The notes below the pieces were generated by a model. That model saw only the letters and a program-made list of their open reading frames with translations. It made no database searches and was not told where the DNA came from. A DNA stretch of 64,000 nt from Burkholderia pyrrocinia (GTDB lineage Bacteria > Pseudomonadota > Gammaproteobacteria > Burkholderiales > Burkholderiaceae), in assembly GCF_022809715.1 (NCBI RefSeq), contig NZ_CP094459.1, positions 930,001 through 994,000 on the forward strand, read 5' to 3'. A program made the position numbers and the translations under genes. Position 1 is the first letter of the stretch. The number at the start of each line of letters is the position of its first letter. Shown one piece after another: positions 1 to 64,000 of this stretch.

Positions 1-1
1 G

Positions 2-388
2 CTCGGCCGCCGCGCGGCGCTCGGCGTGTATTTCGCGGGCATGGCCGGTGCGATCGTGTTCGCGTTCGGCTGGGCGTTCTACCAGCCGAACGGGCTCACG
101 GCGTTCATGGTGTCGCTCGCGTTCCTCGGTTTCTTCGGCGGCAACTTCGCGATTTTCTCGCTGTGGCTGCCCGAGCAGTATCCGACGCGCGTGCGGGCGA
201 CCGCGTTCGCGTTCAACGCGTCGGTCGGCCGCTTCATCGGCGCGGGCGTGAACTTCCTGCTCGGCGCCGCGATTCACGGCTACGGTTCGCTCGGCGTGCC
301 GGTCGCATGGACCGCGGCCGTGTTCGTGCTCGGCATCCTGATCCTGCCGTTCGCCGTCGAAACGCGCCATCAGACGCTGCCCGAATGA
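2..388 (+). CDS. MFS transporter, C-terminal part (5' end outside window)
   Basis: The reading frame is open from the first bases and ends at TGA 386-388, so only about the last 128 residues of a membrane carrier are present. They hold four hydrophobic helices and the motif LPEQYPTRVRATAFAFNASVG, typical of the late loop (TM10-11) of metabolite:H+ symporters of the major facilitator superfamily. The stop lies 61 bp before the CoA-transferase gene on the same strand, so it may be the import step for the acid activated by the next two enzymes. The substrate cannot be read from this fragment. Confidence 0.8.
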   Translation, partial: LGRRAALGVYFAGMAGAIVFAFGWAFYQPNGLTAFMVSLAFLGFFGGNFAIFSLWLPEQYPTRVRATAFAFNASVGRFIGAGVNFLLGAAIHGYGSLGVPVAWTAAVFVLGILILPFAVETRHQTLPE

Positions 389-449
389 GCGGCGCGCCGC
401 GATCGTTCGGAAACACGCAACATCCCGTCATCAATATCAGGAGTCCGGA

Positions 450-1673
450 ATGCAGGCATTACAAGGAATCAGGGTCGTCGATCTGAGTCGCGCGCTGTCG
501 GGGCCGTTCTGCTCGATGGTGCTCGCCGATCTCGGCGCCGACGTGATCAAGGTCGAGTCGGGGCCGAACGGCGACATGAGCCGCGCGTGGGGGCCGTTCG
601 ATCGCGGCGTGAGCACCTACTACCTGTCCTGCAACCGCAACAAGCGCGGCGTCTGCGTGGATTTCCGGCAGCCGGCCGGCCTCGACGTCGTGCGGCGGCT
701 GATCGCGCAGGCCGACGTCGTGATCGAGAATTTCAAGGCCGGCACGATGGACGCGATGGGGCTCGGCTACGCCGCGCTGAGCGCGCGCGATCCGCGGCTC
801 GTGATGGGCAGCGTCACCGCGTTCGGCCCGCGCGGCCCGTTGCGCGACTGGCCGGGCTTCGACCAGATCGCGCAGGGTTATGCGGGGCTGATGAGTCTTA
901 CCGGCTTTCCGGACGGCGAGCCGACCCGCACGGGTACCGCGATCGGCGATCTCAGCTCGGGGATGTGGGTCGCGACCGGCGTGATGGCCGCGTTGTTCGA
1001 GCGCGAGCGCACGGGGCGCGGGCAGCATGTCGGCACGTCGCTGCTCGAAAGCCTCGTCGCGCTGCTGAGCGTGCACGGGCAACGCTACCTGAGCCTTGGC
1101 GACGTGCCGCGCCGCACCGGCAATGCGCATGCGGTGATCGCGCCGTATGGCGTGTTCGAGACGGCCGACGGGCCGCTCAACCTCGCGCCGATCACGACCG
1201 ACATGTGGCTGCGGCTGTGCCGGTTGCTGGACCTGCCCGAGCTGCCGAGCGATCCGCGCTTCGCGACCAACGATGCGCGCGTCGAGCACCGCGACGCGCT
1301 GAAAGCGCTGCTCGAAAGCCGGCTGCGCACGCGCGGCAAGCGCGAATGGACGCAGCGTTTCGTCGAGGCCGGGTTGCCGGCCGGGCCGATCAATACGCTC
1401 GACGAAGTGTTCGACGATCCGCAGCTCGCGCACTGCGGGCTGGTCGAGCCGGTCGCGCATCCGACGCTCGGAACGCTGCGCCAGGTCGTCACGCCGCTCG
1501 GCGGGATGGGCGACGATGTGCCGGCGCCGCGCACGCGCCATGCGCCGCCGCTGCTCGGCGAGCATACGGTCGACGTGCTGCGCGAAGCGGGCTACGGCGA
1601 CGATGCGATCGACGCGCTGCTGGCGGAGCGTGCGATCTTCCAGGCGGAAGCGGTGGCGGAGGCCCTGCAATGA
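450..1673 (+). CDS. CaiB/BaiF family III CoA-transferase
   Basis: A 407-residue protein of the normal length for class III acyl-CoA transferases, which move CoA from an acyl-CoA donor to a free carboxylic acid through an aspartyl-CoA intermediate. The N-terminal GIRVVDLSRALSGPFCSM and DLGADVIKVES segments are family hallmarks. The probable nucleophile is Asp138 in PGFDQIAQGYAG. An AGGAG-type ribosome site precedes ATG 450. Its stop overlaps the start of the downstream decarboxylase-like gene (ATGA, 1670-1673), so the two are translationally coupled. The acid substrate is unknown. A dicarboxylate such as succinate or a malonate derivative is inferred from the partner gene. Confidence 0.9.
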   Translation: MQALQGIRVVDLSRALSGPFCSMVLADLGADVIKVESGPNGDMSRAWGPFDRGVSTYYLSCNRNKRGVCVDFRQPAGLDVVRRLIAQADVVIENFKAGTMDAMGLGYAALSARDPRLVMGSVTAFGPRGPLRDWPGFDQIAQGYAGLMSLTGFPDGEPTRTGTAIGDLSSGMWVATGVMAALFERERTGRGQHVGTSLLESLVALLSVHGQRYLSLGDVPRRTGNAHAVIAPYGVFETADGPLNLAPITTDMWLRLCRLLDLPELPSDPRFATNDARVEHRDALKALLESRLRTRGKREWTQRFVEAGLPAGPINTLDEVFDDPQLAHCGLVEPVAHPTLGTLRQVVTPLGGMGDDVPAPRTRHAPPLLGEHTVDVLREAGYGDDAIDALLAERAIFQAEAVAEALQ

Positions 1674-2479
1674 CCGACACGACGAAACACGAAAGCGCAT
1701 CGCGCGTGACGGTCGACATGATCGGCGAGCGGATCGCGCGCGTGCGGTTCGCGAATCCGGCTCGGCGGCATGCGCTCGACGCACCGTTGCTCGACGCGCT
1801 CGTCGCGCGCCTAGATGCGCTCGCAGCCTTCCGTCCGCCGCCCGTCGTGATCCTGTCGAACGACGGCAGCGGCGACGTGTGGAGCGCGGGACACGACCTG
1901 CGCGAACTGGCCGACGACCGCGATCCGCTCGCATACGGCAAGCCGCTCGAACGGGCGCTGCGGCGCGTGCGGACCTATCCGGGCGCGGTGATCGCGGCGG
2001 TGGCGGGATCGGCGTGGGGCGGGGCGGTCGATCTCGTGATGAGCTGCGACCTCGTCGTCGCGGCACGCGACGCGCGCTTCGCGATGACGCCCGCGAACAT
2101 CGGCCTGCCGTATTCGACGAGCGGCCTGCTGCGCTTCTACGACAACCTGCCGATCCACGTGTTGAAGGAGATGTTCTTCTGCGCGCAGCCGCTCGATGCG
2201 GAGCGCGCCGCGCATCACGGGCTCGTGAACCGGCTGGCCGACGCGGGCGGCGTCGACGATGCGGCGCTCGACGTCGCGCGCACGATTGCCGCGAAGGCGC
2301 CGCTCGCGGTTCATGCCGTGAAGGAGCAGTTGCGTGTGCTGCAGGACGCACGGCCGTTGCCGGTCGATGCGTTCGAGCGGATTGCCGAACTGCGCCGGCA
2401 AGCGTGCGAAGGCGCGGATTTCGACGAAGGGCTGCGTGCGTTTGCGGAGCGGCGCGCGCCGGTGTTTCGCGGCGTATAG
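1670..2479 (+). CDS. scpB: Crotonase-family protein close to methylmalonyl-CoA decarboxylase (YgfG/ScpB)
   Basis: A 269-residue crotonase-fold enzyme that matches E. coli YgfG (ScpB) along its length rather than ordinary enoyl-CoA hydratases. Shared stretches include WSAGHDLREL with the following DRDPLAYGKPL, GSAWGGAVDLVMSCDLV, MTPANIGLPYSTSGL and a late KAPLAVHAVKEQLRVL. The oxyanion-hole and active-site residues correspond to His75, Gly117 and Tyr148. The glutamates expected in a hydratase are absent. The predicted reaction is methylmalonyl-CoA to propionyl-CoA plus CO2, or decarboxylation of a related 2-substituted malonyl-CoA. It overlaps the CoA-transferase by 4 bp. In E. coli, ScpB works with a CoA-transferase (ScpC) of a different family. 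Confidence 0.8.
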   Translation: MTDTTKHESASRVTVDMIGERIARVRFANPARRHALDAPLLDALVARLDALAAFRPPPVVILSNDGSGDVWSAGHDLRELADDRDPLAYGKPLERALRRVRTYPGAVIAAVAGSAWGGAVDLVMSCDLVVAARDARFAMTPANIGLPYSTSGLLRFYDNLPIHVLKEMFFCAQPLDAERAAHHGLVNRLADAGGVDDAALDVARTIAAKAPLAVHAVKEQLRVLQDARPLPVDAFERIAELRRQACEGADFDEGLRAFAERRAPVFRGV

Positions 2480-2529
2480 GTGTCCAGGCGTTCAGGTGTC
2501 CGGGTGGCGTTGAGGTGCGGCGGTATGCG

Positions 2530-3075
2530 TTACACGCCGCCGCCGATCGCGTGCACGCCGACGAGCAGCGACGCGCCCACCACGATCAGCAGCAGCGCGT
2601 GAATGCGCGAGACCATCACGCACAGCGTCGACGCGACCGCGATCGCGCGTGCGGGCCAGCCGCCGTCGAGCGCCTGCAGCAGCACCCACACCGATGCGAG
2701 AATCATGCCGGCCGCGACCGGGCGCAGGCCGGCTTCGAGCGCGATCTGCCAGCGCGCGCCCTGGTGCCGCCGCCACAGGTGCGCGACGCCGTAGATCAGG
2801 AACGCGGTCGGGCCGAACAGCGCGAGCGTCGCGATCACCGCGCCCCAGAAGCCGGCCACCTGCCAGCCGATCAGCGTCGCCAGCAGCGAGCCGGGGCCCG
2901 GCGCCATCCGCGCAATTGCGAAGTCGTTCACGAACTGCGTGGCGGTCATCCAGTGATGCACGTCGACAACCTGCCGCTGGAGATCGGCGATGATCGCCTG
3001 CCCGCCGCCGATCGTCGCGATCGACAGTGGCGCGAACACGCCGAACAGCGCGGCGTAGCGTTGCGACGCGGTCAT
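2530..3075 (-). CDS. chrA: Chromate transporter, second half (short-chain CHR)
   Basis: A 181-residue membrane protein with the CHR-domain signature (ATIGGGQAIIADLQRQVVD near the start, ARMAPGPGSLLATLIGW after it) and about five hydrophobic helices. It is one of a pair of single-domain CHR proteins that together equal a long ChrA, which exports chromate (or may carry sulfate). Its ATG overlaps the stop of the upstream half (3072-3075), so the two are co-translated. The start is set by this overlap. There is no ChrB-type regulator next to it. Confidence 0.88.
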   Translation of the reverse strand: MTASQRYAALFGVFAPLSIATIGGGQAIIADLQRQVVDVHHWMTATQFVNDFAIARMAPGPGSLLATLIGWQVAGFWGAVIATLALFGPTAFLIYGVAHLWRRHQGARWQIALEAGLRPVAAGMILASVWVLLQALDGGWPARAIAVASTLCVMVSRIHALLLIVVGASLLVGVHAIGGGV

Positions 3076-3683
3076 GGCTTGTCGCTCCCGGCGGGCGTGG
3101 TGGCCGCGCGGCGGTATTCGAGCGCGACGCTCAGCGTGCCGCCGATCAGCACGGTCCATACGAGCGGCCAGTGCAGCACCGCGACCGACACGAAGGTGAG
3201 CGTCATCACCGCGAACGGCAACGCGCGGCGCGGCAGCCGGCGCACCGCCGTGATCGCCATCGAGATCGACAGCCCGATCGCCGCGGCGGCCGCGCCGGCG
3301 AGTGCGACATGCGTGAGCGGGAAGCGCGTGAGGGTCGAGAACGCGACGCCGAACAGCACGATCAGCACGGCCGGCGGCGCGATGATGCCGGTGAAGCCGG
3401 CCACCGCGCCGCGCCATCCGGCGAGCCGGTAGCCGATCCAGATCGCGAGGTTCTTCACGTTGACGCCCGGCAGCGCCTGCGACAGCGCGAGGCCGTTGAG
3501 GAACGCCTCTTCGTCGAGCCAGCGCCGCTCGTGCACGAAGTCGCGCATCATCCGCCCGCTGAGCCCGCCGCCGAAGCTGGTCAGGCCGATCTGCGCGAAC
3601 GCGACGAACAGCGCGAGGACGCCGGGCGGCGGCGCATCGCCGGTGGGCGGCGCCGGCGGGGTGGTGGCGGAGGGCGAGGGCAT
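3072..3683 (-). CDS. chrA: Chromate transporter, first half (short-chain CHR)
   Basis: A 203-residue protein starting MPSPSATTPP. The CHR motif is split into AQIGLTSFGGGLSGRM (near residue 35) and LSQALPGVNVKNLAIWIGY, followed by several hydrophobic helices. It pairs with the gene at 2530-3075 as a two-subunit chromate transporter. An upstream in-frame ATG exists at 3806, but the extra N-terminus is arginine-rich and unlike the family, so ATG 3683 is chosen. The divergent space to the DeoR gene is short. Confidence 0.86.
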   Translation of the reverse strand: MPSPSATTPPAPPTGDAPPPGVLALFVAFAQIGLTSFGGGLSGRMMRDFVHERRWLDEEAFLNGLALSQALPGVNVKNLAIWIGYRLAGWRGAVAGFTGIIAPPAVLIVLFGVAFSTLTRFPLTHVALAGAAAAAIGLSISMAITAVRRLPRRALPFAVMTLTFVSVAVLHWPLVWTVLIGGTLSVALEYRRAATTPAGSDKP

Positions 3684-3824
3684 CGTGCGTGCGGCGCGTA
3701 GCGATTGGGCGGGCGCCCATGTTAGCAAGCGGTGCCTGTCAGCACGCTGACATCGGTGCGGCGTTGGCGTGATGAAAACCGCAGTCGAGATCCGGCGCAA
3801 CCGCACGGATTCGAACCGCTGCCG

Positions 3825-4580
3825 CTATGCGCGCACGACCGTCACGCCCGCGGCCTCGATCGGCTTCGTCAGCGCGGCTTCGGTTTCCTTCTCGACCACG
3901 ACGGTCTGCGCGAGCGTGATGTCGCCGATCACGAACTGCGACGCCGCGCGCAGTTTCGACTGCGACGCGAGCACGACCGTCTCGGCCGCGCGTTCGGCCA
4001 GCGCGCGCTTGATCGCCGCTTCCTCGAAATCGCCGGTACTGAGCCCCGCGACCGGATGCACGCCCGTGACGCCCATGAAGTACAGGTCCGCATGGATGCG
4101 CGCGATGCCTTCCATCGCCGCGGCGCCGACAGCGACGATCGAATGCTTGTAGAGCCGCCCGCCGATCAGGATCACATCGATCGACGGATGCGCGGCCAGC
4201 GCGACCGCGACGCTCGGGCTGTGCGTGACGATCGTCGCGCGCAGGTCGGCCGGCAGCTGGCTGACGAGCAGCGCCGACGTCGTGCCGCCGTCGACGATCG
4301 CCACTTGCCCGGGCGCGATCATCTGCGCGGCCCGCCTTGCGATGCGCCGCTTTTCCGCCGTTTCGAGCACCTCGCGCTGCGCGAACGGCGCGACGGCCGG
4401 CGACGCCGGCAGCGCGCCGCCATGCACGCGCTGCAGCAGGCCTTCGGCCGCGAGTTCGCGCAGGTCGCGGCGGATCGTGTCTTCGGACACGCCGAATTGC
4501 GCGCTCAGTTCGACCGCCAGCACCTGGCCGTCGCGTGCGAGCGCATCGAGGATCGCTTTCTTGCGTTGAGTCGTCAGCAT
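3825..4580 (-). CDS. DeoR-family transcriptional regulator
   Basis: A 251-residue regulator. Residues 1-57 are a winged helix with the DeoR signature (SAQFGVSEDTIRRDLRELAAEGLLQRVHGGAL). The rest is the DeoR C-terminal sensor fold (DGGTTSALLVSQLP, GVTGVHPVAGLSTGDFEEAAIKR), which in relatives binds a sugar phosphate or nucleotide sugar. It is transcribed away from nudK, and the 81-bp gap holds three phased TGCACG repeats. It is inferred to regulate itself and the nudK operon. Confidence 0.9.
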   Translation of the reverse strand: MLTTQRKKAILDALARDGQVLAVELSAQFGVSEDTIRRDLRELAAEGLLQRVHGGALPASPAVAPFAQREVLETAEKRRIARRAAQMIAPGQVAIVDGGTTSALLVSQLPADLRATIVTHSPSVAVALAAHPSIDVILIGGRLYKHSIVAVGAAAMEGIARIHADLYFMGVTGVHPVAGLSTGDFEEAAIKRALAERAAETVVLASQSKLRAASQFVIGDITLAQTVVVEKETEAALTKPIEAAGVTVVRA

Positions 4581-4585
4581 CGTGT

Positions 4586-4622
4586 TTGCACGAAATTTCT
4601 TGAGATTGCACGAATATGCACG
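4586..4622. promoter_or_regulatory. Phased TGCACG repeats, probable DeoR operator
   Basis: TTGCACGAA occurs at 4586-4594 and again at 4606-4614. A third TGCACG follows at 4617-4622. The cores start at 4587, 4607 and 4617, so spacings are 20 and 10 bp and all lie on one face of the helix. The cluster is between the divergent deoR-like (start 4580) and nudK (start 4662) genes, where DeoR proteins usually bind direct repeats. The sequence is observed; the binding role is inferred. Confidence 0.55.
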
Positions 4623-4661
4623 TTACCATGGGCGCCGTCTTTTGTCGAATGGGAGGCTGCA

Positions 4662-5261
4662 ATGGCTGCAACGCGGGAGCGCGTGCGCATCGTCGATACG
4701 ACGGTGCTGTCCGATGACTGGTATGTGCTGAAGAAGGTGACGTTCGATTTCCTGCGCCGCGACGGAACGTGGCAGCGCCTGAGCCGCGAGACCTACGATC
4801 GCGGCAACGGCGCGACCATCCTGCTGCGCAATGCGGGCACGGGCGACGTGCTGCTGACGCGGCAATTCCGGATGCCGGCGTTCGTCAGCGGGCACGACGG
4901 GATGCTGCTCGAAGCCGCGGCCGGCCTGCTCGACGACGCGACGCCCGAAGCACGCATCCGCGCGGAGGCCGAGGAGGAGACCGGCTATCGCGTGCGCGGC
5001 GTGCGCAAGGTGTTCGAGGCGTTCATGAGCCCGGGCTCCGTGACGGAGAAGCTGCATTTCTTCGTCGGCGAATACGATGCGTCGCTGCGCACCGGCGACG
5101 GCGGCGGCGTCGCGGAAGAGGGCGAGGATCTCGAGGTCGTCGAGATGCCGCTGCACGCCGCGCTGGACGCGATAGAGCGCGGCGAGATCGTCGACGCGAA
5201 GACGATCATGCTGCTGCAATACGTCGCGCTGCGGGAAACCGCCGGCGCGCGCGCGGCATGA
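4662..5261 (+). CDS. nudK: NudK-type Nudix hydrolase (GDP-mannose / sugar nucleotide pyrophosphatase)
   Basis: A 199-residue protein that aligns with E. coli NudK throughout: YDRGNGATILL, then a Nudix box beginning AAGLLDDATPEARIRAEAEEE, then FEAFMSPGSVTEKLHFFVGEY. NudK splits GDP-mannose and related nucleotide sugars to a sugar phosphate plus a nucleoside monophosphate, using Mg2+ held by the box glutamates. As in NudK, the first Arg of the canonical REUxEE is replaced (AEAEEE). GGGAGG at 4651-4656 sets ATG 4662. The stop overlaps the next start (5258-5261). Confidence 0.88.
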   Translation: MAATRERVRIVDTTVLSDDWYVLKKVTFDFLRRDGTWQRLSRETYDRGNGATILLRNAGTGDVLLTRQFRMPAFVSGHDGMLLEAAAGLLDDATPEARIRAEAEEETGYRVRGVRKVFEAFMSPGSVTEKLHFFVGEYDASLRTGDGGGVAEEGEDLEVVEMPLHAALDAIERGEIVDAKTIMLLQYVALRETAGARAA

Positions 5262-5638
5262 CGCCGCTGCTCGTGCTGGTCGCCGGCCCCTATCGCAGCG
5301 GCACGGACGGCGACCCCGCGCGCATCGCCGCGAACCTGCACCGGCTGGAAGCGGCCGCGCTCGCCGTGTATCGCCGCGGGCATGTGCCGATGATCGGCGA
5401 GTGGGTGTCGCTGCCGCTCGCGGTCGCGGCCGGGTCGCGGCAGGTCGGCGACGAGATCAGCGAGGCGTTCCTGTATCCGGCCGCGCACCGGCTGCTGCGG
5501 CGCTGCGATGCGGTATGGCGGATCGACGGCGCGTCGCGCGGCGCGGACGCGGACGTCAGCCTCGCGCGGCAGCTCGGCAAGCCGGTCTATTTCGCGATCG
5601 ACGATATTCCGGTCGCGCAAGACGATTCGGATAGCTGA
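5258..5638 (+). CDS. Small nucleoside 2-deoxyribosyltransferase-like / DUF4406-type protein
   Basis: A 126-residue protein opening with a hydrophobic strand and LVAGPYRSG, as in nucleoside 2-deoxyribosyltransferase-like folds. MIGEWVSLPLA, a central EAFLYPAAHRLLRRCDAVWR and a late ADADVSLARQLGKPVYF fit the conserved pattern of a helix leading to 'D-x-V' and 'G-x-P-V'. It starts inside the nudK stop codon, so both are probably made together. A role in nucleotide or nucleotide-sugar salvage is inferred from the partner. The exact reaction is not known. Confidence 0.6.
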   Translation: MTPLLVLVAGPYRSGTDGDPARIAANLHRLEAAALAVYRRGHVPMIGEWVSLPLAVAAGSRQVGDEISEAFLYPAAHRLLRRCDAVWRIDGASRGADADVSLARQLGKPVYFAIDDIPVAQDDSDS

Positions 5639-5797
5639 GCAGGTGGGGAGGCGCCGGGGCGCGGCATCGCCGGTGCCTCCCTGCGTCGGCTGCCGCGGGA
5701 AAAGCCCGGCGCCATGCCGGATCGCAACGTTGCGATCGCGTCATGCCGCTGCATCGCGCATGCGGCGCGGCACCCGAACCGGCGTATGATCGCGACG

Positions 5798-5846
5798 CGA
5801 CCCGCGACCCGCGACCCGCGACCCGCGACCCGCGACCCGCGACCCG
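5798..5846. repeat. Seven tandem copies of CGACCCG (7-bp VNTR)
   Basis: Positions 5798-5846 are exactly seven head-to-tail copies of the heptamer CGACCCG, with a partly matching unit just before (5791-5797). The array ends 22 bp upstream of the sirtuin start codon. Since seven is not a multiple of three and the array lies outside the gene, copy-number change would alter promoter or leader spacing, not the protein. Confidence 0.95.
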
Positions 5847-5868
5847 TTCGACGTTACCGCCGCCCATC

Positions 5869-6735
5869 ATGCCGTTCCCCGATCCCGACGATTCCACCGC
5901 TGCCGCCGCACAGCTTCCCGCCGATCTCGTCGCTGCCGCGGTTGACGTGCTCGCGCGCGCCGACGCGTTGCTCGTGACGGCCGGCGCAGGCATCGGCGTC
6001 GATTCCGGGCTGCCCGATTTCCGCGGTACGGACGGTTTCTGGCGCGCGTATCCGGCGCTGCGCCACGAGCGTTTCGAATTCCACGAGATCGCATCGCCGC
6101 ACGCGTTCCGTGCGCGTGCGCAGCTCGCGTGGGGGTTCTACGGGCACCGTCTCGCGCTTTACCGCGCGGCGGTGCCGCATGCGGGTTTCGCGATCCTGCG
6201 TCGCTGGATCGACGCGATGCCGAATGGCGGCTTCGTGCTGACGAGCAACGTCGACGGCCAGTTCCAGAAAGCCGGCTTCGATCCGACGCGGATCGTCGAG
6301 ATCCACGGCTCGATTCACGCGATGCAGTGCCTGCGGCCCTGTTCGGACGACACGTGGGACGCGGCGCCGTTCGTGCCGGACGTCGACGAAGCAACCTGCC
6401 GGCTGGTCGGCGAAGCGCCGCGCTGCCCGCACTGCGGCGGCCTCGCGCGACCGAACATCCTGATGTTCGGCGACACCGGCTGGCTCGGTGCGCGCTACGA
6501 CGCGCAGGAACGTGCGCTGGACGACTGGATCGAGCGGGCCGGGCGCGTCGCCGTGGTCGAGATCGGCGCGGGCACCGCGATTCCGACCGTGCGCCTGCTG
6601 AGCGAACGGCTGGGCGCCGACGTGATTCGCATCAACGCGCGAGAGGCACATGCGCGCCGTGCGGACGTGATCGGGTTGAAGGGCGGTGCGCTGGCGACGC
6701 TGACTGCGCTCGACCGCGCATGGCGTGGCGGCTGA
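5869..6735 (+). CDS. Sir2-family NAD-dependent protein deacylase (sirtuin)
   Basis: A 288-residue sirtuin. The NAD-binding loop is GAGIGVDSGLPDFRG, the catalytic His is in EIHGSIHAMQC, and a zinc module is formed by QCLRPC and CPHC, with IGAGTAIPTVR near the C-terminus. Sirtuins remove acyl groups from lysine using NAD+. Two features depart from common sirtuins: the usual TQN(I/V)D loop reads TSNVD, and the first zinc pair is C-x3-C. The start is ATG 5869; an upstream in-frame extension would translate the VNTR and is not credible. It has no obvious operon partner. Confidence 0.85.
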   Translation: MPFPDPDDSTAAAAQLPADLVAAAVDVLARADALLVTAGAGIGVDSGLPDFRGTDGFWRAYPALRHERFEFHEIASPHAFRARAQLAWGFYGHRLALYRAAVPHAGFAILRRWIDAMPNGGFVLTSNVDGQFQKAGFDPTRIVEIHGSIHAMQCLRPCSDDTWDAAPFVPDVDEATCRLVGEAPRCPHCGGLARPNILMFGDTGWLGARYDAQERALDDWIERAGRVAVVEIGAGTAIPTVRLLSERLGADVIRINAREAHARRADVIGLKGGALATLTALDRAWRGG

Positions 6736-6772
6736 ACGCCACGCCACGGGCTGACCGGCGACGCCCGCGCGG

Positions 6773-7984
6773 TTACGGCTGGGCGACGAGCGCCTGCACG
6801 AGCGCAGGTGCTTGCGGCGAACCGAGACCCGTCACGTAGTCGTAGCCGCCCGCTGCGTTGCAGACGCTGCCGCAATTGCCGTTGGACCCGGTCGTCACGT
6901 CGTGAAAGTCGCTGCCGTACGCGGTTTTCCCGACCGTATAGAGCGAATCGTAGGTGCCGCTCAACCGGCTCTTGCCGGCCGCCGCGCGCAGCGAATTCGC
7001 GATCGCGACGAGCGCCGACCATTGCGGCGCGCCCGCGCTCGTGCCGCCGACCTGGAACCAGCCCGCCTGCCCCTGGTAGGCGACCGAGTCGTACACCGCG
7101 AAACCGCTGGACGGATTCGCGTCGTAGCTGACGTCGGGCACGCCGCGCTTGCCGGCGACCGGAACCGGCCACGCGGTCTGGCCGGCCGGCTCGGCCTCGA
7201 CGGTGCTCACGCCGCCGCCGCTGCCGCTCCACGCCGCCTCGCCGACGTAGTTGCCGTACGCATCGATGGACAATGTCGTGCCGCCCACTGCCACCACGTA
7301 CGGCGACGCCGCCGGGTAATCGGTCCCGGCGCCGCTGTCGCCGGACGACGCGACGAACATGACGCCCGCGACGTTGAAGTGGCTGTCGAAGCCGGCCTCG
7401 CTGCTGAACTCGCTGCCGCCGAAACTCATCGACACGACCGACGCGCCGCGCTTGACCGCGACGTCGACCGCGGCCAGCAGGTCGCTGAAGCTGGCCGACG
7501 CGGCCTCGACGAGCACGATCTTCGCCTTCGGCGCGATCGCATGCACCCATTCGACGTCGAGCGACGTCTCGAGCGCCCAGCCCGAATCGGTCCTGGGCCG
7601 TGTACCGCGCGCGTACACCTTGTTGAAGCAGCCGTTCGACGACGTGCAGGCCGGCAGCGAGAACGCGTTGCTGAACACGCCGAGATCGGCCTCGATCTTC
7701 GGGTCGTCGTACGCATCGACGATCGCGACGACCATCCCGTCGCCCTGGTTGGCGATCGTGTCGAACCCGTACGCGTGTCGGGTGAGCGCGGGCGTGAGGC
7801 CGGATATCGAAGCCGTGCTCGCGCGCGGCTTCGTATGGAACGGCGGGCGCGCGGATCCTTTCGGCGCGCGGTTGCCTTCGACGTAGGAAGGCGGTCCGTT
7901 GCCGTCGGCGAGCGCGACGCTCGATGCGAGCAGCGACGCGCACAGCGCCGGAATCAACATGGATGACAGGCGGATATTGTTCAT
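6773..7984 (-). CDS. Secreted sedolisin-type (S53) serine-carboxyl peptidase without prodomain
   Basis: A 403-residue exported protein with signal peptide MNNIRLSSMLIPALCASLLA and likely cleavage after VALA (residue 26). The S53 catalytic set is complete: Glu139 and Asp143 (ETSLD), Asp216 (SSGDSG) and Ser316 (GGTSAGAP). A C-terminal calcium site is seen (DVTTGSNGN and AGGYDYVTGLGSP). The catalytic domain begins near residue 63, so only about 36 residues separate it from the signal peptide instead of the usual prodomain of some 170-200 residues. GGAG lies 9 nt before ATG 7984, preferred over an in-frame ATG five codons upstream. Confidence 0.87.
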   Translation of the reverse strand: MNNIRLSSMLIPALCASLLASSVALADGNGPPSYVEGNRAPKGSARPPFHTKPRASTASISGLTPALTRHAYGFDTIANQGDGMVVAIVDAYDDPKIEADLGVFSNAFSLPACTSSNGCFNKVYARGTRPRTDSGWALETSLDVEWVHAIAPKAKIVLVEAASASFSDLLAAVDVAVKRGASVVSMSFGGSEFSSEAGFDSHFNVAGVMFVASSGDSGAGTDYPAASPYVVAVGGTTLSIDAYGNYVGEAAWSGSGGGVSTVEAEPAGQTAWPVPVAGKRGVPDVSYDANPSSGFAVYDSVAYQGQAGWFQVGGTSAGAPQWSALVAIANSLRAAAGKSRLSGTYDSLYTVGKTAYGSDFHDVTTGSNGNCGSVCNAAGGYDYVTGLGSPQAPALVQALVAQP

Positions 7985-8400
7985 TTTTCGAGTCTCCATG
8001 TCGATGGAGTGGGTTGGCGGAACAAGTCTACAAAATCGGCGAAATCAATTGCATGGAATATCGGCCGGATACGGGAATGCCTGATAAGGGAAACTACGCG
8101 GAAGCCCCGTGAAATATGGGGTTTTAAAGGTAGGCGTGCAGCGGATGAAGTTACTTTGCCGATTTTTTAAAACGCTGATGGATAATCAATTGGTTTTTAA
8201 TTGATTTGTAATGTCCTGCGTAATGCGTCGGAAAATATCGAGTGCTGCGGATTCGCGGGAATAATGAAATGCATCGTGCCCGTGCGACACGATCCGGCGC
8301 ACGACGGCCCGCTCCGCCGGCGTTGCCGCCGCGGTGCGATTCCGCATACAGTTCAGCGTAGGCCGCATCCGCCACGCGGCGTCGTCAGCGAGGAGTGCCC
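7985..8400. other. Intergenic region with AT-rich tract
   Basis: This is the divergent space between the protease and crcB. About 8000-8275 is clearly less GC-rich than its surroundings. It holds short inverted repeats, such as TCAATT (8188-8193) facing AATTGA with a loop between. It probably carries both promoters, but no convincing -35/-10 pair is picked. No gene is seen. Confidence 0.5.
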
Positions 8401-8787
8401 TTGTTCTATTCGATCGTCGCGATCTTCGTCGGCGCCGGGCTCGGCGCGTTGCTGCGCTGGTTCCTGAGCCTCGCGCTCAACGAATTCTTTCCCGAGGTGC
8501 CGCTCGGCACGCTCGCCGCGAACCTGATCGGCGGCTACGTGATCGGCATCGCCGCCGTCGTGTTCACGACCCGCGTCGGGCTGCCGCCCGAGTGGCGGCT
8601 GTTCGTGATCACGGGCTTCCTCGGTGGCCTCACGACGTTCTCGACCTATTCGGTCGAAGTGATGACGCATGCGTTGCAGGGCGAATTCGGATGGGCGTTT
8701 GCGGTGGCTGCCCTACACTTGACTGGATCGTTCGCGCTGACGGCGCTCGGCATGTGGACCGCGCGCGCGTGGCTCGCGGCGGCCTGA
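8401..8787 (+). CDS. crcB: Fluoride channel CrcB/FluC
   Basis: A 128-residue four-helix membrane protein with the Fluc signature (GALLRW early, [14 protein letters not shown], then [15 protein letters not shown]). Fluc forms dual-topology dimers that let toxic fluoride leave the cell. The start is most likely TTG 8401: AGGAG at 8391-8395 is placed 5 nt before it, whereas the in-frame GTG at 8395 overlaps that ribosome site. DUF190 follows 23 bp downstream. No fluoride riboswitch is evident upstream. Confidence 0.9.
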
Positions 8788-8810
8788 GCGTGCCGCCATC
8801 GGAGGGAGCG

Positions 8811-9161
8811 ATGGACAGGGTCTTCTTGCGTTTCTATGTGCACGAGCAGCACCGGCTGCACTGGAAACCGCTGTGGGAATGGCTGCTGGAGGAGGCGAAC
8901 CGGATGGGCGTCGCGGGCGGTTCCGCGTTTCGCGCGATGGCCGGCTTCGGCCAGCATCGCGTGCTGCACGAGGACCGCTTCTTCGAGCTGCAGGGTTCGC
9001 TCGCGATCGAGGTCGAATTCATCGTCACCGAGGACGAGGCGCAGCGTTTGCTCGAACGGTTGTCGCGCGAGAAAGTGCGCGTGTGCTACGCGATGATTCC
9101 GGCGCGCTTCGGCGTGATCGACACGCTCGGCGCACCGCCGGCGCAAGGGCCGGCGGTGTAG
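8811..9161 (+). CDS. DUF190 family protein
   Basis: A 116-residue soluble protein with a PII-like (ferredoxin-fold) pattern: a first strand RVFLRFYVHE, a helix WLLEEANRMGVAGGSAFRAMAGFG, and a late EDEAQRLLERLSREKVRV. This matches DUF190, which is often found beside crcB and is thought to modulate or support fluoride export. GGAGGGAG just before ATG 8811 is a strong ribosome site. It forms an operon with crcB. Confidence 0.88.
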   Translation: MDRVFLRFYVHEQHRLHWKPLWEWLLEEANRMGVAGGSAFRAMAGFGQHRVLHEDRFFELQGSLAIEVEFIVTEDEAQRLLERLSREKVRVCYAMIPARFGVIDTLGAPPAQGPAV

Positions 9162-9174
9162 GGGGCAGCGTCGG

Positions 9175-9738
9175 TCAGATGCCGAAGATCGTCAGCGACA
9201 CGGCGGCGCGCGTGACGATCATCAGCAGCACCTGCACGATCACGAACAGCAGGATCGGCGACAGGTCGATGCCGCCGAGGTTCGGGATGATGCGGCGCAG
9301 CGGGTTCAGGAACGGCGCGGTGAGCTGGAACAGGATCGGCATCGCCGGCGAGCGCGGGTTGAGCCACGACAGCAGCGCCATCAGGATCGTCATCCAGATC
9401 ACGAGGTTGAGCGCCCACTTCACGACGGTGAGCAGCGCGACCACGACGAGCGTCGGGATCACCGCGGCCGGATCGAAGCCGGCCATCACGACCATCAGCA
9501 CGACGTAGACGAGCGCGGTCAGCAGCGCGGCGACGACGCTGGCCCAGTCGATGCCGCGTACGCCCGCGATCACGCGGCGCAGCGGCAGCACGAGCCAGTT
9601 GGTCGCCTGCAGCACGGCCTGCGTGACGGGGTTGTACGGCGGCACGCGGACGGCCTGCATCCAGACGCGCAGGATCAGCGCGGCGCCGAACAGCGTGAAG
9701 ACGGTATTGAGCAGAAAACGGGCGATCTCGCCGAACAT
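9175..9738 (-). CDS. YggT family integral membrane protein
   Basis: A 187-residue membrane protein with two YggT repeats, each ending in a Pro-Leu-Arg-Arg type segment (VLPLRRVIAG and PFLNPLRRIIP). Relatives act in cell-envelope and division processes or osmotic tolerance; the mechanism is uncertain. The start is ATG 9738, where AGGA lies about 8 nt upstream; an ATG three codons earlier would sit on that ribosome site. It converges with the DUF190 gene, with 13 bp between. Confidence 0.85.
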   Translation of the reverse strand: MFGEIARFLLNTVFTLFGAALILRVWMQAVRVPPYNPVTQAVLQATNWLVLPLRRVIAGVRGIDWASVVAALLTALVYVVLMVVMAGFDPAAVIPTLVVVALLTVVKWALNLVIWMTILMALLSWLNPRSPAMPILFQLTAPFLNPLRRIIPNLGGIDLSPILLFVIVQVLLMIVTRAAVSLTIFGI

Positions 9739-9814
9739 CGTTGGCATCCTTTTTATACAGTCGAGTAGCGTGCGGCCGCCAACGCCGGATGGCGGCGCAT
9801 CGGCCGACACCTTA

Positions 9815-10744
9815 TCACGCCTCGTCTCGCGACGGGGAGGGGGGCGCGGCCGTGCGCGCGAGCGACGTTTCGACGGCTTCGGCGAGCGCCGGCAGCGACG
9901 CCGGCGGCGCGGCGCGCTTCGCCGCGAGCGCGACCGCGCGGCGCGTCATCAGCGCGTACAGCGTCGCGTGATCGCCGCCGCGCGCTTCGAGCAGCGCCAG
10001 CTGGCGTTCGACGATGCCGGTATCGCCGCGCGACACCGGGCCGGCGAGCGCGTTCGCGAGCCCCTTGTCGCGCGCGGTTTCGATCGTGCCGGCGAGCATC
10101 GGCAGCAGTGCGCGCAGCGCGGCTTCCTCGTCGAAACCGAGGCCGCGCCACAGCTCGACCGCTTCCGACAGCCCGCACAGCGCGAAGCTCGCCGCGTAGT
10201 GCGCGGCCGCGTGATAGAGCATCCGGCCGCCGGCCGGAATCGACAGCGGATGGCAGCCGAGTGCGGCAGCAAGTCGCATCAGCGTCGCGTGCAGCGCGCC
10301 GTCGGCTTCGATCGTGACCGAGCAGCCGTCGATGCGCGCGAGGTCGGCGTCGGTGCCGCCGAACAGGTAGAGCGGATGGAAGCCGCCGGTGGCCGCGCCT
10401 TGCCGTTTCGCCGGATCGAGCAGCGCGACCGCCGACGCGCCGCTGCAATGGACGACTGCCTGACTGGCGGCGCGCGACGCGTCGAAGCGGAGCGCCGCGG
10501 CGGTCGACGCGAGATGGTCGTCGGGAACCGTCAGGAAGATCAGGTCGGCGGCGTCGGCGACCTGCTGCGGCGTGTCGACGGCCCGGCAGCCGTCGATGCG
10601 CGCGGCGAGCGCCGCGGCCGATTCGGGCGTGCGGCTCGCGATCGCGACGACGGGAAAGCCGGCCTGCGCGAAGCGCTGCGCAACGCAGCGCGCGAGGCGG
10701 CCGGCGCCGATGAAGCCGAGACGGGGTGTGTCGGGAAGAGACAT
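9815..10744 (-). CDS. Rossmann-fold / DUF2520 dehydrogenase-like protein
   Basis: A 309-residue protein with an N-terminal NAD(P)-binding fold (LGFIGAGRLARCVAQRF, residues 9-25) and a helical C-terminal DUF2520 domain containing GRMLYHAAAHYAASF. The layout resembles ketopantoate- or pyrroline-carboxylate-reductase-like enzymes. No substrate is established for the family. It lies upstream of yggT on the same strand (77 bp apart), a neighbour pair that may be co-transcribed. Confidence 0.82.
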   Translation of the reverse strand: MSLPDTPRLGFIGAGRLARCVAQRFAQAGFPVVAIASRTPESAAALAARIDGCRAVDTPQQVADAADLIFLTVPDDHLASTAAALRFDASRAASQAVVHCSGASAVALLDPAKRQGAATGGFHPLYLFGGTDADLARIDGCSVTIEADGALHATLMRLAAALGCHPLSIPAGGRMLYHAAAHYAASFALCGLSEAVELWRGLGFDEEAALRALLPMLAGTIETARDKGLANALAGPVSRGDTGIVERQLALLEARGGDHATLYALMTRRAVALAAKRAAPPASLPALAEAVETSLARTAAPPSPSRDEA

Positions 10745-11258
10745 GGCGGCGGACGTAAGCGAAAACGAAGCAGCCGCCAGTATCGCAGGAATGAAGGCGC
10801 GGTCGCGTAAGGTCGATTTCCGCGCGGACGCATGTAGTTATTACCGGTATGCGGTGCGATCACACGCGTATTTGCGTCCTGCATCACGGTCGAATTCCGA
10901 TCAGTGAACCTGACCCCAAAACGTGCTGCGCACGCGCTCCTGTTGAATCGTCGGCGTCCTGTTTCAAATTTGTAATCGTTCATTACGTGTGCGTGTCCGC
11001 CGCGCGTGCCGTATCCGGTAAGACTGACCGGCCGTCGCGTCGCGCCCCGACTCGTCGGACGGAATCGCACGACCTGCAAGGCTCGCCGCAGGCTCTGGAA
11101 GCCACGCCGCACGGCGGCTCCGGCCGCCTGCAATTGCAATTTGCAACAAATGCGAAACACGCGAGAGGCGGGTTTTCGCTACATTGCTTCCATGCAACGT
11201 GCATGCCCGCCGTTGCCGACAGGGGCGCAGAAAATACCGCTCCAGCAGGAGAATCGAA
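10745..11258. other. Intergenic region, 514 bp
   Basis: This is the divergent region between the DUF2520 gene and the Pro/Tyr-rich secreted protein gene. The stretch 10955-11000 is locally AT-richer and may hold the promoter of the right-hand gene. The segment near 11130-11155 is rich in short GCAATT/TTGCAA words. No credible gene or RNA is seen. Confidence 0.4.
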
Positions 11259-11564
11259 GTGAAAAAGCTCATTCCGTTCATCGCCGCCGCCGCGCTGGGT
11301 CTGGGTGCCGCAAGCGCCGCGCAGGCTCACGTGTCGATCGGGGTCGGCATCGGTATCCCGGTCGCGCCCGCGTATCCCGTTTATGCACCGCCGCCGCCCG
11401 TGTACTACGCGCCGCCGCCTCCGCCCGTCTACTACGCACCGGCACCGGCCTACTATGCGCCGCCGCCCGCGGTGGTCGTCGGCGGCTACGGCGGTTACTA
11501 CGGTCGTCCGTACTGGCGTCATGGCTACGGCGGCTGGGGCCATCACGGCTACTGGCGTCGCTGA
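11259..11564 (+). CDS. Small secreted Pro/Tyr/Gly-rich protein
   Basis: A 101-residue protein starting at GTG 11259, with AGGAG at 11247-11251 seven nt before it. A signal peptide (MKKLIPFIAAAALGLGAASA, then AQA) is followed by repeated PPPPVYYAP-type units and a tail rich in Gly, Tyr, Trp and His. The composition suggests an unstructured exported or outer-surface protein. Similar genes are common in Burkholderia, but no function is known. A strong terminator follows at 11595. Confidence 0.8.
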   Translation: MKKLIPFIAAAALGLGAASAAQAHVSIGVGIGIPVAPAYPVYAPPPPVYYAPPPPPVYYAPAPAYYAPPPAVVVGGYGGYYGRPYWRHGYGGWGHHGYWRR

Positions 11565-11594
11565 TTCGTCCCGCGCGGCCTGACCGCGCGTGGC

Positions 11595-11635
11595 AAAACG
11601 GCGCAACGTCCCGGGAGGGGCGCTGCGCCGTTTTT
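11595..11635 (+). terminator. Rho-independent terminator
   Basis: An ACGGCGCA stem (11598-11605) pairs with TGCGCCGT (11624-11631) across an 18-nt loop and runs into TTTTT. AAAA precedes the stem, so it may also stop leftward transcripts of the lysE operon from the other side. Confidence 0.85.
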
Positions 11636-11696
11636 CATTGGTGCCGTTGCTCTTGGTGCCGCGGCTCGACGCGTAGCCCGTGCAGGTCGGCTTCGC

Positions 11697-12365
11697 TTAC
11701 GCCGCGTGCACGATCAGGTCGCGGTACCCGCCGACGATCACGCTGTACGAGAAATAGGCGAACAGCAGCGCCGACGCGACGTGGCAAGCGCGCATCAGCC
11801 CGGCGCCAGCGCGCTTGCGGCCCTGGCTCGCGAGCGTGCACATGAAGAGCGTCCACGCGAGGCCGCCGAGGAAGAAGCCCGACAGGAACACCGACGCGGT
11901 GGCCGGCGTGGTCGCGCCGGCTTTCGCGATCAGTGCGCCGCCGACCGCCGCGAACCACAGGATCGCGCTCGGCGACGACATCGCGAGCAGCATCCCGCGC
12001 AGGAAACTGCGCCGCGCGCTCGCGCGCGGCGGCGGTGCCTCGTCCGCGTCGTCGTCGGCCGCCCTGGCCGGCGCAAGCGCTTCGCGCGCCATCTTCCACG
12101 TGAGGAACAGCAGCACGGCACCGCCGCCGATCCAGACGATCCAGCGCACGGCCTCGAACTGCAGCAGCACGGCCATCCCCGCGAGCGCGAGCGCCGCGTA
12201 GAGGAGATCGCCGACGCACGAGCCGACGCCGAGCCAGAAGCCCGGCCGGAAGCCGTGCGACAGCGTCAGCGACAGCATCGCGACGTTCACGAGGCCGATG
12301 TCGAGACACAGCGACAGCGACAGGAAGAAACCGTCGGACAGCATCGAGGCGGGAGGAAAGCTCAT
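11697..12365 (-). CDS. LysE family amino-acid exporter
   Basis: A 222-residue membrane protein with the LysE layout: about six helices and a cytoplasmic loop (residues ~98-118) rich in Asp, Ala and Pro. The N-terminal helix carries the GLVNVAMLSLTLSHGFRPGF segment, and the second half has MLLAMSSPSAILWFAAVGG, where family members have a conserved Asn-Pro. Such proteins export amino acids; the substrate is unknown. It lies 55 bp after ubiD on the same strand and may be read through from it. Confidence 0.85.
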   Translation of the reverse strand: MSFPPASMLSDGFFLSLSLCLDIGLVNVAMLSLTLSHGFRPGFWLGVGSCVGDLLYAALALAGMAVLLQFEAVRWIVWIGGGAVLLFLTWKMAREALAPARAADDDADEAPPPRASARRSFLRGMLLAMSSPSAILWFAAVGGALIAKAGATTPATASVFLSGFFLGGLAWTLFMCTLASQGRKRAGAGLMRACHVASALLFAYFSYSVIVGGYRDLIVHAA

Positions 12366-12420
12366 CTTCGTTGTTCTGGTGGTGGGTGCGATGCACGGCC
12401 GGCGGGCGCCGGCTACGGCC

Positions 12421-13977
12421 TCAGAGTCCGATCTCCTGCCAGAGCCGGTCGACGCGCGCCTTCACGGCCGCGTCCATCTCGATCGGACGGCCCCATTCCC
12501 GGTTCGTCTCGCCGGGCCACTTGTTGGTCGCGTCGAGCCCCATCTTCGAGCCGAGGCCGGCAACCGGCGACGCGAAATCGAGATAGTCGATCGGCGTGCT
12601 GTCGACCATCACCGTGTCGCGCACGGGGTCGACGCGCGTCGTGATCGCCCAGATCACTTCCTTCCAGTCGCGGATGTTCACGTCCTCGTCGACGACCACG
12701 ATGAACTTCGTATACATGAACTGCCGCAGGAAGCTCCACACGCCGAACATCACGCGCTTCGCGTGGCCCGCGTAGCTCTTCCTCATCTGGACGATGGCCA
12801 TCCGGTAGCTGCAGCCTTCGGGCGGCAGGTAGAAGTCGGTGATCTCCGTGAACTGCTTCTGCAGCAGCGGCACGAATACCTCGTTGAGCGCGACGCCGAG
12901 CACCGCGGGCTCGTCGGGCGGTTTGCCCGTGTAGGTCGAGTGGTAGATCGCGTCGCGGCGCATCGTGATGCGCTCGACGGTGAACACCGGAAACCACTCC
13001 TGCTCGTTGTAATAGCCGGTGTGGTCGCCGTACGGCCCTTCGAGCGCATGTTCGTACGCGGCGGACGCGTTGCCGGCCGGCCGCGGTGGTGCGCCGGCCG
13101 GAGCGGGGGCAGGGGTGCCGTCCTGCGGATGGATGAAGCCTTCGAGCACGATCTCCGCGCGCGCGGGCACCTGCAGCGTGTCGACGCCGGGCGTCAGGCA
13201 CTTGGCGAGCTCGGTGCGGCTGCCGCGCAGCAGGCCGGCGAACTGATATTCGGACAGCGAATCGGGCACGGGCGTCACCGCGCCGAGCGTCGTGGCCGGA
13301 TCGGCGCCGAGCACGACCGCGACCGGATACGGCTTGCCGGGGTTCTGCAGCGCGAATTCGCGGAAGTCGAGCGCACCGCCGCGATGCGCGAGCCAGCGCA
13401 TGATCAGCTTGTTGCGGCCGATCAGCTGCTGGCGGTAGATGCCGAGGTTCTGGCGCGACTTGTTCGGACCGCGCGTGACCGTCAGGCCCCACGTGACGAG
13501 CGGCCCCGCGTCGCCGGGCCAGCAGGTCTGGATCGGCAGCTTGTGCAGGTCGACGTCGGCGCCTTCCCAGACGATCTCCTGGCACGGCGGCGACGACACC
13601 GACTTCGGCGCCATGTCCCACACGGCCTTCGCGAGCGACAGCAGCTTGCCGGCGTCCTTCAGGCTCTTCGGCGGGTCGGGCTCCTTCAGCGCGGACAGCA
13701 GGCGCCCGAGATCGCGCAGCGAGCCGAGCGCGGCGTCGTCGCCCGCATCGACGCCCATCCCGAGTGCGACGCGGCGCGGCGTGCCGAACAGGTTGCCGAG
13801 CACGGGAAACGCATAACCGGGCGGCGCGTTGAACAGCAGCGCAGGGCCGCCGGCGCGCAGCACGCGATCGCACAGCTCGGTCATTTCGAGCACGGGCGAC
13901 ACGGGTTGCGTGACGCGTCGCAGTTCGCCGAGCGCCTCGAGGCGCTGGATGAAATCGCGTAAGTCTTTGTATTTCAT
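12421..13977 (-). CDS. ubiD: UbiD, 4-hydroxy-3-polyprenylbenzoate decarboxylase
   Basis: A 518-residue prenylated-FMN-dependent decarboxylase of ubiquinone synthesis. It follows E. coli UbiD closely: a start [20 protein letters not shown], then [20 protein letters not shown], then [13 protein letters not shown], and a late [20 protein letters not shown]. Residues about 282-312 are an Ala/Pro-rich insert absent from E. coli UbiD. The needed UbiX flavin prenyltransferase is not in this window. ATG 13977 fits the family N-terminus. Confidence 0.94.
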
Positions 13978-14191
13978 GAAGAAGGTCCGGGCCGCCCGCA
14001 TGGCGGGCGACGGTGGGCGGGCGCAGCGGCCGGCTGCGGCCCCGAATCGACCGACGATTTTACCCGGCCTGCCGCATGGACGCCCGGCCGCGAAAAAAGT
14101 CGATCGCGCGCAAACCCTCTACGGCACGGGGCTCCCGATCTGAAGGGCGGCTTTAAATTACTTTTTGTTATGATTTTGAGATTTTATAGTG

Positions 14192-14219
14192 TTGACGATC
14201 TATAAAACCCTGCTAGAAT
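14192..14219 (+). promoter_or_regulatory. Sigma-70 promoter
   Basis: TTGACG at 14192-14197 and TAGAAT at 14214-14219 are 16 bp apart, in a clearly AT-rich stretch (about 14145-14220) rare in this genome. Start of transcription is expected near 14226. It feeds a folded RNA with its own terminator, and then the transglycosylase gene. Confidence 0.75.
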
Positions 14220-14225
14220 CCGCTC

Positions 14226-14365
14226 ACATTGGTTGCAGGGTAAAAGGCTTCGAGCCGCCAATCACCGATCTTTGACGCAGCGCGTCACCGTCCGCCGAAC
14301 CCTGCACGGCGTATTCGACGGTCTTAGTCGTAGTCCCAGCCAGCGCTACCAGACGCTGGTTTTTT
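14226..14365 (+). ncRNA. Candidate structured small RNA or attenuated leader
   Basis: About 140 nt lie between a strong promoter and a factor-independent terminator without a convincing ORF. A long-range stem TGCAGGGT (14234-14241) with ACCCTGCA (14299-14306) encloses two small hairpins: GGCT/AGCC (14246-14256) and TGACGC/GCGTCA (14273-14287). The last element is the terminator at 14340-14365. The fold is a three-way junction plus terminator, as in riboswitches, attenuators or sRNAs. I do not recognise a known class; it is not tRNA, 4.5S, 6S or tmRNA. The downstream gene starts 207 bp after the terminator. Confidence 0.6.
14340..14365 (+). terminator. Rho-independent terminator in the leader of the transglycosylase gene
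   Basis: CCAGCG (14340-14345) pairs with CGCTGG (14354-14359) over an 8-nt loop and is followed by six T. It lies about 140 nt after the promoter at 14192 and 207 bp before the next start codon, so it either ends a separate sRNA or attenuates the downstream gene. Confidence 0.8.
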
Positions 14366-14399
14366 GCGTGGGTGCCACCGCGTATGCCCGTCTCGCCCA

Positions 14400-14455
14400 G
14401 TGTGCGAAGGCGTCGGCCTTCTTACACCGTGGCCTCGAACGGTACTTATACCGTT
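14400..14455 (+). other. Two further hairpins in the transglycosylase leader
   Basis: GAAGGC (14406-14411) faces GCCTTC (14416-14421) over a GTCG loop, with an outer GTGT/ACAC clamp (14400-14403 and 14424-14427). AACGGTA (14438-14444) faces TACCGTT (14449-14455) over a 4-nt loop. Both are upstream of the start codon at 14573 and after the leader terminator. Confidence 0.55.
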
Positions 14456-14572
14456 TCCCCGATGCTTGCACGTCCCAACCAAGGCGTGCGGCGTCGTGAT
14501 TCCGCGGCGCGTTTCTGTCTCGCCATCGAGCTGAGCGAGCCGCACGAGTCATGTTCATGGGAGATGATCTGA

Positions 14573-15685
14573 ATGAACGCTTGGTTATCGTGGCGTCCCA
14601 CTGAGCAGCATGCGCAAATCGTGCGCAACATGCTGCGTCGCGGGACGCGTGTCAGTCACCATCTATTCAGCGTTGTCGGCTGTCTCGCTGTCGCGGTTGC
14701 GCTTGCACTGTGGCTGCTGCCGACCGTACGCGGCACGCTTGCCGCGAAGCTGATGCCGGTCGTATCCGCGGCCGTGCAGGCCGGGCCTGCCCGTTTGCTG
14801 TCCGGCCATCCGCTGCCGAACTTCGCGCCTGCCGGCGCGCAGCCGCAGCAGGAAGAGAGTCCCGAAACGGACGCACTTGCGGTCGGCCTCGATGTCGCAC
14901 CGGAAGCCGCCGCGCAGGGCGATGCGTCCGATCCGGCCCGCAACGGCCCGTCGCCCGTCGCGCTCGCGAAACTGATCCCGACCCAGCGGGTGCCGGCCGA
15001 CGCGCGCGACGATCGTGCGCTCGCGTCGAACCGCGAACAGGCGCTCGTCGCGACCTATCTGTCGCGCCGTTACCGTATCGCTCAGGAGCCGCTCGGCCAG
15101 CTGGTCAAGGCCGCGTTCCAGACCGGCCGTGACGTCGGCCTCGATCCGCTGCTGCTGCTGTCCGTGATGGCGATCGAGTCGGGCTTCAACCCTTACGCCG
15201 AAAGCGGCGTCGGCGCGAAGGGCCTGATGCAGGTCATGTCGAAGGTCCATTCCGACAAGTTCGAGTATTTCGGCGGCACCGATACCGCACTGCAGCCGCT
15301 CGCGAACCTCCAGGTCGGCGCGCTCGTGCTGAAGGACTGCATCGCCCGCGGCGGCTCGCTCGCGAACGGCCTGCGGCTGTACAACGGCTCGACGAACCCC
15401 GACGACAACGCATACGGCGCGAAGGTGATGGCCGAGCGCGGCCGGCTGCGCGACGTGTCGCATGGCCGCAGCGTGCCGGTCAATGCACCGCAGGCGCCGG
15501 CGAAGCCGATCGTCACGGCCGCTGCCGTAACGGCATCGGCAGGCGGCGCGAAGCGCGTGCATGCGACGCTCGAAGCCGCGACGTCGACGAAGACGACGGC
15601 GTCGAAGGAAGCGTCGCCGCAGAACGACGCGAGCGTCGATACCGTGAAGCAGTCGCACGGCGACCATTCGGAACTCGGCGCGTAA
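14573..15685 (+). CDS. Membrane-anchored lytic transglycosylase (SLT domain)
   Basis: A 370-residue protein with one N-terminal membrane helix (about residues 30-52), a low-complexity Ala/Pro linker, and a lysozyme-like SLT domain at about 165-300. The catalytic Glu is in SVMAIESGFNPYAES, followed by the family motif GAKGLMQVM and a late RLYNGST. It cleaves peptidoglycan glycan strands to anhydro-muropeptides. The Ser/Thr/Ala-rich tail beyond residue ~300 looks disordered. The leader is 350 nt long and heavily structured. Confidence 0.87.
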   Translation: MNAWLSWRPTEQHAQIVRNMLRRGTRVSHHLFSVVGCLAVAVALALWLLPTVRGTLAAKLMPVVSAAVQAGPARLLSGHPLPNFAPAGAQPQQEESPETDALAVGLDVAPEAAAQGDASDPARNGPSPVALAKLIPTQRVPADARDDRALASNREQALVATYLSRRYRIAQEPLGQLVKAAFQTGRDVGLDPLLLLSVMAIESGFNPYAESGVGAKGLMQVMSKVHSDKFEYFGGTDTALQPLANLQVGALVLKDCIARGGSLANGLRLYNGSTNPDDNAYGAKVMAERGRLRDVSHGRSVPVNAPQAPAKPIVTAAAVTASAGGAKRVHATLEAATSTKTTASKEASPQNDASVDTVKQSHGDHSELGA

Positions 15686-15725
15686 CCTGACGCGTACCGC
15701 GCGGTTCCGGCCTGCTGGAAATGAG

Positions 15726-15750
15726 AAAGGCACCCGATCGGGTGCCTTTT
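15726..15750. terminator. Bidirectional Rho-independent terminator
   Basis: AAAGGCACCCGA (15726-15737) is followed at once by its exact complement (15738-15749), then T-rich sequence. The 24-bp palindrome is between the convergent transglycosylase and aminotransferase genes, and its flanking A and T runs suit both directions. Confidence 0.85.
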
Positions 15751-15792
15751 CCTTTTGTGGTGCGCGAAACGGCCGGTGTGCCGGCCGCGGCG

Positions 15793-16989
15793 TCAGTGCT
15801 GCCCGAACAGCGTCGCGAGCCGATCGACCGCCTCTTCGAGCCGCGAGTAGGCCGTCGCATAGGACAGACGGATATAGTCGCGCGGCGCATGGACGCCGAA
15901 GTCCATGCCGGGCACCAGCACGACGCCCGCGTCGTGCAGCATCGCCTGCGTGAGCGCGGCGCTGTCGCCGGCTGCCGGATGGGCGACGCCGCCGCAATGC
16001 GCGTACACGTAGAACGCGCCGTCCGGCATCACCGGAACCGTGAAGCCGAGCCGTTCGAGCGCCGGTGCGATGAAATCGCGGCGGCGCTTGAATTCGAGCC
16101 GGCGCGCCTCGTAGATGTCGAGCGTGGCCGGCTCGAAGCACGCGAGCGCCGCGTGCTGCGCGAGTGCGGACGGGCAGATGAACAGGTTCTGCGCAAGCTT
16201 TTCGAACGTGCCGACCAGCGCGGGCGGCACGACGAGCCAGCCGAGCCGCCAGCCGGTCATGCTGAAATACTTCGAGAAGCTGTTCACCGTGATGACATCG
16301 TCGCCGAACGACAGCGCCGACACGGGCGCCGCGTCGTAGCTGAGCCCCTGGTAGATCTCGTCGACGATCGTGAAGCCGCCGCGTGCGCGCACGGCTTCGA
16401 CGATTCGCTTCAGTTCGTCGGGTTCGAGCGACGTGCCGGTCGGGTTCGACGGCGACGCGAGCAGCACGCCGCGCGTGCGGTCGCCCCAGCGTGTGCGGAC
16501 GTCGTCCTCGGTGAGCTGGAAGCGCGCGTCCGGGCCGCTCGGCACGAGCACCGCGCGGCCTTCGGCCGCCGCGACGAAGTGCCGGTTGCACGGATACGAC
16601 GGGTCGGGCATCAGCACCTCGTCGTCGCGGCCGACGAGCGCGAGGCACGCGAGCAGCAGCGCGGCCGACGCGCCGGCCGTCACGACGATCCGTTCGGGAC
16701 TGATCGTGAGGCCGTACGCGCGCGCGTAGTGCGCGGCGATCGCCTCGCGCAGCGGCGCAATGCCGAGCGCGCTCGTGTACTGCGTGACGCCGCGGCGCAG
16801 CGCGGCCGCGGCTGCTTCGACGACAGGCTCCGGCGCGGTGAAATCCGGTTCGCCGATGCCCATGTGGATAACATCGCGCCCGGAGGACTCGAGCCGCTGT
16901 GCCTCCTTCATCAGTTCCATCACATAGAAGGGCTGGATCGCGTCGACGCGTGCGGCGAGCGTGACGAGCGAATCGGCGGTGGTATTCAT
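15793..16989 (-). CDS. Class I/II PLP-dependent aminotransferase
   Basis: A 398-residue fold-type-I aminotransferase. The family landmarks are present: MGIGEPDFTAPEP, YTSALGIAPLREAIA, SPSNPTGTSLEPDEL, DEIYQGLSY, the PLP lysine in SFSKYFSMTGWRLGW, and a late YIRLSYAT for the carboxylate-binding arginine. Substrate specificity is not evident. ATG 16989 gives the family-like start; a longer frame would extend into the nusB terminator. nusB lies upstream on the same strand but is separated by a terminator. Confidence 0.9.
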   Translation of the reverse strand: MNTTADSLVTLAARVDAIQPFYVMELMKEAQRLESSGRDVIHMGIGEPDFTAPEPVVEAAAAALRRGVTQYTSALGIAPLREAIAAHYARAYGLTISPERIVVTAGASAALLLACLALVGRDDEVLMPDPSYPCNRHFVAAAEGRAVLVPSGPDARFQLTEDDVRTRWGDRTRGVLLASPSNPTGTSLEPDELKRIVEAVRARGGFTIVDEIYQGLSYDAAPVSALSFGDDVITVNSFSKYFSMTGWRLGWLVVPPALVGTFEKLAQNLFICPSALAQHAALACFEPATLDIYEARRLEFKRRRDFIAPALERLGFTVPVMPDGAFYVYAHCGGVAHPAAGDSAALTQAMLHDAGVVLVPGMDFGVHAPRDYIRLSYATAYSRLEEAVDRLATLFGQH

Positions 16990-17014
16990 CGGTCGGGCGG
17001 GGCGGGGGAGAGAA

Positions 17015-17040
17015 TGAAAAACGGGCGCTTGCGCGCCCGT
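17015..17040 (-). terminator. Rho-independent terminator of the rib-nusB operon
   Basis: Read leftward, ACGGGCGC pairs with GCGCCCGT (17021-17028 and 17033-17040) over a 4-nt loop, and the run of A at 17017-17021 becomes T in the transcript. It lies 17 bp after the nusB stop. Confidence 0.85.
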
Positions 17041-17056
17041 GGACAAACAAACGGTA

Positions 17057-17494
17057 TCAGCCGTTGCGGCGCGCCTGCGTTTCGGCGGGGCGCAGCTTCG
17101 CGGCGAGCTTGTCGAGCACGCCGTTCACGTACTTGTAGCCGTCGGAGCCGCCGAACGTCTTCGCGAGTTCGACCGCTTCGTTGATGATCACGCGATACGG
17201 CGTTTCGACGTGGTGCGTGAGCTCGAACGTCGCGATCAGCAGCACGGCGCGTTCGACCGGCGACAACTGCTCGATCGGACGGTCCAGCGATGGCGTCAGC
17301 GCTTCGACGAGCGTCGCGTGCTCGCGGATCACGCCGTGCAGGATGGCTTCGAGCAGCTCCTTGTCAGCCTTGTCGTAACCGAGCGCGCCGCGCAGTTGCG
17401 CGTCGATCTCGCCGGAGGGCGCGCTCGACAGCAGCCACTGATACAGGCCCTGCGTCGCCAGCTCGCGCGATTGTCGGCGGGCGCTCTTCTTCAT
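17057..17494 (-). CDS. nusB: Transcription antitermination protein NusB
   Basis: A 145-residue all-helical protein with the NusB pattern: [12 protein letters not shown] at the start, [16 protein letters not shown] in the centre, [27 protein letters not shown] near the end. NusB with S10 (NusE) binds boxA RNA for rRNA antitermination. Its start overlaps the ribH stop by 4 bp (17491-17494), the usual ribH-nusB arrangement. Confidence 0.95.
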
Positions 17495-18009
17495 GCGCGC
17501 TCCTCTTCGTCGTCTTCGTCCTCTTCTTCGTCCTCGTCATCGTCGCCGAGCTGGTCGAGCGCCATCGTCAGGTTGGCCATCTCGACGGCGACGCGCGCCG
17601 CGTCACGACCCTTTTCGGTCATGCGCGCGACGGCCTGCTCGTCGTTTTCGGTCGTCAGGACCGCGTTCGCGATCGGCAGGTTGAAGTCGAGGCCGATGCG
17701 GGTGATGCCCGCGCCGCTCTCGTTCGACACGAGTTCGAAGTGGTAGGTCTCGCCGCGGATCACCGCGCCGAGCGCGATCAGCGCGTCGAACTGGCCGCTT
17801 TCTGCCAGCTTCTGCAGCGCGAGCGGGATTTCCAGCGCGCCGGGCACCGACACGAGCAGCACGTCTTCACCGGTGACACCGAGGCGCTCCAGTTCCTCGA
17901 CGCACGCGTCGGCGAGACCGTTGCACACGGGTTCGTTGAAGCGCGATTGCACGATGCCGATACGCAGGCCGTCGCCTTCGAGATTCGGTTGGTATTGTCC
18001 GATTTCCAT
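17491..18009 (-). CDS. ribH: 6,7-dimethyl-8-ribityllumazine synthase, with acidic tail
   Basis: A 172-residue lumazine synthase. It joins the ribitylamino-pyrimidinedione with dihydroxybutanone phosphate, the step before riboflavin synthase. Family motifs are [42 protein letters not shown] and [15 protein letters not shown]. The last ~17 residues are almost entirely Asp and Glu, an addition beyond the family core, encoded by GA-rich codons. It starts 53 bp after ribB. Confidence 0.94.
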
Positions 18010-18062
18010 GATCTTGTCCGTGGTGTGGATGAACGGTTATAGGGCGAAAGCGCCGTGGCGGG

Positions 18063-19205
18063 TTACGCGTTGGACGCCGGGCAGGACTTGGCTTCGCCGC
18101 CGGGCATCGGAATGAAGCCCGTGACTTCGAGGCCGTAGCCGGACATGCTGCCCAGCTTGCGCGGATTCGACAGCACCTGCATCTTGCCGACGCCGACATC
18201 GCGCAGGATCTGCGCGCCGATGCCGAACGTCTTGAAATCGACCGGCCGGCGCTTCAGCGCAGCGGCCTTTTCTTCCTCGTCGAACGCCTTGAAGACGTCG
18301 ATCAGGTGTTCCTTCGTGTCGCCGCAGTTGAGCAGCACGATCACGCCGAGGTCGCGTTCCGCGATCTCGCGCATCGCGGCGTCGAGCGTCCACGAGTGCG
18401 TCGACACGCCGGTTTCGAGCAGGTCGAGCACCGACAGCGGCTCGTGCACGCGCACCGGCGTATCGACGTCGGGCGACGGCGCGCCGCGCACCAGCGCGAT
18501 GTGCGGCGAACCGCTCGGCTGGTCGCGGTACAGCACCGCGCGGAACGTGCCGTGCGCGGTCTGCATCGTGCGCTCGGCGATCCGCTCGATGATCGATTCG
18601 GTGCGGCTGCGATAGTGGATCAGGTCGGCGATCGTGCCGATCTTCAGACCGTGTTCCTTCGCGAATTCGATCAGGTCGGGCAGGCGCGCCATCGTGCCGT
18701 CGTCCTTGATGATCTCGCAGATCACCGCGGCCGGCGTGAGGCCCGCGAGCGCGGTGAAGTCGCAGCCGGCCTCGGTGTGGCCCGCACGCACGAGCACGCC
18801 GCCCGGCTGCGCCATGATCGGGAACACGTGGCCCGGCTGCACGATGTGCTCGGGGCGCACGTCGTGCGCGACCGCCGTGGCGATCGTGTGCGCACGGTCG
18901 GCGGCCGAGATGCCGGTCGTCACGCCTTCGGCCGCTTCGATGCTGACCGTGAACGCGGTGCCGTACTGCGTGCCGTTGCGGTAGGTCATCAGCGGCAGGT
19001 GCAGCTGCTTGCAGCGTTCCTGCGTCAACGTCAGACAAACCAGGCCGCGGCCGTACCTGGCCATGAAGTTGATCGCTTCCGGTGTGACGAATTCGGCGGC
19101 GATCACGAGGTCGCCCTCGTTTTCGCGGTCTTCTTCGTCGACCAGGATCACCATCCGGCCGGCTTTCAGCTCGGCGATGATGTCGAGCGTGGAGGCGAGC
19201 GTCAT
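18063..19205 (-). CDS. ribB: RibB (DHBP synthase) with degenerate GTP-cyclohydrolase-II domain
   Basis: A 380-residue protein. Residues 1-205 are an intact 3,4-dihydroxy-2-butanone-4-phosphate synthase, with DEEDRENEGDLVIAAEFV and RAGHTEAGCDFTALAGL giving the acid and His residues. Residues 206-380 keep the GTP-cyclohydrolase-II fold (RVHEPLS, VLLNCGDTKEHLIDVF, FGIGAQILRDVGVGKMQVLSN). However, the cysteines of the usual HSECLTGD...RCDCG zinc site are missing (residues 251-275 read through THSW instead). It should make only the butanone phosphate, so a separate RibA is expected elsewhere. It is followed by ribH. Confidence 0.92.
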   Translation of the reverse strand: MTLASTLDIIAELKAGRMVILVDEEDRENEGDLVIAAEFVTPEAINFMARYGRGLVCLTLTQERCKQLHLPLMTYRNGTQYGTAFTVSIEAAEGVTTGISAADRAHTIATAVAHDVRPEHIVQPGHVFPIMAQPGGVLVRAGHTEAGCDFTALAGLTPAAVICEIIKDDGTMARLPDLIEFAKEHGLKIGTIADLIHYRSRTESIIERIAERTMQTAHGTFRAVLYRDQPSGSPHIALVRGAPSPDVDTPVRVHEPLSVLDLLETGVSTHSWTLDAAMREIAERDLGVIVLLNCGDTKEHLIDVFKAFDEEEKAAALKRRPVDFKTFGIGAQILRDVGVGKMQVLSNPRKLGSMSGYGLEVTGFIPMPGGEAKSCPASNA

Positions 19206-19238
19206 AAGGGGGCGAGAAAGAGGAAAGTGCGTATTTTA

Positions 19239-19266
19239 CGCCAGCCGGACGGCGTTTCGGCTGGCG
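19239..19266. repeat. Inverted repeat upstream of ribB
   Basis: CGCCAGCCG (19239-19247) faces CGGCTGGCG (19258-19266) across 10 nt, about 34 bp before the ribB start. It may end the DUF1993 transcript or act in the ribB leader; no T-run follows. No FMN riboswitch pattern is seen here. Confidence 0.45.
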
Positions 19267-19352
19267 CGGGTTGCGCTCGGCCGGCAAGCGCTCCGGAAGG
19301 CGGTGCGGCCGGCCTGCGCGGCAGGCCCGGCCGGGCCGCCGCGCGTCATGCG

Positions 19353-19871
19353 TCACGCGTGCTCGTTGCGTCCGCCGAGGTAGTCGAGCTTGCCGAGCTC
19401 GACGCCGCTGTGGCGCAGGATGTCGTACGCGGTCGTCACGTGGAAGAAGAAATTGGGCAGCACGAAGTTCAGCAGGTACGACTGGCCGGTGAACTCGATC
19501 GGGCCGACGCGCATCTTCAGCACGATCTGGCGCGCCTCGCTGCCGTCGATCTGCGCGGCGTCGAAGCTTTTCAGGTAGTCGATCGTCTTCTGGATGCGCG
19601 CGTGCAGTTCGTCGAAGGTCTGCTCGACGTCCGGGTAGCTCGGGATCTCGGCGCCGGCGAGCCGCGCGGCGCAGCCCTTGGCCGTGTCGGTCGCGATGTA
19701 GACCTGGCGGACGAGCGGCAGCATGTCCGGGTAGAGGCGCGCGCCGACGAACACCGACGGGTCGATCTGCTTCTCGGCCGCGTGCGCCTGCGCCTTGCCG
19801 AGGATGTGCTGCAGGTTGGTCAGGCCGCGGATCAGGACGGGCAGCGAAGCCTGGTACATCGAGATGGACAT
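19353..19871 (-). CDS. DUF1993 family protein
   Basis: A 172-residue helical protein beginning MSISMYQASLPVLIRGLTNL with the conserved LYPDMLPLVRQVYIATDTAKG and a late FFFHVTTAYDILRHSGVELGKLDYLG. This is the DUF1993 family, a DinB-like four-helix bundle of unknown function. The His in FFFHVTTAYDILR is where DinB-like folds hold a metal. It is inserted between ribE and ribB on the same strand, with 146 bp to ribB. A flavin link is not implied. Confidence 0.85.
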   Translation of the reverse strand: MSISMYQASLPVLIRGLTNLQHILGKAQAHAAEKQIDPSVFVGARLYPDMLPLVRQVYIATDTAKGCAARLAGAEIPSYPDVEQTFDELHARIQKTIDYLKSFDAAQIDGSEARQIVLKMRVGPIEFTGQSYLLNFVLPNFFFHVTTAYDILRHSGVELGKLDYLGGRNEHA

Positions 19872-20317
19872 GGGAACGACTCCTGTGGGAAGAGGGGCGG
19901 CCGGTACGCGGCGCGTCGTGCGTTGCGGCGTTGAAACCGCTGTCGACGCATCTTAGCGCGACGGCATGACCCGTGCGCGTCGTTGGCCGTTCGGCCGAGG
20001 ATCGGGCCCGCGAGTCGACGAGCGGATGCGACGGGAATTGTTGCGATGGACCGCAGATATCGGAATCGACCGGCCGACCGGACAGGCGGCGGTTGGAAAT
20101 GGGGCCAGGGAGTCGTCCCGTCATCGACGAGGCGGTGAAGCGCTGAAAGACGGATCGCCCGACGAGGCGGCAATGCGCTCATGGAGCGGCTCGCCGGTAC
20201 ACGTAGCGGTTCGCGCGCGACGGCCGGCGATTGTCGGAAAACGGCGGCGATGCGGACCCGGGCGGCCCGGGGCCGAACCGCCGGCCCCCATTCTCAAGAA
20301 AGCACGAAAAAGGACGA
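19872..20317. other. Intergenic region, 446 bp
   Basis: Region between ribE and DUF1993, both on the minus strand. A GC-rich hairpin (GGGGCCG 20269-20275 with CGGCCCC 20282-20288) lies after the ribE stop but lacks a T-run. I looked for an FMN riboswitch on the minus strand and did not find its conserved core. No gene is seen. Confidence 0.4.
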
Positions 20318-20947
20318 TCAGTCCTGATGCACGCCTTGCGACGTCGACAGCATCCGCTCCACATACCGCGCGATCATGTCGACTTCGAGATTGACCTTGT
20401 CGCCGGCCTTCAGGTGGCGCAGCGTCGTGACCTCGACCGTATGCGGAATCAGGTTGATCGAGAATTCGCAGCCGTCCGCGCGATCGTCGATCGTGTTGAC
20501 GGTCAGGCTCACGCCGTTGACCGTGATCGACCCCTTGTACGCGAGATAGCGGCCGAGCTCGCGCGGCGCGACGATCCGCAGCTCGTGCGACTCGCCGACC
20601 GGAGCGAAGCGCGACACGGTGCCGAGGCCGTCGACGTGGCCCGACACGATGTGCCCGCCGAGCCGGTCGTGCGCGCGCAGCGCCTTCTCGAGGTTCACTT
20701 CGCCGGGTTGCGCGAGGCCGACCGTGCGGTTCAGGCTTTCGCGCGACACGTCGACGTCGAACGCGGCGTCGGTCTTGTCGATCACCGTCATGCACGCGCC
20801 CTGGATCGCGATGCTGTCGCCCAGCGCGACATCGGTGAGGTCGAGCCCGCCGGCCAGCACGGTCAGGCGCACTCCGGCATCGGCCGACGTGCCGAGCGGA
20901 TCGATCGATTCGATGCGGCCGACGGCCGCGACAATTCCGGTAAACAT
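20318..20947 (-). CDS. ribE: Riboflavin synthase, alpha subunit type
   Basis: A 209-residue protein with two lumazine-binding repeats (about 1-97 and 98-195). Each has the motif of the family: MFTGIVAAVGRIES and GDSIAIQGACMTV in the first, GGHIVSGHVDGLG and KGSITVNGVSLTVN in the second. It disproportionates two lumazines into riboflavin and the pyrimidine precursor. It starts 14 bp after the ribD stop. Confidence 0.95.
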   Translation of the reverse strand: MFTGIVAAVGRIESIDPLGTSADAGVRLTVLAGGLDLTDVALGDSIAIQGACMTVIDKTDAAFDVDVSRESLNRTVGLAQPGEVNLEKALRAHDRLGGHIVSGHVDGLGTVSRFAPVGESHELRIVAPRELGRYLAYKGSITVNGVSLTVNTIDDRADGCEFSINLIPHTVEVTTLRHLKAGDKVNLEVDMIARYVERMLSTSQGVHQD

Positions 20948-20961
20948 CGTGACGGTCCCGT

Positions 20962-22083
20962 TCAGTGCGTGGCGTCGGGCGGCGCGACACGCGCCAGGAT
21001 CCGCAGATCGTCGCCGATCCGCTCGATACCGTGAAACGACAGTCGCGTGCGTGCGTCGAGGCTCGCCGGCGCGGCGAGGTCGAACATGCCGGCCGCGTCG
21101 GCGCCCAGCAGGCTCGGCGCGAGATAGACGAGCAATTCGTCGACGCAATGCTCGCGCAGCAGCGAGCCGTTCAGCTTGTGGCCGGCCTCGACGTGCAGTT
21201 CGTTGACGCCGCGCGCGCCGAGCGCCGCGAGCATCGCGGGCAGGTCGACCTTGCCGTGCGCATTCGCGAGCGACACGATTTCCGCGCCGCGCGACTTCAA
21301 CACGTTCGCGCGCATTTCGCCGCTCGCATCGAGCCGGCCGCAGAAGATCAGCAGCGGAGGGCCTTCGAGCAGCCGTGCGTCGAGCGGCAGGTCGAGGCGG
21401 CTGTCGACCAGGATGCGCTGCGGCTGGCGCGGCGTGTCGATGCCGCGCACGGTCAGCAGCGGGTTGTCCTCGCGCACGGTGCCGATGCCGGTGAGGATCG
21501 CGCAGGCGCGCGCACGCCACGCGTGCCCGTCGAGGCGCGCGGCTTCGCCGGTGATCCACTGGCTTTCGCCGGACGGCAGCGCGGTGCGGCCGTCGAGCGA
21601 CGCGGCGGTCTTCATCCGCACCCACGGGCGGCCGCGCGTCATCCGCGACACGAAGCCGATGTTCAGTTCGCCGGCTTCATGCGCGAGCAGCCCGCAGCGC
21701 ACGTCGATGCCCGCGTCGCGCAGCATGCCGAGGCCGCGCCCCGACACCTGCGGATTCGGGTCTTCCATCGCGGCGACGACCTTCGCGACGCGCGCTTCGC
21801 TCAGCGCGTTCGCGCACGGCGGCGTGCGGCCGAAATGGCTGCACGGCTCGAGCGTCACGTAGACGGTCGAGCCCGCGACGTCGTGGCCGCGCGAGCGCGC
21901 GTCCTTCAGCGCCTGCACTTCCGCGTGGTCCTGGCCGGCCGGCTGCGTGAAGCCTTCGCCGATCACGTCGCCGTCCTTGACGATCACGCAGCCGACGCGC
22001 GGATTCGGCGCCGTCGTATACATGCCGCGCGCGGCGAGCGCGAGCGCGCGCTCCATGTGGGCGAAATCGGTATCCGAGAACAT
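20962..22083 (-). CDS. ribD: Bifunctional RibD deaminase/reductase
   Basis: A 373-residue protein. The N-terminal deaminase (about 1-145) has the zinc site in HAEVQALKDA and EPCSHFGRTPPCANAL. The C-terminal reductase (about 146-365) contains RPWVRMKTAASLDGRTA and VEAGHKLNGSLL. It converts the GTP-derived pyrimidine to the ribityl form. First gene of ribD-ribE; hemL lies 15 bp upstream, so the operon may begin with hemL. Confidence 0.95.
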   Translation of the reverse strand: MFSDTDFAHMERALALAARGMYTTAPNPRVGCVIVKDGDVIGEGFTQPAGQDHAEVQALKDARSRGHDVAGSTVYVTLEPCSHFGRTPPCANALSEARVAKVVAAMEDPNPQVSGRGLGMLRDAGIDVRCGLLAHEAGELNIGFVSRMTRGRPWVRMKTAASLDGRTALPSGESQWITGEAARLDGHAWRARACAILTGIGTVREDNPLLTVRGIDTPRQPQRILVDSRLDLPLDARLLEGPPLLIFCGRLDASGEMRANVLKSRGAEIVSLANAHGKVDLPAMLAALGARGVNELHVEAGHKLNGSLLREHCVDELLVYLAPSLLGADAAGMFDLAAPASLDARTRLSFHGIERIGDDLRILARVAPPDATH

Positions 22084-22098
22084 GCGCGCGGCCCCGGG

Positions 22099-23382
22099 TC
22101 AGGCGGCGAGTGCCGCGAACGCGCGGCGCGCGGCCGCGAGCGTCGCGTCGATCACCGCGTCGTCGTGCGTGCTCGACACGAAACCTGCCTCGTACGCGGA
22201 CGGCGCGAAGTACACGCCCTCGTCGAGCATCAGGTGGAAGAAGCGGTTGAAGCGCTCGGTGTCGCTCTTCGTGACTTCCGCGAAGCTGGTCGGCACGCGC
22301 TCCGCGAAGTAGAGGCCGAACATCGCGCCGATCGAGTCGGCCGCGAACGGCACGCCGGCCGCGCGCGCTTCGGCCGCGAGGCCGTCGGCGAGACGCTTCG
22401 TCTGCGCGGTGAGCGCGTCGTAGAAGCCCGGCGCCTGGATCAGCTGCAGCGTCTTCAGGCCCGCGGCGACCGCGATCGGGTTGCCCGACAGCGTGCCGGC
22501 CTGGTAGACGCCGCCGAGCGGCGCGAGGTGGGCCATGATGTCGCGGCGGCCGCCGAACGCGGCGGCCGGCATCCCGCCGCCGATCACCTTGCCGAGGCAG
22601 GTGAGGTCGGCCGTGATCCCGTAGTACGCCTGTGCGCCGCCGAGCGCGACGCGGAACCCGCACATCACTTCGTCGAAGATCAGCACGGCGCCGTGCTTCG
22701 TGCACAGCGCGCGCAGCGCGTTCAGGAATTCGGACGTGCCGCGCACGAGGTTCATGTTGCCGGCCACCGGCTCGACGATCACCGCGGCGATTTCATCGCC
22801 GAACGCGCCGAACGCTTCCTCGAGCGCGGCGACGTTGTTGTATTCGAGGACGGTCGTGTGCTTCGCGATGTCGGCGGGCACGCCGGCCGACGTCGGGTTG
22901 CCGAACGTCAGCAGGCCGGAGCCGGCCTTCACGAGCAGGCTGTCCGCGTGGCCGTGGTAGCAGCCCTCGAACTTGACGATGCGGCTGCGGCCCGTGAAGC
23001 CGCGCGCGAGACGCAGTGCGCTCATCGTGGCCTCGGTGCCGCTCGACACCATCCGCACCTGCTCGATCGACGGCACGAGCTTGCAGATTTCCTCGGCGAT
23101 CTCGATCTCGGCCTCGGTCGGCGCGCCGAACGAGAAGCCGTCGGCCAGCACGTTCTGCACGGCCGACAGCACTTCCGGATGGACGTGGCCGACGATCATC
23201 GGGCCCCACGAGCCGATGTAGTCGATGTATTGCTTGCCGTCGGCATCCCAGAAATACGGGCCTTGCGCGCGCGCGACGAAACGCGGCGTGCCGCCGACCG
23301 AACGGAATGCGCGCACCGGCGAGTTGACGCCGCCGGGAATGGTCTTCTGGGCGCGTTCGAAGAGGATCTGATTATTGGACAT
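22099..23382 (-). CDS. hemL: Glutamate-1-semialdehyde 2,1-aminomutase
   Basis: A 427-residue PLP enzyme of the C5 tetrapyrrole route, converting glutamate semialdehyde to 5-aminolevulinate. It matches HemL throughout: [75 protein letters not shown], and the PLP lysine in [17 protein letters not shown]. It is 15 bp before ribD, joining haem and flavin synthesis. Confidence 0.96.
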
Positions 23383-23555
23383 GGGCGAAACCTGCGAGAG
23401 AAGGGCGCGGGGGCCTGTGCACGGGCCGCGGCGCCTGGGCGGAACGATCGTCTGATTGTACCGGAGACGCGCGCGGCGGGCCCGCGAGACGGTCTGCGGC
23501 CTTTCGGCACGCGGACTGGAAAGGAGGGCCCGATTTGTCCCGGCGATCGGCCCGG

Positions 23556-24008
23556 TTATCGCGGCGGCTTGCGCTTGCCGGTCAGCTCCGCCCAACGCTT
23601 CTCGAGCGGGCCTTCGACCATCGGCTTGATCGACGTGCCGGAGCTCTGCGCATCCCAGGTCTGCACCGAGTACGGGTGGACGCGCAGCGCGTCGCGCGCG
23701 ATCACGACGTCCTGGTGCGCGTCGACCAGCCAGTCGTACACGAAGTCGATGCACAGCCGGTAACCGCGCTTCGTCGACGGATCGGGCACCTCGTACGGCG
23801 CGCGCGTCACGTAGCCGGAGCCGAACACGCCCTTGGGCTCCTTCGCGACGCGGTGCAGGAACACGCGGTCGCCCGGCAGGATGCCGCGCGCGAAGCCGCA
23901 GCCCCACACGTCATGCACGGCCTCGCCGGCCTTCACGCGCGCGGCGACGTCGGGCAGCTCGGGCCATGGCCATTTCTTGGGGCTCCAGATCAGCAGGAAA
24001 GCGGTCAT
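23556..24008 (-). CDS. EVE/PUA-like domain protein
   Basis: A 150-residue single-domain protein with an early [17 protein letters not shown], then [22 protein letters not shown] and [13 protein letters not shown]. This pattern (Trp-rich start, 'G-D-x-V-F-L', small 'G-x-G') fits the EVE/PUA-like fold that reads modified bases. Known EVE-type domains occur in restriction and RNA-binding proteins. Here it is alone, 173 bp upstream of hemL. The fold call is moderate and the function unknown. Confidence 0.6.
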
Positions 24009-24262
24009 CGGTTCGGTCGTGCGTCGAATTGGTCAGACAAGAGAAGCAGGCAGCAGCAAGCTTAATCGAATCCGCGCGCGATCCCGCGATCCCGCGAGAC
24101 GGGCGCCGCGCCGGTGTTTCCCGGCCTGCTGCCGCACGCGGCCCGCAGCACGCAAAAAAGTTGCGCGTACAATCATGGGCCCGAGCGCGCCGTCCGCGGC
24201 GCGGCCTCCCGTCTTCACCGCCACGCGCGCCCCGATGTGCGCGGGCTCCATTCCGGATACCC

Positions 24263-25480
24263 ATGTCTCACGTCGTCCGGCGCCGGCCCGATGCCCGGCT
24301 GATCCTGTTGCTCGGCGCGCTCGCCGCCTGCGGGCCGATCGCCACCGACATGTACCTGCCGAGCCTGCCGTCGATCGCCGACGGCTTCTCCGTCAGCCCC
24401 GGCGCCGCGCAGCGCACGCTGACGAGCTTCATGGCCGGCTTCTCGATCGGCATGCTGCTGTACGGCCCGCTGTCCGACACGTGGGGCCGCCGGCCCGTGC
24501 TGCTCGGCGGCATCGCGCTGTTCACGCTCGCGAGCATCGGCTGCTTCGTGTCGGGCTCGATCGACATGCTGATCGTCGTGCGCTTCCTGCAGGCGCTCGG
24601 CGCCGGCGCCGCGTCGGTGCTGGCACGCGCGATAGCGCGCGACGCGCACGAGCCGAGCGACGCGGCGAAGGTGCTGTCGATGGTCGCGATCGTCACCGCG
24701 GTCGGGCCGCTGCTCGCGCCGCTGATCGGCGGCCAGATCCTGCGCTTCTCGGGCTGGCGCGGCGTGTTCGTCGTGCTGGCCGTGTTCGGCGCGGTGTGCG
24801 CGGCGACCGCGTACTTGCGCGTGCCCGAAACCTGGCCGAAGGAGCGGCGCAAGAGCACGGCCGTGCTCGCGTCGTTCGCGTCGTACGGGCGCATCCTGTC
24901 CGATCCCGTCGCATGGGGGCACATGCTGTGCGGCGGGATGGCATTCGCGTCGATGTTCTCGTACATCACCGCGACGCCGTTCGTGTACATCGAGTATTTC
25001 CACGTGTCGCCGCAGCACTACGGGCTGCTGTTCGGCCTGAACGTCGTCGGGATCATGATCGGCAACTTCGCGAACACGCGGCTCGTCGGCCGCGTCGGCT
25101 CGCTGCGCATCATCGCGGCCGCGTCGCTCGTGAGTTGCATCGCGTCGCTCGCGGTCGCGCTCGTCGCGCTGACCGGGTGGGGCGGGCTGTGGTCGATCGT
25201 CGTGTGCCTGTTCTTCGTCGTCGGCGTGGTCGGGATCCTGTCCGCGAACTGCACGACCGACCTCATGCATCGCTATCCGCACAACGCGGGCGCGTCGGCC
25301 GCCGTGTTCGGCGCGATGCAGCTCGCGCTCGGCGCGCTCGCGAGCGTCGCGATCGGCGCACTCGCGGACGGCACGCCGTTCGCGATGGGCGTGACGATCG
25401 GCGTCACGGGCGTGCTGTGCTTCGTCGGGCGCTATCTGGTGCTGCGCTGGCACGGACGGGCCGTGCCGGCCGGGGCGTGA
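24263..25480 (+). CDS. Bcr/CflA family multidrug efflux MFS transporter
   Basis: A 405-residue carrier with twelve hydrophobic helices. The first helix ends ATDMYLPSLPSIADGF, the mark of the Bcr/CflA drug:H+ antiporter group, and YGPLSDTWGRRPVLLGG is the MFS motif A between helices 2 and 3. The substrate is unknown; relatives export bicyclomycin, chloramphenicol or sulfonamides. ATG 24263 has only a weak ribosome site. It converges with tai4, 29 bp apart. Confidence 0.87.
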   Translation: MSHVVRRRPDARLILLLGALAACGPIATDMYLPSLPSIADGFSVSPGAAQRTLTSFMAGFSIGMLLYGPLSDTWGRRPVLLGGIALFTLASIGCFVSGSIDMLIVVRFLQALGAGAASVLARAIARDAHEPSDAAKVLSMVAIVTAVGPLLAPLIGGQILRFSGWRGVFVVLAVFGAVCAATAYLRVPETWPKERRKSTAVLASFASYGRILSDPVAWGHMLCGGMAFASMFSYITATPFVYIEYFHVSPQHYGLLFGLNVVGIMIGNFANTRLVGRVGSLRIIAAASLVSCIASLAVALVALTGWGGLWSIVVCLFFVVGVVGILSANCTTDLMHRYPHNAGASAAVFGAMQLALGALASVAIGALADGTPFAMGVTIGVTGVLCFVGRYLVLRWHGRAVPAGA

Positions 25481-25509
25481 GCTGCGGGTTCAAATTTCCC
25501 GCCCCTGCA

Positions 25510-25971
25510 TCACTTGGAACGGTCCGACGAGCGATTGTCGAGTCGATAGCTGCGCTTCGGGTTGGTCACGAACCGTTTGACCTGGGCATCGAGTTCCTGA
25601 CTGTGGTACAGATCCAGGCATTTCAGAAAATCAAACCTGACGCCTTTGATTTCGGATTCGACGATCGGGTTGTGATAGTCGCGAGCAAGAAAACGATTGA
25701 CCAGCGATTTGCCCACGCCGGGGTTCCGTTCGAGATCGAAGTCGGTCCAATCCATTAGTGCACTGGCGCTGCTTCCCGCGTCCATCGCAGCGGACGGTTC
25801 ATTCCGATAAGCGGTCGCGATGCATTCGGCGAGCACCATGTCCTTGTAGTTCTGCGCGTAGGTTCGGGCGCCGGCTTGCGGCGACGACGTTGCATCCGTT
25901 GCATGACCCGATTGCGCCGCTAACGTCAGTACCCCAAACATCACACACCGGAGCAGCGGATTTTGTCTCAT
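25510..25971 (-). CDS. tai4: Tai4-type immunity protein of a type VI amidase
   Basis: A 153-residue protein with an export signal (MRQNPLLRCVMFGVLTLAAQ, cut near SGHA) and a helical body resembling the Tai4 family: NYKDMVLAECIATAYRNE, then LMDWTDFDLERNPGVGKSLV, then FDFLKCLDLYHSQELD. Tai4 dimers block the periplasmic peptidoglycan amidase Tae4, protecting the cell from itself and its kin. The start overlaps the tae4 stop (25968-25971), tying immunity to toxin synthesis. Base composition is less GC-rich than its neighbours. Confidence 0.85.
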   Translation of the reverse strand: MRQNPLLRCVMFGVLTLAAQSGHATDATSSPQAGARTYAQNYKDMVLAECIATAYRNEPSAAMDAGSSASALMDWTDFDLERNPGVGKSLVNRFLARDYHNPIVESEIKGVRFDFLKCLDLYHSQELDAQVKRFVTNPKRSYRLDNRSSDRSK

Positions 25972-26471
25972 GGCAGACTCCAGAAGTGCGCACGATCGGT
26001 GCGGTAATTGGCTCCCGGCTCGTTGAAATAGCACTGATCGTAACAGGTGAGTCCATTGAAAAGGGGCGCATGTCCCGTGGCATTCGACCAGCCTGAAACC
26101 TCGAAGAGAATGATTCCCTGCCAGTCCGCCAGGGCGTTGTCTTTCCGGGAAGGCGGGAACTGGATCACGTCTGCTTTGCCCCATCGCTGCTCGAGAAAGC
26201 GGATGAGATGCTTGACGCGATAGAAGTACCAGCGCTTGTCCGCACCTGACACGGTTTGCCCTGGAATATGAGGTATCGGCATGCCGGCTTGGCCGAGAAT
26301 ATAGCTCAGTCGCACGGCGCAGGTGTTATCCCAACGTAGCTTTGGATCTCTGCTGTTGATATTGACGGCCACGTTGCCACCAATCGTCAAGGCAACTTTC
26401 TCTGCAGAATTTATCGGCGCGTAAATGCGCATTGCTGCTGCCCATGCGGCTGAAAAGCGTGGTCTACGCAT
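25968..26471 (-). CDS. tae4: Tae4-type type VI secretion amidase effector
   Basis: A 167-residue NlpC/P60-like amidase matching Salmonella and Enterobacter Tae4 from its first residues (MRRPRFSAAWAAAMRIYAP versus MNRPSFNEAW...). The catalytic set is complete: Cys51 in DNTCAVRLSYIL, His134 in ATGHAPLFNG, and Asp145 eleven residues later in CYDQC. Other landmarks are GQTVSGADKRWYFYRV and the WQGI-ILFE-GWSN strand. Tae4 cuts the D-Glu-mDAP bond of peptidoglycan in rival periplasms. GGAGAGG directly precedes ATG 26471. There is no VgrG, Hcp, PAAR or sheath gene in the window. GC is lower than average. Confidence 0.88.
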   Translation of the reverse strand: MRRPRFSAAWAAAMRIYAPINSAEKVALTIGGNVAVNINSRDPKLRWDNTCAVRLSYILGQAGMPIPHIPGQTVSGADKRWYFYRVKHLIRFLEQRWGKADVIQFPPSRKDNALADWQGIILFEVSGWSNATGHAPLFNGLTCYDQCYFNEPGANYRTDRAHFWSLP

Positions 26472-26801
26472 ATCCCTCTCCGTAAACTGGATGAACGTGA
26501 TGCTGTCGACGCCAATCCGGATTCGTTGAGAGATGCGCCATTTCTCGCGTCGGACCGGGATGGCGGCATCACGCGGAGTGAAGGAAGTTACCGAGCCTGG
26601 ACAACTGCTGACAATTGGACTTGTTCGAAAATGGGAGTGTGTACGAACGTATGACGTCACGCACCGCCATTGGGAGAAGGTTTATCGACGATTGCCGGGC
26701 CGCTGTTGTTCGGGGCGGTGCCGCTCATGCAAAACACCCCGAACGCCGGGCTTGAATCCAGCGTTCGGGGTGTCGTGGATCGACGGTGTTTCGCCGAAGC
26801 T
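26472..26801. other. Intergenic region upstream of tae4
   Basis: The stretch from 26475 to about 26700 shares the lower GC of tae4/tai4 and shows no convincing gene. It should carry the tae4 promoter. The glk-hexR terminator is at its right end (26731-26773). Confidence 0.45.
26731..26773 (-). terminator. Rho-independent terminator of zwf-pgl-glk/hexR
   Basis: A 13-bp perfect stem (26734-26746 with 26761-26773, around a 14-nt loop) lies after the glk-hexR stop. Read leftward it ends in TTTT from the A run at 26731-26734. Confidence 0.88.
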
Positions 26802-28730
26802 TCAATCCCGCGCGACGTCCTTCGCCGCCGGCGACGCGCCGTGGCTCAGCCAGTCGAGCACGTCGGCCGTTTCGTCGTCGCTCGCGCGCGCCTTCGCCTG
26901 CGCGACGGCCTCGGGCAGTTCGCCGTTCGGCGACGCGCGGCGGATCGCGACGCCGACCGCGAGGATGTCGATCATCAGCAGATGCAGGATCCGCGAGATC
27001 ATCGACAGCTGCGACTCGCGCATCTCGATATGGTCGGTTTCGAGCGCGACGGTCGCGCGCTTCGCGAGCGGCGTGTTGCTCGACGTGATCGCGATCACCT
27101 TCGCGCCGGCCTGCATCGCGACGTCGAGCACGCGCAGCAGCTCGGGCGCACGCCCCGACTTCGACACCGCGACGATCACGTCGCCCTTGCCGAGCAGCGC
27201 GGCCGACGCGGCCTGCATGTACAGGTCGCCGTACGCGATCGTCGGAATCCCGAAGCGGAAGAACTTGTAGTGCGCGTCCTGCGCGACGATGTTCGAGTTG
27301 CCGAGCCCGTAGAACTCGATGCGCCGCGCGCCGTTCAGGATCTCGATCGCGTTCTCGACATGCTCGAAGTTCAGGTGCTCGCGCAACTGCAGGATCGCCG
27401 ACACCGTGTTGTCGAGCACCTTCGCGCCGAAGTCGGTGGCCGTGTCGCCGAGATGCACCTGGCTGTGGCTCATCGGGATCGTGCCGGTGAGGCCGGTGGC
27501 GAGCTTCAGCTTGAAGTCCGACAGCCCCTGGCAGCCGAGCGAGCGGCAGAAGCGGATCACGGTCGGCTGGCTCACGTCGGCCTTGCGCGCGATGTCGACG
27601 ATCGGATCGTTGATGATCGAGCGCGGATGGTTCAGCGCGAGATCGGCGACGCGGCGCTCGGCCGGCGTCAGCGCATCGCGCATCTGGCGGATCCGCTCGA
27701 ACACGGCCGACGACGCGCCGCCCGAGCGGTTCGACAGCTGCTCCGCGAGGATCGCCGATACACCGAGGAACGCCGGGTATTCGGCGGTGATCAGGTAGGT
27801 CGGGATGTTCTCGAGATAGTGCGTGAAGCGGCCCTTCGCCTCGAAGCGCGCGCGGAACGACGAGCGCGTGAACAGTTCGCCGAGCTTCAGCGCGACGCCG
27901 CCGCCGATGTACACGCCGCCGAGCGCGCCGAGCGTCAGCGCGACGCTGCCGGCGAACGCACCGAGAATCCCGCAGAAGCATTCGACCGTCTCGAGCGCGA
28001 GCGCTTCGCCCGCATGCGCGCGCTCGACGATCTCGACCGTGTCGACGCTTGCGGCGACGCGCTTCTTGTCGCGCGCGGCGAGCGCGCGATAGATGATCTC
28101 CATGCCGGGGCCCGCGCACACGCGCTCGAACGACACGTGCGGAAACTTCTTGCGCGCGTATTGCAGCACCAGGTCCTCGCGCTCGTCCTGCGGCGCGAAC
28201 GACGCGTGGCCGCCCTCGCTGCCGAGCGCGATCCAGCGGTCGTCGGCCGGAATCAGCCCCGACACGCCGAGCCCGGTGCCGGGCCCGAGCAGCCCGATCA
28301 CGCTGTTCTGGCGGCGCGTGCCGCCGCCGACCTGCACGCGCTGCGCGTCGGTCAGGCCCGGCAGCGCCATCGCGAGCGCGGTGAAATCGTTGACGACGAG
28401 CAGCGTGTCGAAGCCGAGCGCACGGCGCGTCGCCTCGATCGAGAAGCTCCAGTCGTGGTTGGTCATCGTGACCTGGTCGCCGTCGACCGGATTGGCGATC
28501 GCGATCGCCGCGTGGTTCACGCGGCTGATCTTCACGTCCTTCAGGTACTTGCGGATCGCGTCGGTGATCGTCGGATAGTCGGCGCCGGGATATACGCGGA
28601 TCTGCGTGATCTCGCCCGGGCCGGTTTCCAGCGCGAAGCGCGCGTTGGTGCCGCCGACGTCCGCGAGCAGGCGCGGGCCGTCGGCATGCTGACCCGCGAC
28701 GACCGCCTTAGTTTGCGCACCAGTAGACAT
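26802..28730 (-). CDS. glk: Fused glucokinase and HexR (RpiR-type) regulator
   Basis: A 642-residue two-part protein. Residues ~20-340 are an ATP-dependent glucokinase ([61 protein letters not shown]). Residues ~355-430 are an RpiR helix-turn-helix ([21 protein letters not shown]). Residues ~470-610 are a SIS domain ([31 protein letters not shown]) that in HexR binds 2-keto-3-deoxy-6-phosphogluconate. The enzyme that starts glucose use thus carries the repressor of its own pathway. It overlaps pgl by 23 bp. The likely operator is at 31017. Confidence 0.93.
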
Positions 28731-29388
28731 CGAGCTGGGTCCCCTTGTCGTTGGCCAGTTGGGAAATCGCGTTCTTCTGCAGCGACGCGGCCGCGGCGTC
28801 GAGCACGGCGCGCTTGGCGGGGCCCGCGATCAGCAGGAACAGCCGGTCGACGCGCTTGAGCGCATCGAGCGAAAAGCTCACGCGCGCATGCGGCGCGGCG
28901 CCCGGATGCACGGCGACGAAACGCTCGGGCGTCGCGATCGCGTGGTCCCATTCGGGCGCGTCGGCGAAGATCGACGCGGTGTGGCCGTCCTCGCCCATGC
29001 CGAGCACCGCGACGTTCGGCACGCGGTAGTCGGCGTTCGCGTTCAGCGCGGCGACGTGCGCGTCGAGCGTGGCGCGCGTGTCGACGAGCGGCAGGAAGCG
29101 GGCAGGGGCTGCCGCGTGCTGCAGCAGCGTGTCGCGCACGAGGTGCGCGTTGCTGGCCGCGTCGTTTTCCGGCACCCAGCGGTCGTCGACCAGCGTCACG
29201 TCGACGCCGGCCCAGTCGAGCGCCGCATGCGACAGCGTTTGCAGGAACGGGCGCGGGCTCGTGCCGCCGGACACCGCGAGCGTCGGGCGCACGGGGCCGG
29301 CGAGCGCGGCGCGCAGCGCATCGCCGACGGCGCGCGCGAGCGCTTCGCTTTGCGCTTCCTGGGTGTCGAAAGCGTGGATCTCGATCAC
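28708..29388 (-). CDS. pgl: 6-phosphogluconolactonase
   Basis: A 226-residue lactonase hydrolysing 6-phosphogluconolactone. Typical segments are [36 protein letters not shown] and [20 protein letters not shown]. The start is GTG 29388, set by GGAGGAG four to five nt upstream; the ATG overlapping it is followed by a stop. It is 88 bp after zwf, and its end overlaps glk-hexR. Confidence 0.93.
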
Positions 29389-29476
29389 ATCTCCTCCGGA
29401 CTGCTTTGTATGTTCAAATCGTACGAATCGTGGGGCACGTTGCCGCACGCGGTCACGCGCGCGGCAACGGCCTGCA

Positions 29477-30946
29477 TCAGTTTTCTTCTTCGAGCCAGCA
29501 GGTGTCGTGCTGCGCGAGCATCGCGCTCGCCGCGGCCGGCCCCCACGTGCCCGCCGCGTACGGCTTCGGCGGCTTCAGCGAGCGTGCCCATTCGTTCAGG
29601 ATCGGCTCGACCCAGCGCCATGCGGCTTCCTGTTCGTCGCGCCGCACGAACAGCGCGAGCCGGCCGTTGATCACGTCGAGCAGCAGGCGCTGGTACGCCT
29701 CCATCTGCCCTTCCTTGAAGAACCGGTCGAATGCGAGGTCGAGGTGCACGCTCGCGAGGTTCATCCCTTCGCCGGGCTGCTTCGCGAGGCAGTACAGGCG
29801 GATCGTCTCGTTCGGCTGCAGCCGGATCACGAGGCGGTTCGAACCGGGACGCAGCGCGGTCGGCCCGAGCGCCGAGTGCGGCACCGGGCGGAAGTTGACG
29901 ACGATCTCCGCGACGCGGTCGGCGAGACGCTTGCCGGTGCGCAGGAAGAACGGCACGCCGGCCCAGCGCCAGTTCTCGATCTCGACCTTCAGCGCGACGA
30001 AGGTTTCGGTCTGGCTGTCGGGCTTCACGCCCGGCTCGGTCGCGTAGGCCGGCACCTGCGCGCCCTTGATCACGCCCGCATGATACTGGCCGCGCACGGC
30101 AACCTTGCCGATGTCGCGCGGATCGACCGGCTTCAGCGCCCGCAGCACGCGCAGCTTCTCGTCGCGCACCGCGTCGGAATCCATCGAGTGCGGCGGCTCC
30201 ATCGCGACGATCGACAGCAGTTGCAGCAGGTGGTTCTGCACCATGTCGCGCAGCGCGCCCGTATTGTCGTAGAAATCGCCGCGCGCTTCGACGCCGAGCT
30301 CCTCGGCGATCGTGATCTGGATGCTCTCGACCCATTCGCGGCGCCACAGCGGCTCGAACAGCGCATTGCCGAAGCGCAGCGCGAGCAGGTTCTGCACCGG
30401 CTCCTTGCCGAGGTAGTGGTCGATCCGGTAGATCTGGCCTTCCGCGAAGATCTCGCCGACCGCGTCGTTGATCGCATTCGACGAGCGCAGGTCGTAGCCG
30501 AGCGGCTTCTCGAGCACGATGCGCGAGCCTTCGCTCAGGCCGACCGACGCGAGCGCGTTGCAGATCGGCACGAACAGCGACGGGCCCGTCGCCAGATAGA
30601 ACACGCGGATGCCGGGCAGCGATGCGATCGCATCGCGCAGCACGACGTAGTCTTCCGCGCGGCCGAGATCGAGCTTCACGTACTCGATGCGCTGGAGAAA
30701 GGACTTCCACGCGGCTTCGTCGAACGCCTTGCCGGCCGCCTTGACCGCATGCGGCTTCACATGCGTGTCGACCCACTCGAGATAACCCGCCTGATCCGAT
30801 TCGTGCCGCGCCACGGCGACGATCCGGCCGCTCTCCGCCAGCATGTTCGCACGATGCGCTTCGAACAGCGCAGGCAGGATCTTGCGCATCGACAGATCGC
30901 CGGTGCCGCCGAAAAGTACGAAGGTAAAGCTGGAATCGGTATGCAT
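29477..30946 (-). CDS. zwf: Glucose-6-phosphate 1-dehydrogenase
   Basis: A 489-residue enzyme of the normal length. The NADP site is FVLFGGTGDLSMRKILPALF near residue 10, and the substrate-binding, catalytic His-Lys segment is RIDHYLGKEPVQNLL, preceded by VLEKPLGYDLRSS. It opens the Entner-Doudoroff and pentose-phosphate routes and makes NADPH. First gene of zwf-pgl-glk/hexR. ATG 30946 matches the family start; an upstream in-frame start would reach into the promoter region. Confidence 0.95.
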   Translation of the reverse strand: MHTDSSFTFVLFGGTGDLSMRKILPALFEAHRANMLAESGRIVAVARHESDQAGYLEWVDTHVKPHAVKAAGKAFDEAAWKSFLQRIEYVKLDLGRAEDYVVLRDAIASLPGIRVFYLATGPSLFVPICNALASVGLSEGSRIVLEKPLGYDLRSSNAINDAVGEIFAEGQIYRIDHYLGKEPVQNLLALRFGNALFEPLWRREWVESIQITIAEELGVEARGDFYDNTGALRDMVQNHLLQLLSIVAMEPPHSMDSDAVRDEKLRVLRALKPVDPRDIGKVAVRGQYHAGVIKGAQVPAYATEPGVKPDSQTETFVALKVEIENWRWAGVPFFLRTGKRLADRVAEIVVNFRPVPHSALGPTALRPGSNRLVIRLQPNETIRLYCLAKQPGEGMNLASVHLDLAFDRFFKEGQMEAYQRLLLDVINGRLALFVRRDEQEAAWRWVEPILNEWARSLKPPKPYAAGTWGPAAASAMLAQHDTCWLEEEN

Positions 30947-31005
30947 GTGTCTCCGCCGGGTTTTTGGGGTGCTGGGAAGCAATCCGTAGTGCGATAAAAA
31001 TATTT

Positions 31006-31034
31006 TTGACACTGAATTGTAGTTTAACTACAAT
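31006..31034 (+). promoter_or_regulatory. Sigma-70 promoter of the glucose ABC operon
   Basis: TTGACA (31006-31011) and TACAAT (31029-31034) are separated by the ideal 17 bp. The spacer and -10 are occupied by the HexR-type palindrome, so binding would block RNA polymerase. The transcript would begin near 31041, giving a leader of roughly 340 nt. Confidence 0.75.
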
Positions 31035-31043
31035 CCGCCGCAA
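31016..31043 (-). promoter_or_regulatory. Sigma-70 promoter of the zwf operon
   Basis: Read leftward, TTGCGG (31043-31038) and TACAAT (31021-31016) are 16 bp apart. Its -10 is the other half of the same palindrome that provides the -10 of the opposite promoter. Confidence 0.6.
31017..31033. promoter_or_regulatory. HexR-type operator palindrome
   Basis: TTGTAGTTTAACTACAA is palindromic except for the central base and fits the TTGT-N-ACAA HexR sites known in Pseudomonas and Shewanella. It lies between divergent zwf and gtsA and covers both -10 elements. The fused Glk-HexR encoded 2.3 kb away is the obvious binder; release by keto-deoxy-phosphogluconate is inferred from HexR studies. Confidence 0.75.
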
Positions 31044-31379
31044 GGGGTAGCACCTGGGTGAAGAAAAAAAGAAGTGCGGTCGATGAACTGCGCGAGCTTC
31101 GCCTTCGGGAGCGCCTTGTGCCGAATGTTATCGGACATTGACGGCGCGCATCGTCCGCGCACCGTTGGCCCCGGGCTCGCGTCGCATCATCGCGGCGGGC
31201 CAGAAACACAAAGAGGAGACACGCCGTTGAATCTCGATTCACGCTTTCTGTAAGAGCCCGGCCGGTCATCGGCCCCGTACGCTGCATGCGTCCCGCGGCT
31301 CGATTTCCCCGTCGTTATCAAGAAGCCGGTTCCCGGTCAGGGAACCTCACGAGTTGATTCAGTCTGGAGGAGATAAGTA

Positions 31380-32627
31380 ATGAAAGTTCGCTCGATCATG
31401 GGTGCGCTCTGCGCGGCAGGTCTGATGGCTGGCGCCGTGGCGGCGCAGGCAGCCGAGAATGTAACGGTGCTGCACTGGTGGACCTCGGGCGGCGAGTCGA
31501 AGGCCGTCGGCGTGCTGAAGGACGACGTGCAGAAGCAGGGCTACGTGTGGAAGGACTTCGCGGTCGCGGGCGGCGCCGGCGCCGCGGCGATGACCGCGCT
31601 GAAGACCAAGGTGATCAGCGGCGACGCACCGTCGGCCGCGCAGATCAAGGGCCCGCTGATCCAGGACTGGGCCGACCAGGGCGTGCTCGTCAACATCGAT
31701 TCCGCCGCCGGCGACTGGAAGCAGAACCTGCCGCCGGAAATCGACAAGATCATCAAGTACAAGGGCCACACCGTTGCCGCGCCGTTCTCGGTGCACCGCG
31801 TGAACTGGCTGTACATCAACAAGGCCGCGCTCGACAAGATCGGCGCGAAGGTGCCGACCACCTGGCCTGAATTCTTCGCGGTGGCCGACAAGCTGAAGGC
31901 CGCGGGCATCCAGCCGGTCGCGATGGGCGGCCAGCCGTGGCAGGACCTGACCCTGTGGGAAGACGTCGTGCTGTCGCAGGGCCCGGCGTTCTACAAGAAG
32001 GCGCTGGTCGATCTCGACCAGGCGACGCTGACGTCGCCGCAGATGCTGTCCGTGTTCGACACGGTGCGCAAGATCCAGGGCTACTTCGATACCGGCCGTA
32101 ACGGCCGCGACTGGAACCTCGCGACCGCGATGGTCATCAACGGCAAGGCCGGCATGCAGTTCATGGGCGACTGGGCGAAGGGCGAGTTCGAGAACGCGGG
32201 CAAGAAGGCGGGCAAGGACTACATCTGCGCGGCGGTGCCGGGTACGGCGAATGCGTACACGTTCAACGTCGACTCGTTCGTGTTCTTCCAGCAGAAGGGC
32301 GACAAGGCCGCGACGCCGGGCCAGCTCGCGCTCGCGAAGACGATCATGACGCCGGACTTCCAGGAGCAGTTCAGCCTGCTGAAGGGCTCGGTGCCGGTGC
32401 GCCTCGGCGTGAAGATGGACAAGTTCGACGACTGCGCGAAGAAGTCGTATGCGGACGAACAGACCGCGATCAAGTCGGGCGGCTTCGTGCCGTCGCTCGC
32501 GCACGGGATGGCGCAGAGCGATGCGACCGCCGGCGCGATCACGGACGTCGTGACGAAGTTCATGAACTCGCAGCAGGATTCGAAGAGCGCGGTCGCCGCG
32601 CTCGCGAAGGCCGCGAAGGTCAAGTAA
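31380..32627 (+). CDS. gtsA: Glucose ABC transporter, periplasmic binding protein
   Basis: A 415-residue exported protein with signal peptide MKVRSIMGALCAAGLMAGAV and cut after AQA. The mature part opens ENVTVLHWWTSGGESKAV, the paired tryptophans that stack on glucose in GtsA-type proteins; AAPFSVHRVNWLYINK and GKAGMQFMGDWAKGEF are further family marks. It delivers glucose (possibly mannose) to the GtsBC pore. GGAGGAG precedes ATG 31380. A terminator follows, so it can be made in excess over the membrane parts. Confidence 0.92.
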   Translation: MKVRSIMGALCAAGLMAGAVAAQAAENVTVLHWWTSGGESKAVGVLKDDVQKQGYVWKDFAVAGGAGAAAMTALKTKVISGDAPSAAQIKGPLIQDWADQGVLVNIDSAAGDWKQNLPPEIDKIIKYKGHTVAAPFSVHRVNWLYINKAALDKIGAKVPTTWPEFFAVADKLKAAGIQPVAMGGQPWQDLTLWEDVVLSQGPAFYKKALVDLDQATLTSPQMLSVFDTVRKIQGYFDTGRNGRDWNLATAMVINGKAGMQFMGDWAKGEFENAGKKAGKDYICAAVPGTANAYTFNVDSFVFFQQKGDKAATPGQLALAKTIMTPDFQEQFSLLKGSVPVRLGVKMDKFDDCAKKSYADEQTAIKSGGFVPSLAHGMAQSDATAGAITDVVTKFMNSQQDSKSAVAALAKAAKVK

Positions 32628-32638
32628 CGCACGACAGG

Positions 32639-32675
32639 CGCCCGGCCGGACACGCTTCATCGGCCGGGCGTTTTT
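32639..32675 (+). terminator. Terminator inside the glucose ABC operon
   Basis: CGCCCGGCCG (32639-32648) pairs with CGGCCGGGCG (32661-32670), followed by TTTTTG. It lies between gtsA and gtsB and probably lets only part of the transcripts continue. Confidence 0.82.
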
Positions 32676-32765
32676 GCATGTGCAGCAAACGGGCTCGCCC
32701 GCGGGCCCGTGCCGTACCCGGCGCCGGCCCGGCCAGCGTCGCCCTCGTTCCAGGAGTCGAATCAA

Positions 32766-33704
32766 GTGGCTGCCCCTCTTAGCGGAAACGGATCCGGCGG
32801 TGCCGATGCACGGCGTACGTCGCCGATGTCGGCCCTCGCCGATCGCTGGATTCCGAAGCTCGTGCTCGCGCCGAGCGTCGCGATCGCCGTGGTGTTCATC
32901 TACGGCTTCATCCTGATTACCGGCTATCTGTCGCTGACCAACTCGCGACTGTTGCCGAACTACGAATTCGACGGCTTCGGCCGTTACTCGGACCTGTTCC
33001 AGAACGACGTGTGGTGGACCTCCGCCGCGAACCTCGGCTGGTTCGGGATTCCGTTCATCGCGATCTGCGTCGCGCTCGGGCTGTTCCTCGCGATCCTGCT
33101 CGACCAGCGGATTCGCAACGAAGGCGCGCTGCGTGCGATCTTCCTGTACCCGATGGCGCTGTCGTTCATCGTCACCGGCACCGCGTGGCAGTGGATCCTG
33201 AACCCGGGCCTCGGCCTCGAGAAGGTGATGCACGACTGGGGCTGGACGAGCTTCTCGTTCGGCTGGCTCGACGATCCGGACAAGGCGATCTTCTGCGTGG
33301 TGGTCGCGGCCGTGTGGCAGTCGACCGGCTTCGTGATGGCGCTGTTCCTGGCAGGGCTGCGCGGCGTCGACGCCGAGATCTTCAAGGCCGCACAGGTCGA
33401 CGGCGCGACGCTGCCGACCATCTACCGCAAGATCGTGATCCCGAGCATGCGGCCGGTGTTCTTCTCGGTGCTGCTGATCCTGTGCCACATCACGATCAAG
33501 ACCTTCGACCTCGTCGTCGCGCTGACGGCGGGCGGCCCGGGCACGTCGTCGTCGCTGCCGGCGATGTTCATGTATACGTTTTCGTTCAACCGCGGCCAGC
33601 TCGGGCTCGGCGCGGCGTCGTCGGTGATGATGCTCGCGACCGTGGTCGCGGTGCTGGTGCCGCTGATGTATATGGAATCGAGGAGCACCCGCAATGCAGC
33701 CTAA
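32766..33704 (+). CDS. gtsB: Glucose ABC transporter permease 1
   Basis: A 312-residue inner-membrane protein with six helices and the permease loop EIFKAAQVDGATLPTIYRKIVIP (E-A-A-x3-G) that docks the ATPase. The most likely start is GTG 32766, behind AGGAG at 32752-32756; ATG 32826 is an alternative giving a shorter N-terminus. It overlaps the next permease gene by 11 bp. Confidence 0.9.
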   Translation: MAAPLSGNGSGGADARRTSPMSALADRWIPKLVLAPSVAIAVVFIYGFILITGYLSLTNSRLLPNYEFDGFGRYSDLFQNDVWWTSAANLGWFGIPFIAICVALGLFLAILLDQRIRNEGALRAIFLYPMALSFIVTGTAWQWILNPGLGLEKVMHDWGWTSFSFGWLDDPDKAIFCVVVAAVWQSTGFVMALFLAGLRGVDAEIFKAAQVDGATLPTIYRKIVIPSMRPVFFSVLLILCHITIKTFDLVVALTAGGPGTSSSLPAMFMYTFSFNRGQLGLGAASSVMMLATVVAVLVPLMYMESRSTRNAA

Positions 33705-34551
33705 GATGACGATCAGCCGGGCAGTGATCTACGCGGCGCTGATCCTGTTCGCGCTGTATTTCCTGTTCCCGATCTACGTGATGCTGTCGACGTCGTTCAA
33801 GGACCTCGACCAGCTGCGCACCGGCAACCTGCTGACGCCGCCCACCAACTGGACCGTCGAGCCCTGGGTGAAGGCGTGGAGCGGTGCGTGTACCGGCGTG
33901 CGCTGCGACGGGATGAAGCCGTTCTTCCTGAATTCGCTGCAGATGGTGATTCCGGCCGTGCTGATCTCGTCGCTGATCGGCGCGTTCAACGGCTACGTGC
34001 TCACGCACTGGCGCTTTCGCGGCGCGGACGCGCTGTTCACGATGATGCTGGTCGGCTGCTTCATCCCGTTCCAGGTGATCCTGCTGCCGATGGCGCGCCT
34101 GCAGGGGATGCTCGGCCTCGCCAATACGATTCCCGGCCTCGTGTTCGTGCACGTCGTGTACGGGATCGCGTTCACGACGATGTTCTTCCGCAACTTCTAC
34201 GTGAGCGTGCCGTCCGAGCTCGTGAAGGCCGCGCGCATCGACGGCGCGGGCTTCTTCACGATCTTCACGAAGATCCTGCTGCCCGTGTCGCTGCCGATCT
34301 TCATGGTGTGCCTGATCTGGCAGTTCACGCAGATCTGGAACGACTTCCTGTTCGGGATCGTGTTCTCCGGCGTCGATTCGATGCCGATCACGGTGGCGCT
34401 GAACAACCTCGTCAATACGTCGACGGGCGTGAAGGAGTACAACGTCGACATGGCCGGCGCGATCATCGCCGCGCTGCCGACGCTGCTCGTCTACATCGTC
34501 GCCGGCCGCTACTTCGTGCGCGGGCTGACGGCGGGCGCGGTGAAGGGGTAG
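33694..34551 (+). CDS. gtsC: Glucose ABC transporter permease 2
   Basis: A 285-residue inner-membrane protein with six helices and the docking loop ELVKAARIDGAGFFTIFTKILLP. It forms the translocation pore with GtsB. ATG 33694 lies inside the end of gtsB, so translation is coupled. The first residues are MQPKMTISRAVIYAALILFA. Confidence 0.92.
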   Translation: MQPKMTISRAVIYAALILFALYFLFPIYVMLSTSFKDLDQLRTGNLLTPPTNWTVEPWVKAWSGACTGVRCDGMKPFFLNSLQMVIPAVLISSLIGAFNGYVLTHWRFRGADALFTMMLVGCFIPFQVILLPMARLQGMLGLANTIPGLVFVHVVYGIAFTTMFFRNFYVSVPSELVKAARIDGAGFFTIFTKILLPVSLPIFMVCLIWQFTQIWNDFLFGIVFSGVDSMPITVALNNLVNTSTGVKEYNVDMAGAIIAALPTLLVYIVAGRYFVRGLTAGAVKG

Positions 34552-34661
34552 GCGCGGCCTTATCCGATACGACGAACCGGCCGCGCACGTCGCGCGGCGC
34601 ATCGAAACGAACCCGACGCGGCGCCGTAGCGCCGCGCGAGACGAGACAGAGGATTCACAGC

Positions 34662-35780
34662 ATGGCAAGCCTTTCCATCCGTGACGTGTACAAGACCTAC
34701 CCGAACGGGGTGCCGGTCCTGAAGGGTGTCGACATCGAGATCGAGGACGGACAGTTCCTGATCCTGGTCGGCGGTTCGGGCTGCGGGAAATCGACGCTGC
34801 TCAACATGATCGCCGGGCTCGAGACCGTGACGAGCGGCGAGATCTGCATCGACGGCAAGGTCGTCAACGACCTGTCGCCGAAGGATCGCGACATCGCGAT
34901 GGTGTTCCAGTCGTATGCGCTGTATCCGTCGATGACGGTGCGCGAGAACATCTCGTTCGGCCTGAACATCCGCAAGGTGCCGAAGAACGAGCAGCAGCAG
35001 ATCGTCGACCGCGTGTCGCAGATGCTGCAGATTCAGCACCTGCTCGACCGCAAGCCGGGCCAGCTGTCGGGCGGCCAGCGCCAGCGTGTCGCGATGGGCC
35101 GCGCGCTCGCGCGCGATCCGTCGCTGTTCCTGTTCGACGAGCCGCTGTCGAACCTCGACGCGAAGCTGCGCATCGAGATGCGCGCGGAAATCAAGCTGCT
35201 GCACCAGCGCCTCGGCACGACGATCGTCTACGTGACGCACGACCAGATCGAGGCAATGACGCTCGGCGACCGGATCGCGGTGATGAAGGACGGCGTGGTC
35301 CAGCAATTCGGCGCGCCGCAGGAAATCTACGATTCGCCGTCGAACCTGTTCGTTGCCGGCTTCATCGGCGCGCCGCCGATGAACTTCATCAACGGCAAGC
35401 TGGTCGAGCAGGGCAGCGGGATTGCGCTCGAGATCGACACGGGCCTCGCGCGCAGCGCGCTGAAGCTGCCGTTCGACGCGAAGCGGATGAACGGCCACGT
35501 CGGCCGCGAAGTGATCCTCGGCCTGCGTCCGGAGCGCATCACCGACGCACGCAACGCGCACAACGGCGAGGCGTCGAGCCTGCAGCCGATCGACGTGCGC
35601 GTCGACGTGACCGAGCCGACCGGGCCGGACACGCACGTGTTCGCGCAGGTGAACGGCAAGCGCATCGTGAGCCGCGTGCATCCGGCCGCGAACCCGCAGC
35701 CGGGGCAGACGCAGTCGCTGCTGTTCGACGTGTCGAAGGCCGTGCTGTTCGATCCGGCATCGGAAGAACGGATCGCGTGA
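34662..35780 (+). CDS. gtsD: Glucose ABC transporter ATPase (MalK/UgpC type)
   Basis: A 372-residue ATPase: Walker A GGSGCGKST at residues 37-45, signature LSGGQRQRVAMGRALARDP, Walker B FLFDEPLSNLD, switch His in IVYVTHDQIEAM. The C-terminal ~130 residues are the MalK-type regulatory OB domain (VILGLRPERITDA, VTEPTGPDTHVFAQVNG). It powers glucose import and may be shared with other CUT1 transporters. It lies 110 bp after gtsC and is followed by a terminator. Confidence 0.93.
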   Translation: MASLSIRDVYKTYPNGVPVLKGVDIEIEDGQFLILVGGSGCGKSTLLNMIAGLETVTSGEICIDGKVVNDLSPKDRDIAMVFQSYALYPSMTVRENISFGLNIRKVPKNEQQQIVDRVSQMLQIQHLLDRKPGQLSGGQRQRVAMGRALARDPSLFLFDEPLSNLDAKLRIEMRAEIKLLHQRLGTTIVYVTHDQIEAMTLGDRIAVMKDGVVQQFGAPQEIYDSPSNLFVAGFIGAPPMNFINGKLVEQGSGIALEIDTGLARSALKLPFDAKRMNGHVGREVILGLRPERITDARNAHNGEASSLQPIDVRVDVTEPTGPDTHVFAQVNGKRIVSRVHPAANPQPGQTQSLLFDVSKAVLFDPASEERIA

Positions 35781-35806
35781 TGCGGCGTTCGCGCTGAATG
35801 AAGGAG

Positions 35807-35837
35807 AAGGGGCCGACTCGAATGAGCGGCCCCTTTT
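35807..35837 (+). terminator. Rho-independent terminator of the gts operon
   Basis: AAGGGGCCG (35807-35815) pairs with CGGCCCCTT (35827-35835) and continues into TT, 27 bp after the ATPase stop. The A-rich left flank suggests it also serves the convergent TRIC-family gene. Confidence 0.85.
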
Positions 35838-35870
35838 GTTCTGGCGCTGAAGTTGGCGCTGCGGCGGCAG

Positions 35871-36494
35871 TCAGTGCGGCAGCCGCACGTCGAACTTGAA
35901 CGTCGCCAGCCGCGCGGCGAGGATGAAGCCGGTCGCGAGCAGCACGCTGTACACCGAATCGAACTGCAGCCACACGAGCAGCAGGTAGAACCAGCAGCCG
36001 ACGAATGCGCAGGTCGCGTAAGGCCGCGAATCGCGCAGGATCAGCGGGATGTCGTTGCACAGCACGTCGCGGATGATCCCGCCGACCACGCCGGTGATCA
36101 CGCCCATCATCACCGCGATGAAGCGCGGCATTTCGGCGTCGAGTGCGATCGACGTGCCCGAGATGCTGAAGATGCCGAGCCCGATCGCGTCGGCGACCAG
36201 CAGCAGCCGCTCGGCCGACAGTCGCGACAGCATCCGCAGCACGAACGGCGCGAACAGCGCGAGCACGAAGATCGCGATCACGTAGTCGTCGTGCACGACC
36301 CAGTAGAACGGCCGGCGTTCGAGCAGGATGTCGCGCAGCGTGCCGCCGCCGAACGCGGTGGCGAGCGCGACGACGAACGTGCCGACCGAGTCGAGGCGGT
36401 TCTTGCGTGCCTCGATGAAACCCGAAATCGCAAACGCCAGCGTGGCGATCGCCTCCAGTACGGCGATCGCGAGCGTCAGCCTAGGATGCGGCAC
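35871..36494 (-). CDS. TRIC/UPF0126 family membrane channel
   Basis: A 207-residue protein of two repeated three-helix UPF0126 units. Each carries a glycine-rich piece followed by Arg-Asp: ATAFGGGTLRDILLERRPFYW in the first, GVVGGIIRDVLCNDIPLIL in the second. Prokaryotic TRIC proteins are trimeric cation channels; an amino-acid role has also been proposed for E. coli YicG. The start overlaps the smr gene end by 14 bp. Confidence 0.87.
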   Translation of the reverse strand: MPHPRLTLAIAVLEAIATLAFAISGFIEARKNRLDSVGTFVVALATAFGGGTLRDILLERRPFYWVVHDDYVIAIFVLALFAPFVLRMLSRLSAERLLLVADAIGLGIFSISGTSIALDAEMPRFIAVMMGVITGVVGGIIRDVLCNDIPLILRDSRPYATCAFVGCWFYLLLVWLQFDSVYSVLLATGFILAARLATFKFDVRLPH

Positions 36495-37260
36495 GCGGCC
36501 CCCGGTCGGCCGGCGCCGCGAGTGGCTGCAGCAGCACGAGCACCGCGCCCGCGCCGCCGTCGATGCCGCGCGCCTCGCAGAACGCGATCACTTCTTCCTT
36601 CTGCACGAGCCACGCGCGCACCTTGCCCTTCAGCACGGGTTCCTTGCCGATCGAGCCGAGCCCCTTGCCGTGGATCACGCGCAGGCAGCGCAGCCCCTTC
36701 TTGCCGGCTTCGCGGATGAATTCGGCAAGCGCGTCGCGCGCCTCGTCGCGGCGCATCCCGTGCAGGTCGAGCTGCGCCTGCACGATCCACGCACCGCTCC
36801 TCAACTTGCGCACCACGTCGCGGCTGATGCCGGGGCGGTGGTAATACAGCGAGTCGTCGCTGTCGAGCAGCGTTTCGGGATCGAATTCGTCGGACAGCGT
36901 CGCGTTCAGCACGGCTTCCTCGTCGCGCTGCGTCTGCTTCGGCACCGGGTCGGGCGGCATGCGGCCGGACGCCGCGCGCGGCGGCGTGTTCAGCGGCCGG
37001 ATCGCGCCGATTTCGTTGCGGAACAGGTTCGCGTCGGCTTCCGCCTTGCGCTCGGCCTTCGCGGTTTCGACGCGCTCGCGTTCGCGGCGATCGGCTTCGC
37101 CTTGCAGCGACTTGCGCAGCGCGCCGAGGCCGGCGAGGCCCTGGCCGCGCAATGCGGCCGGATCGGGCGCGGGCGGCGCGGCGGCCGGCGCGGGGTTCGC
37201 GGGACGGGCGGCGATCTGCCGCTTCGCGGGATCGCTCGGATGGGGCTGGTTCTTCGCCAT
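36481..37260 (-). CDS. Smr-domain protein
   Basis: A 259-residue protein. Residues 1-80 are Ala/Pro-rich then highly charged and helical (ADRRERERVETAKAERKAEA). The C-terminal ~90 residues are a small MutS-related domain with LDLHGMRRDEARDALAEFI and RVIHGKGLGS. Such stand-alone Smr domains (E. coli SmrA/SmrB type) are nucleases; SmrB-like ones cut mRNA at collided ribosomes. Start ATG 37260. It overlaps the TRIC gene by 14 bp. Confidence 0.87.
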   Translation of the reverse strand: MAKNQPHPSDPAKRQIAARPANPAPAAAPPAPDPAALRGQGLAGLGALRKSLQGEADRRERERVETAKAERKAEADANLFRNEIGAIRPLNTPPRAASGRMPPDPVPKQTQRDEEAVLNATLSDEFDPETLLDSDDSLYYHRPGISRDVVRKLRSGAWIVQAQLDLHGMRRDEARDALAEFIREAGKKGLRCLRVIHGKGLGSIGKEPVLKGKVRAWLVQKEEVIAFCEARGIDGGAGAVLVLLQPLAAPADRGPRAAS

Positions 37261-37298
37261 GATTCGATAGCAGGGCAGGCGCGTTCGGGCGCGCGGGC

Positions 37299-37330
37299 AA
37301 AAAAAAGCCGCTGCGCGTCGGCAGCGGCTT
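37299..37330 (-). terminator. Rho-independent terminator of trxB
   Basis: Read leftward, a 10-bp perfect stem (37330-37321 with 37314-37305) with a 6-nt loop runs into a T tract (A run 37299-37304). It lies between trxB and smr. Confidence 0.88.
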
Positions 37331-37395
37331 TCCGTTCGGGCCCGCTTCGCGGCAGCGGACGCCATTGTAGCGCCCGGCGCGGCAGGGCTCGCGGC

Positions 37396-38759
<1,364 letters not shown>

Positions 38760-41069
38760 ATGGCAAAAGCTCCTTATTCCGCCCAGGCACAGGCGTTGCC
38801 GCACCGGATGTCGAAGCTCCTCACGGAGATCCGCTGGATTCTCCAGGTCGCGCTCTGCGCATTTCTGGTGATGGCCCTGCTGAGCTACAGCCGGCGCGAT
38901 CCGAGCTGGACGCACGCCGCGCAGGTGGACCACATCTCGAACTGGGCCGGCCGCGTCGGCGCGTGGACGGCCGACATCATCCTGCTGCTGTTCGGCCTGT
39001 CGGCTTACTGGCTGATCGTGCCGCTCGGGCGGCGCATCGCCGTCAACTACCGCCGCATCACGCGCCACGAGGCGATTCCCGACGAACCTGAGCGGCCGAT
39101 CGGCTGGCTCACGGAGATCTTCGCGTTCGTGCTCGTCGTGCTGGCGTGCGACGGCATCGAGGCGCTGCGCATGTGGTCGCTGAAGGTGCAGTTGCCGCGT
39201 GCGCCGGGCGGCGTCGTCGGCGAGGCCGTCGCCGGTGCGATGTCGCATGCGTTCGGCTTCACGGGCGGCACGCTGCTGCTGCTGATCGCGCTCGCGATCG
39301 GCCTGTCGCTGTATTTCCGCTTCTCGTGGCTGTCGGTCGCCGAGCGCGTCGGCGGCGCGATCCTGTCCGCCGTCAACGTCGCGAAGCTGCGCCGCGAGGC
39401 CGAGCGCGACCGCAAGCTCGGCGAGGCCGCGGCCGTGCGCCGCGAAGGCAAGGTCGAAGAGGAGCGCGTACGCATCGAGGATCACGAGCCCGTGACGATC
39501 GTGCCGCCGGTCGTCACGCCGGCGAAGTCCGAACGCGTCGAGCGCGAGCGTCAGGTGCCGCTGTTCACCGACCTGCCGGGCGATTCGACGCTGCCGCCGG
39601 TGTCGCTGCTCGATCCCGCGCCGAAGACGCAGGAAGCGATTTCGGCCGATACGCTCGAATTCACGTCGCGCCTGATCGAGAAGAAGCTGAAGGATTTCGG
39701 TGTCGAGGCGAGTGTGGTCGCCGCGTATCCGGGCCCGGTCGTCACGCGCTACGAGATCGAGCCGGCCACCGGCGTGAAGGGCAGCCAGATCGTCAACCTC
39801 GCGAAGGATCTCGCGCGCTCGCTGTCGCTCGTGTCGATCCGCGTCGTCGAGACGATCCCCGGCAAGAACTACATGGCGCTCGAACTGCCGAACCAGCGCC
39901 GCCAGACCGTGCACCTGTCCGAGATCATCGGCTCCGAGGTGTATGCGGCCGCATCGTCGGCGCTGACGCTGAGCCTCGGCAAGGACATCGGCGGCAAGCC
40001 CGTGTGCGCGGATCTCGCGAAGATGCCGCACCTGCTCGTCGCCGGCACGACCGGTTCGGGCAAGTCGGTCGGGATCAACGCGATGATCCTGTCGCTGCTG
40101 TACAAGGCGACCGCCGAGCAGGTGCGCCTGATCCTGATCGATCCGAAGATGCTCGAAATGAGCGTCTACGAAGGCATCCCGCACCTGCTGTGCCCGGTCG
40201 TCACCGACATGCGCCAGGCCGGCCACGCGCTGAACTGGACGGTCGCGGAGATGGAGCGCCGCTACAAGCTGATGAGCAAGCTCGGCGTGCGCAACCTCGC
40301 GGGCTACAACAACAAGATCGACGACGCGGCCAAGCGCGAGGAAAAGCTGCCGAACCCGTTCAGCCTGACGCCGGAAGATCCCGAGCCGCTTGGCCGCCTG
40401 CCGAACATCGTCGTCGTGATCGACGAGCTGGCCGACCTGATGATGGTCGTCGGCAAGAAGGTCGAGGAACTGATCGCGCGGATCGCGCAGAAGGCGCGCG
40501 CGGCCGGCATCCACCTGATCCTCGCGACGCAGCGTCCGTCGGTCGACGTGATCACGGGCCTCATCAAGGCGAACGTGCCGACGCGGATCGCATTCCAGGT
40601 GTCGTCCAAGATCGACTCGCGCACGATCCTCGATCAGATGGGCGCCGAATCGCTGCTCGGGATGGGCGACATGCTGTACCTGCCGCCGGGCAGCGGGCTG
40701 CCCGTGCGCGTGCACGGCGCGTTCGTCGGCGACGACGAAGTGCATCGCGTCGTCGAGAAGCTCAAGGAGCAGGGTGAGCCGAACTACGTCGAGGGCCTGC
40801 TCGAAGGCGGCACCGCCGACGGCGACGAGGGCTCGGCCGGCGCGGGAACCGGCGAAGGCGGCGGCGAGTCTGATCCGCTGTACGACCAGGCGGTCGAGAT
40901 CGTCATCAAGAACCGCCGCGCGTCGATCTCGCTCGTGCAGCGGCATCTGCGGATCGGCTATAACCGCGCGGCACGGCTGCTCGAGCAGATGGAGCAGTCG
41001 GGGCTCGTATCGGCGATGTCGTCGAGCGGCAACCGCGAAATTCTTGTGCCGGCGCGCGACGCGGAATGA
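38760..41069 (+). CDS. ftsK: DNA translocase FtsK
   Basis: A 769-residue divisome protein. Four membrane helices lie in the first ~190 residues, then a short charged linker (to ~285). The RecA-like motor follows with Walker A GTTGSGKS at residues 429-436 and Walker [12 protein letters not shown] (Asp555). The gamma winged helix is at the end ([37 protein letters not shown]). It pumps chromosome ends to dif and activates XerCD. The linker is much shorter than in E. coli FtsK. lolA is 46 bp downstream. Confidence 0.95.
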
Positions 41070-41115
41070 GTCCGCGGCGCCCGCAGCGCCGGCCACCCAC
41101 GGAGAAAACCGCAAT

Positions 41116-41805
41116 ATGCAGCAACATTCGTTCGCAATGTCTCTTCGTTCGACGCGGCGCTGGCTCGGTGCGGCGCTCGCCGGCGCATCGCTGATGCTCG
41201 CGGCGACGCACGCGTTCGCGGGCGGCACCGAGCAACTGAAGGCCTTCGTGTCGCAGGTGCGTTCGGCGAAGGGCGACTTCACGCAACAGATCGTCAAGGC
41301 GCCGGCCAAGGGCGCGAGCGCCGTGCAGGCCGCGCCGAAGCCCACCGACAATTCGAGCGGCACGTTCGTATTCGCGCGGCCGGGCAAGTTCATCTGGACG
41401 TACCAGAAGCCGTACCAGCAGGTGCTGCAGGCCGACGGCGACAAGCTCTATGTGTACGACCGCGACCTGAACCAGGTCACCGAGCGCAAGCTGAACGGCG
41501 CGCTGGGCGCGAGCCCCGCCGCGATCCTGTTCGGCAGCAACGATCTCGACAAGAACTACACGCTGCGCGATGCCGGCGAGAAGGGCGGCATCGAATGGCT
41601 CGAGATGCTGCCGAAGGCGCAGGACACGCAGTTCCAGCGGATCGGCATCGGCTTCCGGAACGGCACGCTCGCCGCGATGGAGCTGCATGACGTGTTCGGC
41701 AACGTCACGCTGCTGACGTTTACGAACATTCAGACGAATCCGCCGCTGAAGGGCGATACGTTCAAGTTCGTCGTGCCGAAGGGCGCCGACGTGATCAACG
41801 GCTGA
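41116..41805 (+). CDS. lolA: Outer-membrane lipoprotein carrier LolA
   Basis: A 229-residue periplasmic chaperone with a signal peptide ([20 protein letters not shown], cut near AFA). The body has the LolA pattern: [32 protein letters not shown] and [14 protein letters not shown], with a C-terminal [19 protein letters not shown]. An Ala/Pro-rich insert (about 62-75) is extra compared with E. coli. It carries lipoproteins from LolCDE to the outer membrane. It is part of ftsK-lolA-rarA. Confidence 0.93.
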
Positions 41806-41831
41806 CCGGCGCCGCGCGCCGCTTTTCCGCA

Positions 41832-41859
41832 ACGGGCCTGCCGGCGACGGCAGGCCCGT
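41832..41859 (+). terminator. Hairpin after lolA
   Basis: A perfect 12-bp stem (41832-41843 with 41848-41859) and a GCGA loop, but with only a weak T-run. It is a probable terminator or mRNA 3' end between lolA and rarA. Confidence 0.6.
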
Positions 41860-41988
41860 GTCGTTTCGGGAGCTGGCCGCAGGCGCGGGCCACCGGGCAC
41901 CGGGCGCGGCGGCGCCGTTGCGCGGCTGTCATAATGTCGGGTCCGGCGGCCGGTTCGGCCGCCATCGTTTGATGTGGAGCGAGGGTTC

Positions 41989-43299
41989 ATGTCCGACCTG
42001 TTTCAAGTCGAGCCGCGCCGGCCGCTCGCCGAGGCGCTGCGGCCGAAGACGCTCGCCGAGGTGATCGGCCAGACGCATTTGCTGGGCGAAGGCAAGCCGC
42101 TGCGGCTCGCGTTCGAATCGGGCAAGCCGCATTCGATGATCCTTTGGGGGCCGCCCGGCGTCGGCAAGACGACGCTCGCGCGGCTCACCGCGCTCGCGTT
42201 CGACTGCGAGTTCATTGCGCTGTCCGCGGTACTCGGCGGCGTGAAGGACATCCGCGAATCGATGGAGCAGGCGAAGGACACGCTGAACCGCACCGGTCGC
42301 CACACCATCCTGTTCGTCGACGAGATCCACCGCTTCAACAAGGGGCAGCAGGATGCATTGCTGCCGTTCGTCGAGTCGGGGCTTGTGACCTTCATTGGAG
42401 CTACGACCGAGAACCCGAGCTTCGAGGTCAACTCGGCCTTGCTGTCGCGTGCGCAGGTGTACGTGCTGAAGTCGCTGGACGACGACGAGATGCGCCAGTT
42501 GCTGAAGCGCGCGCAGGAAATCGCGCTCGACGGCCTCGCGTTCGACGACAAGGCGATCGATACGCTGGTCGGTTATGCGGACGGCGACGCGCGGCGCTTC
42601 CTGAACCTGCTCGAACAGGCGCAGACAGCAGCATCGTCGGCCGGCGTCGCGACGATCGACGCCGATTTCGTCAGCAGCGCGATGACGCTGAACGCGCGTC
42701 GCTTCGACAAGGGCGGCGACAACTTCTACGACCAGATCTCGGCGCTGCACAAGTCGGTGCGCGGTTCGAGCCCCGACGGCGCGCTGTACTGGTTCTGCCG
42801 GATGATCGACGGCGGCGCGGATCCGAAGTATCTCGCGCGGCGCATCGTGCGGATGGCGTGGGAAGACATCGGCCTCGCCGATCCGCGCGCGCTGCAGATG
42901 GCGAACGACGCGGCAGAGACCTACGAGCGGCTCGGCTCGCCGGAAGGCGAACTCGCGCTCGGGCAGGCGGTGATCTATCTCGCGTGCGCGGCGAAGAGCA
43001 ACGCGGGCTACAACGCGTTCAACCAGGCGATGGCGTTCGTGAAGCAGGACAAGTCGCGCGAGGTGCCCGTGCATCTGCGCAACGCGCCGACCAAGCTGAT
43101 GAAGGAACTCGGCTACGGCCACGCGTACCGTTACGCGCACGACGAACCGAACGCGTATGCGGCCGGCGAGACGTACCTGCCGGACGGGGTGCGCGAGCCG
43201 CACTGGTACAAGCCGGTGCCGCGCGGGCTCGAATCGAAGATCGCCGACAAGCTCGCGTGGCTGCGCGAGCTCGACCGCGAGGCCGGCAAGAAGGGTTGA
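41989..43299 (+). CDS. rarA: Replication-associated recombination protein RarA (MgsA)
   Basis: A 436-residue AAA+ ATPase related to clamp loaders. MILWGPPGVGKTTLAR is Walker A, ILFVDEIHRFNKGQQDALL is Walker B, and FIGATTENPSFEVNSALLSRA is sensor 1. The C-terminal MgsA domain starts near YDQISALHKSVRGSSPDGALYW. RarA acts at stalled replication forks. ATG 41989 follows GAGGG. Confidence 0.94.
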   Translation: MSDLFQVEPRRPLAEALRPKTLAEVIGQTHLLGEGKPLRLAFESGKPHSMILWGPPGVGKTTLARLTALAFDCEFIALSAVLGGVKDIRESMEQAKDTLNRTGRHTILFVDEIHRFNKGQQDALLPFVESGLVTFIGATTENPSFEVNSALLSRAQVYVLKSLDDDEMRQLLKRAQEIALDGLAFDDKAIDTLVGYADGDARRFLNLLEQAQTAASSAGVATIDADFVSSAMTLNARRFDKGGDNFYDQISALHKSVRGSSPDGALYWFCRMIDGGADPKYLARRIVRMAWEDIGLADPRALQMANDAAETYERLGSPEGELALGQAVIYLACAAKSNAGYNAFNQAMAFVKQDKSREVPVHLRNAPTKLMKELGYGHAYRYAHDEPNAYAAGETYLPDGVREPHWYKPVPRGLESKIADKLAWLRELDREAGKKG

Positions 43300-43338
43300 C
43301 GGGCGACGCGCGGCCCGGCCGGCGCCGTTCCGGATGCG

Positions 43339-43608
43339 TCAGCGCTTGCGGCCCGGCTGTTGTTTCTTCCAGTACTCGAACGGCTCTTCGTGGCAGTCGA
43401 TGTCGAGCTCGGCGACTCGCGCGTGCAGGCGTTCCTGCGCGTCGGCGATCGCGAGGTTGTAGATCGCTGGCGCGATCTCCTCGACGAAGAAGTGCAGCAG
43501 CGCGCCAGCCTGGATGTTGCCGATCGGCTCGTCCATGTTTTCTGTGAAATAGCGTTGCAGCGACGCGATTGCGCGGTCGCGTACTTCCTTGTCCAGTTCG
43601 ATGGCCAT
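43339..43608 (-). CDS. DUF2164 family protein
   Basis: An 89-residue small protein (MAIELDKEVRDRAIASLQRY, then GNIQAGALLHFFVEEIAPAIYNLAIADAQ). This is the DUF2164 family, helical and of unknown function. Start ATG 43608 has AGGAACC-type sequence upstream. It converges with rarA, 39 bp apart. Confidence 0.85.
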   Translation of the reverse strand: MAIELDKEVRDRAIASLQRYFTENMDEPIGNIQAGALLHFFVEEIAPAIYNLAIADAQERLHARVAELDIDCHEEPFEYWKKQQPGRKR

Positions 43609-43714
43609 CGGGTTCCTTTGAAGGGCGGTGATGCGGAGGCGGGGGCGTCGTACGGCGCGTTGCGTGCGGCCGGTGCAGGCGGTTCGCTGTCCGCAATGGT
43701 TTGGCACAATGTGA

Positions 43715-45157
<1,443 letters not shown>

Positions 45158-45200
45158 AATCGGCTGCCTAAGCCCTCGCAAAAAAATTTGCGGAAGGGGC

Positions 45201-45230
45201 TTGTCAGCTCAGAAAAGATCGTTTTATAAT
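45201..45230 (+). promoter_or_regulatory. Sigma-70 promoter of tRNA-Ser(CGA)
   Basis: TTGTCA (45201-45206) and TATAAT (45225-45230) are 18 bp apart. The box ends 43 bp before the tRNA. A hairpin around CGCAAA/TTTGCG just upstream may end serS transcripts. Confidence 0.75.
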
Positions 45231-45273
45231 CTTTTCTTTCCCGGATATGACCAACCGGGAAATGCAGTAAAAC

Positions 45274-45795
<522 letters not shown>

Positions 45796-47331
45796 ATGAA
45801 GCTGAGCTACAAGATTCCCCTCGCATTTGCCATCGCGCTGCTGCTGATGTTCGGTGGTGCGCTGTACGGCATCCACATCCTCAACCGGTCGATCGATACG
45901 TTCGCCGAAGACGTGCAGACGAACGTCGGCAACGAACGGCTCGTATCGGCCACGCTCGCGCAGTTCAAGCTGCAGGTGCAGGAATGGAAGGACACGCTGC
46001 TGCGCGGCAAGCAGCCCGACAAGCTCGACCGCTACTGGCAGGCGTTCCAGACGCGCGAGCGCACGGTCGATTCGCTCGCTGCTCAGCTCGTCCGTCAGTT
46101 GCCGCCCGGCGAGAGCCGCTCGCTCGTCGAGCAGTTCATGCGTGCGCACACGGCGATGGGCGACGGCTACCGGCGCGGCTTCGACGCGTTCAAGGCGGCC
46201 GGCTTCGAGCCGTCGGCCGGCGATGCCGCCGTCGCGGGCGTCGACCGCGAACCGGCGGCGCTGCTGGAGCGGGCCGCGAAGTCGATCGCCGACGAGAGCG
46301 CCGCCGTGTCGGCGCAAGCGAGCCGCGACGCGCAGCGCGCGACCACCGCGAGCCTCGCGCTGATGCTGGTCGTGCTCGGTGTCGCGATGGTCGGCGCGTA
46401 CCTGTTCAGCCGCGCGATCCTGCGTCCGCTCGACCGTGCGGTTGCGTGTGCGCAGGCCGTCGCCGGCGGCGACCTGACGCGCAACGTCGACACGTCCGGC
46501 CGCGACGAGATCGCCGATCTGCTGCGTGCATTGCAGACGATGCAGACGAGCCTGTCGGGCGTCGTGCTCGAAGTGCGGACGCATGCCGAAGCCGTCGCGA
46601 CGGCGAGCGCGCAGATCGCGTCGGGCAATCACGATCTGTCGTCGCGCACCGAGTCGCAGGCCGCGTCGCTCGCGGAGACGACGGCCAGCATGACCGAACT
46701 GACGGGCATCGTGCGCCAGTCGGCCGAGCACGCGCAGCACGCGGCGCAGCTTGCGCGCGACGCGTCGAATATCGCGTCCGCGGGCGGCGGCGTGATGACG
46801 GACGCCGTCCACACGATGAACGGCATCGCCGACAGTGCGGCAAAGGTCGGCGAAATCATTGCGGTGATCGACGGCATTGCATTCCAGACCAACATCCTCG
46901 CGCTGAACGCGGCCGTCGAAGCGGCCCGTGCGGGCGAGCAGGGGCGCGGCTTCGCGGTCGTCGCGGCCGAGGTGCGCACGCTCGCGCAGCGCAGCGCGTC
47001 GGCTGCGAAGGAGATCAAGGGGCTCATCGAGCAATCGACGCAGCGGGTCGACGAGGGTGCCGTGCTGATCGGCCGCGCGGGCGAATCGATTCACGAGATC
47101 GTCGGCGCGGTGCAGCGCGTCACGACGATCGTCGGCGAGATCTCGTCGGCGTCGCAGGAGCAGAGCGGCGGCATCCAGCAGGTGAACGTCGCGGTCACGC
47201 AGATGGACGAAGCGACGCAGCGCAACGCGGCACTCGTCGAGCAGGCCACGGCCGCGACGCAGGCGCTGGCCGAGCAGGCGAGCGCGCTGCGGCACGCGGT
47301 GGCCGTGTTCAGGCTGCCGGAAATGGCGTGA
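45796..47331 (+). CDS. Methyl-accepting chemotaxis protein
   Basis: A 511-residue receptor: membrane helix 1 (about 7-27), a periplasmic helical bundle (28-190), helix 2 (about 191-212), HAMP ([21 protein letters not shown]), then the long cytoplasmic coiled coil. The conserved hairpin tip is [20 protein letters not shown] and [18 protein letters not shown], which contacts CheA/CheW. No CheR/CheB-tethering pentapeptide is at the C-terminus (ends PEMA). The ligand is unknown. No chemotaxis operon is nearby. Confidence 0.94.
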
Positions 47332-47445
47332 CGGCGTGGCCGTTGCGCCGGGTTCCGAAGGAACCGGATGCCTGCGCGGCGGCAGCGTTCAGCGGTGCGC
47401 GCCATGGCGAGCGCGTGCCGACTCCCGCCGGCCCGCCATCCGCAA

Positions 47446-48606
47446 TCACGCCGCGGCCGGATACTGCGCGAGCACCCTGTCGCGAATCGACGGCTTGATG
47501 TTCGATTGCGCCATGTCGCCGCCGTAGTGCGCGACGACGCGCGGATTCATCACGCGATACCAGAGCGGCGGCACGTACGCGAACAGGATCATCGTCGCGT
47601 AGCCGGCCGGCAGTTGCGGCGAATCGTCGAAGTGGCGCAGCGCCTGGTACGAGCGCGTCGGATTCGCGTGATGGTCGGCATGCCGCTGCAACTGGTACAG
47701 GAACAGGTTGGTGACGACGTGATTGCTGTTCCACGAATGCTGCGGCGTGCAGCGCTCGTAGCGGCCGCTCGGCAGCTTGCGGCGGCCGAGCCCGTAGTGC
47801 TCGACGTAGTTCACGACTTCGAGCAGCGACGCGCCGTAGACAGCCTGGATCACGAGGAACGGGATCACCACTTTGCCGGCCATCGCGATTGCGATGCCCC
47901 ACACGACGACGGTCATCGCCCATGCGTGCAGCACCTCGTTGCGCCAGGTCCACGGCGAATGGCCAAGCCGCTCGAGGCGTGCTTTTTCGAGCCGCCACGC
48001 CGAGCGGATGCTGCCGGTCACGGTGCGTGGCAGGAACGCCCAGAACGACTCGCCGTAGCGCGCGCTCGCCGGGTCCTCGGCCGTCGCGACGCGTACGTGG
48101 TGGCCGCGGTTGTGCTCGACGTAGAAGTGACCGTACGCGACCGGCGCGAGCGTGATCTTCGCGAGCCAGCGTTCGAAGCGGTTCGTCTTGTGCCCGAGCT
48201 CGTGCGCGGTATTGATCGAGATGCCCGTCGCGGCGCCGAGCGACAGCGCGAAGCCGACGTAGTCGTACCACGCGAGCGTGTGCGTGCCGACGATCCATAC
48301 GCACATGAAGAACGCGACGTACTCGACGAGCGTCGCGAGATAGACGATGAACCGGTAATAACGCTCCCGTTCGAGGTGCGGCACGACGGCTTCGGGCGGA
48401 TTGTCGCGATCGTCGCCGATCAGCGTGTCGAGGATCGGGATCACGCCGAACGCGAACAGCGGGCCGAACCACCAGAACACGTGAAAGCCCGTCGAAAGCG
48501 CGAGCTGGGCGGAGAGGATCGGCAGCGTGATCGTCAGCGCGCCGAGCAGCCACAGATATCGCTTGCCATCCGACCAGCCCGAAGCCGATCCGTCGGTCAT
48601 TGCCAT
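47446..48606 (-). CDS. alkB: Alkane 1-monooxygenase (AlkB)
   Basis: A 386-residue integral-membrane di-iron hydroxylase. The diagnostic histidine boxes are present: HELGHK, EHNRGHH and LQRHADHHANP, plus NYVEHYGLGR, the AlkB-specific Hyg motif. Several helices (e.g. YLWLLGALTITLPILSAQLAL) form the membrane part. It oxidises medium or long n-alkanes to 1-alcohols and needs rubredoxin, which is not encoded next to it. GGAGGGAG sets ATG 48606. Confidence 0.93.
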   Translation of the reverse strand: MAMTDGSASGWSDGKRYLWLLGALTITLPILSAQLALSTGFHVFWWFGPLFAFGVIPILDTLIGDDRDNPPEAVVPHLERERYYRFIVYLATLVEYVAFFMCVWIVGTHTLAWYDYVGFALSLGAATGISINTAHELGHKTNRFERWLAKITLAPVAYGHFYVEHNRGHHVRVATAEDPASARYGESFWAFLPRTVTGSIRSAWRLEKARLERLGHSPWTWRNEVLHAWAMTVVVWGIAIAMAGKVVIPFLVIQAVYGASLLEVVNYVEHYGLGRRKLPSGRYERCTPQHSWNSNHVVTNLFLYQLQRHADHHANPTRSYQALRHFDDSPQLPAGYATMILFAYVPPLWYRVMNPRVVAHYGGDMAQSNIKPSIRDRVLAQYPAAA

Positions 48607-49272
48607 TGTCTCCCTCCAGTCGGCCGGCCCGGTAGGCGACCGCATGCACGGTTGTTCGAATCCTCGTTGGCCCGCGACACGCGCGGTGGCACCGGATCGT
48701 CGTCCGGTTCTGCCTGTTATACGACCCGTGCGCACGCTTTCCAAACCCCGGCGCTAGGCGCGACGCTCCAAACGAAGGGGCGCGTGCGACGCATGTCGGG
48801 AAGGGCCGGCGCGCGCCGATTGAAACATGCCGGGGAGGCCGGATCGGCTCGCGTGATCCGCGTGTTTATCAGATGATTGGCGCGTGTGGCGCGCGCGGGT
48901 ATCGCCTCGCGGGCTCGCAACGAATGTTGCGGCGCAATAAGCGAAATGGGGCTGGTATCGGCGGGGCACCTGTTTCGGCTACATATGTTACGGAACATTA
49001 CGGCCTTCGGGACGAGATGCAAAGCGCCCGAAACGCGTCTGCCGCGTATCGCAAGGCGAACGAAGCGAGGCGTCGAACGAAGAGGCCGCGGCTGCCGTCC
49101 ATCGACACGCGTCGATACGCCGATGCTGCACCTGCACACCGGTTGGTACACGCCGCCGGCGGCGACGCCTGTCGCCTTTCGATTCGCGCCGCCGTTTGAA
49201 AATTACGATTTGACTCATGCCCCGCTTTCGGTTGAAGCTACTAGCTTGCTGTCCGAAGGGGGCTGTGCCTGC
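48607..49272. other. Intergenic region, 666 bp
   Basis: Divergent space between alkB and the GNAT gene. Reading frames here look like shadows without ribosome sites. The AT-richer stretch 49195-49255, with a TTGACT at about 49210, is the probable promoter area of the acetyltransferase. An AlkB regulator gene is not present. Confidence 0.4.
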
Positions 49273-49785
49273 ATGAGTTCGACCTTGACCGTTCGTCGTA
49301 TCGTTGCCGACCAGGGCGGCGTGTATCGCGAACTCCGCGCCGCGTCGCTGCGTGAGCCCTACGCACCCGGCGAAGCGCCGGAGGCCGAATTGCTGAACGT
49401 CGAAACGGACGCCGCGTCGGCAATTGCCGCGCAACGTGCCGTGTCCGACGAGTCGACGACTTTCCTGCTGTACACCGAAGGCCATCCGGCCGGCATGATC
49501 GGCGCGTATTTCGACAACACGCCCGATCGGCGTGCGTTCGTCAGCGAGCTGTGGGTCGCGCACGCGGTGCGTCACCTGCGCGGCGGCGTGCTGCTGCTGG
49601 AAACGGCCACCGCGTGGCTCGCCGAGCGCGGCGCTCAGGAGGTCTATGCATGGATCGCCGATGCGAACCGCAACGCGATCCGTTTCTACGAGCGCGCGGG
49701 TTTCGGCAACACCGGCGAACACGCGCCGATCGCGCGGATGCCCGGCGCGATGAAGTCGCTGTTCGTGTCGCAAGTGAAGCACTGA
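49273..49785 (+). CDS. GNAT family N-acetyltransferase
   Basis: A 170-residue acetyl-CoA-dependent transferase. It has an N-terminal strand LTVRRIVADQGGVYRELRAA, a motif-A region VSELWVAHAVRHLRGGVLLLETA, and the end YAWIADANRNAIRFYERAGF, typical of GNATs. The usual Q/R-x-x-G-x-G/A pyrophosphate loop reads RHLRGGV. The substrate is unknown. It precedes minCDE by 158 bp. Confidence 0.88.
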   Translation: MSSTLTVRRIVADQGGVYRELRAASLREPYAPGEAPEAELLNVETDAASAIAAQRAVSDESTTFLLYTEGHPAGMIGAYFDNTPDRRAFVSELWVAHAVRHLRGGVLLLETATAWLAERGAQEVYAWIADANRNAIRFYERAGFGNTGEHAPIARMPGAMKSLFVSQVKH

Positions 49786-49943
49786 AGTGACGCCCGCGCG
49801 GCGCGATGAAGGTCTGGTCGCCCGCTTGCCTGCCCGCCTGCCGGTTGCGCGCCCGCCAGGGCCATCGCAACCCGGTGTCCCAAAAATAATGGCCGCGCGC
49901 GTGGACGCCTGTAAAATACGCAAAAAATTTTTGCAGAGTGTCC

Positions 49944-50717
49944 ATGTCGCTTAAAAAATCGCCATTCTTCGAGCTGCGCAGCGGATCGGTCGATACGTTG
50001 CTGTTCACCGTGAAGACGACCGATCTCGACGCGTTGCGTGCCGAACTGGTCAAGCGCTTCGAAGCGACTCCCGAGTTTTTTGCCGACGATGTCGTCGCGA
50101 TCGACGTCCGCCGCCTGGCGGAGGGCGAGCGCGTCGCGCTGGCCGATATCCGCCAGATGCTGAACGATGTGCGGATGCGTCCGGTGGGCGTGGTCGCATC
50201 GGCAACGCAGGGCTGGGCGGGGGAAGCCGGCCTGCCGTTGCTCGAGGCGCGCGATCGCCGCGCGCCGAAGCCGGCCGAGGGCTCGGAAGCGTCGCCGGTC
50301 GCCGAGGCCGTCGTCGCTGCAGCCGCCGCGGCGGCGCCCGAGCAGGCGTCCGAGCCGGCGCCGGCGTCGAACCAGACGGGCGGCCAGACGCTCGTGATCG
50401 ACCGGCCGTTGCGTTCGGGGCAGCAGATTTACGCGAAAGGAGACCTCGTGGTGCTCGCGCCGGTCAGTCACGGCGCGGAGATCATCGCGGAAGGCAATAT
50501 CCACATCTACGCGCCGTTGCGCGGCCGCGCACTCGCGGGCGTGCACGGCAATCACGACGCGCGCATTTTCTGCACGTGTCTCGAACCGGAACTGATTTCG
50601 ATCGCGGGTATCTATCGAACAACCGAGAACCCGTTGCCCGCCGAAGTACTGGGCAAGGCGGTGCAGATCCGGCTCGAAGAGGAAAAACTGATGATCGAAC
50701 CGCTGCGCCTGACGTAA
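49944..50717 (+). CDS. minC: Septum site-determining protein MinC
   Basis: A 257-residue FtsZ inhibitor. The N-terminal domain (1-105) and the C-terminal beta-helix (about 145-257: [40 protein letters not shown]) are joined by an Ala/Pro/Glu-rich linker of about 40 residues. With MinD it forms copolymers that block Z-rings near poles. First of minCDE. A TAAAAT at about 49911 is the likely -10. ATG 49944 is preferred over GTG two codons upstream. Confidence 0.95.
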
Positions 50718-50776
50718 TTCACGCGGTGCGCGCCGGATCGATCGGCTCTCATTGACGAACACAGGGTATTGGGTAA

Positions 50777-51592
50777 ATGGCAAAAATCATCGTGGTGACC
50801 TCGGGCAAGGGCGGCGTGGGCAAGACGACGACGAGCGCGAGCTTTGCGTCCGGTATCGCGCTGCGCGGCCACAAGACGGCCGTGATCGACTTCGACGTCG
50901 GCCTGCGCAACCTCGATCTCATCATGGGCTGCGAGCGCCGCGTGGTGTACGACCTCGTGAACGTGATCCAGGGCGAAGCGAACCTGAACCAGGCGCTGAT
51001 CAAGGACAAGAAGTGCGAGAACCTGTTCATCCTGCCGGCGTCGCAGACGCGCGACAAGGATGCGCTGACGCGCGACGGCGTCGAGAAGGTGCTCAACGAC
51101 CTGGTCGCGATGGACTTCGAATACATCGTCTGCGATTCGCCGGCCGGCATCGAGGCCGGCGCGCTGCACGCGATGTACTTCGCGGACGAAGCGCTGATCG
51201 TCACGAACCCGGAAGTGTCGTCGGTGCGCGACTCGGACCGCATTCTCGGCATCCTGTCGTCGAAGACGAAGCGCGCGACCGAAGGCAAGGATCCGATCAA
51301 GGAACACCTGCTGATCACGCGCTACAGCCCGAAGCGCGTGAGCGAAGGCGAGATGCTGTCGCTCGAGGACATCAGCGAGATCCTGCGCATCAAGCTGATC
51401 GGCGTGGTGCCAGAGTCGGAAGCCGTGCTGCACGCGTCGAACCAGGGCCTGCCGGCCGTGCACATCGACGGCACCGACGTCGCCGAAGCGTACAAGGACG
51501 TCGTCGCGCGCTTCCTCGGCGAGGACAAGCCGCTGCGCTTCACCGATTACCAGAAGCCGGGCCTGCTGCAGCGCCTCTTCGGCAGCAAGTAA
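50777..51592 (+). CDS. minD: Septum site-determining ATPase MinD
   Basis: A 271-residue deviant-Walker ATPase (KGGVGKTTTSASFASGIALR at the start; DFDVGLRNLDLIMGCERRVVYDLV). The C-terminal amphipathic helix ends LLQRLFGSK, which binds the membrane in the ATP form. It recruits MinC and is displaced by MinE, giving pole-to-pole oscillation. It lies 59 bp after minC. Confidence 0.97.
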   Translation: MAKIIVVTSGKGGVGKTTTSASFASGIALRGHKTAVIDFDVGLRNLDLIMGCERRVVYDLVNVIQGEANLNQALIKDKKCENLFILPASQTRDKDALTRDGVEKVLNDLVAMDFEYIVCDSPAGIEAGALHAMYFADEALIVTNPEVSSVRDSDRILGILSSKTKRATEGKDPIKEHLLITRYSPKRVSEGEMLSLEDISEILRIKLIGVVPESEAVLHASNQGLPAVHIDGTDVAEAYKDVVARFLGEDKPLRFTDYQKPGLLQRLFGSK

Positions 51593-51604
51593 CGGAGGCC
51601 GCCC

Positions 51605-51859
51605 ATGTCCATCCTTTCGTTTCTCCTCGGCGAGAAGAAGAAGTCCGCATCGGTCGCGAAGGAGCGCCTGCAGCTCATCATCGCGCACGAGCGGGTCGGC
51701 GGCCGGCCGCCGGCCGATTACCTGCCGGCGCTGCAGAAGGAGCTCGTCGCGGTCATCTCGAAGTACGTCCATATTTCGGACGATGACATCCGCGTGAGCC
51801 TCGAGCGCCAGGACGATCTCGAAGTCCTCGAAGTGAAGATCGAGATCCCGCAAGCCTGA
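51605..51859 (+). CDS. minE: Cell division topological specificity factor MinE
   Basis: An 84-residue protein. The N-terminal membrane-targeting and anti-MinCD segment is [30 protein letters not shown]. The dimerisation domain follows ([20 protein letters not shown]). It stimulates MinD ATP hydrolysis. It starts 12 bp after minD behind GGAGG. Confidence 0.97.
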
Positions 51860-52018
51860 CCCTTGCCTGTCCCTCCGCACGGCGGCATCCGCCGCCGTGC
51901 GCGTCTTACGCCCTGTTGCACTTTCGGGCACGCCGTAACAACGCGTCTGTCGGCCGTTATCGGTCCTCCCGCATTGAACGAATACGCTTTGCGTTACTTG
52001 TTCAACCAGGAGGTTGTG

Positions 52019-52420
52019 ATGGCTGTCTCTACCGTTCACCGTCGTATCGTTTCGCTCGCGCTGTTTGCCGCGGGCCTGTCAGCCGTCGTCGCGCCGTTTG
52101 CCGCGCATGCGGACGAGATTCTCGTCGGCGCACCCGTGATCGCGCCGCAGGGCCGCGTGGTCGTCGCCGAGCCGGTCGCCGTGCGTACCGAGGAAATCGT
52201 CGTCGTCGCGCCGAATGCGCCGCCGCCCGTGCGCTACGAGGTCCTGCCGACGGTGCGGGTGGGCTATGTGTGGGAGCGCGGTCACTGGCACTGGGACCAT
52301 GGGCGCTACGTGTGGATCGGTGGTCACTGGGAAGCCGAGCGCGTCGGCATGCAATGGGTGCCGGGCCACTGGGATCAGCGCGGTCCGAACTGGTTCTGGA
52401 CCCGCGGCCACTGGGCGTGA
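52019..52420 (+). CDS. Exported YXWGXW-repeat protein
   Basis: A 133-residue protein with signal peptide (SLALFAAGLSAVVAPFAAHA) and four W-x-x-G-H-W style repeats in its second half: VWERGHWHWD, VWIGGHWEAE, WVPGHWDQRG, FWTRGHWA. This matches the YXWGXW repeat family, probably outer-surface or periplasmic, function unknown. AGGAGG with ideal spacing precedes ATG 52019. A small lipoprotein gene follows by 12 bp. Confidence 0.85.
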   Translation: MAVSTVHRRIVSLALFAAGLSAVVAPFAAHADEILVGAPVIAPQGRVVVAEPVAVRTEEIVVVAPNAPPPVRYEVLPTVRVGYVWERGHWHWDHGRYVWIGGHWEAERVGMQWVPGHWDQRGPNWFWTRGHWA

Positions 52421-52432
52421 CGGAGGCGCGTG

Positions 52433-52543
52433 ATGAAAAGAACCGCAATCGCCATCGCGCTCGTCGCGATCACGCTGGCCGGGTGCATCGTCGTGCCGGC
52501 GCGGCCCGTCTACTACCGGCCGGCACCCGTCGTGATTTACTGA
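52433..52543 (+). CDS. 36-residue lipoprotein (very small gene)
   Basis: ATG 52433 to TGA 52543 encodes MKRTAIAIALVAITLAGC and 18 further residues (IVVPARPVYYRPAPVVIY). The lipobox LAGC gives a lipidated Cys18, leaving a mature peptide of only 19 residues rich in Pro, Val and Tyr. GGAGG (52422-52426) is placed well. It probably forms an operon with the YXWGXW gene. Its last 7 bp overlap, tail to tail, the end of clcA. Confidence 0.72.
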   Translation: MKRTAIAIALVAITLAGCIVVPARPVYYRPAPVVIY

Positions 52544-54087
52544 GCGTCGCGCGGGCCGGGCTGCGCCGGGGCGTGCGTGCCGGGCGCCGCCGGCCCAGCG
52601 TCGTGCGTCGCCGCCGCGTGCGTAGCGTGTTCGCCCGGCGCAGCGGCGGTCGGCGCGTCGGTGCCTTCGTCGCGCAGCGTGTCGAGCGGATCGGCGGGCG
52701 CGGCGGTCGCATCCTGCGGCTCGGTGACGCCGGCCGCACCCGCCGCACCCATCGAGGCGGCCGCGGCCGGTTCCGCGGCCGCAGCGGGCGGCGCGAGATA
52801 GCGCTGCGCGAGCGTTTCGTAGAGCGGCGGCGCGAAAAAGCGCGACACGCGGCTCGACACCAGCGCGGTGGCCATCAGCGAAATCACGAGCGCGTGGCCG
52901 TTGATCATCTCCATCACGATCACGAACGACGTGATCGGCGACTGCGTGACGGCCGCAAGATAGCCGACCATCGCGAGCGCGATCAGCATCGGCAGGCTCA
53001 TGTTGCCGAACACGATGTGCAGCAGGTTGCCGAACCCGGCGCCGATCGACAGCGACGGCGCGAAGATCCCGCCCGGGATGCCCGGCAGGTACGACGCGAC
53101 CATCGACACCATTTTCAGGAACGGGTAGAACACCGACAACTGCTCGCGGCCGTCGAGCAGGCCGCGCGCCTCGGCATAGCCGCTGCCGAACGTCGTGCCG
53201 CCCGACACGAGGCCGACGACGGCGATCACGAAGCCGCATAGCGCGGCGAACGCGATCGGCCGCTCGCGATACAGGCCGAGCAGTTGCGCGGGCAGCCAGC
53301 GCCCCGTGTTGAGCAGCAGCCAGCAGAACAGGCCGCCCGCGATGCCCGTCACGATCGCGGTGACCAGCACCGCGAGCGCCAGCAGCTTCGGAAAATGGAG
53401 GCCGGCATCGATCGTGCCGAAATACGTGTAGTTGCCGTTCAGGCCGAGCGCGACGACGCCGGCGAGGATGATCGCGGTGATCAGCACGCCGCTCGCGCGC
53501 GCGGAGAAGCTGCGCGTCAGCTCCTCGATCGCGAACACGATCCCGGCGAGCGGCGTATTGAATGCGGCCGACAGCCCGGCCGCCGCGCCGGCCAGCACCA
53601 GCTGGCGTTCGATCTGCGCGTTCGAGCGCGGGTAGAAGCGCCGCAGGTTGAACATCAGCGCTGCGCCGACCTGCACGGTCGGCCCTTCGCGGCCGATCGT
53701 GAAGCCGCCCAGAATGCCCAGGAACGAGACCAGCACCTTGCCGAACAGGATGCGCAGCGTCAGCAGCCGGGCGCCGAACGCACTCGGGCGCGCATGCAGC
53801 GTCGCGATTACCTGCGGGATGCCGCTGCCCTCGGCGCCGCGGAAGAAGCGGCGTGTGATCCATACCGACAGGGCGGCGATCGCCGGCGTCAGCAGCAGCG
53901 GCAGCCACGTGGCATGATCGCGCATCGTGCGGAACGTCTCGTAGCCCCAGTCGATCAGCCGCGCATAGAGCACGGCCGCGAGGCCGACGACGATCGCGCC
54001 GAGCCAGAAAACGCCGTACTGGCGCCAGATTCGCAGCGAGCGGCGGGTGAGAGCAGGAAACAGCGCGGGAAGGGCGGGGCGTGGCAT
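52537..54087 (-). CDS. clcA: ClC-type chloride channel / H+ antiporter
   Basis: A 516-residue ClC protein. The anion filter motifs are GSGIPQVIA, GREGPTVQVGAAL (with the gating Glu) and PGIPGGIFAPSLSIGAGFGN; AFNTPLAGIVFAIEEL includes the internal proton-path Glu, so a Cl-/H+ exchanger is expected. A Pro/Ala-rich, hydrophilic tail of about 75 residues follows the membrane core, without CBS domains. ATG 54087 fits the family. The 3' end overlaps the small lipoprotein gene. Confidence 0.92.
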   Translation of the reverse strand: MPRPALPALFPALTRRSLRIWRQYGVFWLGAIVVGLAAVLYARLIDWGYETFRTMRDHATWLPLLLTPAIAALSVWITRRFFRGAEGSGIPQVIATLHARPSAFGARLLTLRILFGKVLVSFLGILGGFTIGREGPTVQVGAALMFNLRRFYPRSNAQIERQLVLAGAAAGLSAAFNTPLAGIVFAIEELTRSFSARASGVLITAIILAGVVALGLNGNYTYFGTIDAGLHFPKLLALAVLVTAIVTGIAGGLFCWLLLNTGRWLPAQLLGLYRERPIAFAALCGFVIAVVGLVSGGTTFGSGYAEARGLLDGREQLSVFYPFLKMVSMVASYLPGIPGGIFAPSLSIGAGFGNLLHIVFGNMSLPMLIALAMVGYLAAVTQSPITSFVIVMEMINGHALVISLMATALVSSRVSRFFAPPLYETLAQRYLAPPAAAAEPAAAASMGAAGAAGVTEPQDATAAPADPLDTLRDEGTDAPTAAAPGEHATHAAATHDAGPAAPGTHAPAQPGPRDAQ

Positions 54088-54258
54088 CGGCGCGGGCCGG
54101 AAGGCAAAGACCGCATTATAAGAACGAACCGCAGCCACGCCGTGTGCGACAGCGTTTCGCAAGCTTGATGCATTTTGTTACAAACGTAATGTCGAAGTAA
54201 TGTTCGCGCACGGCAACCGTCGCTAGCATGCCGAAATGGTCGTCAATCCCCACATATC

Positions 54259-55257
54259 GTGAAACGCATCCTCATCGTAAAAGTGACGTCGCTCGGCGAC
54301 GTCGTCCAGACGCTACCCGTCGTCGCGGACCTGCATCGCGCCTTTCCCGGCGTGACGGTCGACTGGGCCGTCGACGAATCGTGCGCCGAGGTCGTGCGCT
54401 GGCACCCGGGCGTGAGCGCCGTCCTGTGCGCACCGCTGCGACGCTTCAAGAAGCTCCGGAATGTCGGCGACCTGAAGGCGATCTCGGCGTCGATCGGCGC
54501 GTTGCGCGCGCACCGCTACGATGCCGTCATCGACCTGCACGGCGTCTACAAGAGCGCGATCATTTCCGCGCTGGCGCGCGCCGCGCGCCGCTTCGGCTAC
54601 CAGACGCAGGATCTCGGCGAAACGGGCGCACGCTTCGCGTATTCGCATCGCTTCGGCCCGCGGCCGGACTGCGACGCATGGCACGGGATGCGCGTGAGCG
54701 CCGGCGAGGCGTTCGGCTACGTGCCCGAAGGCGTCGCCACGTACGGCATCGTCGCGCCGCAGGACGCGAGCCTGCCGGCCGCCGTGACCGACGGCGCGCC
54801 GTTCATGCTGCTGTTCCATGCGACGTCCAATCCCGACAAGAAATGGCCGGCTGACCACTGGGCCGCGCTCGCCACGCAGATGATGGCGCGTGGCGTGCGC
54901 GTGCTGGTGCCGTGGGGATCGGCTGCCGAGCATGACGATGCGCAGGACATCGCCGCGCGCGCGCCGGGCGCGATCGTGCTGCCCGCGATGACCGTGCGCG
55001 AACTCGGTGCGGCGCTCGGCCGGGCCGCGCTCGTGGTGGGGGTCGATACGGGGTTCGTGCATATGGCGCACGCGCTGCAGCGGCCGACCGTGATGATTTT
55101 CGTCGCGACGTCGCGTCACCATTGCGGCATCGGCGGCGCACCGAATGCACTGTCGATCGGCGAGCCGGGCACGATCCCGTCCGTCGAGCAGGCGCTCGAC
55201 GCGATCGATACGGTCGACCCTGCGTATGGCGCGCTGCGCGCGCGGCTGACCGCCTGA
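54259..55257 (+). CDS. waaC: Lipopolysaccharide heptosyltransferase I
   Basis: A 332-residue GT-9 transferase adding the first L-glycero-D-manno-heptose to Kdo of lipid A. MKRILIVKVTSLGDVVQTLP is the hallmark start, with PFMLLFHATSNPDKKWP in the sugar-nucleotide-binding half and VVGVDTGFVHMAHALQRPTV as the GT-9 motif. In other Burkholderia it precedes waaA; here a small membrane gene lies opposite instead. Confidence 0.93.
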   Translation: MKRILIVKVTSLGDVVQTLPVVADLHRAFPGVTVDWAVDESCAEVVRWHPGVSAVLCAPLRRFKKLRNVGDLKAISASIGALRAHRYDAVIDLHGVYKSAIISALARAARRFGYQTQDLGETGARFAYSHRFGPRPDCDAWHGMRVSAGEAFGYVPEGVATYGIVAPQDASLPAAVTDGAPFMLLFHATSNPDKKWPADHWAALATQMMARGVRVLVPWGSAAEHDDAQDIAARAPGAIVLPAMTVRELGAALGRAALVVGVDTGFVHMAHALQRPTVMIFVATSRHHCGIGGAPNALSIGEPGTIPSVEQALDAIDTVDPAYGALRARLTA

Positions 55258-55276
55258 CGCAGCGGGCCGGGCCGGT

Positions 55277-55456
55277 TCAGGCCAGCAGCGCCTCGACCGT
55301 GATGACGGCGGCGATGGCCGCCAGATTCGCCAGCAGCGCCTCGAACACGAGGCCGCGCCATGTCTTCGGCCGGAAGCGCAGCGCGAGCAGCAGCGCGCCA
55401 CCCAGCGCGAGCGCGAGGATCAGGACGAGATCGGCATTGCCGAGGCGGATGTTCAT
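55277..55456 (-). CDS. Small membrane protein, 59 residues
   Basis: MNIRLGNADLVLILALALGG begins a first hydrophobic helix. A basic turn (LRFRPKTWRG) is followed by a second helix (ALLANLAAIAAVITVEALLA). GGAG lies upstream of ATG 55456. It is tail to tail with waaC and downstream of the MFS gene by 104 bp reversed, on its own. Function unknown. Confidence 0.65.
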   Translation of the reverse strand: MNIRLGNADLVLILALALGGALLLALRFRPKTWRGLVFEALLANLAAIAAVITVEALLA

Positions 55457-55560
55457 GGCGGCGGCTCCTTCGGGGTGGGATCCGGGGGGCGCGCAGCGGC
55501 GCGCCCAGGATCGAGTATAGGTAGCGCCGGTCGCCACACAACCCGGGCCGCCCCGGAGTC

Positions 55561-56871
55561 TCAGACGAGCGACGCGTCGCGCGTTTCGCGCATCAGCAGC
55601 ACGCCGACCAGGCTGATCGCCGCCGCGACCGAGACGTAGCCGCCAACCCACGACAGCCCGCCGCGCGCAGCCAGCAGTTGCGCGATATACGGCGCGATCG
55701 ATGCGCCGAGAATCCCGCCGAGGTTGTACGCGACGCCCGCGCCCGTGTAGCGGACGTTGGTCGGGAACAGTTCCGGCAGCAACGCGCCCATCGGCGCGAA
55801 CGTCACGCCCATCAGGAACAGTTCGATCGTCAGGAACAGCGCGACGAGCGGCATCGAGCCGCTGCCGAGCAGCGGTTCCATTGCAAAACCCGACAGCAGC
55901 GCGGCGATTGCGCCGACCACGAGCACCGGCTTGCGGCCGAAACGGTCCGATGCCCACGCGGAAAGCGGCGTCGCGAGCCCCATGAACACGACCGCGAAAC
56001 ACAGCAGGCCGAGGAAGCTCTGGCGCGGAATATGCAGCGCCGACACGCCGTACGACAGCGAGAACACCGTCGAGATATAGAACAGCGTGTAGCAGACGAC
56101 CATCGCGAGCGCGCCGAGCAGCGTCGGCTGCCAGTGTTGCGTGACGAGCGTCGCGACCGGCACGCGCACGCGCTCGTTGCGGTCGAGCGCCGCCTGGAAC
56201 GCGGGCGTTTCGGTGATCTTGAGCCGCACGTACAGGCCGACCGCGACGAGCACTGCGCTGACCAGGAACGGGATGCGCCAGCCCCAGCTGCGGAACTGCT
56301 CGTCGGACAGCGATAGCGCGAGCGCGAAGAACAGCCCGTTCGACATCAGGAAGCCGACCGAGGGCCCGAGCTGCGGGAACATCCCGAACCAGCCGCGCTT
56401 GCCCTGCGGCGCGTGCTCGGTCGCGAGCAGCGCTGCGCCGCCCCATTCGCCGCCGAGGCCGATCCCCTGGCCGAAGCGCAGCACGCACAGCAGCACCGGC
56501 GCGAGCGTGCCGATCGCGTCGTAGCCGGGCACGAAGCCGATCGCGGTGGTGGACACGCCCATCACGAGCAGCGACGCGACGAGCGTCGATTTGCGGCCGA
56601 TGCGGTCGCCGAAATGCCCGAACAGGAACGAGCCGATCGGGCGCGCAATGAACGCGATGCCGAACGTGACGAATGCGGACAGCGCCTGCGCGGTCGCGGA
56701 GCCGTGCGGGAAGAAGACGGGGCCGATGACGAGCGCGGCGGCCGTCGCGTACACATAGAAATCGTAGAACTCGATCGCGGTGCCGATGAAGCTCGCGAAC
56801 ACGATGCGCCGGTGGCTGACGGCGCCGGCCGAGCCGGTTGCGTGTGCAACGGCCGGGGGAGATGCGGACAT
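55561..56871 (-). CDS. MFS metabolite:H+ symporter (MHS family)
   Basis: A 436-residue, twelve-helix carrier of the MHS group (ShiA/ProP/KgtP-like). The first helix is followed by GTAIEFYDFYVYATAAALV, then ARPIGSFLFGHFGDRIGRKS (motif A) and GQGIGLGGEWGGAALLATE. LLPELFPTNVRYTGAGVAYN is the late-loop mark, the same type as in the fragment at 2-388. The substrate, likely an organic acid or osmolyte, is unknown. Start ATG 56871 after GGAG. Confidence 0.88.
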   Translation of the reverse strand: MSASPPAVAHATGSAGAVSHRRIVFASFIGTAIEFYDFYVYATAAALVIGPVFFPHGSATAQALSAFVTFGIAFIARPIGSFLFGHFGDRIGRKSTLVASLLVMGVSTTAIGFVPGYDAIGTLAPVLLCVLRFGQGIGLGGEWGGAALLATEHAPQGKRGWFGMFPQLGPSVGFLMSNGLFFALALSLSDEQFRSWGWRIPFLVSAVLVAVGLYVRLKITETPAFQAALDRNERVRVPVATLVTQHWQPTLLGALAMVVCYTLFYISTVFSLSYGVSALHIPRQSFLGLLCFAVVFMGLATPLSAWASDRFGRKPVLVVGAIAALLSGFAMEPLLGSGSMPLVALFLTIELFLMGVTFAPMGALLPELFPTNVRYTGAGVAYNLGGILGASIAPYIAQLLAARGGLSWVGGYVSVAAAISLVGVLLMRETRDASLV

Positions 56872-57164
56872 GGATGTCTCCGTTTTGTCGTTGGGGCGGT
56901 CGGCTGTGCGTGCGCTCGGGCAGGCGGACGCCTGCCGGGGGCAGCCGAGCGGATGATGCGGTGGCGCCGTGGACGCGCGCCGTGGCGCGAACGTCACCCG
57001 CCGGTCGACGATGGAGACGGGTACGTCGCCGCCGCCCGGTGCCGGCGTGGTCGGCTCGCATGCCGGATGGGGCGCGCGAACGCGCGCGCGGCGTGATGGC
57101 CGCGCGATTGCGGAAAATTATAGCCAGCGCCGCCGCACACCGGCAATCGCGGCGCGGCGGGCGG

Positions 57165-57656
57165 TCAGTCGAGCGATTGCGCCTGCGCGGACGCAGTGCT
57201 TTGCAACTGGAAGTGACCGTCGTCGTTGAAGAGCCAGCCTTCCATCATTTCGATCTGACCGTTGCCGTCGAGCAGTCGCGACGGCGGCGCCGGCAGCGGC
57301 GCCGAGCGGCGCAGCGACGCGAGCGCGAGCGCTTCCGCTTCGCTGTCGCCGTTGCTGCGATAGACGGAGGCGTTGACGAGGCGGCCGTTGCGATCGACGG
57401 TGAATGCGACGACGACGAGCGAGCGGAGCATCGCCTGCGGTGTGCCGTGCAGTACGCCGGACGGATTGCGTTCGGCAACGCGTTGCGCGATCTCGACGCG
57501 ATACTGGGCGCGGCTCGCGCTGCGCGTGATCGACGGAATCGTCAGGACCGGGTGCAGCGACGGCGGCGGCGTGATCGTGCATGCGGCAAGCATGGTGGCG
57601 ACGGCCAGCGCAGCAACACGCAGCCGGTCGACGCGCGGATGGAGAACGGGGCGCAT
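57165..57656 (-). CDS. TonB-C-terminal-like lipoprotein
   Basis: A 163-residue protein with a lipoprotein signal ending in MLAAC (Cys26). The body has a TonB C-terminal-like pattern: VAFTVDRNGRLVNASVYRSNGD and EALALASLRRSAPLPAPPSRL. Such domains contact outer-membrane receptors or act as envelope scaffolds; a lipid-anchored, stand-alone version is unusual. No clear ribosome site precedes ATG 57656; a -10-like TATAGT on the minus strand (57680-57675) suggests a very short leader. Confidence 0.72.
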   Translation of the reverse strand: MRPVLHPRVDRLRVAALAVATMLAACTITPPPSLHPVLTIPSITRSASRAQYRVEIAQRVAERNPSGVLHGTPQAMLRSLVVVAFTVDRNGRLVNASVYRSNGDSEAEALALASLRRSAPLPAPPSRLLDGNGQIEMMEGWLFNDDGHFQLQSTASAQAQSLD

Positions 57657-58006
57657 GGGAGATAGCCAGAAGTGACTATAAAAAAATGATAGGCGTGCGC
57701 ACGCAAGCCGATATCGGGAGAAACGCATAACGCGCGATGCGAGACGTTGCGATCGCTGATGATGACGGTCGGGCGCCGCATCGCACGTCGCGATGTGACG
57801 TGACATGTGACAGCGCGCTCGACTCGCTCGCGTTACGGCAGCGCACGCGCATGCCGGCGCGCCATGTTGCAAGTTTGAAAGCTTGAATGGCGCGGCGCGC
57901 GAGTCTCGCGCAGGCTCGCGTCGATCGTCCGGCTGCGCGTAGCGGTCGCCGAATGCGGCACTGCGACCGACGTCCGCACAATCACATGCGATGTCCTTCG
58001 TCCGGT
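57657..58006. other. Intergenic region, 350 bp
   Basis: Between two minus-strand genes. It contains three clustered GTGAC words (about 57795-57811) and an AT-rich -10-like site next to the TonB-like gene. No gene is seen. Confidence 0.4.
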
Positions 58007-58300
58007 TCAGAAGCCGTGCGTGACGAGCGACAGCACCGACAGGTCCGGATGCGTGCCGTCGATGATGCTCTTGCCGATGTGCACGGCTTCGTGGACTGCT
58101 TCATCGATGCTCGCGAAGCTTTCCTCGCCGTCCGCGTGGAACGGCACTGCGTGGCCGGGCAGTGCGGGATTCGCGCCCGGATGGCACACGTAGCCGGTGT
58201 ACGTGTAGCGCGTGTCGCTGCCGGGCGCGGTGGCCGGCACGACATGGATCTCGAAGCCTTCGTAATCGACGTGATCCGTCGGTGTCGACAGTTCGGTCAT
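58007..58300 (-). CDS. Hypothetical 97-residue protein
   Basis: A small soluble protein starting MTELSTPTDHVDYEGFEIHV, with a strand-rich first half (TRYTYTGYVCHPGAN) and a helix with EAVHEAVHIGKSIIDG. There is one Cys and several His, but no motif I recognise. GGAG precedes ATG 58300. It stands alone. Confidence 0.68.
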   Translation of the reverse strand: MTELSTPTDHVDYEGFEIHVVPATAPGSDTRYTYTGYVCHPGANPALPGHAVPFHADGEESFASIDEAVHEAVHIGKSIIDGTHPDLSVLSLVTHGF

Positions 58301-58512
58301 GGCGATCTCCGTGTGCCGCGCGCAGGGGTGGCGTGTGCGGCATCGAGTACGCGGCGGCGGTCGTGTCGCCGTGTTGAACGAATTCTAGGTGATCGCGGGG
58401 CGGGCCGGGAGGCTTCCGGCGGGGCGCGACAGCGGCCGTTGCGCGGATTCGGTTGTGCGCTGCCGCGAGCGCGAGTTCCGCCTCGACGGACGCGCTCGCG
58501 CGCATGGCTGCG

Positions 58513-58908
58513 TCACTGTTTGCAGCGCGCGTCCTTTCGCTGCACGACCACGATCACCGGGTACTTCTGGCCGTGGTCGAGCTCCACGCGCGCCACGACG
58601 GTCAGCGTTGCCGGATCGGAATCGTCGTATACGCTGACCTGTTCGTTCCGGAGGTAGGTCACGCCGGTGCAGTTCGACGTGCGCCCGTCGTCCGACACCT
58701 TGCACTGGAGATCGTTGTCCTTCAGGTAGTTGTAGGGCGACGGGCTCGCGAGGTATTCGCTCAGGCCGCGCGGCGAGCCGCCGACGCCGGTCACGTAAGC
58801 GATCGCGCACGACGCCTGCGCGCCGCTGCCGGAGGCGGTGTCGGCCGCCGCGTGCGTGCTGACGGCAGCCAGCATGGCGACGAGCGACGAGACGATGAAG
58901 GGTTTCAT
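58513..58908 (-). CDS. Hypothetical periplasmic protein, 131 residues
   Basis: A signal peptide (MKPFIVSSLVAMLAAVSTHA, then AAD) and a mature part with four cysteines (SCAIAYV, LQCKV, SNCTG, ARCKQ), probably two disulfides. It ends with a strand-rich part (VVARVELDHGQKYPVIVVVQ). Family not recognised. It lies between two unrelated genes and is followed by a gap before the unknown 97-residue gene. Confidence 0.7.
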   Translation of the reverse strand: MKPFIVSSLVAMLAAVSTHAAADTASGSGAQASCAIAYVTGVGGSPRGLSEYLASPSPYNYLKDNDLQCKVSDDGRTSNCTGVTYLRNEQVSVYDDSDPATLTVVARVELDHGQKYPVIVVVQRKDARCKQ

Positions 58909-59002
58909 GACGTGGGTTTCCCGTTTTCGCGAATCGGAGCGCGGGATTGTAACGGCAACCGGTGCGATGCGTCGGAACGTTGGGGCAGGGGCGTGCGGAC
59001 AA

Positions 59003-59040
59003 ACAAAAACCCCGTCATTCAGCGAATGGACGGGGTTTGG
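59003..59040 (-). terminator. Rho-independent terminator after tRNA-Ser(TGA)
   Basis: Read leftward, AAACCCCGTC pairs with GACGGGGTTT (59038-59029 and 59017-59008 region) around an inner ATTC/GAAT stem, followed by TTTTTGTTT. Confidence 0.88.
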
Positions 59041-59049
59041 CGAATTTCC

Positions 59050-59137
59050 TGGCGGAAGCGGTGAGATTCGAACTCACGGACAGTTTCCCGTCGCTGGTTT
59101 TCAAGACCAGTGCCTTAAACCGCTCGGCCACGCTTCC
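59050..59137 (-). tRNA. tRNA-Ser (anticodon TGA)
   Basis: A complete class II tRNA on the minus strand: acceptor GGAAGCG (59137-59131) with CGCTTCC (59060-59054), anticodon TGA at 59103-59101 reading UCA, long variable arm, T-loop GTTCGAATC, encoded CCA (59052-59050). Confidence 0.97.
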
Positions 59138-59194
59138 ACGCGAGGCGGCATTGTAACCGAAATGCCGCCGCTGTCGACCGGAGTCGGCATCGCT

Positions 59195-60409
59195 TCAATC
59201 GTCGCGCAGGAACAATTCCTGCAGGTCGTTGAGGAAACGCTGGCCGAGCGGCGTCGGCGCGATCTGCGTGAAATCGCGCGTGATCAGCCCGCGCCGTTCC
59301 GCTTCCTTCAGCGCCGGCTCGATCGTGCTCATCGGCAGGCCCGTGCGTTCGGCGAAGCTGTGCACGGGGAAGCCCTCGACGAGCCGCAGCGTGTTCAGCA
59401 TGAACTCGAACGGCAGGTCGCGCGCGCCGACTTCACGCTCTTCCTGCACGGCCGCGCCGGCCATCGCCTGCTCGATGAAGGTCGCCGGATGCTTGTAGCG
59501 TGCCTGCCGCAGGATCCGGTTCGGGAACGACAGCTTCGTGTGCGCGCCCGCGCCGATCCCGAGATAGTCGCCGAAGCGCCAGTAGTTCAGGTTGTGCTTG
59601 CACTGATGATTCGGCTTCGCGTAAGCGGAAACTTCGTAGCGCCCGTAGCCGGCCTCGGCCGTGCGCGCGTGGATCCATTCCTGCATGTCGGCCGACGCGT
59701 CGTCGTCGGGGACGACCGGCGGGAACTTCGCGAACAGCGTATTCGGCTCGAGCGTCAGGTGATACAGCGACAGATGCGGCGGCGCGAACGACAGCGCGGT
59801 CTCGATGTCCGTGCGGCATTCGTCGAGCGTCTGGTTCGGCAGCGCGAACATCAGGTCGAGGTTGAAGTTGTCGAAGTTCTTCGCGGCGATCTCGACGGCC
59901 GCGCGCGCCTGCGCGGTGTCGTGAATCCGGCCGAGCGCCTTCAGGTGCGCCTCGTTGAAGCTCTGGATGCCGACCGACAGCCGGTTCACGCCGCTTGCGC
60001 GGAACTGCGCGAACTTCGCGGCCTCGAACGTGCCCGGATTCGCCTCGAGCGTGATCTCGGCATCGGCGTCGAGCGGCAGCAGCGCGCGCACGTCGGACAG
60101 CATCCGGTCGAGACCGGCCGCCGACAGCAGGCTCGGCGTGCCGCCGCCGATGAACACGGTATGCACCTGCCGTCCCCACACGAGCGGCAGCGCCTGTTCG
60201 AGATCGGCGCGCAGCGCGTCGAGATACTCGGTTTCAGGGAATCGTTCGCCTTTCCACTCGTGCGAGTTGAAATCGCAGTACGGGCACTTGCGCACGCACC
60301 ACGGAAAATGCACGTACAGCGCGAGCGGCGGCAGCGACGTGAGCCGCACCTGTCCGGGCGACGTGAACGTCGCCACGACGCGCGCGCCGGTTTCCGCAGC
60401 CTGGCTCAT
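59195..60409 (-). CDS. hemW: Radical-SAM haem chaperone HemW
   Basis: A 404-residue radical-SAM protein formerly called coproporphyrinogen dehydrogenase-like. The cluster motif is HFPWCVRKCPYCDFNSH (Cx3Cx2C), followed by VFIGGGTPSLL and SVGIQSFNEAHLKALGR. The extra Cys of true HemN is absent and a C-terminal HemW domain is present. It inserts haem into respiratory enzymes. It lies 34 bp after rdgB; start ATG 60409. Confidence 0.92.
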   Translation of the reverse strand: MSQAAETGARVVATFTSPGQVRLTSLPPLALYVHFPWCVRKCPYCDFNSHEWKGERFPETEYLDALRADLEQALPLVWGRQVHTVFIGGGTPSLLSAAGLDRMLSDVRALLPLDADAEITLEANPGTFEAAKFAQFRASGVNRLSVGIQSFNEAHLKALGRIHDTAQARAAVEIAAKNFDNFNLDLMFALPNQTLDECRTDIETALSFAPPHLSLYHLTLEPNTLFAKFPPVVPDDDASADMQEWIHARTAEAGYGRYEVSAYAKPNHQCKHNLNYWRFGDYLGIGAGAHTKLSFPNRILRQARYKHPATFIEQAMAGAAVQEEREVGARDLPFEFMLNTLRLVEGFPVHSFAERTGLPMSTIEPALKEAERRGLITRDFTQIAPTPLGQRFLNDLQELFLRDD

Positions 60410-60443
60410 GCGACCTCCCGCAGCGGATAGGTATCGGGCACGG

Positions 60444-61062
60444 TCATGCTTCCTCCGCGAGCCGCGCAAGCAGCGCCTTCAGCGCAAGCGCGCGATGGCT
60501 GTGCGTGTTCTTCACGGCCGGCTCGAGTTCGGCTGCCGTCGCGCCGAGCGACGGCAGGTAGAAATACGGGTCGTAGCCGAATCCGTGCTCGCCGCGCGGC
60601 GCGTCGACGATCTCGCCGGCCCAGCGCCCTTCGGCGAACAGCGGCTCTGGATCGTCCGCATGGCGCACGAGCGCGAGCACGCAGCAATAGTATGCGCGCC
60701 GGTCGTCGACGCCGCGCAACTGCTCGACGAGATACGCGTTGTTCGCCGCGTCGCCGTTGTCGCGGCCCGCGCGCTGCGCGTAGCGCGCCGAATAGACGCC
60801 CGGCGCGCCGCGCAGCACGCGCACGCACAGGCCCGAATCGTCAGCGATCGCCGGCAGCCCGGTGAGCCGCGACGCGTGCCGCGCCTTCGTCAGCGCGTTC
60901 TCGATGAACGTGCCGAAAGGTTCGTCCGCCTCGGGCACCGCAAGGTCGCCCTGCGGGACGATCTCGATGCCGACCGTCGAGAACAGCGCGGTGAATTCGC
61001 GCAGCTTGCCGGGGTTGTTCGACGCGAGAACGATGCGCGACAGCGGCGCGATGGTGCGATCG

Positions 61063-61070
<8 letters not shown>
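60444..61070 (-). CDS. rdgB: RdgB/HAM1 non-canonical purine NTP pyrophosphatase
   Basis: A 208-residue enzyme hydrolysing dITP, XTP and dUTP-like nucleotides, keeping inosine out of DNA. The motifs are [54 protein letters not shown] and [10 protein letters not shown]. Its start lies inside the end of rph (8-bp overlap, 61063-61070). Confidence 0.95.
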
Positions 61071-61803
<733 letters not shown>

Positions 61804-61977
61804 GTGGGAATCGCGGAAGGAGAGGAAACCCCGATTTTAGCGCCGAACGGCGGGCTTGCCCGGCGGGGTGGTCCGCAAAAATGGGATAATGCGCGCTTCC
61901 CGCCCCGCGCTGGTCCGATGCGCCGGGCGCCTCGACATATCCCCGCCCGCGAGGGCAACCAGACGGCGAGACGAACC

Positions 61978-62901
61978 ATGATCTACAGCATGACGGGCTA
62001 CGCGAGCGCGACGCGCGAACTCGCAACGGCCACCGGCAACGGCGGCACCAGCGTGTCGGTCGAACTGCGCACCGTGAACTCGCGCTTCCTCGACCTGAAT
62101 TTCCGGATGCCGGACGACGTGCGCGCGTGCGAACCCGCGCTGCGCGAAATGCTGATGAACAAGCTGTCGCGCGGCAAGGTCGACGTGCGCATCAACCTGC
62201 AGCGCGGCGAACAGAGCATCGGCGCGGGCGCGCTGAACCAGTCGGCGCTCGGCCAGCTTGCCGATCTCGAGCGCGCGGTGCTCGACTCGTTCCCGGGCGT
62301 CGGCCGCCTGCGCGCGGGCGAGATCCTGCGCTGGCCCGGCGTGATCGCCGAAAGCGGCGTGTCGGCCGACGCGATCCGCGACGCGGTGCTCGCATGCGGC
62401 AAGGAAGCGATCGGCGAACTCGTCGTCGTGCGTTCGCGCGAAGGCGCGCAACTGGCGACGATGCTGCTGTCGAACGTCGCCGAGATGGAAGCGATCGTCG
62501 CGCGCATCACGCCGCTCGTGCCGGAGCTGATCGCGAAGCATCAGCAGAAGATCGTCGAGCGGCTGCAGGAAGCGCTCGGCATCGCGGCGCCCGAAGGCAG
62601 CGCGCCGATCGTGACGCGCGAGGAAGCCGCGGAACGCATTCGTCAGGAAGTGACGATGTACGGGATCCGGATCGACATCGCGGAAGAGCTGTCGCGGCTC
62701 ACCGCGCACCTGAACGAAACGCGTCATGTGATCGAGAAGGGCGGCCGCGTCGGCAAGCGTCTCGACTTCATGATGCAGGAGCTGAATCGCGAAGCGAACA
62801 CGCTCGGCTCGAAGGCGGCGGCGAAGGAACTGGCCGACGCGTCGATGGCGCTCAAGCTGTTGATCGAGCAGATGCGCGAGCAAGTGCAAAACCTGGAGTA
62901 A
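61978..62901 (+). CDS. YicC family endoribonuclease
   Basis: A 307-residue protein with the YicC N-terminal domain (MIYSMTGYASATREL, then VELRTVNSRFLDLNFRMPDD) and DUF1732 C-terminus (VGKRLDFMMQELNREANTLGSKA). YicC proteins are RNases implicated in small-RNA turnover. Start ATG 61978. It lies immediately before gmk (6 bp), the usual yicC-gmk-rpoZ order. Confidence 0.92.
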   Translation: MIYSMTGYASATRELATATGNGGTSVSVELRTVNSRFLDLNFRMPDDVRACEPALREMLMNKLSRGKVDVRINLQRGEQSIGAGALNQSALGQLADLERAVLDSFPGVGRLRAGEILRWPGVIAESGVSADAIRDAVLACGKEAIGELVVVRSREGAQLATMLLSNVAEMEAIVARITPLVPELIAKHQQKIVERLQEALGIAAPEGSAPIVTREEAAERIRQEVTMYGIRIDIAEELSRLTAHLNETRHVIEKGGRVGKRLDFMMQELNREANTLGSKAAAKELADASMALKLLIEQMREQVQNLE

Positions 62902-63591
<690 letters not shown>

Positions 63592-63649
63592 CGCGGGGCA
63601 CGAGGGACATAAGGTAGAATAAGCACTATATTCAGAAGGAATTACCAAC

Positions 63650-63853
63650 ATGGCTCGCATTACCGTCGAAGACTGCCTGAAGCAAATCCCGAATCGCTTC
63701 GAACTGGCGCTCGCCGCCACCTATCGCGCGCGGCAGCTCGCGCAAGGCCATACGCCGAAGATCGAAAGCCGCGACAAGCCGACCGTCGTCGCGCTGCGCG
63801 AGATCGCCGCCGGCCAGGTCGGTGTCGAGATGCTGAAGAAGGTGCCGGTGTAA
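63650..63853 (+). CDS. rpoZ: RNA polymerase omega subunit
   Basis: A 67-residue protein ([20 protein letters not shown], then [18 protein letters not shown]). It helps fold beta-prime and forms part of a ppGpp site. An AAGGAA ribosome site precedes ATG 63650, and a TAGAAT at 63615-63620 may be its own -10. Confidence 0.96.
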
Positions 63854-63916
63854 CGCGCATCCGGCCCGTTCCAGCCATGTAGTCCACGCGCGCAACGACT
63901 CGACCTGGAGGCGAAT

Positions 63917-64000
63917 ATGAGCACCACCCCATCGTCCGCCTCCGCGGATTCGACCACCGAAGCCACGGCCCAGTCGCCTGCGCGCCAGTACATCGACGCG
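63917..64000 (+). CDS. spoT: RelA/SpoT family (p)ppGpp synthetase/hydrolase, N-terminus only
   Basis: Only the first 28 codons are in the window (MSTTPSSASADSTTEATAQS, ending QYID). They form a low-complexity Ser/Thr/Ala lead; the catalytic domains are outside. The call rests on position: directly after gmk and rpoZ, where spoT is in nearly all beta-proteobacteria, and on a GGAGG site before ATG 63917. Confidence 0.75.
   Translation, partial: MSTTPSSASADSTTEATAQSPARQYIDA

Follow-up and report, generated by a model that had tools for sequence, protein, structure and literature searches.

A probable structured RNA leader of a lytic transglycosylase gene in Burkholderia and close genera

The DNA ahead of a lytic transglycosylase gene of Burkholderia pyrrocinia appears to encode, on the + strand, a genuine RNA that is structured and does not code for protein. 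It lies in a window of 64,000 nucleotides (contig NZ_CP094459.1, positions 930,001 to 994,000, of a 7.69 Mb genome in three contigs), and all positions are counted from the first letter of this window. Nucleotides 14226–14572, transcribed from a sigma-70 promoter, would make up the 5′ mRNA leader of the transglycosylase gene, a single structured RNA of ~347 nt acting in cis. The first ~135 nt are proposed to fold as a loop-strand pseudoknot of helices P1 and P3 together with a hairpin P2; the terminator T directly after it would end many transcripts as an RNA of ~135–140 nt, and transcripts passing T would carry the hairpins HA, HB, HC, and HD and then the gene. The autolysin would in this way be kept scarce, with read-through under some condition. 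We consider such cis attenuation at T with a structured read-through to be slightly on the probable side. Comparison of homologous sequences supports a conserved secondary structure in both domains, the linkage to the gene, and, as far as T and the half downstream of it are concerned, the + strand. The initial annotation of this DNA had left the choice between an sRNA and a riboswitch or attenuator; a non-coding structured RNA on the + strand could be retained from it, with a cis-acting leader or attenuator as the best option, and the fold it had drawn and the assignment to an undescribed class had to be given up.

The promoter which had been claimed as TTGACG-16-TAGAAT is present, with the −35 hexamer at 14192–14197, a 16-nt spacer, and the −10 hexamer at 14214–14219 preceded by TG. 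A consensus scan of 13500–15500 yielded it as the only sigma-70-like site of the region (one found, 0.2 expected). Transcription is predicted to start at about 14226. The block upstream of the −35 hexamer (Table 1) is possibly an activator site or an UP element.

For the 5′ part of the leader a three-way junction with an 8-bp closing stem and two internal hairpins had been drawn. The complementarity behind the closing stem, UGCAGGGU (14234–14241) with ACCCUGCA (14299–14306), is present and its inner pairs are mostly kept in relatives (14235–14239 in 126–133 of 140 sequences, 14240 in 77 of 131, 14234 in 95 of 140, and 14241 in 48 of 92), but its 3′ strand is the loop of the better supported hairpin P3. 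This loop comprises nine nucleotides (14298–14306, AACCCUGCA), and the CCCUGC contained in it pairs with the 5′ GCAGGG. With the strands in the order a-b-a′-b′, P1 and P3 would either alternate or, if present at the same time, form a loop-strand pseudoknot. One of the two internal hairpins, AGGCUUCGAGCC (14245–14257), is not conserved, as its two strands pair equally well when they are taken from different homologues (z +1.6), and the single-sequence fold energy gave no sign of unusual stability (z −0.97, equalled by 35 of 200 shuffles). The three-way junction as drawn was rejected on account of this hairpin and of the clash between P3 and a nested P1. From the homologues, 14234–14241 and the loop of P3 are read as a pseudoknot with compensatory changes.

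Compensatory changes, a check the initial annotation had proposed, were found both by a pairing test and by pair counts and support the structure. On alignment A1, which holds 41 sequences including the window, six of the eight P1 pairs have both-side changes and 72.4% of the P1 cells are paired; the pair 14237–14303 is A-U in 26 sequences and G-C in six. Over the 5′ domain 65 double-change cells were counted as compared to 28.5 in shuffled alignments, none of 500 shuffles reaching this value, and 21–44 in slid controls, and the share of paired cells was 79.8%, as compared to 75.9% after shuffling and 44.3% or less in slid controls. Weak results came from two coarser measures, the 13 pairs with any double change (reached by 32 of 500 shuffles; 10–18 in slid controls) and the 45 further pair types (reached by 55 of 500). 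An alternative pairing of 14258–14273 with 14282–14293, which may represent half of a switch, would compete with outer P3 and covaries weakly (t −4.0 and −3.3). By eye, the consensus fold of genus g10 adopts this pairing, but it is broken in the window.

Likewise present is the claimed six-T terminator, a hairpin at 14339–14360 followed by T at 14360–14365. A scan of 13500–15500 listed three terminator-like sites, two of which are the T hairpin, with 1.2 ± 1.2 expected. The longest T-run at T has a length of at least four in 124 of 139 sequences and at least five in 107 of 139, and just two to three in the other 15. T presumably terminates transcription in vivo and read-through at T is presumably regulated, with envelope stress as a guess at the signal. 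As no conserved helix competing with T was found in a scan of 3359 window pairs, no antiterminator is visible, nor was the mutually exclusive pairing of antiterminator and terminator seen by which a transcriptional riboswitch is recognized; besides T itself one window pair of the scan touches T (14238–14249 with 14358–14369, t −3.2).

An end of the structured unit at 14365 proved to be too narrow: conservation continues past T into a second covarying domain of ~185 nt, with structure up to ~14550. In separate folds of three clades HA, HC, and HD appeared in all and HB in two, its place being taken by a longer hairpin in g25. On alignment A2, 22 of 31 tested pairs of the second domain have changes on both sides, a figure reached by 11 of 500 shuffles, and the number of pair types was reached by 41 of 500. 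The 125 double-change cells compare with 61.5 in shuffled alignments (reached by none of 500) and with at most 57 in slid controls, against which the A2 pairs are favoured by having been read off single rows of A2. By eye, many relatives have a short T-run after the hairpin HB, and the stretch 14439–14456 could therefore be a second, weak terminator.

The last hairpin, HD, ends 8 nt upstream of the ribosome-binding site. Occlusion of this site beyond chance was not observed: it was unpaired to 0.276 in native and 0.280 in shuffled leaders, its accessibility was lower than in shuffled leaders in 17 of 35 sequences, and pairing of the anti-Shine-Dalgarno type gave z −0.3 in the pairing test, so that the sequestration expected of a translational riboswitch did not exceed chance. 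Sequestration by the CCCC before HC, a candidate from the consensus folds, was dropped for lack of covariation and because of the negative accessibility test. The statement that none of the leader is coding held as far as tested, since the open frames are crossed in the alignments, by eye, by length changes which are not multiples of three. A conserved upstream reading frame or leader peptide in the frames 14233–14499 and 14372–14572 was rejected on these grounds, indels crossing both, and a short frame that opens with AUG near 14551 because its frame and length vary among relatives (both by eye).

Table 1. Positions of the leader features and neighbouring genes in the window
Feature	Position	Strand	Evidence
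ubiD, divergent upstream neighbour	12421–14001	−	PF01977 and PRK10922
Upstream block ATTACTTTTTGTTAT ... TATAGTG, partly conserved	14157–14191	+	conserved columns, 43 non-redundant sequences
Promoter, extended −10 TG-C-TAGAAT	14192–14219	+	consensus scan; both hexamers nearly invariant in relatives
P1 5′ strand, partner 14299–14306 in the P3 loop (predicted pseudoknot)	14234–14241	+	pairing test z −4.5
P2, hairpin GACGC/GCGUC	14274–14286	+	paired in 128–140 of 140, nearly invariant; z −1.8, little covariation
P3, two-part hairpin 14287–14292/14317–14322 and 14293–14297/14307–14311	14287–14322	+	consensus folds, pair counts; z −7.6
T, hairpin 14339–14345/14354–14360 and U-run 14360–14365	14339–14365	+	pairing test z −5.2
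HA, long-range stem 14370–14378/14429–14435, with a bulge in the window, around a variable insert	14370–14435	+	z −8.8; both-side changes in 9 of 9 pairs
HB, hairpin ACGGU/ACCGU	14439–14454	+	two of three clade folds; z −2.5, near background
HC, hairpin 14461–14465/14491–14495 and 14468–14472/14485–14489	14461–14495	+	z −6.3; both-side changes in 6 of 8 pairs
HD, hairpin 14498–14508/14539–14550	14498–14550	+	z −10.9; both-side changes in 5 of 10 pairs
Shine-Dalgarno GGGAG of the transglycosylase gene	14559–14563	+	sequence; conserved in relatives
Lytic transglycosylase gene, SLT domain, 370 aa, presumed regulated gene	14573–15685	+	PF01464, 6e-15

In the pairing test, duplex energies of strands from one species were compared with those of strands exchanged between species, using 35 non-redundant of 139 sequences including the window. 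Its z values, from which the relatedness of the sequences is not fully removed, can be set beside 27 random region pairs, which gave 0.16 ± 1.27 with a lowest value of −2.2. The helix scan started from 3403 window pairs, 44 of which gave no duplex and were removed, and 42 of the 3359 that were left had t < −3. Thirty-three of these fall on the helices of Table 1 and three on a local hairpin (14383–14392/14404–14413) which was named after the scan; the other six consist of two at the HC and HD margins, two at 14258–14273/14282–14293, one touching the U-run of T, and one isolated pair. The tails comprised 33 pairs below −3.5 and nine above +3.5. Column-wise G-tests for covariation with a parsimony-based phylogenetic null yielded a best pair of E 0.07 in the 5′ part, a P3 pair, a best E of 0.22 in the second domain with the top pairs off the helices, and best E values of 6.3 and 16 in two clade sets. 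This test was judged to be underpowered on sequence-only alignments, and the structural support therefore rests on the pairing test, the helix scan, and the pair counts on A1 and A2. For the consensus folds and pair counts 16 of 157 records were dropped (four from g8, three from g16, and nine from g11), leaving 140 unique sequences; the records L001 and L005 are one locus, the window's own. Nine records were dropped for the analysis of conserved columns, and g8, g16, and the locus L105 were also dropped for the second-domain alignment and the clade folds. Three of the four g8 and all three g16 records were put back for A1, A2, and R1 (a model built here for the 5′ domain on the + strand), with L105 left out, so that Mycetohabitans and Pararobbsia are contained in A1 and absent from the consensus folds and pair counts.

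A cmscan of the window matched the Rfam family RF02422 (Bp1_738) at 14158–14366 on the minus strand with 228.7 bits, the gathering cut-off being 45 bits, over model positions 1–208 of 208. The same scan gave tRNA genes at 45274–45361 (+) and 59053–59137 (−). An Rfam scan had been proposed along with the view that the RNA belongs to no known class, and a hit had been named as the result that would speak against this view; owing to the RF02422 match and to a 5′-UTR sRNA published from B. thailandensis, the word undescribed was wrong. The DNA files under RF02422, but the minus-strand sRNA claim of this family is not adopted here. The Rfam description names Bp1_Cand738_SIPHT of B. pseudomallei, which is recorded as a 209-nt, RT-PCR-positive, Burkholderia-specific RNA from the minus strand of chromosome 1 (PMC3521395). 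RF02422 covers the identical 209 bp of DNA at full length, but its model comprises the promoter and the 5′ domain only and ends at the terminator, whereas the structure in the window runs on to ~14550; its structure line lacks the P1 pairing found here, and it is filed on the opposite strand as a Burkholderia-specific sRNA, in contrast to a + strand leader in more than one genus. The family appears to have been modelled on the antisense strand, with the promoter included as RNA.

The RNA from B. thailandensis, BTH_s13, was described as an expressed region of 283 nt within the 5′ UTR of BTH_I1527, an SLT gene; it is conserved, adjoins a SIPHT prediction, and lies in a divergent intergenic region (PMC4035088). 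It increased more than 3-fold with an antibiotic mixture, its signal was ~10-fold over that of the gene in three conditions, and in intracellular bacteria the leader dropped ~4-fold and the gene rose. The authors thought it to be co-transcribed with the gene, favoured processing or degradation, and mentioned a riboswitch as a possibility (PMC4035088). By gene layout, not by sequence identity, BTH_s13 is probably the same locus as the leader in the window: both precede a lytic transglycosylase gene of the SLT type in a divergent intergenic region. In the portion of PMC4035088 at hand BTH_s13 is neither linked to RF02422 nor given a structure or a terminator model. Among the matches listed in the open-access literature PMC4035088 and PMC3521395 are the only papers treating the locus; the main texts of PMC5688073 and PMC4603805, as far as they could be searched, contain neither the word transglycosylase nor a mention of the locus, and it is likewise not mentioned in the accessible portion of PMC5719362. 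That the locus exists and is transcribed in relatives had been published before. Judged by the same listed matches, and by the parts accessible, what is apparently new is the pseudoknot, the assignment to the + strand in place of that of Rfam, the second domain, and the occurrence outside Burkholderia.

Matches to RF02422 were found in 64 of 65 genomes of the genus and, at E ≤ 0.01, in 175 of 299 genomes of the family, where they extend to 13 of 25 genera, several of them weakly. Each matching genome has one matching place, the next match in the window's own genome having E 0.2. With the model R1, matches at E ≤ 0.001 were obtained in 62 of 150 genomes of the family, in the genera g1, g8, g10, g13, g16, g20, and g25, which all contributed to R1 itself; g17 matched weakly, and the single g11 match is at another place. 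In the genomes compared by eye, R1 and RF02422 mark the same place on opposite strands (e.g., in the genomes G000, G021, G079, and G134). Genera with the leader include Caballeronia (g10), Paraburkholderia (g20), Trinickia (g25), Mycetohabitans (g8), and Pararobbsia (g16), and g13 includes a record named Trinickia mobilis. The transglycosylase gene follows directly downstream in 156 of 157 records, equal to 155 of 156 distinct loci with L105 as the exception, and UbiD was found upstream in 145 of 157, with ~300 nt upstream covered for most. From the start of the element to the ATG 390–446 nt were measured in 17 loci outside g11. Named records with the promoter pattern (67 of at most 8 kb each) contained both genes in 64 cases, UbiD only in two, and the transglycosylase only in one. 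Outside the family, among 399 genomes from the rest of the order, R1 gave weak matches in 13 (E 1e-4 to 0.01), about four being expected if the rough E values of R1 hold. One locus was inspected for each of these 13 genomes, one of which had a second match. The transglycosylase was absent from all of them at a limit of E < 0.1, and UbiD lay close by in one; for lack of a transglycosylase, these matches are probably chance. One such weak match (L233, ~2082–2202), ~1.3 kb from a UbiD gene, is probably chance as well.

As to the strand, wobble pairs turn into A-C on the other strand, and their counts for plus and minus were 41:13 in T, 56:16 in HC, 40:19 in HD, and 29:15 in HB, but not decisive in P1 (21:14), P2 (6:15), P3 (23:22), and HA (25:22). 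Duplex energy favours the + strand in HC (29 of 35 sequences) and HD (28 of 35) and leans slightly towards minus in P1 (22 of 35), P2 (18), P3 (24), and HB (21). Because of the wobble bias, the promoter, and the U-run we take + to be the functional strand; for the part covered by RF02422 the argument would rest on promoter, terminator, and T and not on P1–P3. A minus-strand sRNA, as filed by Rfam and in the B. pseudomallei paper, could claim the high RF02422 score and the slightly more stable minus-strand duplexes of P1–P3. Such an RNA would have to start with the A-run of the terminator and to traverse the promoter of the other strand, the predicted promoter and terminator both being on +, and the cDNA for the RT-PCR had been primed with oligo(dT), a strand test not being described in the part of the source at hand (PMC3521395). 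With the wobble pairs of T, HC, and HD also against it, this reading is highly improbable.

For a + strand RNA, action in cis is favoured by a leader which sits at a fixed place in a single copy, hardly varies in length, and is structured as far as the ribosome-binding site, and the T-runs of at least four in most relatives make termination at T the simplest device for a scarce enzyme. The leader-to-gene ratios reported for BTH_s13 fit termination at T; in the available part of PMC4035088 no RNA of ~138 nt from circular RACE is reported, which suits processing better than clean termination. In the processing or decay element which the B. thailandensis authors had in mind there would be one transcript, and cleavage of the leader instead of termination would set the mRNA level. 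The heterogeneous RACE products of 209–400 nt, some of them reaching more than 100 nt into the gene, and the Northern fragments (PMC4035088) speak for this, as does a second structured domain beyond T, but processing does not need the mostly conserved hairpin and U-run of T, and we regard it as unlikely. A trans-acting sRNA of ~140 nt ending at T and pairing with other mRNAs, with a separate mRNA supply for the gene, would explain why promoter-like and terminator-like sites of its own are present and could use 14323–14337, a stretch between P3 and T which is unpaired in the consensus fold and has a partly conserved GUUGUCC core; CopraRNA listed 43 candidate targets for BTH_s13 (PMC4035088). 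This is unlikely in view of the nearly invariable linkage to the same gene, of a conserved structure running on through the gene leader, which a terminated sRNA does not require, and of the consensus scan of 13500–15500, which offers the gene no second promoter-like site. A riboswitch, with the P1–P3 pseudoknot or the second domain as aptamer for a cell-wall or envelope metabolite, had been raised by the BTH_s13 authors (PMC4035088) and is in line with a conserved, pseudoknotted and covarying domain before a terminator in the leader of a single gene and with the rival pairing of outer P3. As this pairing is broken in the window, few unpaired positions of the 5′ domain are invariant, and neither a conserved antiterminator nor sequestration of the ribosome site was found, it is quite unlikely. 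The five readings are not mutually exclusive, a ligand switch being partly a special case of cis attenuation.

Cis attenuation at T would place the locus beside riboswitches and other attenuating leaders, with which it shares a structured domain followed by a terminator in the 5′ UTR of one gene; it differs from them by the missing antiterminator pairing and by a second large structured domain past T. The sucA RNA (RF01070), a structured leader of Burkholderiales thought to be a riboswitch (PMC4603805), is likewise lineage-limited; the Rfam scan gave no match to it in the window. A further-reaching proposal, which we regard as unlikely, is a two-domain riboregulator of cell-wall lysis, in which a pseudoknotted 5′ sensor would set read-through and the second domain would act on translation or decay in response to an envelope or peptidoglycan signal. 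If true, this would be a new cis-regulatory RNA class confined to Burkholderia and close genera. Lytic transglycosylases must be rationed, and to our knowledge control of such an enzyme at the RNA level has rarely been described. A defined covarying leader makes this testable with regard to the pairs to be broken, the place at which 3′ ends should be sought, and the condition releasing the gene. The comparison also suggests that the RF02422 model has the wrong strand and too small an extent, which would mislead strand-specific annotation of this locus, 142 of the 299 family genomes scoring over its cut-off.

The nine g11 loci (L132, L133, L135, L137, and L153–L157) keep the promoter before the transglycosylase gene and have a different leader, with a strong hairpin of its own and then a T-rich stretch. 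This leader is either unrelated or fully diverged at the same place, and g11 was left out of the structure counts. The segment 14157–14224, consisting of promoter, spacer, and the block ~35 nt upstream, is among the most conserved DNA of the locus, and it is retained even in g11, where the leader RNA is replaced. As this conservation exceeds the apparent need of a sigma-70 promoter and is kept with a replaced leader, the segment possibly holds a regulator site.
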